Notes: generated from the letters alone by a model not told the origin. DNA of 29,210 bases from a virus (IMGVR_UViG_3300032278_000084:1-29210); one strand, 5' to 3'. Shown: positions 1 to 29,210, counted from the stretch's first letter. Program-made: numbers and translations.

Positions 1-426
1 AGAAATATACTAGCAATGCACGGGGATGCAGTATCAGGAGCGGGTAGTTTAGCTTCTATAACAAAAGTGTTAACTAACTTACGGTCAGTCTTACATTTTA
101 AGAAGGGACTAGAAAATGAACTAGGAGAGGTTCCAGATAACATACCAGCCCATTTTGATTCTGTAATGATTGGACACTTTCATAGAGTAGACGAGCTAGA
201 TATTGGTACAGGTTCTGCCCATATTTGTGGGTGTATGAAAGGGGCAGATGAATTTGCCATGACTAGGTTACAAGCGGTGACGAAACCCCAACAGATAATA
301 ACGTATTGGCATCCTAAGTATGGTTATATAGGAAAGGAAATCATTTATTTGAATAAATATGATAATACTAAATCGAAATTCAAGGATGAAATTCCCGAAA
401 TTTGGGCGCATAATGGGTATAATTAG
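1..426 (+). CDS. Metallophosphoesterase, C-terminal part (5' cut by window edge)
   Basis: The reading frame is open from the first base, so the gene begins outside the window; the first internal ATG is at 16. Two signatures of calcineurin-like metallophosphoesterases are visible: LAMHGD at the very start and GHFH about 55 residues into the fragment. Both supply metal ligands in that superfamily. The tail (GSAHICGCMKGADEFAM) resembles the C-terminal strand region of phage phosphoesterases that sit among structural genes. Substrate is unknown; nucleic acid or nucleotide hydrolysis is typical of the family. It is followed after 31 nt by a gp10-like tail/neck gene with its own Shine-Dalgarno. The family call is fairly safe; the biological role is inference. 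Confidence 0.75.
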   Translation, partial: RNILAMHGDAVSGAGSLASITKVLTNLRSVLHFKKGLENELGEVPDNIPAHFDSVMIGHFHRVDELDIGTGSAHICGCMKGADEFAMTRLQAVTKPQQIITYWHPKYGYIGKEIIYLNKYDNTKSKFKDEIPEIWAHNGYN

Positions 427-457
427 TATAGTTCTAAGTATAATAAGGAGCTATTAG

Positions 458-919
458 ATGCCAGGAATGTCTTTACAACAAGTAATAGGTATATTAAAAT
501 CAAGACTGCCCCGTGATATTGGGAATGCAGCCTTAGCTAAATCACGGGATACATGTCCTGTGCAGACAGGAGACTTGTATAGAAGTTTATATGTAAATAT
601 AGCTTCTGATGGGTTTGAATTAGGAGCTACTGTTCCGTATGCATCAGATGTAGAAGAAGGTACTACACCAGTTAATGTGGGAGGTTCGTGGACAGGAAAA
701 TGGAAACGCCATAAACGACAGACTAAAAATGGAACAACGACAATTACAGGACATACAAAGACTTTTAAAGGTAAAAAACCTGTAAATGTAAATGGACAAT
801 GGCGAACTCTCAGTTCTTCTCCAGGTAGAACTGGTACCTTTTTTATGAAAAATGCTTTGGAAAGTTCAATAGATGAAGCCATGGCCGAAATTATGGCAAG
901 CATCGGAGCCACTAAATAG
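458..919 (+). CDS. HK97 gp10-like neck/tail-completion protein
   Basis: A 153-residue protein with the hallmark pattern of the HK97-gp10 family: CPVQTGDLYRSL around residues 34-45, then VPYASDVEEGT around residues 59-69. Members of this family sit at the head-tail junction or in tail assembly. The middle is basic and Gly/Thr rich (KTFKGKKPVNVNGQW). The start is supported by AAGGAG at 446-451. It lies between a phosphoesterase and a 70-residue hypothetical gene, upstream of scaffold and capsid, which is an uncommon place for a gp10 homologue. The family assignment comes from the motif; its position in the virion is known only for relatives. Confidence 0.7.
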   Translation: MPGMSLQQVIGILKSRLPRDIGNAALAKSRDTCPVQTGDLYRSLYVNIASDGFELGATVPYASDVEEGTTPVNVGGSWTGKWKRHKRQTKNGTTTITGHTKTFKGKKPVNVNGQWRTLSSSPGRTGTFFMKNALESSIDEAMAEIMASIGATK

Positions 920-931
920 AGGAGGTAAGTT

Positions 932-1144
932 ATGGTAGATATAAGTAGAGTTACTCCTGAACAAGAGTTTATAGTATCTCGTCATTCTAGGATGGTAGGT
1001 AAAGTCTTAGATTTAATTGAAGCTTCAATGCCAGAAGGCACACAATGTGAGAAATTTAAGAAATTAGTTCAAGTCCCTATGTATGATTTTAGAAACGAGA
1101 TATTAAAATTAGTTTCTTTAGGTTTAGATGAAGATTCATTATAA
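932..1144 (+). CDS. Hypothetical small helical protein
   Basis: A 70-residue protein of mixed charge, predicted largely helical, with no motif I recognise. The start at 932 follows a strong GAGGAGG site (919-925) that overlaps the end of the gp10-like gene, so the two are probably co-translated. It is the last gene before a promoter-containing gap that precedes the scaffold and capsid genes. Its context suggests a minor virion or assembly function, but nothing in the sequence proves it. Confidence 0.55.
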   Translation: MVDISRVTPEQEFIVSRHSRMVGKVLDLIEASMPEGTQCEKFKKLVQVPMYDFRNEILKLVSLGLDEDSL

Positions 1145-1161
1145 ATAAATTATACAAAACG

Positions 1162-1190
1162 TTCCATTTTTACAGAAAAATTAGTATAAT
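1162..1190 (+). promoter_or_regulatory. Probable promoter for scaffold-capsid genes
   Basis: A perfect -10 box TATAAT (1185-1190) lies 17 bp downstream of a weak -35 TTCCAT (1162-1167). The surroundings are very A+T rich. Transcription would start near 1197, giving a leader of about 96 nt in front of the scaffold-like gene. The -35 lacks the GGTTGACA core used in the right half of the window, so it may belong to a different temporal class or need an activator. Confidence 0.5.
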
Positions 1191-1224
1191 AAATCGTGTA
1201 ACTATATAATAGTTATGCGGGTTT

Positions 1225-1256
1225 AGAAGGTCGGAAGTGGCTTAGACCAACCTTCT
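1225..1256 (+). promoter_or_regulatory. Leader stem-loop upstream of scaffold gene
   Basis: AGAAGGT (1225-1231) and ACCTTCT (1250-1256) form a 7-bp stem that can extend by GG/CC past one mismatch. It sits in the predicted leader, 36 nt before the scaffold start. There is no T-run after it, so a 5' stabilising or translation-control structure is more likely than a terminator. The function is inferred. Confidence 0.4.
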
Positions 1257-1292
1257 TAGGATATCATATATTATATATACTAGGAGGGTATT

Positions 1293-2132
1293 ATGGCAGA
1301 CGATGTTCTAAATCGGATAGAGAAACATATGGAGGGTAATACGTTGGCCCTTTCTGCTGTCGCTGAAGTCTTGCAGAAGATGGATGACCGCTTTGTTCGT
1401 GATGAAGATGTGGCTATCGCAAAGCAGGAAGTAGATGAACGAAGTGCTATGCTAAAAGCTATTGCTTCAGAAGTCTATGGAATGATTAAGGCTGACAATG
1501 GAATGGATGTAGATGGCACGAAGGTACGGTCTGGTACTAAGATGAAGGGTAGGGGCGAAGATTGGGAATCCCCAATCAATCCTACTACTAAGATTGCAGA
1601 CCAGCAAGCTACCATTCAAGCTGCGGAAGAAGAAGAAGAGGAAGAGAATGGCAAGAAGAAATTTAACTTTGACAAAAATCGGGATGAAGAAGATGAAGAG
1701 GAAGTAGAAAAGGAAGGAGATGGTGCTGCGGAGCATCCTAAGGAAGAGGAAGCTGAAGCTAGAAAAGGAATGTATAAAGGCGGGGATAAAGATAAGGAAG
1801 AAGAGGATGAGGATATAGAAGCTATGGCTAAAGAGCTTGATGCTTTGAAAAAGCAGATAGCTAATACTGAGTCTAACATGCAAAAGGCAGTGCAAGCAGA
1901 GTCGGAGCAAAGGCTTCGGAAGATGGGATTTAGAGAGGAATTGGGTCTTCAAGCTCCTCAACAGATTAGCCCATTGGGAGTTGATGGGACTACGCCAATT
2001 GTAAAAGCTCAGGAATCTGCTGATACGGTTGACCAGTTAGCTGGTATGTCTTATAAAGAATTGCGTAACCTTCAGGCCCAGATTGAAATGGGAAATACTG
2101 ATGGGGTACCAAGGGAACTACTTAGCAATTAA
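1293..2132 (+). CDS. Acidic coiled-coil protein, putative capsid scaffold
   Basis: A 279-residue protein placed 23 nt before the major capsid gene, the usual place for a scaffolding protein. The N-terminal third is helical. Residues about 110-175 are extremely rich in Glu, Asp and Lys, and are followed by a likely coiled coil (AMAKELDALKKQIANTES). The C-terminal part resembles a capsid-interacting tail. Such highly charged, repetitive proteins are typical of scaffolds that are removed or proteolysed, and a prohead protease lies downstream. AGGAGGG precedes the start. No enzymatic motif is present. The role rests on composition and position, not on a recognised domain. Confidence 0.6.
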   Translation: MADDVLNRIEKHMEGNTLALSAVAEVLQKMDDRFVRDEDVAIAKQEVDERSAMLKAIASEVYGMIKADNGMDVDGTKVRSGTKMKGRGEDWESPINPTTKIADQQATIQAAEEEEEEENGKKKFNFDKNRDEEDEEEVEKEGDGAAEHPKEEEAEARKGMYKGGDKDKEEEDEDIEAMAKELDALKKQIANTESNMQKAVQAESEQRLRKMGFREELGLQAPQQISPLGVDGTTPIVKAQESADTVDQLAGMSYKELRNLQAQIEMGNTDGVPRELLSN

Positions 2133-2155
2133 ATCTAAATTAAAGGAGTCACACT

Positions 2156-3496
2156 ATGGCTAATCCTAGTTTATCAGAATACCTAGCACAGTCACAGCGT
2201 GGTCTGTATCAGTCGGTGTTCGGGCCTGAATACCTGATGAAACAGTCCTATTTCACTGTTGATACTGCTACTGGTATCTTCAATACAACTTATGGACGCA
2301 AGGTGTGGCAAGCTTTGAACAATCAGACTCGTTTCTTCAATGCTGTCCCAAGGGTAGTTTGGGGTAATACGGCTGGTTGGCGTGTCAGGACTGACCGTGG
2401 CTCAAGTAGGTCACGACCAGTAACTGAGACGGGGAGTCTCCCCACTGTCGATGTCTCTAATATTGCTACAGTATCGAGCTTGCCTCGTATTGTATCCACG
2501 ACCTTCGGTGCTTCTGTGAAGTCGGTCTTCACCGCACAGTTGGAAGGCGGTATTGGAGATGTTCTGGCGATGGAGAATGAGAATTCTCAGCTTGACCATA
2601 TCAAGGAAATCAATGAAGAATTGTTGGCTGGTGGTGCATTTATTGTATCTGCTGGTTCAACGACTGCCTTCACAGTACCCGCTGCTGTTGCCCATCACTT
2701 TAAGATTGGTGATGCAATAGCTATGAATGACGCTAACAGCGGTTTTGACAGGACTTCTGGTTCTGTTGTGTCTGCGGTTAATACCTCTACTGGTGTGGTG
2801 ACCGTAGCCACTGGCACAGCTTTCGCAGATGGTGACCTAGCCTATACGCATAGTCGGGCTGGATTCACTTCCCTTGATGACATTGTAGCAGAAGATGCTA
2901 TGGTTGTCGGGGGTGTAACGAATGGTGCTGAAGTTAGGGCTTATGACCTAACCTACAGTGACCGTGTTGCTGGTGGTTGGAACGCTGCTGCTAGTGTTCA
3001 GCTAAACAGTGGTACTGGACGGGCTTTGTCTCTCACTCACCTGGATACTGCTATCCAGAAGATTCGTGAGAACGGTGGAGAGCCGAAGCTAATTCTCCTT
3101 GGGCACGATCAATACTTTAACCTTGAGCGTTTGTTAAATTCTAACCAACGTTATATGGGTCAGGAAGAGTATCAGGTTGGTGTGGGTTCAGAGCGAACCT
3201 TCCCTGGTACCCGTACTGGTTTGGTCTTGGCTACGTATCAGGGCATACCAATTCTCCCTGATGCCGATGTGCCTAAGTCGGTTGCTTCTAATGATGCAGT
3301 CTTGGGTTCCAACATCTACGTGTTGGACACTGACTACCTAGAAATTGCTGTTGCTCAACCTACTCAGTATGTTGAGAACCGTGACTACTTCGCTGCCAAT
3401 GCTTTGGTGGTGAGGGGTCTGCTCTATACAATGGGCGAAATGCGGTGCAAGAATCTCTGGGTACAGGCTAAGATTGGGGATTTGAACGCTACCTAA
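2156..3496 (+). CDS. Major capsid protein, HK97 fold
   Basis: A 446-residue protein with the layout of HK97-fold capsid proteins of large siphophages or myophages: an N-terminal arm, an E-loop-like segment (RTDRGSSRSRPVTETGSLPT), a central region rich in small residues, and a C-terminal spine helix and P-domain (IQKIRENGGEPKLILLGHDQY). Residues about 155-265 form a Val/Thr/Gly-rich insertion that looks like an added beta domain. Codon use is richer in C and G endings (ACC, GTC, CTT) than in neighbouring genes, as expected for a very highly expressed gene. Start at 2156 follows AAGGAG. A strong GC hairpin directly follows the stop. The capsid call is well supported by the whole pattern and by the scaffold-like upstream gene. 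Confidence 0.8.
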   Translation: MANPSLSEYLAQSQRGLYQSVFGPEYLMKQSYFTVDTATGIFNTTYGRKVWQALNNQTRFFNAVPRVVWGNTAGWRVRTDRGSSRSRPVTETGSLPTVDVSNIATVSSLPRIVSTTFGASVKSVFTAQLEGGIGDVLAMENENSQLDHIKEINEELLAGGAFIVSAGSTTAFTVPAAVAHHFKIGDAIAMNDANSGFDRTSGSVVSAVNTSTGVVTVATGTAFADGDLAYTHSRAGFTSLDDIVAEDAMVVGGVTNGAEVRAYDLTYSDRVAGGWNAAASVQLNSGTGRALSLTHLDTAIQKIRENGGEPKLILLGHDQYFNLERLLNSNQRYMGQEEYQVGVGSERTFPGTRTGLVLATYQGIPILPDADVPKSVASNDAVLGSNIYVLDTDYLEIAVAQPTQYVENRDYFAANALVVRGLLYTMGEMRCKNLWVQAKIGDLNAT

Positions 3497-3504
3497 TTTT
3501 CCTG

Positions 3505-3530
3505 GGGGGGTGGGGTTATACCCACCCCCC
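3505..3530 (+). terminator. GC-rich hairpin after capsid gene
   Basis: GGGGGGTGGG (3505-3514) pairs perfectly with CCCACCCCCC (3521-3530) across a 6-nt loop, starting 8 nt after the capsid stop codon. A U-tract is missing (TATCTATACG follows), so it may act as a partial terminator or as a 3' protecting structure that lowers expression of the downstream genes. Confidence 0.65.
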
Positions 3531-3548
3531 TATCTATACGGAGGGGAG

Positions 3549-3722
3549 ATGAGAATAAATCGTCCTAAACACCCTACTTTAATCCGTTATGATGATAACG
3601 GAAATCCTATAGATTTCTATAGAAAATCTCTTCTTCCTAAGTTTGGAACAAATAATCCTATTATTGTATTGAGGAAAGTGCAACATGACTCAAATGAGAA
3701 ATCGGATGAAACCATTGGATGA
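3549..3722 (+). CDS. Hypothetical small basic protein
   Basis: A 57-residue protein beginning MRINRPKHPTLIRYDDNG. An in-frame ATG at 3510 lies inside the capsid terminator hairpin and is unlikely; the ATG at 3549 follows GGAGGGG (3540-3546) and is preferred. The N-terminal part is basic and Pro-rich. The 3' end overlaps the next gene by 38 nt. No family is recognised. Confidence 0.5.
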   Translation: MRINRPKHPTLIRYDDNGNPIDFYRKSLLPKFGTNNPIIVLRKVQHDSNEKSDETIG

Positions 3723-3981
3723 TGATGAGTTAGAAGTCAAAGTTGCAGTTTATATGGAACGTCTAGATAGTTATATAGAGACTTCCACGGAATTAAATAG
3801 AACGTTAGTTTCTGGTTTAGAAAGAGTTAATAATGAATTGGACGAACTAAAACACTGGCGCACCAGATTTTATGGTGCGAAAACTTTATTTATGATGTTA
3901 TTTGCTATGTTTGCTCATGCGGGAGTTGTCTTAGCTGCGGTAGTTGGCATCTTAAATTGGTATTCTAAATCCCCAAACTAA
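3685..3981 (+). CDS. Membrane-anchored coiled-coil protein, XhlA/holin-like
   Basis: A 98-residue protein with a charged helical N-terminal part (residues 12-58, heptad-like spacing in YIETSTELNRTLVSGLERV) and a C-terminal hydrophobic segment of about 30 residues (FYGAKTLFMMLFAMFAHAG and onward). This plan resembles XhlA-type proteins that work with holins, but a spanin-like or superinfection role is equally possible. The start follows GAGGAAAG at 3671-3678. Position between capsid and another virion gene is odd for a lysis protein. Confidence 0.5.
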   Translation: MTQMRNRMKPLDDDELEVKVAVYMERLDSYIETSTELNRTLVSGLERVNNELDELKHWRTRFYGAKTLFMMLFAMFAHAGVVLAAVVGILNWYSKSPN

Positions 3982-3996
3982 CATTAGGAGTCTTGC

Positions 3997-4920
3997 ATGG
4001 CTAATGAACGACATAATGATGCACGGGAATGGGAGATAGATTCATCTACCCGTCAATCTGTTCATCCTTATACAAAATATTCCCCCTTTAGAACGGCAAC
4101 TTCCACTACAGCAGCTAATTTATTATCTATTGATAGGGGGGAAATTGCAGTAAACTGGGTTACTAATCCTAGAATAGAGGCTACCGATGTTACAATATTT
4201 ACAGCTACTGGGTCAGCTATCGCTAGAGATACAGGCCAAGCCTCAGTAGGTGCAGCGTCCCTCCTCACCAATCCCGCAAATTCTGCTGCGGGGGAAGGCT
4301 TTTATTGGGCTTCTCCTGCGGTTGGTTTTAGTGTAACTCCTCAACACATAACGGCCCAATGTGAAGTTAGGGGAGCTTCTGCATCAGGAAGTGTTAAGAT
4401 ACAGATTACTGATGCTTCTGGTGTGGAACTTGCGACTTCTGCTGATACTGACCTAACCACTAGCTTTGCACGGATTACTGCTTCTTATTCAATAGCAGGA
4501 AGTACCGCAGCAGCAACGTATAGAGTTTATGTTGTTAGTGCTGCTAACCATAATATTAACTGGTATACTGATAAGATAATGTTTGAAGTACGGGAAGATA
4601 CTAATGCTGTATCTACTTATGTAGATGGAGCTTCTGGACTAAATTATGAATGGTCGGGAACAGCTAATGCTTCTACTTCTAGGAAGCGTCCTGCCATGTC
4701 TGTTATTAGGGGGATACAAATAAAGAATGAATCAGGAACATCAGCGGAAATTGTTTATGTGGCATTTGATGCAACTGCTTCAGCTACTACGGGAATACCT
4801 GTATTGGCGGGAGCAACATACGAATCTAATTTCCCCGTAGACTTTAGGGAAAATGTCTCAATAATATCTGCCTCTGGAACTCCTACTGTTAGTGGAGTGG
4901 TGTGGGGAGTCAATGGTTAA
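3997..4920 (+). CDS. Virion protein with carbohydrate-binding-module-like domain
   Basis: A 307-residue protein. Residues about 85-205 follow the pattern of CBM_4_9-type jelly-roll domains found in phage structural proteins: FYWASPAVGFSVTPQHITAQ, then alternating beta strands with small residues, then NWYTDKIMFE. The typical closing phrase STYVDGASGLNYEWSGTANA follows. Residues about 235-307 form a second Ser/Thr/Ala-rich beta domain (IQIKNESGTSAEIVYVAF). There is no signal peptide or catalytic motif. It is likely a capsid decoration, tail or fibre-associated protein that binds a surface glycan. It ends in TAATG, coupled to the protease gene. The fold inference is moderate; the ligand is unknown. 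Confidence 0.6.
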   Translation: MANERHNDAREWEIDSSTRQSVHPYTKYSPFRTATSTTAANLLSIDRGEIAVNWVTNPRIEATDVTIFTATGSAIARDTGQASVGAASLLTNPANSAAGEGFYWASPAVGFSVTPQHITAQCEVRGASASGSVKIQITDASGVELATSADTDLTTSFARITASYSIAGSTAAATYRVYVVSAANHNINWYTDKIMFEVREDTNAVSTYVDGASGLNYEWSGTANASTSRKRPAMSVIRGIQIKNESGTSAEIVYVAFDATASATTGIPVLAGATYESNFPVDFRENVSIISASGTPTVSGVVWGVNG

Positions 4921-6419
4921 TGGTTACATCTACGATTCAAACTGCCGTAGGAAAAATACCTAGTCCATCTAATTGGGCATCAAATAATGAGATGTATCAA
5001 ACAGTTGGTATTGATGCTACCATACTTCCTATTGAAAAGCAAGACAGTGGGAAGGTATCATTAGAAGATATTTCTGGTGCCCTTGATGAATATAAACGCT
5101 TATTCAAAGCGGGAATAGCATCTAAGGCTGAACTTATAACTTTATCTAGAGCTTATCCAGATGACCTCACCTATTCTAAAGCTGTCTCTAAATTAAGTGA
5201 AGGTGATGCTATGGTCTTAGGTGGCCCTGCATCGGTGGAATTAATTGATAGGGAAGGACATTTAATTACCACACAAGCTTTAGAGAAAGCTTTTGAAAAA
5301 TATATGGACAACTTCCGTACTAGGAATACAATGGTACTACACTCTGATGTTCAAGTTGGTTGGGCATTACCCGCATACATTTCTAAAGGTGGGCAGATTT
5401 TTAAATCTGGTGTAGGTGAGAATGGACTCTTTTTTATTACGGAATTAAGGGATGATACAAAAATTGCCCAGCGGGTTATGGATCAAGTTAATGAAGGTAA
5501 GCTAAAGAGTTATTCCATTGCGGGAAGTGCAACTAAAACTCAGAATATGCAAAAAGGTTTGCAACCCTATATGCAAGTAGACGAGATGGAACTTGCAGAA
5601 GTTACAGTTTGTGAGAAGGGTGTAAATCAAAATGCTGTATTTGATATACTGAAATCTAGGGAAGCCGTGGCTACTTGTATTGACGGTAGCTGTCTTGTCC
5701 AAAAACAGGAATGTGACGGTAGTTGCTTTCTTCAGAAAGAAGAAGGTAAAATTACTCAGCCAGATTCAGGTTATAGAAATGCTACTGATGTGGAAATGCA
5801 AAATGGTATTATGTGTGGTACCTGTAAATTCTTTAATAAACAAGAAGGAACATGTGATATAGTTGAAGGAATGATTGAAGACCACATGTACTGTAAAGTT
5901 TTTGCACCGTTAGATGAATCTCCAACTATTGATGAAGGAAGGGAGTTAACTATGTTAATGGAAAAAGCAGACGGGTCAATTGATTTTACAGGGTCATTCT
6001 TGGAATGGGTAGAGAAACAAGGCAAACCTTCATCGCCAAAAGATATGGCTGCGGTCTTTGCCACTCTATTAAATACTGCGGGAAGGCAAGCAGAACACCA
6101 TCAATTACTACGGGAGTATGGATTTCCTTCTGAACAGCCCCAGGAAGCTATGAGGTATACTCCTGTCATAGAAACAGAAACGGATGACTTCGGTATACCT
6201 ATTCATATGAAACCCCCTTGGACTGTTAATGAAGCTGGGTCACATCTAGGAAAGAAATTAGATGCGGATGCTCCTACTTACGATACTTCTCTAGCTGCTA
6301 AAGCACATAAGGATTTGCAAACTAATATGCATCCTTGGTATTCAACAGAAATAGCAGTATCTTTCCCAATACGAAAATCCTTTTCCAAATGGTTTTGTGA
6401 TAATGAGTTCTATCTATAA
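4920..6419 (+). CDS. Prohead protease, S78/XkdF-like, with C-terminal cysteine cluster
   Basis: A 499-residue protein when started at 4920, where the ATG overlaps the previous stop and GGGGAG lies about 10 nt upstream; an in-frame ATG at 4902 is also possible. Residues about 105-245 match XkdF/S78-type prohead proteases: VLHSDVQVGW (His141), LKSYSIAGSA (Ser199) and MELAEVTVCEKGVN (Glu227) form the expected His-Ser-Glu triad of the herpesvirus/HK97 protease fold. It would cut scaffold and capsid during maturation. After the protease come two CxGSCxxQK repeats and a four-cysteine unit CGTCKFF...CDIVEG...YCKVFAP (Cys299, 302, 312, 325), resembling a HiPIP-like iron-sulphur or zinc site. The C-terminal 150 residues are unassigned. 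Lying downstream of the capsid gene is unusual, since these proteases normally precede it. Confidence 0.7.
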   Translation: MVTSTIQTAVGKIPSPSNWASNNEMYQTVGIDATILPIEKQDSGKVSLEDISGALDEYKRLFKAGIASKAELITLSRAYPDDLTYSKAVSKLSEGDAMVLGGPASVELIDREGHLITTQALEKAFEKYMDNFRTRNTMVLHSDVQVGWALPAYISKGGQIFKSGVGENGLFFITELRDDTKIAQRVMDQVNEGKLKSYSIAGSATKTQNMQKGLQPYMQVDEMELAEVTVCEKGVNQNAVFDILKSREAVATCIDGSCLVQKQECDGSCFLQKEEGKITQPDSGYRNATDVEMQNGIMCGTCKFFNKQEGTCDIVEGMIEDHMYCKVFAPLDESPTIDEGRELTMLMEKADGSIDFTGSFLEWVEKQGKPSSPKDMAAVFATLLNTAGRQAEHHQLLREYGFPSEQPQEAMRYTPVIETETDDFGIPIHMKPPWTVNEAGSHLGKKLDADAPTYDTSLAAKAHKDLQTNMHPWYSTEIAVSFPIRKSFSKWFCDNEFYL

Positions 6420-6451
6420 TCCTAATATATAATATTCTTTGTCCATTGAGC

Positions 6452-6479
6452 TTGACTTTCTTCTGAATTGGTGTATAAT
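6452..6479 (+). promoter_or_regulatory. Sigma-70-type promoter for small membrane-gene cluster
   Basis: TTGACT (6452-6457), a 16-bp spacer and TATAAT (6474-6479), in an A+T-rich gap after the protease gene. The predicted start is near 6486. It would drive the overlapping genes from 6520 to about 8300. The base before the box is C rather than the GG seen in the right-hand promoter family. Confidence 0.6.
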
Positions 6480-6519
6480 AAAATGAAGTCACTACTTGGA
6501 AGGAGGATTCGTAATATTA

Positions 6520-6714
6520 ATGATTGGTATATATACTGGTATTAGTTTTGTTTTTGGAACTGTAGTTGGATGGATTGGGAAAGCTAACTCACCGAAAGGA
6601 CACCCTGTAGAATGGTATACATATATGAAAAACAATGGGTGTCCACCCCCATCCCATTCCGACCTCAGACAATTAGAGGTAGAGAAGTATTTAGGATCCT
6701 GGAATAAATCATGA
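6520..6714 (+). CDS. Small single-pass membrane protein
   Basis: A 64-residue protein when started at the ATG at 6520; a TTG at 6496 overlaps the Shine-Dalgarno GGAAGGAGG (6498-6506) and is rejected. The N-terminal 21 residues (MIGIYTGISFVFGTVVGWIG) form a transmembrane helix and the remainder is soluble and charged. It overlaps the next membrane gene by ATGA. Proximity to other small membrane proteins suggests a lysis or envelope function, which is unproven. Confidence 0.6.
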   Translation: MIGIYTGISFVFGTVVGWIGKANSPKGHPVEWYTYMKNNGCPPPSHSDLRQLEVEKYLGSWNKS

Positions 6715-6860
6715 AACACTTACGCCCCCAAATTTTGATAAGCATCCTAGTATTAGGAGCTATAGCAATATTGTCCCTAGATTTAGGACATATTGAAATT
6801 ACTACGGGGTGTATTACTTTATTAGGGGCATTGGGAATGAAAATATTGGAGTCAGAATAG
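6711..6860 (+). CDS. Small membrane protein (49 aa), two hydrophobic segments
   Basis: The start ATG at 6711 overlaps the previous stop (ATGA), and the reading frame runs to TAG at 6858. The protein has two short hydrophobic segments (ILISILVLGAIAILSL and ITTGCITLLGALGMKIL) separated by a few polar residues, a hairpin-like topology seen in very small phage membrane proteins including some holins. The tight coupling supports it as a real gene. Confidence 0.6.
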   Translation: MKHLRPQILISILVLGAIAILSLDLGHIEITTGCITLLGALGMKILESE

Positions 6861-6871
6861 GAGGAGATTTA

Positions 6872-7084
6872 ATGGGAGATGAATGTTATTGTGACATTAA
6901 TGCATACTCTTTAAAGGGTGTTTGTGAGTGCGAAGAAGATTGTACTTGTGACTGTGAGGTATGCGATTGTGAACCACATGATGTAAACCCAATTATTGAT
7001 TTGTGGTATTCGGATACACCAGAAACTTCAGCTTGTCCTTGCGGAGGTAACTGTAGTTGTGGGCGAACCTCTAATGATACTTAA
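6872..7084 (+). CDS. Cysteine-rich CxC protein, metallothionein-like
   Basis: A 70-residue acidic protein when started at the ATG at 6872, preceded by AGGAGG. It has 13 cysteines, nearly all in CxC pairs (CYC, CEC, CTCDC, CDC, CPC, CSC). Dense CxC pairs bound by acidic residues are the signature of metallothioneins and related metal-cluster proteins. There is no signal peptide, so it would act in the cytoplasm. Its place after two membrane genes gives no direct clue. It could bind Zn, Cd or Cu, or be a disulphide-rich toxin; the metal-binding reading is inference from composition. Confidence 0.65.
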   Translation: MGDECYCDINAYSLKGVCECEEDCTCDCEVCDCEPHDVNPIIDLWYSDTPETSACPCGGNCSCGRTSNDT

Positions 7085-7421
7085 TAAAACTTTAGTGATT
7101 AAAGTATTACTAGTGGGCATCACTTTATTTACTCATATAGTTAAAGCTTTATATGGTACTAGAAGTCGTACTGTAAAAGACCTGGGTAGATATAAAATAA
7201 CTATTACAGCTATATTAGATGCAGGAAAATCTTCGGGAATAACTATATTAACTGTTATAGATTCTCTTAAAGATAAGAAAGTAAGTCCTGAAGAAATGTT
7301 AGAATTAGCAGAAACTTTAACAGTTAATAAGAAAAGTTTAGATAAGGCTTTTACTACTCTTATTAAAGATCTGAAAGATCATGCAATTGAGAAAACGGGA
7401 GAGAATAACTTAAATGACTAA
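7074..7421 (+). CDS. Membrane-anchored helical protein
   Basis: A 115-residue protein if started at the ATG at 7074, overlapping the end of the cysteine-rich gene; a longer in-frame extension to 6996 would lie wholly inside that gene. Residues 6-28 form a hydrophobic segment (VIKVLLVGITLFTHIVKALYG) and the rest is a Lys/Glu-rich helical domain. It may be a phage inner-membrane effector or holin partner. No family is recognised. It overlaps the next gene by 8 nt. Confidence 0.5.
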   Translation: MILNKTLVIKVLLVGITLFTHIVKALYGTRSRTVKDLGRYKITITAILDAGKSSGITILTVIDSLKDKKVSPEEMLELAETLTVNKKSLDKAFTTLIKDLKDHAIEKTGENNLND

Positions 7422-7611
7422 TCGTTTACTGACTTTAATTATCAGATTAAAAACTATCTTTCTTAAAATAGAAGAAAGAGAACAAGAAACACATGGGAAT
7501 GAAATGGAAATATCAGCTTTAAATATAGAACTAGATAGTTTAAAGAAAGACCAGGCTGATGCTATGAAAGCTTTAGATGATTTAGAAAAAGCTATTAAAA
7601 AATGGGAATGA
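7414..7611 (+). CDS. Small coiled-coil protein
   Basis: A 65-residue protein that is almost all heptad-like helix (ISALNIELDSLKKDQADAMK). It starts inside the end of the preceding gene (ATGACTAA) and overlaps the next, consistent with a coupled operon. The hydrophobic N-terminus (LLTLIIRLKTIFLKI) could be a membrane-attached amphipathic helix. The function is unknown. Confidence 0.55.
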   Translation: MTNRLLTLIIRLKTIFLKIEEREQETHGNEMEISALNIELDSLKKDQADAMKALDDLEKAIKKWE

Positions 7612-8069
7612 TAACAAATAGAATTCAAGAAATAATTAGGGTACTTACACCACCTACATTAAGTGAACCTTTAGAAGAACATGATACTGTATGGATAGCA
7701 CAAAGATTACTTAATGCCAATATGATAGGTAGTTCAATGCATCGCAAAGTTCTAGACAGTAAGTATTGGACTTGCACTCGTTTGGATTTCGATGCTATAA
7801 TCCAGTGGGATTGGACGGACAATAAAAAATACGTAGCAGAAAAATATGATTGTGATAACTTTGCCTTTAGTTTTAAAGCTAGGATGGATAGGAAATTTCA
7901 TTTGAATAATGTGGGATTGGTGGTTGACTATTCGGGAGGCCACGCTTATAATTGTGTTGTCTTTTCGGATGGCACGGCTGAACTCTTTGAGCCACAAAGT
8001 GATTCCTTTAAGACAGACCAGTTAGGAACTGGATACTATAAATGTGAATCGGGGTTTATATTAATATAA
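7602..8069 (+). CDS. MOA-lectin-related (papain-like) cysteine peptidase-fold protein
   Basis: A 155-residue protein with YDCDNFAFSFK (Cys84), GGHAYN (His114) and ELFEPQSD (Glu130). This Cys-His-Glu arrangement is characteristic of the agglutinin C-terminal/MOA-related family, a papain-like fold found in fungal lectin toxins and in many phage genomes. The likely activity is peptide or amide cleavage, possibly against cell-wall peptides, which would fit the neighbouring small membrane proteins as a lysis module. Alternative ATGs at 7602 and 7608 cannot be separated. It ends in TAATG, coupled to the next gene. Family recognition is from motif memory; substrate is unproven. Confidence 0.6.
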   Translation: MGMITNRIQEIIRVLTPPTLSEPLEEHDTVWIAQRLLNANMIGSSMHRKVLDSKYWTCTRLDFDAIIQWDWTDNKKYVAEKYDCDNFAFSFKARMDRKFHLNNVGLVVDYSGGHAYNCVVFSDGTAELFEPQSDSFKTDQLGTGYYKCESGFILI

Positions 8070-8296
8070 TGATTAATAATCATGAACAACAATATAAAGA
8101 GTTACTAGAAGCCGTTAGACCTTTTTTTCCTAATGACCCTATTCAAGCCTATGTTGTAGTGACGGATAAGATTGGCCCCATCTTTAATCAGGTCTTATTA
8201 CAGTTAGTTTGGAGACAGTTAGAATTAGAAAATAATTCGGATTGGATAGTAACCGTTCCTTATGAAGTATTCTTACAACGCTTAAATATGAATTAG
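8069..8296 (+). CDS. Hypothetical protein (75 aa)
   Basis: Translationally coupled to the MOA-like gene through TAATG. The protein is hydrophilic and helical, with FFPNDPIQAYVVVTDKIGPI in the centre. I recognise no family. It closes the operon, and three consecutive hairpins follow the stop codon. Confidence 0.5.
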   Translation: MINNHEQQYKELLEAVRPFFPNDPIQAYVVVTDKIGPIFNQVLLQLVWRQLELENNSDWIVTVPYEVFLQRLNMN

Positions 8297-8299
8297 GAA

Positions 8300-8372
8300 C
8301 TCTCCCGCAGAGTCTGGAGAGTAAGGAGGTGATCCATTCTCACCTATGGGGGCATCTGAACAAGGTGCCCCC
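8300..8372 (+). promoter_or_regulatory. Triple-hairpin intergenic region containing an extended anti-anti-Shine-Dalgarno
   Basis: Three inverted repeats follow each other: CTCTCC/GGAGAG (8300-8321), AGGTGA/TCACCT (within 8327-8345) and GGGGGCA/TGCCCCC (8348-8372). Between the first two lies TAAGGAGGTGATCC (8322-8335), complementary over 14 nt to the usual 3' end of bacterial 16S rRNA. The site is too far (16 nt from GGAGG) from the ATG at 8346 to be an ordinary ribosome-binding site, and the second hairpin would hide part of it. The last hairpin may terminate the upstream operon although it lacks a U-tract. Confidence 0.5.
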
Positions 8373-8426
8373 AACCACTTGCCCCATCTGGTCGAATGTG
8401 CTAAGATGACGGAAATAAATTTTTGA
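8346..8426 (+). CDS. Possible 26-residue leader peptide
   Basis: An ATG directly behind the TCACCT hairpin arm opens a frame of 26 codons (MGASEQGAPNHLPHLVECAK, then six more) ending at 8426, just before the Shine-Dalgarno of the next small gene. Its first codons lie in the GGGGGCA hairpin. It may be a short leader peptide or chance; no homologue is recognised. Confidence 0.2.
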   Translation: MGASEQGAPNHLPHLVECAKMTEINF

Positions 8427-8435
8427 GAGGTGAGC

Positions 8436-8510
8436 ATGGAAGTTAATGACCCCGTTAAAGTCCTTTGGATATTCGTTGCATTTGGAGTGTTAGCGTCTAT
8501 TATAATATGA
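8436..8510 (+). CDS. 24-residue membrane peptide
   Basis: An ATG at 8436 after GAGAGGTGAG opens a frame coding MEVNDPVKVLWIFVAFGVLA plus SIII, an acidic N-terminus and a single transmembrane helix. Its stop TGA overlaps the next gene's start (ATGA, 8507-8510), which supports translation. Single-helix peptides of this size occur in phages as membrane effectors. Confidence 0.45.
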   Translation: MEVNDPVKVLWIFVAFGVLASIII

Positions 8511-8806
8511 ATGCAGACAATAGTGAATCACAGATGCCCGAATGGGCAATGTTAGGGACTGAGCTACTAGAGGGGTCAATGGCAGACCCCTCTTATGAAG
8601 AATCAGTACGTCTATTACAGACACCTGGAGTAGACCCAGCTTTGTATATGCTCTTTTGTTCTTTACCACAAGGGCATATGTGTATCTCTAATAGTCAACC
8701 TACAGGTATGTGGTCAGTTGCAGAGGTAAGAAATCTAATGCAATGTGCTTTTATGTTAGGAACATACGTAAGGAAATCAGTTGAGGAAGTAGAAAAGCTA
8801 TGGTAA
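8507..8806 (+). CDS. Hypothetical protein (99 aa)
   Basis: Started at the ATG at 8507, coupled to the 24-residue peptide; an upstream in-frame ATG at 8465 would run through that peptide. The protein has a patterned Met/Cys-rich helical part (MWSVAEVRNLMQCAFMLGTY) similar in arrangement to the protein at 21982-22320 (TAMKIRTLMCASLTIGMW), suggesting the two may be distant paralogues. The function is unknown. Confidence 0.5.
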   Translation: MNADNSESQMPEWAMLGTELLEGSMADPSYEESVRLLQTPGVDPALYMLFCSLPQGHMCISNSQPTGMWSVAEVRNLMQCAFMLGTYVRKSVEEVEKLW

Positions 8807-8982
8807 TGTCGTATTTAATTACGTCTAATGCAGAATATCATACTAGAGTTAATGAGATTGAAGACAAGATTGATAAAATGTTAGACAAATTACAAATTTT
8901 AGAGTATAATATTAATGTAATATCTACCGCCTTAAACAAAGAGTTGGATAATATTTCCGATATAGTACGCACTTTAAAGTAG
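8800..8982 (+). CDS. Small coiled-coil protein (60 aa)
   Basis: Overlaps the stop of the previous gene (ATGGTAATG). From residue 14 on it is a regular coiled coil (VNEIEDKIDKMLDKLQILEY) with Leu/Ile heptads. There is no other motif. It precedes the protease gene by 16 nt and probably shares its transcript. Confidence 0.55.
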   Translation: MVMSYLITSNAEYHTRVNEIEDKIDKMLDKLQILEYNINVISTALNKELDNISDIVRTLK

Positions 8983-8998
8983 TTTAGGAGGGTTTAAG

Positions 8999-9823
8999 AT
9001 GAGTTTATCACAGGTAGAAATTCACGAAAAGGTTTTATACCCAGTAACGAAAGTTTTAGCTGGACAAGCTGGAGGAAGTGGGGTCTTAGTTTATAGTGAA
9101 GAAGACCCTAATAAACCAGGAGAATATATTAACATTGCCTTAACTTGTCAACACGTTATTGATGGGGCTATTAAAGTTTCTGAACAATGGGATAACGTTC
9201 TTAAGAAAGATGTGAAGACTGATGTACTAGAAGAAGTACGCATTGAAGTCTTTGATTACGATAGGAGTAAAGTAGTATCTGCAAACTCTACCTCTGCACA
9301 AATCATTGCTTATGATAAACACCATGACTTAGCTGCGGTTAAGTTAAATAATACTAGACCTATGACTAACGTAGCTAGTATTATACCTAGGGATGAAATA
9401 AAGGAACTCCAAGTATCTGACCCTATCTGGGTTAGTGGTTGTTCATTACTTCATGACCCATTTCCTAGCCCAGGTAATCTAACTTACCTACGAGAAATCA
9501 TTGACCAGAAAGCATATCTCATGCAGAATGCTCCCAGTATATTTGGGAACTCTGGGGGTGGTTTGTTCCACGGAGATAGTGGTCATCTACTAGGACTAAC
9601 CTCTAGAATTACCTCTACTCAATTAGGTTTCGGTATAGATATTATGACATGGATGGGCTTTAGTACTCATCCAGATAGACTATACGAATTCTTTGAACAT
9701 CAGGAGTTACAATTTTTATTTGATTCTACGGATAATTATCATGATGCATTGCACCGTAGAGAGAGTCGTAGGCACGAAGCTTTACGGAATCTATTGTTTG
9801 AATCTAAGGGAGAAAGTCCATGA
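8999..9823 (+). CDS. Trypsin-like (chymotrypsin-fold) serine protease
   Basis: A 274-residue protein with all three elements of the catalytic triad in order: ALTCQHVID (His52), DKHHDLAAVKL (Asp110) and IFGNSGGGLF (Ser185, the GNSGGG oxyanion-hole motif). It has no signal peptide, PDZ domain or transmembrane segment, so it is a bare cytoplasmic or virion-associated protease rather than an HtrA. The last 70 residues are basic and helical (HDALHRRESRRHEALRNLLF). The start follows AGGAGGG. A trypsin-fold protease is not the usual phage maturation enzyme, and a second protease of the S78 type is encoded 2.6 kb upstream, so this one probably has another substrate, such as a host protein. The fold call is strong; the substrate is unknown. 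Confidence 0.8.
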   Translation: MSLSQVEIHEKVLYPVTKVLAGQAGGSGVLVYSEEDPNKPGEYINIALTCQHVIDGAIKVSEQWDNVLKKDVKTDVLEEVRIEVFDYDRSKVVSANSTSAQIIAYDKHHDLAAVKLNNTRPMTNVASIIPRDEIKELQVSDPIWVSGCSLLHDPFPSPGNLTYLREIIDQKAYLMQNAPSIFGNSGGGLFHGDSGHLLGLTSRITSTQLGFGIDIMTWMGFSTHPDRLYEFFEHQELQFLFDSTDNYHDALHRRESRRHEALRNLLFESKGESP

Positions 9824-10152
9824 ACATAAATCCAGATAGTCTGAGAATGTATGTGGAGCAAATGTCCAAACCAGCATGGGTTACTGCTGCTAAAAATCAT
9901 TGGCATCCCTGTTGTCAGGAACATCCTGAGTCTTCAATACAGCCATCTTGGGACGTAGAGGAATCTTCAGATGATTTAGAGAAGACACTAGTAACCTTTA
10001 AGTGTCCTAGAGGTCATGAGTATGAAGCCCCTGAACCTTTCATTATCTCTACTCCTGATTTGGCCTGTAACTCTGGCCCGTTGTGTATTTATTGTTACGT
10101 AACATGGTTGCATATTAATATTGGTACAGAGGAACTTGTCGGCAGAGGTTGA
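9820..10152 (+). CDS. Hypothetical Cys/His-rich protein (110 aa)
   Basis: Starts in the stop of the protease gene (ATGA). It contains HWHPCCQEHP near the N-terminus, CPRGHEYEAP in the middle and CNSGPLCIYCYVTW near the C-terminus, a layout suggesting one or two zinc sites. The first residues (MNINPDSLRMY) resemble the starts of the genes at 10517 and 16672. No named family is recognised. Confidence 0.55.
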   Translation: MNINPDSLRMYVEQMSKPAWVTAAKNHWHPCCQEHPESSIQPSWDVEESSDDLEKTLVTFKCPRGHEYEAPEPFIISTPDLACNSGPLCIYCYVTWLHINIGTEELVGRG

Positions 10153-10153
10153 C

Positions 10154-10348
10154 ATGGTGGTTAAATTCGGATATTGTATTATTTGTGACAACGGGCCAGA
10201 CCGAAAAAATAGACATTGGGTTGAAGACTTAATAAAAAGACACAATATTTCTACCCCAGTACTACGAGAATGTACTAATTGTGGGGGTGATCCCCCAAAT
10301 AAAAACTTATTATATATAGAGGTTAAAGTGACTAGGTTAGGTCAATGA
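10154..10348 (+). CDS. Small zinc-ribbon-like protein (64 aa)
   Basis: The preferred start is the ATG at 10154, directly after AGAGG; an upstream in-frame ATG at 10121 is inside the previous gene. Two pairs, CIIC (residues 7-10) and CTNC (about 40-43), are spaced as in a zinc ribbon. A GGTTGACA element overlaps the start codon. Role unknown; nucleic acid binding is possible. Confidence 0.5.
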   Translation: MVVKFGYCIICDNGPDRKNRHWVEDLIKRHNISTPVLRECTNCGGDPPNKNLLYIEVKVTRLGQ

Positions 10349-10349
10349 T

Positions 10350-10520
10350 ATGAATAAATGGGAACATAGAGAAACTAAATTAGAGAAGAAGAGAAAGAAA
10401 ACTTTCAATGAATATAAAGAAACATCCCCTAAAGATAAATCTAAACGAAAGGAGATTAAACAAGCTAGGCGGGATAAAGAAGCTATTTGGGACAACCTGG
10501 ATTCAGAAGGTGATGAATGA
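10350..10520 (+). CDS. Small highly basic protein (56 aa)
   Basis: ATG at 10350 just after the previous stop, ending at TGA 10518-10520, overlapping the next ATG at 10517. The protein is a Lys/Arg/Glu-rich helix (ETKLEKKRKKTFNEYKETSP) with a Trp near each end. Composition suggests nucleic-acid contact, but no domain is recognised. Confidence 0.5.
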   Translation: MNKWEHRETKLEKKRKKTFNEYKETSPKDKSKRKEIKQARRDKEAIWDNLDSEGDE

Positions 10521-11008
10521 ATATAAACAGTGATTCCTTTGATTGTGGACATGAAGAATGTGAAGAAGAAGAACTTAAAGTTCTAGAGCTTACTAGAGAT
10601 GAAGTATTATATATAGATGATAGATTAACTATGATGATTGAAAGGGATGGACGGTCAGAAAATTTCACAACTGTTACTCCTATTTCAGCTAATGCTGGAT
10701 TACCATCCCCTGTAGATTTATTAGATAAGGTAGGTATGGCAGTCCTGCAAGCTACAGAAGAAGATTATGATCGAGAAACTCTAATATCACTTCCAGTAAC
10801 ACCTACAGATTTATATATGTTACGAGAGATTGCAAAAAGTTCCATTAAACTAAATGGTAATTTTATAGGGTTAGCGTTAAAGAGAAAAATATATAAGTTA
10901 TTATATGAAGAAGAGTATAAAACAGACCTCACTTTTAAGAGGTTACTCTTAGATGTTAATTTAGAAGGTGAACCATCTGCGTTAGATTGGAGTGGAGAGT
11001 CAGGGTAG
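10517..11008 (+). CDS. Hypothetical acidic protein (163 aa)
   Basis: Coupled to the basic 56-residue gene by ATGA. The start is acidic with a Cys/His motif (CGHEECEEEELK), then an alpha/beta-looking middle (LISLPVTPTDLYMLREIAKS). No family is recognised. A strong intrinsic terminator follows after 64 nt, so this gene ends the operon that includes the serine protease. Confidence 0.55.
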   Translation: MNINSDSFDCGHEECEEEELKVLELTRDEVLYIDDRLTMMIERDGRSENFTTVTPISANAGLPSPVDLLDKVGMAVLQATEEDYDRETLISLPVTPTDLYMLREIAKSSIKLNGNFIGLALKRKIYKLLYEEEYKTDLTFKRLLLDVNLEGEPSALDWSGESG

Positions 11009-11072
11009 TCTAGCTTAATAGTAATCCCACCCCTTAATGTTAAGGTTGAACTAGGCTACTCTGAGTCTTCCG

Positions 11073-11106
11073 AATGGGTTCCCACTCTTGGGAACCCATT
11101 ATTTTT
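11073..11106 (+). terminator. Intrinsic terminator
   Basis: AATGGGTTCCC (11073-11083) pairs perfectly with GGGAACCCATT (11090-11100) over a 6-nt loop and is followed by ATTTTT. This is a textbook Rho-independent terminator in the plus direction. Confidence 0.85.
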
Positions 11107-11117
11107 AGGAGAAGAGT

Positions 11118-11366
11118 ATGTTAGAAATTATAGCAATAGTATTTTTATTGCTCATATCTATATTCTTAGCAGTTATAAACTGGAAAATCTATGAAGTTAC
11201 AGTTAAAATGCTAGAGGTCACTATAGATATTCACTATAAAACTATACACTTATTTAATTACACAAAGAAAACATATGAAGTATTGGGGGGCGAAGAAGGG
11301 TTGACAACTTCTGCCGAAAGTGCTAAAGTAATCCAGATGGAAAGTCCATCCCCCCAAGAAAATTAA
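11118..11366 (+). CDS. Small N-anchored membrane protein
   Basis: An 82-residue protein starting after AGGAGAAG, immediately behind the terminator. Residues 2-21 are a transmembrane helix (LEIIAIVFLLLISIFLAVIN), then an amphipathic helix and a polar tail. A GGTTGACA-17-TAAAGT element lies inside its 3' third (11301-11329) and could serve the next gene. Confidence 0.6.
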   Translation: MLEIIAIVFLLLISIFLAVINWKIYEVTVKMLEVTIDIHYKTIHLFNYTKKTYEVLGGEEGLTTSAESAKVIQMESPSPQEN

Positions 11367-11376
11367 GGAGGTATTT

Positions 11377-11604
11377 ATGTATTACTATGTAGGGTCGAAG
11401 TTTATCTGTAAGGGGGAACCGTATACTATACAAGCTACAGTACAGGCTTATAACCACGCTAGTGCCCAAGTTCAATTAAATTGGATTACAGCAAATAAGA
11501 CTTGTATGTGTAAAGAATGCTTAGAAAGTTATAAGAAAGATTATTTAGTTTCTCTAGCACTACCCGAAAGTATGCCAGTTTATCAGATGTGTATAAGGAA
11601 TTAG
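11377..11604 (+). CDS. Hypothetical protein with CxCxxC motif
   Basis: A 75-residue protein after a strong AAGGAGG. It looks like a small beta-rich fold (YYYVGSKFICKGEPYTIQAT) with CMCKEC at residues 48-53. A metal or redox role is possible. The gene is compactly packed, 1 nt before the next start. Confidence 0.55.
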   Translation: MYYYVGSKFICKGEPYTIQATVQAYNHASAQVQLNWITANKTCMCKECLESYKKDYLVSLALPESMPVYQMCIRN

Positions 11605-11605
11605 T

Positions 11606-11944
11606 ATGAATACACCAGAAGAAGATAAGAAAGTAGAACACGATAGACTCAGAGCAAACATACATAAGTTCTTAGAGTGTACAGAAGACCATACGTTTGA
11701 AATTATTGATATACTTCTCGATGATATTAAGTTATTTGACCAGAAGCAAAGAGATTATGGTAGGCTTAACATTTCTAAGTTTGGTCAGATAGGTGTTCTG
11801 GTTAGGGCCAGTGACAAAATCGAGAGGTTGACAAATCTGATTCAGTCTGATAGAGTGCCCAGCAATGAGTCTGTCGAGGATTCTTGGCAAGACTTATCAG
11901 TATATGGAGCTATAGCAAGAGTCATTAATAAAGGCTCTTGGTAA
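11606..11944 (+). CDS. DUF1599 / nucleotide-modification-associated domain 1 protein
   Basis: A 112-residue helical protein carrying the conserved signatures of DUF1599: KQRDYGRLN (48-55), VRASDKIERLTNL (66-78) and NESVEDSWQDLSVYG (87-101). The domain has been linked by comparative genomics to phage base-modification systems (Nmad1) and resembles all-alpha NTP-pyrophosphohydrolase-like helices. It may act on a nucleotide pool or cooperate with a DNA-modifying enzyme. The Mom-like gene 1.3 kb downstream makes that link attractive. A GGTTGACA-17-TAGAGT element lies within its coding sequence (11828-11856). The domain call is fairly sure; the biochemical role is not established. Confidence 0.7.
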   Translation: MNTPEEDKKVEHDRLRANIHKFLECTEDHTFEIIDILLDDIKLFDQKQRDYGRLNISKFGQIGVLVRASDKIERLTNLIQSDRVPSNESVEDSWQDLSVYGAIARVINKGSW

Positions 11945-11985
11945 GTTACTTCGCAAGAATCATAAATTTAGGAGGATTACACTAT

Positions 11986-12261
11986 ATGGCAGATAAGGGA
12001 ACCCAGAGCAAAAGCTCTAATGGTAATCAAGTATACCTTGCAAAGGCAAGACAAGCAGCGTATAAGTTGGCACAACAGAAAGGGTTTGTTACTTCGGATG
12101 ATGTTGTTAACATTGTTGGGATGCCCAGTTCCCCTTCGGTAGTTGGCTCTATCTTCAAGGGTAATGGATTCACCAGGGTTGGTTACACGCCCTCTACTCG
12201 TAACTCTACTCACGGTAGGGAAATCGGGGTGTGGCGTTTAAAGTCTAAGCTTCTAAGCTAG
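11986..12261 (+). CDS. Winged-helix-like DNA-binding protein
   Basis: A 91-residue protein from the ATG at 11986, preceded by AGGAGG; the in-frame ATG at 11938 lies in the previous gene and is not favoured. The region FVTSDDVVNIVGMPSSPSVV looks like a helix-turn-helix and the following GREIGVWRLK like a wing strand, a pattern seen in small phage winged-helix proteins. It is basic overall and could be a transcription factor. Two hairpins lie over and after its stop. Confidence 0.55.
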   Translation: MADKGTQSKSSNGNQVYLAKARQAAYKLAQQKGFVTSDDVVNIVGMPSSPSVVGSIFKGNGFTRVGYTPSTRNSTHGREIGVWRLKSKLLS

Positions 12262-12278
12262 GCTTAGACTACTTCAAA

Positions 12279-12318
12279 CCATTCCTCAGTTTTGCGAAGG
12301 CTGAGGAATGGTTCTTTT
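12279..12318 (+). terminator. Intrinsic terminator
   Basis: CCATTCCTCAG (12279-12289) and CTGAGGAATGG (12301-12311) pair perfectly, followed by TTCTTTT. A second inverted repeat, AGTCTAAGC/GCTTAGACT, overlaps the stop codon of the preceding gene just upstream. Confidence 0.85.
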
Positions 12319-12337
12319 AATTTAAGGAGAAGGTAGA

Positions 12338-12487
12338 ATGTTAGAGAAGATTACATTTAGTAAGATAAACAATACTATATGGGTTCCATCCAGTAAGTTA
12401 ATAAACATCTGGATGGTAATCACTAATGGATTAATAGCTACAGGTGTTTGGGTAACGTTTATATGTTTAGCAACTGGAGTTATTTAA
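12338..12487 (+). CDS. Small membrane protein (49 aa)
   Basis: ATG at 12338 after AAGGAGAAGG, stop TAA at 12485-12487. A polar N-terminal half is followed by one transmembrane helix (MVITNGLIATGVWVTFICLA). It is the first gene after the terminator. No family is recognised. Confidence 0.55.
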   Translation: MLEKITFSKINNTIWVPSSKLINIWMVITNGLIATGVWVTFICLATGVI

Positions 12488-12490
12488 ATA

Positions 12491-12742
12491 ATGACGGAAC
12501 AGATGAAGTATCCAGAAGCTTTAGAACAATTAAGAAAGGCATATGAACAGGAAAAGATACAACTTACTGCTCATATCTCTACTTTAGAAGTAACTGTAGG
12601 TCAACAGTCTATCACAATAAAAAAGCTACAAGATAGTTTGGAGAAGGCTCAAGGTATTGTTTCAGATAATACCCAAACTATCCTACGCTTACAGGCATCC
12701 ACTAATCAAGAGTGGTTAGAGACTCAGGAGTGCCGTGCCTAG
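12491..12742 (+). CDS. Coiled-coil protein (83 aa)
   Basis: Starts 3 nt after the previous stop. It is almost entirely helical with heptads (SITIKKLQDSLEKAQGIVSD), Gln/Glu/Lys rich, with no catalytic motif. It could be a structural adaptor for the neighbouring membrane peptide. The 3' end overlaps the GTG start of the next gene. Confidence 0.55.
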   Translation: MTEQMKYPEALEQLRKAYEQEKIQLTAHISTLEVTVGQQSITIKKLQDSLEKAQGIVSDNTQTILRLQASTNQEWLETQECRA

Positions 12743-12941
12743 GAAGAAGAATATTAAATACGATACTACTCAGATGAACATATGTACATGTGGAGTAGAA
12801 GCACCAGGGAATACATTTACTTGGGCTAACCTAGGTGGGCACTTAGTATTACTATGTTGGGACTGTACAGATAAACTCCATAAGAAAACTATGGCTGATG
12901 AGAATATCAATGAAAGTAGAAATATACAGAAATCTACATAA
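12735..12941 (+). CDS. Small zinc-finger-like protein (68 aa), GTG start
   Basis: Starts at GTG 12735 inside the end of the coiled-coil gene; the N-terminus is basic (MPRKKNIKYD). CTCG at residues 17-20 and CWDC at 41-44 make a four-cysteine site with zinc-ribbon spacing. The 3' end overlaps the next gene. Confidence 0.5.
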   Translation: MPRKKNIKYDTTQMNICTCGVEAPGNTFTWANLGGHLVLLCWDCTDKLHKKTMADENINESRNIQKST

Positions 12942-13296
12942 AAACTGTTGGAGTGTACGGGATAATAAAACTGGTAAAGTAATAGATCATGTAAGGAATA
13001 TACATATTAAGGATGCTACTTTAGTAGTTAGACCAGCAGGAAGAGCAAGAGTTTTGCAGGAAGGCCGAAAGAATGTACATGCTTTTGTTAAGGGTGAAGT
13101 TAGTACATGGGAATCCAAATCTGCCATTTCTATTCCTCTACTTGTAGATGGAGTACCCTTACATATATGTGAAGTAGTTTATAATCCCTACGACCATTCC
13201 TCGTTTGTTGAGAAGGTTACAGGAAAGCCAGTGTTCACAGCTACTCATATATTCTTAACTAGTCTAGGTAAAGCCTATATGGAAGTATCCCCATGA
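12910..13296 (+). CDS. Conserved phage protein, MKVEIYRNLHK-type family
   Basis: A 128-residue protein if started at the ATG at 12910 (an in-frame ATG at 12898 is possible). The segments MKVEIYRNLHKNCWSVRD, RPAGRARVLQEGRKNVHAFV and the C-terminal beta strands match a widely distributed but uncharacterised phage family I recognise by these phrases; I know no biochemical function. It is basic and likely binds nucleic acid, which is inference. It overlaps the Mom-like gene by 4 nt (ATGA), so the two are co-translated. Confidence 0.6.
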   Translation: MKVEIYRNLHKNCWSVRDNKTGKVIDHVRNIHIKDATLVVRPAGRARVLQEGRKNVHAFVKGEVSTWESKSAISIPLLVDGVPLHICEVVYNPYDHSSFVEKVTGKPVFTATHIFLTSLGKAYMEVSP

Positions 13297-14072
13297 AATA
13301 TGATTTCACTATACAAGAACTAAATGCTTACGATGCTGTAGAGTTTATACAAACTAGGCATTATTCTAAAGTGATGCCAAGGTTGACAAAGCATTACTTG
13401 GGGATTTATAATGATGAAGAGTTGGCTGGTGTCCTTACATTAGGGTGGGGAACACAACCGTATAACACTATACATAAGTTGTTCCCTACTCTAGCTAGTA
13501 AGGATTACTATGAGATAGGTAAGATGTGCATGGATGAATCCTATCCTAGGAACTCAGAGACACAGATGCTTGCCAAAGTTCGTAAATGGATACAAGATAA
13601 TCTACCAGAGAAACAATTCTTGTTTACATGGGCTGACGGAATAGTAGGTAAGGTTGGGTATGTATACCAAGCATTTAACTTTCTGTATGGTGGATACATA
13701 TGGACTGATATTTATATAGGGCCAGATGGCGAGAAGATACATCCTAGGTCAACCAGGGAATTGCTTAGAGAGAATGAAGTGTGGGAAGGGAAAGAAAAGT
13801 TATTCTGGTTGACTCATGCCTTTACAGAGTACAAGGGAATACAGAGAATAAAGGGAAAGCAGTTTAGATATATATTGCCACTTAATAAGAATGCAGGGAA
13901 GTTACTAAAAGAATCCACTGTTACATGGAATAAGGAATACCCTAAAGAACATTGTTTAAAGTGGAAGATACGTACAGGATATAAACAATACACTGAACTT
14001 AAGGGAATGCCTTCCTTTGATTTAAGTGTGGTAAATGTGAATAAAAATAATGTAGAGGCGTATAGATGTTAA
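13293..14072 (+). CDS. Mom-like DNA-modification protein (GNAT fold)
   Basis: A 259-residue protein resembling the Mom family, whose phage Mu member converts adenine in DNA to N6-methylcarbamoyladenine and blocks restriction. Matching features are the N-terminal TRHYSKVMPR (residues 21-30), LGIYNDEELAGVLTLGWG (acetyltransferase-like beta hairpin), a CMDESYPRNSETQMLAKVRK helix that resembles a cofactor-binding segment, and FTWADGIVGKVGYVYQAFNF. Mom acts on double-stranded DNA before packaging. Neighbours are a conserved phage protein, coupled by ATGA, and a DUF1599 protein upstream. A consensus promoter (TTGACA-18-TATAAT, 13383-13412) lies inside the coding sequence. The family call is good; the modification made here is unproven. 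Confidence 0.7.
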   Translation: MKYDFTIQELNAYDAVEFIQTRHYSKVMPRLTKHYLGIYNDEELAGVLTLGWGTQPYNTIHKLFPTLASKDYYEIGKMCMDESYPRNSETQMLAKVRKWIQDNLPEKQFLFTWADGIVGKVGYVYQAFNFLYGGYIWTDIYIGPDGEKIHPRSTRELLRENEVWEGKEKLFWLTHAFTEYKGIQRIKGKQFRYILPLNKNAGKLLKESTVTWNKEYPKEHCLKWKIRTGYKQYTELKGMPSFDLSVVNVNKNNVEAYRC

Positions 14073-14254
14073 AGCAAATTTGGCATACCATTAAATGTAG
14101 GTTTCATGGACATCCTTATGAGACTTACGGGACTCATTATGAATTAACTCCTATGGAGTTTACGGGGTTCTTTTCATCAGGTGTACGCACCATCATGGTG
14201 GTTAAGTGTTCTAATTGTAAGGCTACTATAGGAAGAGTAAGAAATGACTCCTGA
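14066..14254 (+). CDS. Hypothetical Cys/His protein (62 aa)
   Basis: Overlaps the end of the Mom-like gene. It has HGHPYETYGTHYELTP near the N-terminus and CSNC at residues 49-52, which could form one metal site. Composition is beta-rich. No family is recognised. Confidence 0.5.
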   Translation: MLKQIWHTIKCRFHGHPYETYGTHYELTPMEFTGFFSSGVRTIMVVKCSNCKATIGRVRNDS

Positions 14255-14537
14255 AGAATATAGTATATGGTGGCAGGAAAGATTGGATACAGTAGAGGGA
14301 CTAGAGTATCTGAAAGAATGGTTCATGCCAGAAGATTTAGAATCCTACATTAGGGAACGAAGTTACAAGAAGTCTGATTGGGATGACCCATCTGATTGGG
14401 TAAACGGAATGTCCTTAGGTTTAGCGTTTCATTATAGGGAATACCTACCAGATAATAATGCAGAAGCTAAGTTCCGAATTCAGGTAGCTGTGTATTTAAT
14501 AGATTTAATTCGGAGGATAGAATGGAATGAGATATGA
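14244..14537 (+). CDS. Hypothetical acidic Trp-rich protein (97 aa)
   Basis: Overlaps its neighbours on both sides by about 10 nt. It is helical, acidic and unusually rich in Trp (WWQERLD, DWDDPSDWVNG). No motif is recognised. DNA-mimic behaviour is conceivable from charge but is not supported by more than composition. Confidence 0.5.
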   Translation: MTPEEYSIWWQERLDTVEGLEYLKEWFMPEDLESYIRERSYKKSDWDDPSDWVNGMSLGLAFHYREYLPDNNAEAKFRIQVAVYLIDLIRRIEWNEI

Positions 14538-14847
14538 TGAGGGAATACAATTACATCTATTCGATATGGATAAGTATGAGGTAGACGATAATCAAATTAT
14601 ATTGATACCTCAAACTAAAACCCATCTAGAATTTACTTCTTTACCCTCGCCTGGAAATGTTGATAGTAAATATTGCATTACAGAAATTGGGGGGTATGGA
14701 GGAATAAGTATACATAAATGGTTAGTGATTAAAGTTGAAGACAGAGTAAGTTCAAACTCAGAAATCTTTGATTCTATGATAGAAGCTACAAATCATATAG
14801 CAACCTTAACGGGAAAGAAAGTTCTTTTTCGCCACAACGAGGGTTGA
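14527..14847 (+). CDS. Hypothetical protein (106 aa)
   Basis: A mixed alpha/beta-looking protein beginning MRYDEGIQLHLFDMDKYEVD; there is no recognised family. Its last codons overlap the GGTTGACA box of the next promoter, so this gene closes the Mom-containing cluster. Confidence 0.5.
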   Translation: MRYDEGIQLHLFDMDKYEVDDNQIILIPQTKTHLEFTSLPSPGNVDSKYCITEIGGYGGISIHKWLVIKVEDRVSSNSEIFDSMIEATNHIATLTGKKVLFRHNEG

Positions 14848-14872
14848 CAAATTTCATCGGCTTTGATAAGCT
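14844..14872 (+). promoter_or_regulatory. Promoter of the GGTTGACA family for a non-coding region and tRNA
   Basis: TTGACA (14844-14849), 17 bp, TAAGCT (14867-14872). Inverted repeats TTCATC and GATGAA flank the -10 region and could be an operator. The predicted start is near 14879, at the head of a gap of about 380 nt that ends in tRNA-Leu. Confidence 0.65.
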
Positions 14873-14878
14873 GGTCGA

Positions 14879-15260
14879 GGTCGAGTTGATGAAGGCGGTG
14901 CAATTATGTAGTGCCAGAGACGGTAGACCAAATGGTGGTGGACAAGCTACAATATGCCATGACGATGGTTGTTGTGATAGGATGCTTGCCCTGTAGCTAA
15001 GGTCTGAAAGCTACACTTATCCCTAGGGAATGGGGATGGGTAGGGGATACAATCAATACCATACTTCCCTCCTGATGTATCCAGGGAGCCAGTAACCGCT
15101 ATGCTGTACCAGAAACCGCTAGGTCTGGTGTCTAGGATTCTAGATACTAGATTACCGCTAGGCCGTGGTCTGTTGTATCACTAGGTCGTGGACTGTTGTA
15201 TCCAGTGTATCCAGTGACAAGTCCCTGTGAGAAGTAACGTACCTACCCATTCTTCATTAT
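14879..15260 (+). ncRNA. Candidate structured leader/ncRNA upstream of tRNA-Leu
   Basis: A promoter-driven stretch without any credible gene. It holds a series of hairpins: TGTAGCT/AGCTACA (14992-15015), TATCCCTA/TAGGGGATA with one bulge (15018-15049), TTCCCT/AGGGAG (15065-15088), ACCAGA/TCTGGT (15108-15129), TCTAG/CTAGA (15131-15144) and GGACT/AGTCC (15190-15224). It also has a 23-nt tandem repeat (15158-15180 and 15181-15203, three mismatches) and three copies of TGTATCCAG. It resembles no RNA family I know. It could be a long tRNA precursor, a regulatory RNA, or an origin region with iterons. Confidence 0.4.
15158..15203 (+). repeat. Tandem repeat, two 23-bp units
   Basis: Units 15158-15180 and 15181-15203 share CTAGG(C/T)CGTGG(T/A)CTG and then TTGTATC, and differ at 3 of 23 positions. 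They lie 60 nt before tRNA-Leu, inside the candidate structured RNA. Confidence 0.7.
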
Positions 15261-15346
15261 GCTGGGGTGGCGAAATGGTAAACGCATTGGACTTAAAATC
15301 CAACACCCTTATGGGTTTGTGGGTTCGACTCCCACCCCCAGTACCA
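15261..15346 (+). tRNA. tRNA-Leu (anticodon TAA)
   Basis: An 86-nt class II tRNA. The acceptor GCTGGGG pairs with CCCCAGT (one G-U), the anticodon loop ACTTAAAATC gives TAA, the variable arm is long (CACCCTTATGGGTTTG) as in Leu tRNAs, and the T-arm GTGGGTTCGACTCCCAC is perfect. The discriminator A and CCA are encoded. TTA is used often in the A+T-rich genes of this phage, so the tRNA may support late translation. Confidence 0.95.
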
Positions 15347-15368
15347 TACTTTAAGTAGAGGAATAGAA

Positions 15369-15572
15369 ATGGCAAATTTAACTGAACAAGAATATGTAGA
15401 TAGACTAGGACTAGCTTGCCCAAACTGCCATAGCACTGAAGGAGTAGATACCCTTGAAGCACCCCTAGTAGATGATGGTATAGCGTGGCAAACGATAGAA
15501 TGTAATCTATGTTTATCGTCTTGGACAGATAACTATAATCTAGTGGGTTACTCTAACCTAGAAGAAAGTTGA
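15369..15572 (+). CDS. Small zinc-ribbon protein (67 aa)
   Basis: Starts 23 nt after tRNA-Leu. CPNC (residues 17-20) and CNLC (45-48) form a classical zinc-ribbon pair, with an acidic linker. Similar ribbons are common in phage transcription-modulating micro-proteins, but no specific match is recognised. Its end overlaps the next promoter. Confidence 0.55.
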   Translation: MANLTEQEYVDRLGLACPNCHSTEGVDTLEAPLVDDGIAWQTIECNLCLSSWTDNYNLVGYSNLEES

Positions 15573-15597
15573 CAAAAATTCAGCCAAGCCCCATAAT
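15569..15597 (+). promoter_or_regulatory. Near-consensus promoter for hairpin RNA
   Basis: TTGACA (15569-15574), 17 bp, CATAAT (15592-15597). The predicted start, 7-9 nt after the -10, is G15604-15606, which is the first base of a long stem described in the next entry. Confidence 0.75.
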
Positions 15598-15605
15598 CCA
15601 AGTTG

Positions 15606-15729
15606 GAGATTTCTCCAGCCCTTCTAGTAAGGCACATAGGTTTAGGAAGTGTAATGTATCGTAAGAAGGTTGGTACCGTAAATCCTCACCTGACACTGAA
15701 CCTCTTGCTAGAAGGGCTAGGGAAATCTC
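15606..15729 (+). ncRNA. Candidate 124-nt hairpin RNA
   Basis: Positions 15606-15627 pair with 15708-15729: 22 positions with 20 Watson-Crick pairs, one G-U and one mismatch. The 80-nt interior can fold further (AGGTT/AACCT, AGTGT/ACACT, AGGT/ACCT as stacked inner helices), giving one long irregular hairpin. It starts at the predicted start of a near-consensus promoter and ends 1 nt before the Shine-Dalgarno of the next gene. It could be a free RNA (for example a 6S-like mimic or decoy), an RNase III processing signal, or a 5' regulatory leader. No known family was recognised by eye. Confidence 0.6.
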
Positions 15730-15743
15730 TAAGGAGAATGTTA

Positions 15744-15920
15744 ATGCCGAAAGAATGTATACATTGTGGAAGTTCTAAGGGTGTATTATGTTTGGAAAAG
15801 AAGCGAAAGTGGTTCTTCTTCTTTAGAGGCACAAAGCATAAGTGCCTTGACTGTGGGTATATAATAGAAGAAGATTATGAAAGATTAAGAGTAGAAAGAG
15901 AATACCATGGTGGGGAATAA
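15744..15920 (+). CDS. Small zinc-ribbon protein (58 aa)
   Basis: The ATG at 15744 follows AAGGAG (15731-15736) with good spacing; earlier in-frame starts lie in the hairpin RNA and are rejected. CIHC (residues 5-8) and CLDC (34-37) are zinc-ribbon pairs separated by a basic aromatic segment (KKRKWFFFFRGTK). Function unknown; the hairpin leader suggests regulation at the RNA level. Confidence 0.6.
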   Translation: MPKECIHCGSSKGVLCLEKKRKWFFFFRGTKHKCLDCGYIIEEDYERLRVEREYHGGE

Positions 15921-15922
15921 TA

Positions 15923-15955
15923 ATGTCTACATGGGAATCTAAAATAATATCATAG
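15923..15955 (+). pseudogene. Truncated duplicate of the start of the gene at 16168
   Basis: The first 18 bases (ATGTCTACATGGGAATCT) are identical to those of the gene at 16168, and most of the next 18 also match. Here the frame closes after 10 codons (MSTWESKIIS). This looks like the remnant of a small tandem duplication, with the 66-residue gene at 15964 between the two copies. Confidence 0.5.
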
Positions 15956-15963
15956 GAAATAGA

Positions 15964-16164
15964 ATGACCATATTCAAACTTAAGTATACTGAAATACAGG
16001 AACAGTTATGGGTACTTGATGTAAAAGCTAAATCCCCAGAAGAAGCACAACAATTATTTAAGGAATCTGGGGAAGACCCTTGGCAGATGGTAAACGATAA
16101 AAAGGCTACTTGGGCTTGGGTAAATTGGCCTCTCAATTCAACCTATATTAAAACGAGTTGGTGA
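15964..16164 (+). CDS. Hypothetical protein (66 aa)
   Basis: Begins MTIFKLKYTEIQEQLWVLDV followed by a helix (KSPEEAQQLFKESGED), a compact alpha/beta pattern common in small phage proteins. No motif is recognised. It precedes the next start by 3 nt. Confidence 0.5.
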   Translation: MTIFKLKYTEIQEQLWVLDVKAKSPEEAQQLFKESGEDPWQMVNDKKATWAWVNWPLNSTYIKTSW

Positions 16165-16167
16165 TGA

Positions 16168-16479
16168 ATGTCTACATGGGAATCTGAAATGACATCAAAA
16201 GAATGGGAGAAAGTAATGGGTGTACCATATTCACATATATCTTTAGATGAACAGAAGGTTAACCGACAATTTAATTTGGACATGGTTCAAAATTTATTAG
16301 ACAAACTACAAGTTAACTGGGAAGCGGTAGCCAAAGAGTGGTGTAGCTGTGAGTTAGACCCTGAAGAATTATATGCTTTACATATTCCACCAAATAAACG
16401 GTGTGCTATATGTAAAAGTAGTATAGATAACGACCATTATCATTGTGGAGTCTGTAGTAAAGTATGTCAAGTAGGATAG
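16168..16479 (+). CDS. Hypothetical zinc-binding protein (103 aa)
   Basis: The N-terminal half is helical; the C-terminal half has CSCELDPEE, then CAIC (79-82) and CGVCSKVC, with HYHC between, giving a dense Cys/His cluster. This is similar to small treble-clef or RING-like sites, though too short to classify. A partial copy of its 5' end lies at 15923. Confidence 0.5.
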   Translation: MSTWESEMTSKEWEKVMGVPYSHISLDEQKVNRQFNLDMVQNLLDKLQVNWEAVAKEWCSCELDPEELYALHIPPNKRCAICKSSIDNDHYHCGVCSKVCQVG

Positions 16480-16679
16480 GAGTGGTGTATCGTATAATGG
16501 ATATATATGGTCATGATTATGAGAACGGTCATACTTGTACAAGTTGTGGTAAAACAGGAATACGCTGTACCATAGAAGATGGTTTCTGTGAGAATGATGG
16601 TGATTGTGATAACTGTATCAAGGAACGAGTCTATAAAGAAATGGATAGGGAATATTATGGGGAACCTGATTATGAATAA
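16464..16679 (+). CDS. Hypothetical Cys-rich protein (71 aa)
   Basis: Starts in the end of the previous gene; an internal ATG at 16497 (MDIYGHDYENG) is the alternative start, about 14 nt after GGAG. CTSC, C, C and CDNC suggest one or two metal sites in an acidic context. No family is recognised. Confidence 0.45.
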   Translation: MSSRIGVVYRIMDIYGHDYENGHTCTSCGKTGIRCTIEDGFCENDGDCDNCIKERVYKEMDREYYGEPDYE

Positions 16680-16893
16680 CCCTGATAGTTTTAATCCTAA
16701 ATGGGAAGTAGGGAATGTAGCCCCAGTTACTTTACCAGAAGAAACTTTTGGTTGGTGCTTAAAGAAAAGATGTAAAACACCAGAAGCAACATGGTTAGCT
16801 AATGGTATATGTCAAAAGTGTTGGGACAAAGGTGTAAGTAGGGTTGGTATAAAACATATAGAATTACCTACCATAGAAATCACTTATACTTAA
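16672..16893 (+). CDS. Hypothetical CxxC protein (73 aa)
   Basis: ATG at 16672 overlapping the previous stop. CLKKRC at 33-38 and CQKC at about 51-54 make a possible zinc site, with beta-like ends. The start (MNNPDSFNPKW) is similar to those of the genes at 9820 and 10517. Confidence 0.5.
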   Translation: MNNPDSFNPKWEVGNVAPVTLPEETFGWCLKKRCKTPEATWLANGICQKCWDKGVSRVGIKHIELPTIEITYT

Positions 16894-16901
16894 AATCAAG
16901 G

Positions 16902-16930
16902 TTGACAAATTTCAAGCGAAGCCCTAAAAT
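16902..16930 (+). promoter_or_regulatory. Promoter for DUF932 gene
   Basis: TTGACA (16902-16907), 17 bp, TAAAAT (16925-16930), GG before the -35. Inverted AAATTT elements flank the -10. The start near 16937 gives a leader of about 30 nt to the gene at 16968. Confidence 0.75.
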
Positions 16931-16967
16931 GTGGACAGGTTCAAAATTTATTTAGGAGAGCATACTA

Positions 16968-18023
16968 ATGCCAGCCAGTATATTTGGAGACAGATTCTTA
17001 GGAAGAGAACCAGCATGGCATAGACTTGGTAAGGTAATGGATACTACTAACCTCACGGCAACTGAAGCTATGGAAATAGCAGATATAGCTTTCCCTGTAA
17101 CTAAGGTACCTACTCTAGCAGAAATGCCTAATGGAGATTTAATAGAAACTAAACAGTGGGCTATAGTTAGGGAGCCAACAAAGGATGACCCTGAGTATAG
17201 GGTATTATCTACAGTAGGTAGTGAATGGACAGCTATCCAAACTTGGGAACTTGCTCAGATGCTAGACCCTGTTACTAAAGAGTATCCAGTGGAAACAGTT
17301 GGAGCATTGGGGCATGGAGAAAAGATATTCTTTACCTTAGATGCTGGTGAAGGATTGATAGCTGGGGAAGAACACCATCTGTATTATTTAGTTACAGACC
17401 ATAGGGATGGATTAGGAGCCTTGCAGATTGCCTTTACTCCTGTAAGGGTAGTATGTCAAAATACTTTAACTGTGGGTTTGAATACAGCTAAGGTTCATGT
17501 TAGTCTACATCATAATAAGAGTATTAAAGCTGATACTCAATGGTACATGAATATATTCCATAATATGCTTCAGGCTAGAGACAGTGTAATTAACACTATG
17601 AACCAGTTGTCTCTAGTTAGTATCAGTGATGAGGACGCAACAAAGGTATTACACTCCGCATATCCTAATGCTTCCATGCCTCGTAGACTTAAGTTAGCTA
17701 GTGATATTACTCCTGATGATGTAGGTAAAGATATATGGATGCAACTACTGAATGACAAAGCCTACTACTCTACAGAGTATGATAAAGCTAAAGAACGGGT
17801 ACAGAATATTAGGAACGCTGCTTGGGAACGTTATGAAATCTTTAATGATAGCTTCCCTAGAGTAGCAGGAACTCCTTGGGCTATCTGGCAAGCTATTGTG
17901 GAGACTGAAGATTACCGTAAAGGAAAGAAGGACGGTTCTTCAGATAGGGCTGTACTGTATGGTAACAGGGCTGAAGCTAAAGCTCGTAGCTTTACTACAG
18001 CTTTACAACTAGCTACTAGCTAA
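16968..18023 (+). CDS. DUF932 family phage/plasmid protein
   Basis: A 351-residue protein that matches the DUF932 (TIGR03299-like) family along its length: GREPAWHRLGKV (12-23), the central YYLVTDHRDGLGALQIAFTP and VRVVCQNTL (about 142-169), HVSLHHNKSIK (178-188) and the C-terminal RAVLYGN. Members are widespread in phages and plasmids and often abundant; proposed roles involve single-stranded DNA or recombination, but no function is established for certain. It has its own promoter, a strong Shine-Dalgarno (TTAGGAGAG) and its own terminator, so it is probably a strongly expressed single-gene unit. It is the largest gene of the right half. Confidence 0.85.
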   Translation: MPASIFGDRFLGREPAWHRLGKVMDTTNLTATEAMEIADIAFPVTKVPTLAEMPNGDLIETKQWAIVREPTKDDPEYRVLSTVGSEWTAIQTWELAQMLDPVTKEYPVETVGALGHGEKIFFTLDAGEGLIAGEEHHLYYLVTDHRDGLGALQIAFTPVRVVCQNTLTVGLNTAKVHVSLHHNKSIKADTQWYMNIFHNMLQARDSVINTMNQLSLVSISDEDATKVLHSAYPNASMPRRLKLASDITPDDVGKDIWMQLLNDKAYYSTEYDKAKERVQNIRNAAWERYEIFNDSFPRVAGTPWAIWQAIVETEDYRKGKKDGSSDRAVLYGNRAEAKARSFTTALQLATS

Positions 18024-18031
18024 AAGATGTT

Positions 18032-18060
18032 GGTGGGTGGATTTATTCCACCCACCTTTA
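18032..18060 (+). terminator. Intrinsic terminator after DUF932 gene
   Basis: GGTGGGTGG (18032-18040) pairs with CCACCCACC (18048-18056), loop ATTTATT, followed by TTTATATTTAT. It starts 8 nt after the stop codon. Confidence 0.85.
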
Positions 18061-18080
18061 TATTTATAAAGAAGGTATAG

Positions 18081-18278
18081 ATGAGTGACTGCGATAATAT
18101 AAGATACATAGCTTGTGTATTACTAGATGATGAACATGGAATAAATAATTATGGGTGGGAACTATTGGAAGAAGCCCTGCTTACACAAGGTATAACTGAT
18201 GTTTCTAAGTGTGTAAAGTCTGCTGACGGTAGATGGTATATTACGGAGGAAGATTTTATTAGGCTAGTCATTCCTTAA
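18081..18278 (+). CDS. Hypothetical acidic protein (65 aa)
   Basis: Starts after GAAGG, 21 nt behind the terminator. It is acidic and alpha/beta, with ITDVSKCVKSADGRWYITEE near the C-terminus. No known family. Confidence 0.5.
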   Translation: MSDCDNIRYIACVLLDDEHGINNYGWELLEEALLTQGITDVSKCVKSADGRWYITEEDFIRLVIP

Positions 18279-18288
18279 AGGATAACAG

Positions 18289-18489
18289 ATGGGGAAGCCG
18301 TGTAAATTAAAATTAAGATTTAAGAGTTTTCTCAAAGCTAAAGAATTTGCTGATACTTATATGGAAGATATTGTTCTTACCTTTTATCCTATGAAAGCAT
18401 TCTATTGTAGGAAACATAAATGTTATCATGTAGGACATAATAGATACAGTAGTGGGGTTGACAGAAGTTTGAAAATTGATGTAGACTGA
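18289..18489 (+). CDS. Hypothetical basic protein (66 aa)
   Basis: Basic and aromatic, with FYCRKHKCYHVGHNRYSSGV giving a CxHxCxHxxH cluster that could bind zinc. Its last 10 codons overlap the next promoter. Confidence 0.5.
   Translation: MGKPCKLKLRFKSFLKAKEFADTYMEDIVLTFYPMKAFYCRKHKCYHVGHNRYSSGVDRSLKIDVD
18458..18487 (+). promoter_or_regulatory. Promoter of the GGTTGACA family
   Basis: TTGACA (18458-18463), 18 bp, TAGACT (18482-18487), embedded in the end of the preceding gene. It would start transcription near 18494, ahead of the gene at 18515. Confidence 0.6.
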
Positions 18490-18514
18490 GAACAAGTCGA
18501 AATCAGGAGCGAAT

Positions 18515-18835
18515 ATGTTTTACAATACACCTAATGGATTACAAATAACAATAGATAAGGGTTGGACAGTATCTATATCTTTAGCAGGAGAAGATGCCAA
18601 AGAGGATTGTGAAATTGCAGTATGGCCTACAGGTTTAGATAGTCAGGATAATTGGGTACGGTGGGGAGATAATGGGGTAGAGCCACCAGAAGCAGACTTT
18701 CCAATATATAGTAAGGTATTACAAAGGTTAACTCCTTCAGAAGTAATACGAATACTCAATAGATTATCTGGTATAAAAGTGGAACCCAATAAATGGTTAT
18801 CTAGAAGTTTGGGGAGAGAGTCTATATGGAGGTAA
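18515..18835 (+). CDS. Hypothetical protein (106 aa)
   Basis: Starts after AGGAGCG. Beta strands (GLQITIDKGWTVSISLAGED) lead into a helical C-terminal part (PIYSKVLQRLTPSEVIRILN). The protein is acidic in its first half. No family is recognised. It overlaps the next gene by 10 nt. Confidence 0.5.
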   Translation: MFYNTPNGLQITIDKGWTVSISLAGEDAKEDCEIAVWPTGLDSQDNWVRWGDNGVEPPEADFPIYSKVLQRLTPSEVIRILNRLSGIKVEPNKWLSRSLGRESIWR

Positions 18836-19035
18836 TTACTAGACGAGTATATACAATTTTAGAATCCTGTAGAGGACAGTTATACAATGAGGTAGTTCAT
18901 AATGTTTATGTAAATGGAAAGGGTAGTCCTGGGAGTCCAGCTAAAATGCTTAGAGCTTATGGGTTCTTAAGTAAGAATAAGAAAAAGTTACTAAAAGAAG
19001 TGACGGTATTCTTAAGTTTAGCAGAGGTAGTTTAG
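18826..19035 (+). CDS. Hypothetical basic helical protein (69 aa)
   Basis: Overlaps its upstream neighbour. VYVNGKGSPGSPAKMLRAYG then a Lys-rich helix suggests a small nucleic-acid-binding protein, but no motif is diagnostic. Confidence 0.5.
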   Translation: MEVITRRVYTILESCRGQLYNEVVHNVYVNGKGSPGSPAKMLRAYGFLSKNKKKLLKEVTVFLSLAEVV

Positions 19036-19037
19036 TT

Positions 19038-19442
19038 ATGGCATACAGACACCGTAAGGATATACGGGACAGAGCTAATATGGAAAGGAGTAGCAACATG
19101 GTTACCCAACCCAAGACCAAGCGAGTTTATCATTACAACTTAACCTCTAGCACTCAACAAGAATTTGACCATCTAGTACAACTGAATAAGCGTAAAGAAT
19201 CTAGGACTGCTGCACACCCTGTTAGGAGAAGTCTAGCACAACTGACTCCTTCTAATGTACTAACCATTAAAGGATACTTTGATGTGAAAGGTAATAACCT
19301 TGTTACATTACGTTCTACTGTATACAGGTTCGCTAAAGAAATGAACCTACATCTAGAGACTGTTTTCTCTAAAGATAAGGATGCTTTACTTATAAGGCTT
19401 AAGAGGAACTGGCCTGTCGGGGTTGATATTCAAGTTGGCTAA
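19038..19442 (+). CDS. Hypothetical basic protein (134 aa)
   Basis: A strongly basic protein (TQPKTKRVYHYNLTSSTQQE), with an alpha/beta C-terminal half (GNNLVTLRSTVYRFAKEMNL). A second ATG at 19098 (MVTQPKTKRV), preceded by GGAG, is an alternative start. DNA or RNA binding is plausible from charge; no family is recognised. Confidence 0.5.
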   Translation: MAYRHRKDIRDRANMERSSNMVTQPKTKRVYHYNLTSSTQQEFDHLVQLNKRKESRTAAHPVRRSLAQLTPSNVLTIKGYFDVKGNNLVTLRSTVYRFAKEMNLHLETVFSKDKDALLIRLKRNWPVGVDIQVG

Positions 19443-19566
19443 GTGTAACATTTGTGGTGAGGAAATTGTGGCTTCTGATGAAATACTCAGAGGCCACAAT
19501 GGTACCTTATACCATATAAAGTGTATTTTATTTAGAGTACCTAAGTTACTAAAGGAGAAGGACTAA
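19435..19566 (+). CDS. Short zinc-binding protein (43 aa), TTG start
   Basis: A frame opened by TTG at 19435 inside the end of the preceding gene and closed at 19566, touching the next ATG. It codes for (M)AKCNICGEEIVASDEILRG followed by H and YHIKC, i.e. CxxC then His and Cys ligands, like half of a LIM or treble-clef finger. The tight fit between neighbours supports it. Confidence 0.4.
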   Translation: MAKCNICGEEIVASDEILRGHNGTLYHIKCILFRVPKLLKEKD

Positions 19567-19866
19567 ATGGTCACAGTTATAGAAAATCCTACAGAATCAG
19601 CCTTGGATATTATTCAGAAATCTAAAGGTAAGTTTATTACAGTAGACTTTATTAAGAGAACTACTGGGGAAGTACGAAAAATGAACTGCCGTACTGGTGT
19701 AACAAAAGGAGTTACAGGTATTGGTAAACCCTTTAATGATTCTGATAAGGGATTAGTTACTGTATGGGATGCTAAGATAAGTCAGTTTCGTTCCATACCT
19801 ATAGAGAATATAATCAAGGTAACTAGCCAAGGAGTAGAATGGCACTATGGTCAAATCCAGGGATAG
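19567..19866 (+). CDS. SH3 beta-barrel fold protein
   Basis: A 99-residue protein of a phage family known as SH3 beta-barrel fold-containing: GKFITVDFIKRTTGEVRKMN (20-39), KGLVTVWDAKISQFRSIPIENI (60-82) and a closing strand. These small barrels usually bind protein or nucleic acid; the phage members have no proven function. The start follows GGAGAAGG directly after the previous stop. Confidence 0.65.
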   Translation: MVTVIENPTESALDIIQKSKGKFITVDFIKRTTGEVRKMNCRTGVTKGVTGIGKPFNDSDKGLVTVWDAKISQFRSIPIENIIKVTSQGVEWHYGQIQG

Positions 19867-20023
19867 TACATTTAGTACTTGTTCTAGTTGTGCTATTCAT
19901 AGGACTAGGATTAAAGAGTTGGAAGAACTAAATGATATGCACCGTAGAATTAACGGAGAGTTAAGGGAAGTGATAGCAGAATGGACAAGTACGAATATGA
20001 AGAACGATATGGAGAAAAAGTAA
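19847..20023 (+). CDS. Possible small coiled-coil protein (58 aa)
   Basis: ATG at 19847 inside the previous gene opens 58 codons that bridge into the next gene by 43 nt. The protein starts Ser/Thr rich with CSSC and continues as a coiled coil (RIKELEELNDMHRRINGELR). Without it a 114-nt gap would be left, unusual here. Confidence 0.4.
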   Translation: MVKSRDSTFSTCSSCAIHRTRIKELEELNDMHRRINGELREVIAEWTSTNMKNDMEKK

Positions 20024-20307
20024 TCTACTGTACCAGACATCATATGTCTGGTATAGATGGATGTATAGCGTGTGACCAAGAAGAAAATTCGGAGGATGTA
20101 GAAATGGTAACAACATGTGTAACGTGTCATTATGAAAGTTCAGAGGATGAATTTATTACTGTAGATAAAAAGGGAACTGGTGAGTCGTATCCTATCTGTC
20201 AGAGTTGTTATGATGGATATATGAAACAGGTAGATACAGCTAGAGAACAGAATAGCTTAAAGGCTACAGCATTAGCGGATAGACTGAATACAGATTATTT
20301 AGATTAG
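19981..20307 (+). CDS. Hypothetical two-zinc-site protein (108 aa)
   Basis: Cys/His pairs appear as CTRHH and CIAC in the first third, then CVTCHYESSEDEFITVDKK and CQSCYDGY, the latter spaced like a treble-clef or DksA-type finger. The protein is acidic. No specific family is assigned. Confidence 0.55.
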   Translation: MDKYEYEERYGEKVIYCTRHHMSGIDGCIACDQEENSEDVEMVTTCVTCHYESSEDEFITVDKKGTGESYPICQSCYDGYMKQVDTAREQNSLKATALADRLNTDYLD

Positions 20308-20311
20308 TTGC

Positions 20312-20419
20312 ATGACTACAAAACTATCTATAGCATATCAGTGTTCTATCTGTCAACTCCCTTATATGTCTAAGGGTACACTTAGTCAGCACATGAAATT
20401 AAAACATCCTACACCATAG
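20312..20419 (+). CDS. Single C2H2 zinc-finger micro-protein (35 aa)
   Basis: ATG at 20312, TAG at 20417-20419, filling the gap between two genes. The sequence YQCSICQLPYMSKGTLSQHM then KLKH has the exact C-x2-C-x12-H-x4-H spacing of a classical C2H2 finger, with few residues outside it. Single C2H2 fingers occur in some phage genomes and usually bind DNA or protein. It is too short for most gene callers. Confidence 0.6.
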   Translation: MTTKLSIAYQCSICQLPYMSKGTLSQHMKLKHPTP

Positions 20420-20427
20420 GAATTTAT

Positions 20428-20973
20428 ATGTTAACGCAACAAGAATATACAGAAGAACTTAATTTAGAAATGAATATGTACAAGGAGTTAATGCAACAGG
20501 CTTGGGGAGAAGTACCTGAGTTGGAACCTACAGTAGAGGTAGTCTTAAAAGTATCTATAGACTTTGACCTTGGAGACTTCCCACATAAGGGTCAATCCTT
20601 TATAGTAGAGTCCAGTAAAGAAAAGAAACTGACTCCTGTTAAAGTTGCTAAGAAAATGATACAGGAAGTTAACAGCCATAGAAATCATTGTGATAGATGT
20701 GGTGTACCTACTCCTAATATATGGATGAGGCAACATGGTATTAGTAATCGTGTAATAGTTGGTGAATCTAAGAACTGGCGTACTGGTATGCCCTACACTC
20801 AGGAAGAACTCGATTTGTATGACATACCACCAGATGTATTGGAACGTTACATACATCCTGTACTTTCTCGTAGGCTAACTAAACGCTTAGGAGCTAAAGT
20901 AGAAGCTGAGAAGAATAATCCAGAAGCATATAATAAAGAAATGGATGAATGGTTTGGTTATGGAAACACTTAA
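20428..20973 (+). CDS. Hypothetical protein with CxxC (181 aa)
   Basis: An N-terminal helix, a beta segment (VEVVLKVSIDFDLGDFPHKG), then HRNHCDRCGVPTPNIWM and a basic C-terminal helix region (LSRRLTKRLGAKVEAEK). HxxHCxxC could bind zinc. No family is recognised. A weak Shine-Dalgarno (AGGA) precedes it. Confidence 0.5.
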   Translation: MLTQQEYTEELNLEMNMYKELMQQAWGEVPELEPTVEVVLKVSIDFDLGDFPHKGQSFIVESSKEKKLTPVKVAKKMIQEVNSHRNHCDRCGVPTPNIWMRQHGISNRVIVGESKNWRTGMPYTQEELDLYDIPPDVLERYIHPVLSRRLTKRLGAKVEAEKNNPEAYNKEMDEWFGYGNT

Positions 20974-21166
20974 GCATTGTGATTACTGTGGGAATACCTT
21001 AGAATGGAATGATGCTATTATGGAATCTAGGATAGTCTATCCATACGATACTCTTATTCAAGTTACACATAGGTCTTGTTGGATAGCTATAGATACAGTA
21101 GCTAAAACTATTCTTAAGTCTACTAAAGACATTCTTAAGGACGGGTTGACAAGAGATTCCAAATAA
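20960..21166 (+). CDS. Hypothetical CxxC/HxxC protein (68 aa)
   Basis: The preferred start is the ATG at 20960 (METLKHCDYC); one 15 nt earlier is possible. CDYC (residues 7-10) and HRSC (about 36-39) make a CCHC-type site. The last codons contain the next promoter. Confidence 0.5.
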   Translation: METLKHCDYCGNTLEWNDAIMESRIVYPYDTLIQVTHRSCWIAIDTVAKTILKSTKDILKDGLTRDSK

Positions 21167-21174
21167 TGTAAGCT
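21146..21174 (+). promoter_or_regulatory. Promoter of the GGTTGACA family
   Basis: TTGACA (21146-21151), 17 bp, TAAGCT (21169-21174), the same -10 sequence as the promoter at 14844. Transcription would start about 20 nt before the gene at 21204. Confidence 0.65.
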
Positions 21175-21203
21175 AGTCACATCCAGTTTTTAAGAGAGAA
21201 GGT

Positions 21204-21815
21204 ATGGTAAAAGCAAAGAATAAAGTAGTTGGTAGTTACCGTAATATAATTAAATGTTACGAGACAGCTTCTTTATCATCTATACGGGATGGAGCTACTT
21301 GGTATAAGGAAGCACAAGATATAGCTACGGTTATTGGAAGGCTTGGTGGTTTTAAGAACCATCAAGCCTTATTTGTAGGAGCAGGAGTCTTAGCTGCCTT
21401 ATCACCACAAGTAGAATGGGGAGATAATATACAGTGGGCTATACAATTAGTAGTTAAAGGTATCAGGAAGCAGACCTATGCTAATCATAATAAGGCTTTA
21501 AGGATTCTACAAGGTGAGAAGCCTTATACTGTTTTAGGTGGTGCTAAAGTTAGAGCGTTCTATAAAGCTATAGTAGCACCCGAAGGAAGCGGAGAACCTG
21601 TAATAGATAGACACGCTTTAGCAATCTACATGGGGAGAAATGTTACAGAGAAAGAACTACAATACTTACAGAGTCCTAAAGTTATGGGACGTTTACAGTG
21701 GGCATACAAGAAAGCTAGTAACGAGATGGGTATACACCATCATGATTTACAAGCTATTACTTGGTTAGAGTGGAGAGCCAATAAAGGTCTTACTAAACAA
21801 AGGAAGTGGCAATAA
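21204..21815 (+). CDS. DUF7178-like conserved phage protein (helical, HhH-glycosylase-like)
   Basis: A 203-residue helical protein with phrases typical of a family common in phages: GATWYKEAQDIATVIG, VLAALSPQVEWGDNIQWA, KALRILQGEKPYTVLGGAKV, VIDRHALAIYMG and LQAITWLEWR. The arrangement recalls the HhH-GPD DNA-glycosylase superfamily, but the usual catalytic Lys/Asp cannot be placed with certainty. A role in DNA base recognition would fit the Mom-like and DUF1599 genes; this is inference. It ends in TAATG, coupled to the next gene. Confidence 0.6.
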   Translation: MVKAKNKVVGSYRNIIKCYETASLSSIRDGATWYKEAQDIATVIGRLGGFKNHQALFVGAGVLAALSPQVEWGDNIQWAIQLVVKGIRKQTYANHNKALRILQGEKPYTVLGGAKVRAFYKAIVAPEGSGEPVIDRHALAIYMGRNVTEKELQYLQSPKVMGRLQWAYKKASNEMGIHHHDLQAITWLEWRANKGLTKQRKWQ

Positions 21816-21982
21816 TGGTATTGTTGGACTGTCCAGAGCCGCCTATAGTATGGGTATCTGAATGTTGTACGGCTTCTCCTATAGGAGAACTAGATATGTC
21901 TAGTATTCCCTTTGGTGGCCCGTCTGGATTCTGTAGTCGTTGTCACGATAACTGCATATTTATAGTGGAGGAAGAGGAGTAA
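21815..21982 (+). CDS. Small Cys-rich protein (55 aa)
   Basis: ATG at 21815 in the previous stop (TAATG) and stop TAA in the next start (TAATG), so translation is coupled on both sides. It has SECCTASPIGELDMSS, then FCSRCHDNC, a likely zinc site. Absent from most gene calls because of length. Confidence 0.55.
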   Translation: MVLLDCPEPPIVWVSECCTASPIGELDMSSIPFGGPSGFCSRCHDNCIFIVEEEE

Positions 21983-22320
21983 TGTCAACTAAAGAAGAAG
22001 CCTTGGAACGTGGTAGGGAACTGTACGCAGATATTTTTAATTCTCCCTTTGCTACTGAGGTACTAAATGTATTGGAAACGAGTCAGATAGATGACATACT
22101 ATTTGCTCTCTTTCACGATTGTATAACTGAAGGGTACCTAATGGATATTACAGATGGTCTATGTCAGGAACATACTCCTGATGGTTCACCTATTTATGCT
22201 GTAACTGCTATGAAGATACGAACTTTAATGTGTGCTTCTTTAACTATTGGTATGTGGCATCAAAAGTTAACTGATGGTTTAGAGACTATGTGGACGGTTG
22301 ACAAGAATTCGGATTCATGA
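21982..22320 (+). CDS. Hypothetical helical protein (112 aa)
   Basis: An acidic helical protein with TAMKIRTLMCASLTIGMWHQ near the C-terminus, similar in arrangement to the gene at 8507 (possible paralogue). The end of the coding sequence carries a GGTTGACA box for the tRNA-like element. Confidence 0.5.
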   Translation: MSTKEEALERGRELYADIFNSPFATEVLNVLETSQIDDILFALFHDCITEGYLMDITDGLCQEHTPDGSPIYAVTAMKIRTLMCASLTIGMWHQKLTDGLETMWTVDKNSDS

Positions 22321-22326
22321 GAAACT
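22298..22326 (+). promoter_or_regulatory. Promoter for tRNA-like element
   Basis: TTGACA (22298-22303), 17 bp, GAAACT (22321-22326), a weak -10. The expected start 7 nt later is G22333, exactly the first base of the tRNA-like acceptor stem. Confidence 0.5.
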
Positions 22327-22332
22327 AAATTT

Positions 22333-22431
22333 GCTCCAGCCAGACGGTTTGGTAGTTAAGGATTGACTATCTAAAACCTGTATCTAGTCAGTACAGAATA
22401 GTGTAGGTTCGACTCCTACCTGGGGCTACCA
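22333..22431 (+). tRNA. tRNA-like element with non-canonical middle (possible degenerate tRNA)
   Basis: The acceptor GCTCCAG (22333-22339) pairs with CTGGGGC (22420-22426, one U-G), and the T-arm GTAGG-TTCGACT-CCTAC is perfect, followed by TACCA. The 63 nt between them do not give a normal D-arm and 7-nt anticodon loop. Instead GGTAGTT/GACTATC forms a 7-bp hairpin, and CTGTA/TACAG a second one. At 99 nt it is longer than any class I tRNA. It may be a decayed tRNA, one with an insertion, or a tRNA-like RNA. No amino acid can be assigned. Confidence 0.5.
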
Positions 22432-22455
22432 AAAATTTATTGGAGGATACTTATT

Positions 22456-22836
22456 ATGGGCTTAGACCAATACGCATTTAGGGTAGATGAGAATGGGGAA
22501 CGTTCAGAGATAGCCTACTGGCGTAAGCATAATAGACTACAAGGATGGATGGAAAATCTCTATACTAAAAAGGGTGGAACGGAAGAATTTAATTGTGTAG
22601 ATGTAGAACTTGGGTGGGAAGATATTATACAACTAGAACAAGATATAACTAATCGTTCTCTACCACATACCCAAGGCTTCTTCTTTGGAAATGATTCCTA
22701 TGGGATAGACCCAGCTGTAGTACAGCCAGAGGATAATGGTATGTACGAGGACTTACATAATGACTTACAGTTTTGTGAGACAGCTAAGTTAGCTTTAGAC
22801 TGTAATGATAAAGTAGTATACTCTTGTTGGTGGTGA
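22456..22836 (+). CDS. Conserved phage protein, MGLDQYA/YWRKHNRLQ family
   Basis: A 126-residue protein whose phrases MGLDQYAFRV, IAYWRKHNRLQGWMENLY, EEFNCVDVELGWEDIIQLEQ and LPHTQGFFFG define a widespread phage family. Database entries for this family sometimes carry the name phosphoglycerate kinase, which the size and motifs do not support. The function is unknown. A promoter follows its stop within 5 nt. Confidence 0.65.
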   Translation: MGLDQYAFRVDENGERSEIAYWRKHNRLQGWMENLYTKKGGTEEFNCVDVELGWEDIIQLEQDITNRSLPHTQGFFFGNDSYGIDPAVVQPEDNGMYEDLHNDLQFCETAKLALDCNDKVVYSCWW

Positions 22837-22840
22837 GCGG

Positions 22841-22870
22841 TTGACAAAAGTTAGCTTGGGGTGATAAACT
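22841..22870 (+). promoter_or_regulatory. Promoter of the GGTTGACA family
   Basis: TTGACA (22841-22846), 18 bp, TAAACT (22865-22870), directly after the stop of the preceding gene. The downstream CAGTCCAAATTT matches the sequence behind the promoter at 23919. It drives the gene at 22904. Confidence 0.75.
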
Positions 22871-22903
22871 TTGGTCAGTCCAAATTTTTCACAGGAGTTA
22901 AGG

Positions 22904-23140
22904 ATGCCAATAGAACAGAGTGCTGGTGGGGTTATGATAACTGGTGAGTCTATTAAGCACTATAGACTACTCACCTTGATACAGGGATTGAAAGCTGAAA
23001 TAAGGGGCAGGAGACTTACAAGTAAGGGTAGAACCTGCTACTCTATAATTAAGAGTGAGTATGGACTCAAAGGTAATAAAGAAAAGGTACTGGTACAGAT
23101 TCAAGAGATTATGAATAATATTAAAGAGGAGTACAAGTAA
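22904..23140 (+). CDS. Hypothetical basic protein (78 aa)
   Basis: The start at 22904 follows CAGGAGTTAAGG; an in-frame ATG-like start at 22871 lies at the transcription start and is unlikely. The protein is helical and basic (LQ-rich; SKGRTCYSIIKSEYGLKGNK). It resembles small phage host-takeover proteins only in size. Confidence 0.5.
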   Translation: MPIEQSAGGVMITGESIKHYRLLTLIQGLKAEIRGRRLTSKGRTCYSIIKSEYGLKGNKEKVLVQIQEIMNNIKEEYK

Positions 23141-23141
23141 T

Positions 23142-23417
23142 ATGGTAACTGTCACTACACAAGAGTATGAACAGGCTATCAGTAAGGCTTATGAGTGGTC
23201 TATGACTAAACCCTACTCCGCTAATAAGGGAGCGGCCCAAGCCTATATAGAGGCTATGCCAATGGCAGAAGATGAAGGAGCCATGATGTATAATAGCCCT
23301 GCTAAAGGAAGGGCCGTACAGATACTCTACATACTCTCTAATCTTCAAGGCTGGCGTGGAGAAGAAGCTAAGGCATCTAAGGCTATACTAAAAGCTAAAC
23401 ATGAACAAGACAAATAA
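23142..23417 (+). CDS. Hypothetical helical protein (91 aa)
   Basis: Helical, Ala-rich (NKGAAQAYIEAMPMAEDEGA), probably a compact all-alpha fold. It starts 1 nt after the previous stop and overlaps the next gene by 17 nt. No family is recognised. Confidence 0.5.
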   Translation: MVTVTTQEYEQAISKAYEWSMTKPYSANKGAAQAYIEAMPMAEDEGAMMYNSPAKGRAVQILYILSNLQGWRGEEAKASKAILKAKHEQDK

Positions 23418-23661
23418 CATCTACTTAATCTTCCCTTATGAACATGAAGGGAAGAAGTATGTAGAGGCGTACCCTCTACACCATGATATACGGGAGCTAT
23501 TAAAAGTAGCTCCCGTATATAGATTACTTACTACTAAGAGAAGTAGGAACCAAGCACGGAAGTACGCCTACAAACTATGGATACATCCTACAGGTAAAGG
23601 CTATAACAAACAGCCAATATCACCTAGTCAATTCGTACCATTTAAGGAACATTGGGAGTAG
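23401..23661 (+). CDS. Hypothetical basic protein with hairpins in its mRNA (86 aa)
   Basis: Starts in the end of the preceding gene. It is beta-rich and then basic (LLTTKRSRNQARKYAYKLWI). The coding RNA contains two strong adjacent hairpins at 23461-23519, listed separately. No family is known. Confidence 0.5.
   Translation: MNKTNNIYLIFPYEHEGKKYVEAYPLHHDIRELLKVAPVYRLLTTKRSRNQARKYAYKLWIHPTGKGYNKQPISPSQFVPFKEHWE
23461..23519 (+). promoter_or_regulatory. Two adjacent strong hairpins inside a coding sequence
   Basis: GTAGAGG/CCTCTAC (23461-23479, 7 bp) is followed by TATACGGGAGCTA/TAGCTCCCGTATA (23487-23519, 13 bp perfect, 7-nt loop). There is no T-run, so termination is doubtful; mRNA stability or control of the genes around it is more likely. 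It is too perfect to be easily explained by coding constraint. Confidence 0.5.
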
Positions 23662-23666
23662 AGACT

Positions 23667-23909
23667 ATGCAAGACTTTGTACAAATCAATAAAGAGGCAA
23701 TAGAGTTTAGGGACTCTCCTAGAGGGAAGTATATTATGGCTCAGGCTTTATACCTAGGGATTAAAGCCTTGAACCTACATCCAGCACCATACACGGAAGT
23801 ATCTAATGCTATGGATATGCAGTATATGTTAGATACCCTATATCATGGTATGAGTAATATGTTCGACCAAGTACAACCACCATTGTTACCTACCTATCAG
23901 GATAGGTAA
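23667..23909 (+). CDS. Hypothetical protein (80 aa)
   Basis: Start ATG at 23667 after GGGAG; an upstream TTG at 23652 is rejected. Helical with Met/Tyr-rich segments (MDMQYMLDTLYHGMSNMFDQ). An 8-bp inverted repeat (TACCTATC/GATAGGTA) overlaps the stop codon. Confidence 0.5.
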   Translation: MQDFVQINKEAIEFRDSPRGKYIMAQALYLGIKALNLHPAPYTEVSNAMDMQYMLDTLYHGMSNMFDQVQPPLLPTYQDR

Positions 23910-23918
23910 TAGAGAAGG

Positions 23919-23961
23919 TTGACAAAAGTTTGGACTGCGATTATACTGGTCACAGTCCAAA
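23919..23961 (+). promoter_or_regulatory. Promoter with perfect inverted repeat around the -10
   Basis: TTGACA (23919-23924), 17 bp, TATACT (23942-23947). TTTGGACTG (23929-23937) and CAGTCCAAA (23953-23961) are perfect inverted repeats flanking the -10, a typical operator layout; the arms extend further with one G-T. It drives the gene at 23982. Confidence 0.75.
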
Positions 23962-23981
23962 TTTCAAATCAGGAGTCAAAC

Positions 23982-24236
23982 ATGGCTAAGAAAGAGTACA
24001 CAATAGAAGCCAGTGGACATTACTTTGTAGGAGTTAGAGAGTACCCTACTGAAGTAGCTAAAGAACAAGCTACAAAGGCCATACAGGATATGCTCCGATA
24101 TGATAGTGGGCGGGTAGTGTATATGGATGTTGTAATGGAGAATCGTAGCTTTGTTGCAATAGTCAAATGCCCACGGTACACAAAAGGTCGGTGGGATTCT
24201 TTCGGGATAAGGACTAGAGAGGTTAACTATGACTAG
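23982..24236 (+). CDS. Hypothetical beta-rich protein (84 aa)
   Basis: ATG at 23982 after AGGAG; an in-frame start at 23919 would be inside the promoter and is rejected. It looks like a small antiparallel beta protein (YTIEASGHYFVGVREYPTEV). No family is recognised. Confidence 0.55.
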   Translation: MAKKEYTIEASGHYFVGVREYPTEVAKEQATKAIQDMLRYDSGRVVYMDVVMENRSFVAIVKCPRYTKGRWDSFGIRTREVNYD

Positions 24237-24573
24237 TGATATGAGAAAGGCCCATGCTATACGGGGAGCAATTAACGCAGTAGCAGATAGCTTGGATAGT
24301 AGCCGCCATTACGTTAGGTACGATAGGTTTAATGGCTCCTACAATGAATCTAAAGAGGTTCAAATTGAGTGGTTGGAAGCCTTACTAAGTAAACTTACCA
24401 GTATAGACCAGCGTAACTATCCTGCTATAGGCTTCCTAAGCCATGTGGGGCGGTTATTAAAAGAATATGAAGATATGTACTATCAGGGCGATACTCTAAT
24501 ATACTTAAAGTATATGGACTGTTTTGTAGCAGACGGTATTCTAGCAGAGTATTTGGAAGGAGTGAGTGCATAG
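24229..24573 (+). CDS. Hypothetical helical protein (114 aa)
   Basis: Overlaps the previous gene by 8 nt and ends at the GTG start of the next. Helical throughout (AINAVADSLDSSRHYVRYDR), with no diagnostic motif. Confidence 0.5.
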   Translation: MTSDMRKAHAIRGAINAVADSLDSSRHYVRYDRFNGSYNESKEVQIEWLEALLSKLTSIDQRNYPAIGFLSHVGRLLKEYEDMYYQGDTLIYLKYMDCFVADGILAEYLEGVSA

Positions 24574-24770
24574 TGGAATGTATAGACGGTACACAAGCTC
24601 ATCATTGGGACATAGAACCAAGTCAAGGAAGTACATCTACAGGTACTTGTAACAAGTGTAACCAAGTAAAGAAGTTTACTAACTCTATTATGGGTATTAT
24701 GAACTGGAGAACTAGGGGAGAGCAAGGGTATAGTAATAAAGTGGCGGGGAAGGATGAGAAGGATGGGTAA
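24573..24770 (+). CDS. Small HHW...CxxC protein (65 aa), GTG start
   Basis: GTG at 24573, overlapping the previous stop by one base. AHHWDIEPSQGSTSTGTCNK then CNQVKKFTNS is a phrase I associate with small phage zinc-finger-like proteins (His pair, CxxC, KxFxN). The function is unknown. Confidence 0.5.
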   Translation: MECIDGTQAHHWDIEPSQGSTSTGTCNKCNQVKKFTNSIMGIMNWRTRGEQGYSNKVAGKDEKDG

Positions 24771-25056
24771 TATAACGGAACAACCAAATAGAGTAGATAC
24801 AGAGACTATAGACAATATAGCTATCAAGCTAGTATCTACTCTAGATAGAAACGACCTAGTACATATCCTACTAGATATGGTAGAACCTAGGAAGATGTTA
24901 GAGAATATAGTAACTACTAAGAAGGAACAAGATAGATTAGCTGATACCGTGGGAAGCGCATATAGGAAAGTAGTATGCTTTGACTGTACAGAGATACACG
25001 ATAAGTTACTAGGAATACTACACCATTATAACTTAAAGGTAGGTGATATAGTATAA
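24754..25056 (+). CDS. Hypothetical helical protein (100 aa)
   Basis: Overlaps the previous gene by 17 nt. A second ATG at 24763 (MGNITEQPNR) is possible. The protein is helical with CFDC near residue 75, in an otherwise polar context. No family is recognised. Confidence 0.5.
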   Translation: MRRMGNITEQPNRVDTETIDNIAIKLVSTLDRNDLVHILLDMVEPRKMLENIVTTKKEQDRLADTVGSAYRKVVCFDCTEIHDKLLGILHHYNLKVGDIV

Positions 25057-25117
25057 GGAGTAGACTGAGCATACAACATATAGTAGATATTACTACTAGG
25101 CTAACCTCAAAAGACGG

Positions 25118-25167
25118 TTGACAAAAATAATTCAGTGATGCTATATTGTCCTCAGTCTGAATTGAGG
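25118..25167 (+). promoter_or_regulatory. Promoter with inverted repeats
   Basis: TTGACA (25118-25123), 18 bp, TATATT (25142-25147). AATTCAG (25129-25135) and CTGAATT (25157-25163) flank the -10; CCTCA (25150-25154) and TGAGG (25163-25167) could form a hairpin at the transcript start. It drives the gene at 25178. Confidence 0.65.
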
Positions 25168-25177
25168 GGTTGAAGTA

Positions 25178-25519
25178 ATGAGCCATCGCTATATAGTCTC
25201 TAGTACACCTTACCTAGTAACCACTAGGCCACCTATATACAAAGTACCAACTAGAGGAAACCTACCCAATCCTAACCATATGCCTAATGGCCCAGTAGAG
25301 AAGCTAATACAAGTAGGAGTAGAGGAACAAAACGATATGCTAGATATTATTATAGAATCACCCCAAGATGTAGAGTCGGAACAGGAAGTACAGGAAGTAA
25401 CGATAACCATACAGCCTATACAGGAAGAAGTACGGGAACCTGTAAAGACCCGTAAGGTTAGGGTAGGCAATAAGGTACAGATAGTGCCAGTAGAAACCAA
25501 CACTATCACTATACTCTAG
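25178..25519 (+). CDS. Hypothetical Pro/Val/Glu-rich protein (113 aa)
   Basis: The N-terminal half is Pro-rich and extended (TTRPPIYKVPTRGNLPNPNH), the C-terminal half has acidic VxE repeats (VESEQEVQEVTITIQPIQEE) ending in a basic beta patch. It looks largely disordered. No family is recognised. Confidence 0.5.
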   Translation: MSHRYIVSSTPYLVTTRPPIYKVPTRGNLPNPNHMPNGPVEKLIQVGVEEQNDMLDIIIESPQDVESEQEVQEVTITIQPIQEEVREPVKTRKVRVGNKVQIVPVETNTITIL

Positions 25520-25527
25520 AGAGGAGG

Positions 25528-25581
25528 TTGACAGAAGTCCAGCCAGATGGCATAATAGTGGCACAGTCGAAACAGAGACTG
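25528..25581 (+). promoter_or_regulatory. Promoter with 5'-terminal hairpin (unit A of duplicated pair)
   Basis: TTGACA (25528-25533), 17 bp, CATAAT (25551-25556). The predicted start is near 25563; CAGTC (25564-25568) and GACTG (25577-25581) make a stem-loop at the 5' end. The same arrangement, with CGGTC/GACCG, precedes the paralogous gene at 26799. Confidence 0.8.
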
Positions 25582-25605
25582 ATACAGCACATAGGAGTAA
25601 ACGTT

Positions 25606-25839
25606 ATGGCTAGTCCTAAGAGTCAAGGCAAATTACCAGAGGCTATGGTTCCAGGGTTCTACACTCTAGACGGTAAGGATGTAGCAGTAGTTATAGTACC
25701 AGTAGACCACGCTACTACCAAGCCAGCTACAGACAAGGGTAACACTACGGTAGGACACTACCGTGAAGACCTAAGCGGTAGTGACGGTAAGGTATACACA
25801 TTCAGCGGTATGTGCTACAGACACGATAGGAAGAAGTAG
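25606..25839 (+). CDS. Small conserved protein, paralogue A
   Basis: A 77-residue protein; start at 25606 after AGGAGTAAACGTT. It is almost identical to the product of 26799 (about 65 of 70 aligned residues: GKLPEAMVPGFYTLDGKDVA, VGHYREDLSG, DGKVYTFSGMCYRHDRKK), while synonymous positions differ throughout. The pattern suggests a compact beta protein under strong purifying selection. I do not recognise the family. Promoter, 5' hairpin and start context are duplicated too. Codons here are A/T-leaning; the paralogue uses C/G endings. Confidence 0.65.
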   Translation: MASPKSQGKLPEAMVPGFYTLDGKDVAVVIVPVDHATTKPATDKGNTTVGHYREDLSGSDGKVYTFSGMCYRHDRKK

Positions 25840-25852
25840 CACACGGTAAGGG

Positions 25853-25870
25853 GTAGGGCTTACGCCCTAC
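25853..25870 (+). terminator. Hairpin after paralogue A
   Basis: GTAGGGC (25853-25859), loop TTAC, GCCCTAC (25864-25870), extendable outward by GG/CC and TA pairs. There is no T-run; it begins 14 nt after the stop and probably terminates or stabilises the transcript. Confidence 0.55.
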
Positions 25871-25883
25871 TCCCTACCAGGAG

Positions 25884-25915
25884 GGATATATCCCCCTCCC
25901 CTGTACGTCCCCCTT
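25884..25915 (+). repeat. Bipartite 32-bp repeat, copy 1
   Basis: GGATATATCCCCCTCCCC, seven variable bases (TGTACGT), CCCCCTT. The next promoter's -35 begins 4 nt later. Copies 2-4 are at 25957, 27124 and 28195. Confidence 0.85.
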
Positions 25916-25919
25916 CAGG

Positions 25920-25948
25920 TTGACAAAAGTCTAAATCTGTGGTAGACT
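25920..25948 (+). promoter_or_regulatory. Promoter for a non-coding transcript
   Basis: TTGACA (25920-25925), 17 bp, TAGACT (25943-25948), with AGTCTA/TAGACT inverted over the spacer and -10. The start is near 25955, where the second bipartite repeat begins. No gene follows before the next promoter at 26080. Confidence 0.75.
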
Positions 25949-25955
25949 GTCTTAC

Positions 25956-26078
25956 GGGATATATCCCCCTCCCCCTCAGATCCCCCTTATAGGAATCTTG
26001 CTGGGAACCTATATAGGTATACTATATATAGTATATATACCCTACATACATATACTATATAGGGTATCTATAAGGGGG
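25956..26078 (+). ncRNA. Candidate small structured RNA
   Basis: Promoter-driven, without coding capacity. It begins with GGGATATATCCC (self-complementary) in repeat copy 2. CCCCCTTATAG (25982-25992) and CTATAAGGGGG (26068-26078) close an A+T-rich domain containing CCTATATAGG and ATACTATATATAGTAT palindromes. The 3' arm abuts the next -35 box. It could be a regulatory RNA or a DNA-level element such as an origin or operator cluster. Confidence 0.45.
25957..25988 (+). repeat. Bipartite 32-bp repeat, copy 2
   Basis: Same two blocks with variable bases CTCAGAT. The 22 nt after it resemble those after copy 3 (both contain TTGCTGGGAAC). Confidence 0.85.
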
Positions 26079-26079
26079 G

Positions 26080-26120
26080 TTGACGGGAACCTGGGAACCT
26101 GTTACACTGACCGTGGTCAG
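26080..26120 (+). promoter_or_regulatory. Promoter with palindrome at the start site
   Basis: TTGACG (26080-26085), 17 bp with a repeated GGGAACCT, TACACT (26103-26108). CTGACC-GT-GGTCAG (26107-26120) spans the expected start near 26115 and may be an operator. It drives the gene at 26149. Confidence 0.65.
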
Positions 26121-26148
26121 GAATTCAAGGCGGGGCAGGAGTATAGGA

Positions 26149-26319
26149 ATGCTAGGACTAACCATAGCTAGGTCAGTACTGGGAACTATAGTTAGATGGG
26201 AACCTGTAAAGGAGATACATATAGGTAGGCTATATCTAGTATTACAATCCCCTATATCTGGTAGGTATGTCTGTCGTAGAAAGAGGTTGACGGAAATCCC
26301 AATTTCCCGTATGCTGTAG
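26149..26319 (+). CDS. Hypothetical small basic protein (56 aa)
   Basis: The preferred start is the ATG at 26149 after CAGGAG; longer frames begin in the -35 box at 26080. Hydrophobic at first (MLGLTIARSVLGTIVRW), then basic (GRYVCRRKRL). It could be membrane associated. Its 3' end contains the next promoter. Moderate doubt that it is expressed. Confidence 0.4.
   Translation: MLGLTIARSVLGTIVRWEPVKEIHIGRLYLVLQSPISGRYVCRRKRLTEIPISRML
26287..26315 (+). promoter_or_regulatory. Promoter for the L7/L12-like gene
   Basis: TTGACG (26287-26292), 17 bp, TATGCT (26310-26315), GG before the -35. The start near 26322 gives a leader of about 26 nt with GGAGAGGAG before the gene at 26348. Confidence 0.7.
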
Positions 26320-26347
26320 GCACATTCAAGTCGGAGAGGAGTTAGGG

Positions 26348-26704
26348 ATGTTTGCTAACTACACCACCAAAGAGGTACTGAGGCCCGTAACCCAGGAAGT
26401 CATCAAATCCTTTACCTTCCAGATAACCATGCCTGTAGAGGTAGTACGGGAAATAGTAGAGCGGAACTTTGTTTCTACTGGGAACTATGGTAGGGCGGGG
26501 TTCAATAAGATTACCGCTATCAAGGAACTACGGGAACTGGGAACTATCCGTTCTAATGGGGCTAACTGCTGTGTATCCCTAGGCTTACGGGAAGCAAAGG
26601 AAATGATAGAGGAGGTATATCGGGAAGGGGAACAAGACGGGAACTACCATGCTACCACTCCCACAGGCTGGGTAGATAACCTAGACGATGGCCTACCCTT
26701 CTAG
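26348..26704 (+). CDS. Protein with ribosomal L7/L12 C-terminal-domain-like motif
   Basis: A 118-residue protein. NKITAIKELREL (53-64) and SLGLREAKEMIEE (77-89) closely match the two helices of the L7/L12 C-terminal domain, which recruits translation GTPases; a 12-residue insertion with two Cys lies between them. The preceding beta strand (SFTFQITMP) also fits. The N-terminal dimerisation domain of true L7/L12 is absent. Such short proteins could act as decoys or modulators of host translation, but this is inference. C/G-ending codons are frequent. It has its own promoter, and a terminator hairpin fused to the next promoter follows. Confidence 0.55.
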   Translation: MFANYTTKEVLRPVTQEVIKSFTFQITMPVEVVREIVERNFVSTGNYGRAGFNKITAIKELRELGTIRSNGANCCVSLGLREAKEMIEEVYREGEQDGNYHATTPTGWVDNLDDGLPF

Positions 26705-26712
26705 GGTAGGTA

Positions 26713-26775
26713 CAGGCTGGGTTGACAAGAGTCCAGCCTGGGCCTATACTAGTGGCACGGTCAGCAAGCAGACCG
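26713..26775 (+). promoter_or_regulatory. Fused terminator/promoter plus 5' hairpin (unit B of duplicated pair)
   Basis: CAGGCTGG (26713-26720) and CCAGCCTG (26733-26740) form a stem starting 9 nt after the stop at 26704; the -35 TTGACA (26722-26727) lies in its loop. The -10 TATACT is at 26745-26750 (17-bp spacer). CGGTC (26758-26762) and GACCG (26771-26775) form a hairpin at the predicted 5' end. Compared with unit A, both arms of this hairpin changed together. Confidence 0.8.
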
Positions 26776-26798
26776 AATCAAACAACAGGTGAAACGTT

Positions 26799-27035
26799 AT
26801 GGCTACCGCCCCCAAGTCCCTAGGCAAACTGCCCGAAGCCATGGTACCTGGTTTCTATACCCTAGATGGCAAAGATGTTGCCGTGGTTATAGTTCCGGTT
26901 GACCACACCACCATCAAGCCGCCCACCGATAAGGGCAACGTGACTGTCGGGCACTACCGAGAGGATTTATCTGGTACCGATGGCAAGGTCTACACCTTCT
27001 CTGGCATGTGCTACCGCCATGACCGCAAAAAGTAG
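26799..27035 (+). CDS. Small conserved protein, paralogue B
   Basis: A 78-residue near twin of the product of 25606, with five substitutions over the last 70 residues. It is encoded with many C/G-ending codons (GCC, CCC, ACC, GGC), unlike paralogue A. The shared start context AACGTTATGGCTA and homologous promoter show duplication of the whole unit. No family is recognised. The coding difference points to an old duplication or exchange with a relative. Confidence 0.65.
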   Translation: MATAPKSLGKLPEAMVPGFYTLDGKDVAVVIVPVDHTTIKPPTDKGNVTVGHYREDLSGTDGKVYTFSGMCYRHDRKK

Positions 27036-27043
27036 GTAGCCCG

Positions 27044-27117
27044 TAGGGGCGGGGTTGACAAAATCCCGCCCCTATGTTATAATAAAGAGGGAACCTACAA
27101 CCTGTGAAATTTCCCTC
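27044..27117 (+). promoter_or_regulatory. Fused terminator/promoter, perfect consensus, plus 5' hairpin
   Basis: TAGGGGCGGG (27044-27053) and CCCGCCCCTA (27065-27074) pair over an 11-nt loop that contains TTGACA (27055-27060); TATAAT is at 27078-27083 with a 17-bp spacer, a perfect consensus promoter. The stem starts 9 nt after the stop. GAGGGAA (27087-27093) and TTCCCTC (27111-27117) form a hairpin at the predicted transcript start. Confidence 0.8.
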
Positions 27118-27262
27118 CACCAGGGATATATCCCCCTCCCCCCTGCGACCCCCTTACGGGAACATTGCTGGGAACATGCTGGGAACATAGGGGTAGACCC
27201 CCCCACCACCATACCCCTACAATGGCCCTGAGAGCCACGTACAGCGGTCTTACTTGGGCGGG
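27087..27262 (+). ncRNA. Candidate non-coding transcript
   Basis: The perfect-consensus promoter at 27055 leads into about 175 nt with no credible gene (the longest frame is a 14-codon ATG frame). It holds a 5' hairpin, repeat copy 3, a tandem GCTGGGAACAT (27167-27188) and a TAGGGGTA/TACCCCTA inverted repeat. It is similar in content to 25956-26078, suggesting a second member of the same RNA or regulatory class. Confidence 0.4.
27124..27155 (+). repeat. Bipartite 32-bp repeat, copy 3
   Basis: Same blocks with variable bases CCTGCGA, followed by a 22-nt stretch resembling the one after copy 2. Confidence 0.85.
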
Positions 27263-27312
27263 TTGACAATAGTCTATCCAGAGCATACAATGGTGTAGCA
27301 GTCAAGAGACTG
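27263..27312 (+). promoter_or_regulatory. Promoter with 5'-terminal hairpin
   Basis: TTGACA (27263-27268), 17 bp, TACAAT (27286-27291). CAGTC (27299-27303), loop AAGA, GACTG (27308-27312) sits at the predicted 5' end (start near 27298). It drives the gene at 27335. Confidence 0.8.
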
Positions 27313-27334
27313 ACATTACATCAAGGGGTACAGT

Positions 27335-27532
27335 ATGTTGGGAGCCAGCTACAAGACAAAGAAAGCCTGTCGGGAGTCTATTGGACAGGAACCACGGTTT
27401 GTGGAAACATCCATGTTTGGTCTGGAATTCACTGGTGACGGGAAGTACACTGTAGTCGGGCCATCGCCTACTCTACGTAAATGGTTTGCCCAAGTAACCA
27501 TACTCAATGGGGTAATCACTAAAGTAACCTAG
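27335..27532 (+). CDS. Hypothetical small basic protein (65 aa)
   Basis: Starts after AAGGGG on its own promoter; a fused terminator/promoter follows 9 nt after the stop. It begins MLGASYKTKKACRESIGQEP and then appears beta-rich (FTGDGKYTVVGPSPTLRKWF). No family is recognised. Confidence 0.6.
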   Translation: MLGASYKTKKACRESIGQEPRFVETSMFGLEFTGDGKYTVVGPSPTLRKWFAQVTILNGVITKVT

Positions 27533-27540
27533 ATTGAGCC

Positions 27541-27609
27541 TAGCCTACCTATAGGTTGACAACAGTTTATAGGTAGGCTATACTTTAGTTGCAGTCGAGA
27601 AAGCGGCTG
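27541..27609 (+). promoter_or_regulatory. Fused terminator/promoter (13-bp stem) plus 5' hairpin
   Basis: TAGCCTACCTATA (27541-27553) pairs perfectly with TATAGGTAGGCTA (27568-27580); the loop holds TTGACA (27556-27561). The -10 TATACT (27579-27584) overlaps the 3' arm, 17-bp spacer. CAGTC (27592-27596) and GGCTG (27605-27609) make the 5' hairpin. The stem starts 9 nt after the stop at 27532. Confidence 0.8.
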
Positions 27610-27632
27610 ACATTACATCGGGGGTAACCACA

Positions 27633-27944
27633 ATGTCTGACAAACTAAATCTAGAGGATAAACTGAACCAACACGATTCTAATCACTTTGATGAATTGGT
27701 AGAGTTAAACGTCTGGTCGTATAAAGATTTAGAATACGTTAGCAAGCGGCACAAGTTCCAACCTAACAAAATTAATCGTATTGCATATCTAGTCGGTGAA
27801 TTCTATATTGAGACTAGCAAGGGCAAAGTTTGTTTCCGCTGTGACAATAATCTATACGCTGAAAACGTTGACCATTCCCAAGGTCAATTCCATCATAAAA
27901 AGTGCCCCAAGGATTCTAACAATAAAATCTACAATATAGTGTAG
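27633..27944 (+). CDS. Hypothetical CxxC...HxxC protein (103 aa)
   Basis: Helical N-terminal half (LELVELNVW-type packing), then CFRC at residues 67-70 and HHKKC around 87-91, a likely zinc site. It has its own promoter and a Shine-Dalgarno-like GGGGG, and a 12-bp terminator/promoter hairpin follows 11 nt after the stop. No family is recognised. Confidence 0.55.
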   Translation: MSDKLNLEDKLNQHDSNHFDELVELNVWSYKDLEYVSKRHKFQPNKINRIAYLVGEFYIETSKGKVCFRCDNNLYAENVDHSQGQFHHKKCPKDSNNKIYNIV

Positions 27945-27954
27945 GGTGGTAGTG

Positions 27955-27993
27955 CTAGGGTGGTTGACACTTTCAACCACCCTAGGTTATAAT
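27955..27993 (+). promoter_or_regulatory. Fused terminator/promoter (12-bp stem)
   Basis: CTAGGGTGGTTG (27955-27966) and CAACCACCCTAG (27974-27985) pair perfectly over a 7-nt loop; the -35 TTGACA (27964-27969) overlaps the stem and loop, and TATAAT is at 27988-27993 (18-bp spacer). It drives the small gene at 28038. Confidence 0.8.
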
Positions 27994-28037
27994 AATGGTG
28001 TCGGGGGTAAACAAAATTTAGTTTCAAGAGGTAAAAC

Positions 28038-28145
28038 ATGATAGACGGTATGGTAATTAGGGTAGTATGCAAGGTCAAGGATTTATCCATCGAAATTGAA
28101 AAAGCGTGGTTTCAGGCCGTAGCTCAAAAATATCCTCAAGGCTAG
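28038..28145 (+). CDS. Micro-protein (35 aa)
   Basis: ATG at 28038 after AAGAGG, stop TAG at 28143-28145. The sequence MIDGMVIRVVCKVKDLSIEI continues as an amphipathic helix (EKAWFQAVAQKYPQG). It has its own consensus promoter and a strong terminator-like hairpin, so it is very likely expressed in spite of its size. Confidence 0.6.
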   Translation: MIDGMVIRVVCKVKDLSIEIEKAWFQAVAQKYPQG

Positions 28146-28151
28146 TTTCCC

Positions 28152-28186
28152 GTCAAGGCTGTGGTTTACCCCCCCACAGTCTTGAC
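28152..28186 (+). terminator. Hairpin after the 35-aa gene
   Basis: GTCAAGGCTGTGG (28152-28164) pairs with CCACAGTCTTGAC (28174-28186), 13 pairs including one G-U, starting 6 nt after the stop. No T-run follows. Confidence 0.7.
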
Positions 28187-28194
28187 TCCATCTA

Positions 28195-28226
28195 GGATAT
28201 ATCCCCCTCCCCCACCACGCCCCCTT
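28195..28226 (+). repeat. Bipartite 32-bp repeat, copy 4
   Basis: Same blocks with variable bases CACCACG. It lies between the hairpin at 28152 and the promoter at 28242. Confidence 0.85.
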
Positions 28227-28230
28227 ATGC

Positions 28231-28290
28231 CCCCCATATGGTTGACATATATATTCCTATAGGTTAGTATTTTTATATCAAATATGGGGG
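28231..28290 (+). promoter_or_regulatory. Promoter enclosed by an inverted repeat that includes the ribosome-binding site
   Basis: TTGACA (28242-28247), 17 bp, TAGTAT (28265-28270). CCCCCATAT (28231-28239) and ATATGGGGG (28282-28290) flank it; the right arm contains the GGGGG Shine-Dalgarno of the gene at 28296. Only read-through transcripts would contain both arms and hide the site. Confidence 0.65.
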
Positions 28291-28295
28291 TTGAT

Positions 28296-28370
28296 ATGAA
28301 ACACTTGTTTTGGATTCTAGTTGTAGTTTCTGCTATAGTTTTGGCCCGTGGTTTACATTTTCTAGTTTAG
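28296..28370 (+). CDS. 24-residue membrane peptide
   Basis: ATG at 28296, TAG at 28368-28370. MKHLFWILVVVSAIVLARGL then HFLV is a single transmembrane helix with a positively charged N-terminus. It has its own promoter and ribosome-binding site. The next promoter starts 2 nt after its stop. Confidence 0.6.
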   Translation: MKHLFWILVVVSAIVLARGLHFLV

Positions 28371-28371
28371 G

Positions 28372-28425
28372 TTGACGATAGTTTAGATATCCTATATACT
28401 GTAGGTACAGTCTCAAGAGAGGCTG
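28372..28425 (+). promoter_or_regulatory. Promoter with 5'-terminal hairpin
   Basis: TTGACG (28372-28377), 17 bp, TATACT (28395-28400). CAGTCTC (28408-28414), loop AAGA, GAGGCTG (28419-28425) makes a 7-bp stem at the predicted 5' end. It drives the gene at 28447. Confidence 0.8.
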
Positions 28426-28446
28426 AAATTTGAGGGGGTTTACCTA

Positions 28447-28785
28447 ATGGCTGAACACAATATCAATCTAAACTGTGCAGTTTGCGATAGGGTACAATCC
28501 ATAAACTGGGGTATGGGCGGTTTCCTGCTAGTTCCAGGCTCAGGCGATGAATTAGTTACGCAAGTAATTTGCCAACCCTGCGCCCCTGGCAAATACGCCC
28601 AGTCTTTAATGGCTGCAAATAGAAAATGGAATGGCGGCACTAGTGAGACTTGGCAAGCTATTAAAGACAGTCTGCCCCCTAACCTATATCCGGTAGTCTT
28701 ACACGATAGATTTGATTCTGTTGGTATCTTCAAAAAGTCTCCAGGCGTATTTGGTACGCCCCCTGAACCGCCCCATTACTACTAA
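28447..28785 (+). CDS. Hypothetical zinc-ribbon-like protein (112 aa)
   Basis: CAVC (residues 10-13) and CQPC (42-45) form a zinc-ribbon pair with a Gly-rich turn between (GMGGFLLVPGSGDE). The C-terminal half is helical and then Pro-rich (PPNLYPVVLHDRFDSVGIFK). It has its own promoter, 5' hairpin and terminator/promoter. No family is recognised. Confidence 0.6.
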   Translation: MAEHNINLNCAVCDRVQSINWGMGGFLLVPGSGDELVTQVICQPCAPGKYAQSLMAANRKWNGGTSETWQAIKDSLPPNLYPVVLHDRFDSVGIFKKSPGVFGTPPEPPHYY

Positions 28786-28792
28786 AATCCAC

Positions 28793-28855
28793 TGGGGCGG
28801 GTTGACAAAACCCGCCCCATACCCTATACTAAAGGTGTCTTAAGAAATAACTTAA
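28793..28855 (+). promoter_or_regulatory. Fused terminator/promoter plus 5' hairpin
   Basis: TGGGGCGGG (28793-28801) and CCCGCCCCA (28811-28819) form a 9-bp stem whose 9-nt loop is TTGACAAAA, i.e. the -35 (28802-28807). TATACT is at 28825-28830 (17-bp spacer). TTAAG/CTTAA (28840-28855) is a leader hairpin. The stem starts 8 nt after the stop at 28785. Confidence 0.8.
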
Positions 28856-28868
28856 AGGGGTACACGAT

Positions 28869-29168
28869 ATGAAAAAGATTCTAGCCACTCTAGTAGCCAC
28901 CGCCACTCTAGCCATAGTAGCCACGGTAGGCACGGTTTCAGCCAATGACGATATTAACTGGACTTTCATTCCAGCAACTGAAGTTTCAGTTATTGACAAC
29001 GTAGACTTCCTATACACTGATAATGGTATCTGCTGGGGCTTGACCTACAATGGTGGCGAGTGGATAGTCGAAACTATCACTGGAGAATACAATACAATTT
29101 ACAGTATGACTCCTGGCATAGTCAACGGGTACTTGGAAGTTACGCCTAAAATCGGTTGTGATAAATAA
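28869..29168 (+). CDS. Secreted protein with Sec signal peptide
   Basis: A 99-residue protein starting after AAAGGGG. Residues 1-25 are a textbook signal peptide: MKK, a hydrophobic Ala/Val/Leu core, and VSA before the likely cleavage site. The mature part (about 74 residues) is acidic and beta-rich with two Cys (GICWGL and IGCDK) that could form a disulphide. It would act outside the inner membrane, for example in blocking superinfection or modifying the envelope. No family is recognised. It has a dedicated strong promoter. Confidence 0.7.
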   Translation: MKKILATLVATATLAIVATVGTVSANDDINWTFIPATEVSVIDNVDFLYTDNGICWGLTYNGGEWIVETITGEYNTIYSMTPGIVNGYLEVTPKIGCDK

Positions 29169-29192
29169 GTAGTTAATAAGTTTGGGGGTAGG

Positions 29193-29210
29193 TTGACGAA
29201 AGTTAGCCTA
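29193..29210 (+). promoter_or_regulatory. Promoter cut by the window end
   Basis: TTGACG (29193-29198) with GG before it; the -10 lies beyond the window. TAGG (29189-29192) and CCTA (29207-29210) suggest the same -35-in-loop hairpin. Confidence 0.5.

Follow-up and report, generated by a model that had tools for sequence, protein, structure and literature searches.

A conserved C-tract element repeated in the early region of five related phages is a candidate protein-binding DNA site

Iteron origins, of the lambda type and of iteron plasmids, carry short repeats at helical spacing beside AT-rich DNA, and mitochondrial CSB II is a C/G-tract near a replication/transcription boundary. The stoperators of the cluster A mycobacteriophages L5 and TipsytheTRex are asymmetric, occur in many copies in short intergenic spaces and keep one orientation relative to transcription; those of L5 are 13 bp long, number more than 20 genome-wide and are bound by the known immunity repressor of temperate phages (PMC9283540). 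SPBRE of Bacillus phage SPbeta, a repeated intergenic 15-bp motif near promoters, was first seen merely as a repeat and later proven to be a repressor site, bound by MrpR/YopR, a lysogeny repressor related to recombinases (PMC10516654). Here we describe an intergenic element from a group of uncultured tailed phages; it is genuine, rare and highly conserved, and we weigh the roles it might play.

The window, a stretch of viral DNA of 29,210 nucleotides analysed at its full length, encodes proteins of a tailed phage (major head protein, prohead protease, neck protein and a Mom-like protein). GGATATATCCCCCTCCCC-N7-CCCCCTT occurs exactly four times on its plus strand, at the positions given in a preliminary description of this DNA (Table 1), with 0 mismatches in both blocks. 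A search allowing up to 3 mismatches found no fifth copy in the window, and 100 dinucleotide shuffles of the window gave 0 matches (chance expectation 0). As described earlier, all four copies lie in gene-free gaps and in one orientation, and the longer similarity of copies 2 and 3 is confirmed; it reaches TTGCTGGGAAC, with 81% identity across 53 nt. A third G in copies 1-3 gives GGGATATATCCC, a perfect 12-bp palindrome. Elsewhere in the window, homologues of mycobacteriophage L5 gp82 (12898-13296; PF25735, E 8e-33) and of the Mom DNA modification protein (13293-14072; PF25680) lie side by side.

Table 1. Coordinates of the element copies and neighbouring features in the window.
Feature	Position	Strand	Remarks
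Dyad upstream of copy 1, GC-rich	25845-25878	+	terminator-like, without T-run; score 27 (random 95th percentile 21)
Element copy 1	25884-25915 (25883 including extra G)	+	GGGATATATCCCCCTCCCC TGTACGT CCCCCTT; exact match; profile 38.5 bits, E 1.9e-10
Sigma70-like promoter	25920-25948	+	gene-free up to copy 2
Element copy 2	25957-25988 (25956 including extra G)	+	spacer CTCAGAT; exact match and profile
GGGAAC repeat 3' of copy 2	26003-26008	+	offset +47; degenerate TAGGAAT precedes at +34
AT-rich, TA-step-rich 60 bp past copy 2	26013-26072		least stable 60-bp duplex of whole contig
Next promoter past copy 2	26080-26108	+	two GGGAAC between -35 and -10
Dyad upstream of copy 3, GC-rich	27044-27074	+	TTGACA in loop
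Consensus sigma70 promoter, 12/12	27055-27083	+	points into copy 3, no intervening gene
Element copy 3	27124-27155 (27123 including extra G)	+	spacer CCTGCGA; exact match and profile
Three GGGAAC repeats 3' of copy 3	27158-27186	+	at 27158, 27170 and 27181; 11-12 bp apart
Next promoter past copy 3	27263-27291	+	promoter scan
Dyad upstream of copy 4	28152-28186	+	dyad scoring
Element copy 4	28195-28226	+	spacer CACCACG; left end AGGATATATCC; exact match and profile
Next promoter past copy 4	28242-28270	+	promoter scan

We scanned 2.9 million viral contigs three times, each time with a looser pattern, and always recovered the same four relatives: L001 (64.7 kb, 3 copies), L002 (32 kb, 3 copies), L003 (23 kb, 2 copies) and L004 (27.6 kb, 2 copies). 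With the window, the family comprises 14 copies in five phages, copies at matching positions not being independent of one another. The remaining matches to the loose patterns were chance or plain C-rich DNA, and loci L023-L026 and L152 were rejected as elements on these grounds. For the most part the contigs are colinear with the window, at 72-98% identity by piece, and the major capsid protein is 88-94% identical among contigs where it is present. Across the five genomes (177 kb), GGATATATCC (13 occurrences) and CCCCCTCCCC (14 occurrences) are confined to elements and, promoter sequence aside, the element is almost the sole 13-mer present at least 3 times in the carrier genomes. A 14-copy profile found no further or diverged copies in 662 kb of other capsid-linked relatives, most of whose contigs miss the early region. 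One public contig contains an N-filled scaffold gap with identical sequence on both sides, an assembly artefact (L158 11532-11700; G002 31532-31700).

We searched 84,980 bacterial and archaeal genomes for an exact 17-base match and obtained 14 isolated hits. In none of them did the second block follow within the printed context, so these hits are probably chance, and a host-derived repeat or mobile element was rejected. Named phages gave no DNA match to the element region; one match to copy 3, of 33 bases only, was discarded as chance. The nearest named phages of the window show a weak capsid match, the best below 60% identity over under half the length of the major capsid protein. The sample codes of the public contigs suggest that the phages are marine.

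In all five phages the genes around the element are small, and most have a separate sigma70 promoter close to consensus; the last 4.3 kb of the window holds 28 promoter-like sites against 8.4 expected. All 14 copies occupy an intergenic gap, on the coding strand and ahead of the next promoter; the scatter through coding regions against which the preliminary description had warned was not seen. A site typically runs from a gene through a dyad, the element, GGGAAC repeats and an AT-rich stretch to a promoter and a gene. Upstream of 12 of the 14 copies, no more than 60 bp away, stands a GC-rich, terminator-like dyad whose score reaches or exceeds the 95th percentile of random positions. The dyads before copies L2c and L3b have a clear T-run and resemble intrinsic terminators, and some others wrap a promoter -35 or -10. 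A strong promoter is found 8-85 nt before six of the copies with no intervening gene, window copy 2 beginning 8 bp past a -10 hexamer. Between the element and the next -35 lie anywhere from 37 to 184 bp or more, the core and the promoter hexamers never overlap, and roughly one early promoter in two is without an element.

The early promoters have features of their own. Often they sit inside perfect inverted repeats rich in GC, whose loop carries TTGACA or whose centre falls on the -10 (window 27541-27584, 27044-27083, 27950-27993 and 28794-28830; G002 29355, G003 21216, G004 26931); in four phages, 12 of 29 beat 95% of their own shuffles. Such dyads may be operators, or else terminators that reach into the next promoter. 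Past the -10 of many early promoters lies a short CAGTC-loop-GACTG stem-loop, such as GCAGTCAAGAGACTGAC, that resembles a 5' leader hairpin (window 25557-25572, 27296-27312, 27594-27612 and 28409-28428).

In four phages the gene that follows the first element site bears a weak similarity to the C-terminal domain of ribosomal protein L7/L12. The corresponding early protein of the window (118 aa, 26348-26704) shows weak similarity to PF00542, consistent in all 4 members but below the cut-off (best E 0.0017); a fold search of the L12-like protein gave nothing significant, and it is possibly a ribosome or translation-factor mimic. Two paralogous 78-aa proteins of no known family (25603-25839 and 26799-27035) are 87% identical, and poorly alignable proteins take their positions in the element-bearing relatives. 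A gene-B-type gene precedes the element at most sites, in three poorly alignable groups. All five contigs, possibly fragments, stop 0.6-1.2 kb past their last element copy; the phages therefore probably carry more copies than were seen. At the right ends (window, G001, G002, G003 and G004) assembly seems to have been broken by repeated cassettes or by a genome end. Because G004 stops where a repeated gene-B-type gene starts, assembly breaks in repeated cassettes explain these ends better, and we rejected the element as a genome-end marker.

Alignment of the 14 copies gave 20 invariant columns and a core of GGGATATATCCCCCTCCCC-spacer-CCCCC(TT), with the second C-tract five long in 12 of them. 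The element had been introduced as two blocks around a variable centre of fixed length. That length, 7 bp, holds inside the window and gives way across the family, where nine copies have 7 bp, four have 8 bp and one has 9 bp. Nor does the spacer vary freely: it is biased to CYTRCGT (p<0.0002 against letter shuffles), a consensus that holds after removal of duplicates, and window copy 3 (W3) and the matching L002 copy (L002c) have CCTGCGA in common. The fixed variable centre is thus a local truth. Of the two departures in relatives that were thought to speak against that description, a changing spacer length does occur, and drift of the blocks does not. In matching gaps the core is 84-100% identical between phages, with identities of 0.42-0.56 for the 100 bp upstream and 0.47-0.60 for the distal downstream flank; the random values are 0.49 (median) and 0.56 (95th percentile). 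Retention of the core amid flanks of near-random identity is strong evidence that the element itself is under selection.

We propose, with a probability of roughly 0.45, that the element is a polar protein-binding DNA site of the early region, operator- or stoperator-like. Most likely a candidate protein of the phage or its host docks on it to control early gene expression, with a start of replication the less likely role. A putative sequence-specific protein, phage- or host-encoded, would bind this cis-acting element in the early ('host-takeover') region, reading the whole 32-34 bp core GGGATATATCCCCCTCCCC-(CYTRCGT)-CCCCCTT, and its contact would often extend to the GGGAAC repeats about one helical turn apart. 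Bound between the end of a gene and the next strong promoter, it would block read-through and/or repress early transcription once it has built up. We infer both binding and effect on transcription from the conserved, oriented, multi-copy nature of the element, its blocks kept amid random flanks and the lack of an RNA signal; of the protein-gripped site first suggested, what falls away is the free spacer of fixed length. The early promoters without an element count against an operator or stoperator, and a core that overlaps no hexamer, at variable distance from the -35, is unlike a classical operator. The promoters pointing into six copies would suit a transcribed element equally well.

A lysogeny repressor appears unlikely to be the binding protein, because the five contigs yielded neither an HTH_3 repressor-like protein nor, at E<=0.1, a match to tyrosine integrase PF00589; these contigs are possibly fragments, and control genomes were positive. 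Among the relatives G001 is the most complete, and it has genes of its own for a DnaB-like helicase, a primase, PolA, RecA and a sigma70 region 2 protein, which makes a lytic regulator or initiator more plausible than a lysogeny repressor. Gene B was rejected as the binding protein, given its three poorly alignable groups and its absence before L004 copy 1; its predicted fold was too poor to use (pLDDT 51).

The site is composite, with GGGAAC repeats 3' of several cores at about +35, +47 and +58. Between +28 and +95 of the 14 elements, 15 GGGAAC were observed against 1.2 expected, a density twelve-fold that of the rest of the region. Eight of the 14 copies have at least one immediately 3' of the core, the repeats of most arrays are 11-13 bp apart, and window copy 4 is without an array. 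The strand split of CTGGGAAC (plus to minus) is 15:0 in early regions and 2:3 in the other 160 kb; several of its window copies fall within coding sequence. Direct repeats phased in this manner are what an iteron-type origin would have, in which an initiator would bind the core and the GGGAAC repeats, melt AT-rich DNA and load DnaB helicase and primase, with extra copies as secondary origins or titration sites. The weak duplex past window copy 2 (Table 1), the first copies of G002 and G003, whose adjacent duplex is among the weakest 0.6%, the helicase, primase and PolA of the relative, and the placing of all copies at one locus, where GC skew nearly vanishes in most of the five contigs, are consistent with such an origin. 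However, the weak-duplex signal comes mostly from one genome; at copies other than window copy 2 it is not clearly beyond the random best-of-window (5% quantile 0.004), and an unwinding element beside every copy was rejected, window copy 2 alone being exceptional. Moreover, 2-4 copies per genome across 1-2.4 kb would be unusual, no replication initiator was recognised among the proteins scanned, and the GC-skew drop may reflect differing gene content only. As the weak-duplex signal is not general, we rank transcription control first and an origin, which we think unlikely, second. It is a doubtful prospect, although one worth stating, that the element founds a new class of C-tract 'core plus phased iteron' sites, serving as a multi-copy origin or transcription boundary and read at CCCCCTCCCC-N7-9-CCCCC by a new type of DNA-binding protein.

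An action in RNA, with the C-rich tract of transcripts serving as an anti-Shine-Dalgarno-like small RNA or as a Rho-loading or antitermination site, seems improbable to us. Rho prefers C-rich, G-poor RNA, and transcripts of the element would be of that type; the six copies downstream of a promoter, gene-free in between, would also fit. Against this, the element folds no better than shuffles, except where two tandem palindromes pair (single-copy z -1.45 to +0.76), Rfam gave no worthwhile match, and the outer pair of the palindrome is broken in A-variant copies without compensation; a structured RNA was therefore rejected. Exact identity over 25 bases is not required of Rho sites, and several copies trail terminator-like hairpins without a promoter of their own. 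Because L2c and L3b follow T-run dyads, the site need not be transcribed. With RNA structure unsupported and several copies behind such hairpins, the element most likely acts as DNA.

Promoter/stem-loop cassettes of the T4 type are proposed recombination points. That the element is likewise a short stretch of homology for shuffling modular early-gene cassettes, without a protein of its own, is very improbable: duplication is visible (gene B paralogues share 72% DNA identity) and a gene-B-type gene stands before most sites, albeit in poorly alignable groups, but passive repeats should drift, whereas this core is invariant across phages with randomised flanks and its spacer is constrained. Three of the early suggestions are not supported either. 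A small mobile element is at odds with the matching positions in different phages, and a non-systematic look noticed no terminal repeats. A recombinase site finds no tyrosine integrase in the five contigs, and its two arms are not inverted repeats and stand at varying spacer length. For an i-motif or G-quadruplex there are three long C-tracts only, one below the usual four; a bimolecular or hybrid form may exist.

These five phages have remote named relatives only, and their early regions consist almost wholly of small genes without known function. Conservation of the element gives a direct handle on the protein that would control or replicate them, and a clear DNA bait with which to find it. 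It also indicates that a short exact element can outlast replacement of all surrounding DNA.

Among described systems, the element differs from SPBRE, with its 15 bp and more copies, in that no tyrosine-recombinase-family protein was found in the five element contigs; it resembles SPBRE as a phage-specific intergenic repeat near promoters. Unlike L5 stoperators, it is 32-34 bp long, is present in 2-4 copies at one locus, is unrelated in sequence and has no repressor or integrase found with it (searches for HTH_3 and PF00589 in five contigs); like them, it is asymmetric, multi-copy, intergenic and oriented with transcription, on the coding strand in 14 of 14 copies. A conserved C-tract core, several dispersed copies and no recognised initiator gene set it apart from iteron origins, with which it shares helically spaced short repeats and, most clearly past window copy 2, AT-rich DNA beside them. 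Finally, the element gives no sign of a G-rich minus-strand transcript, and its CCCCC-T-CCCCC-like tract is reminiscent of mitochondrial CSB II.
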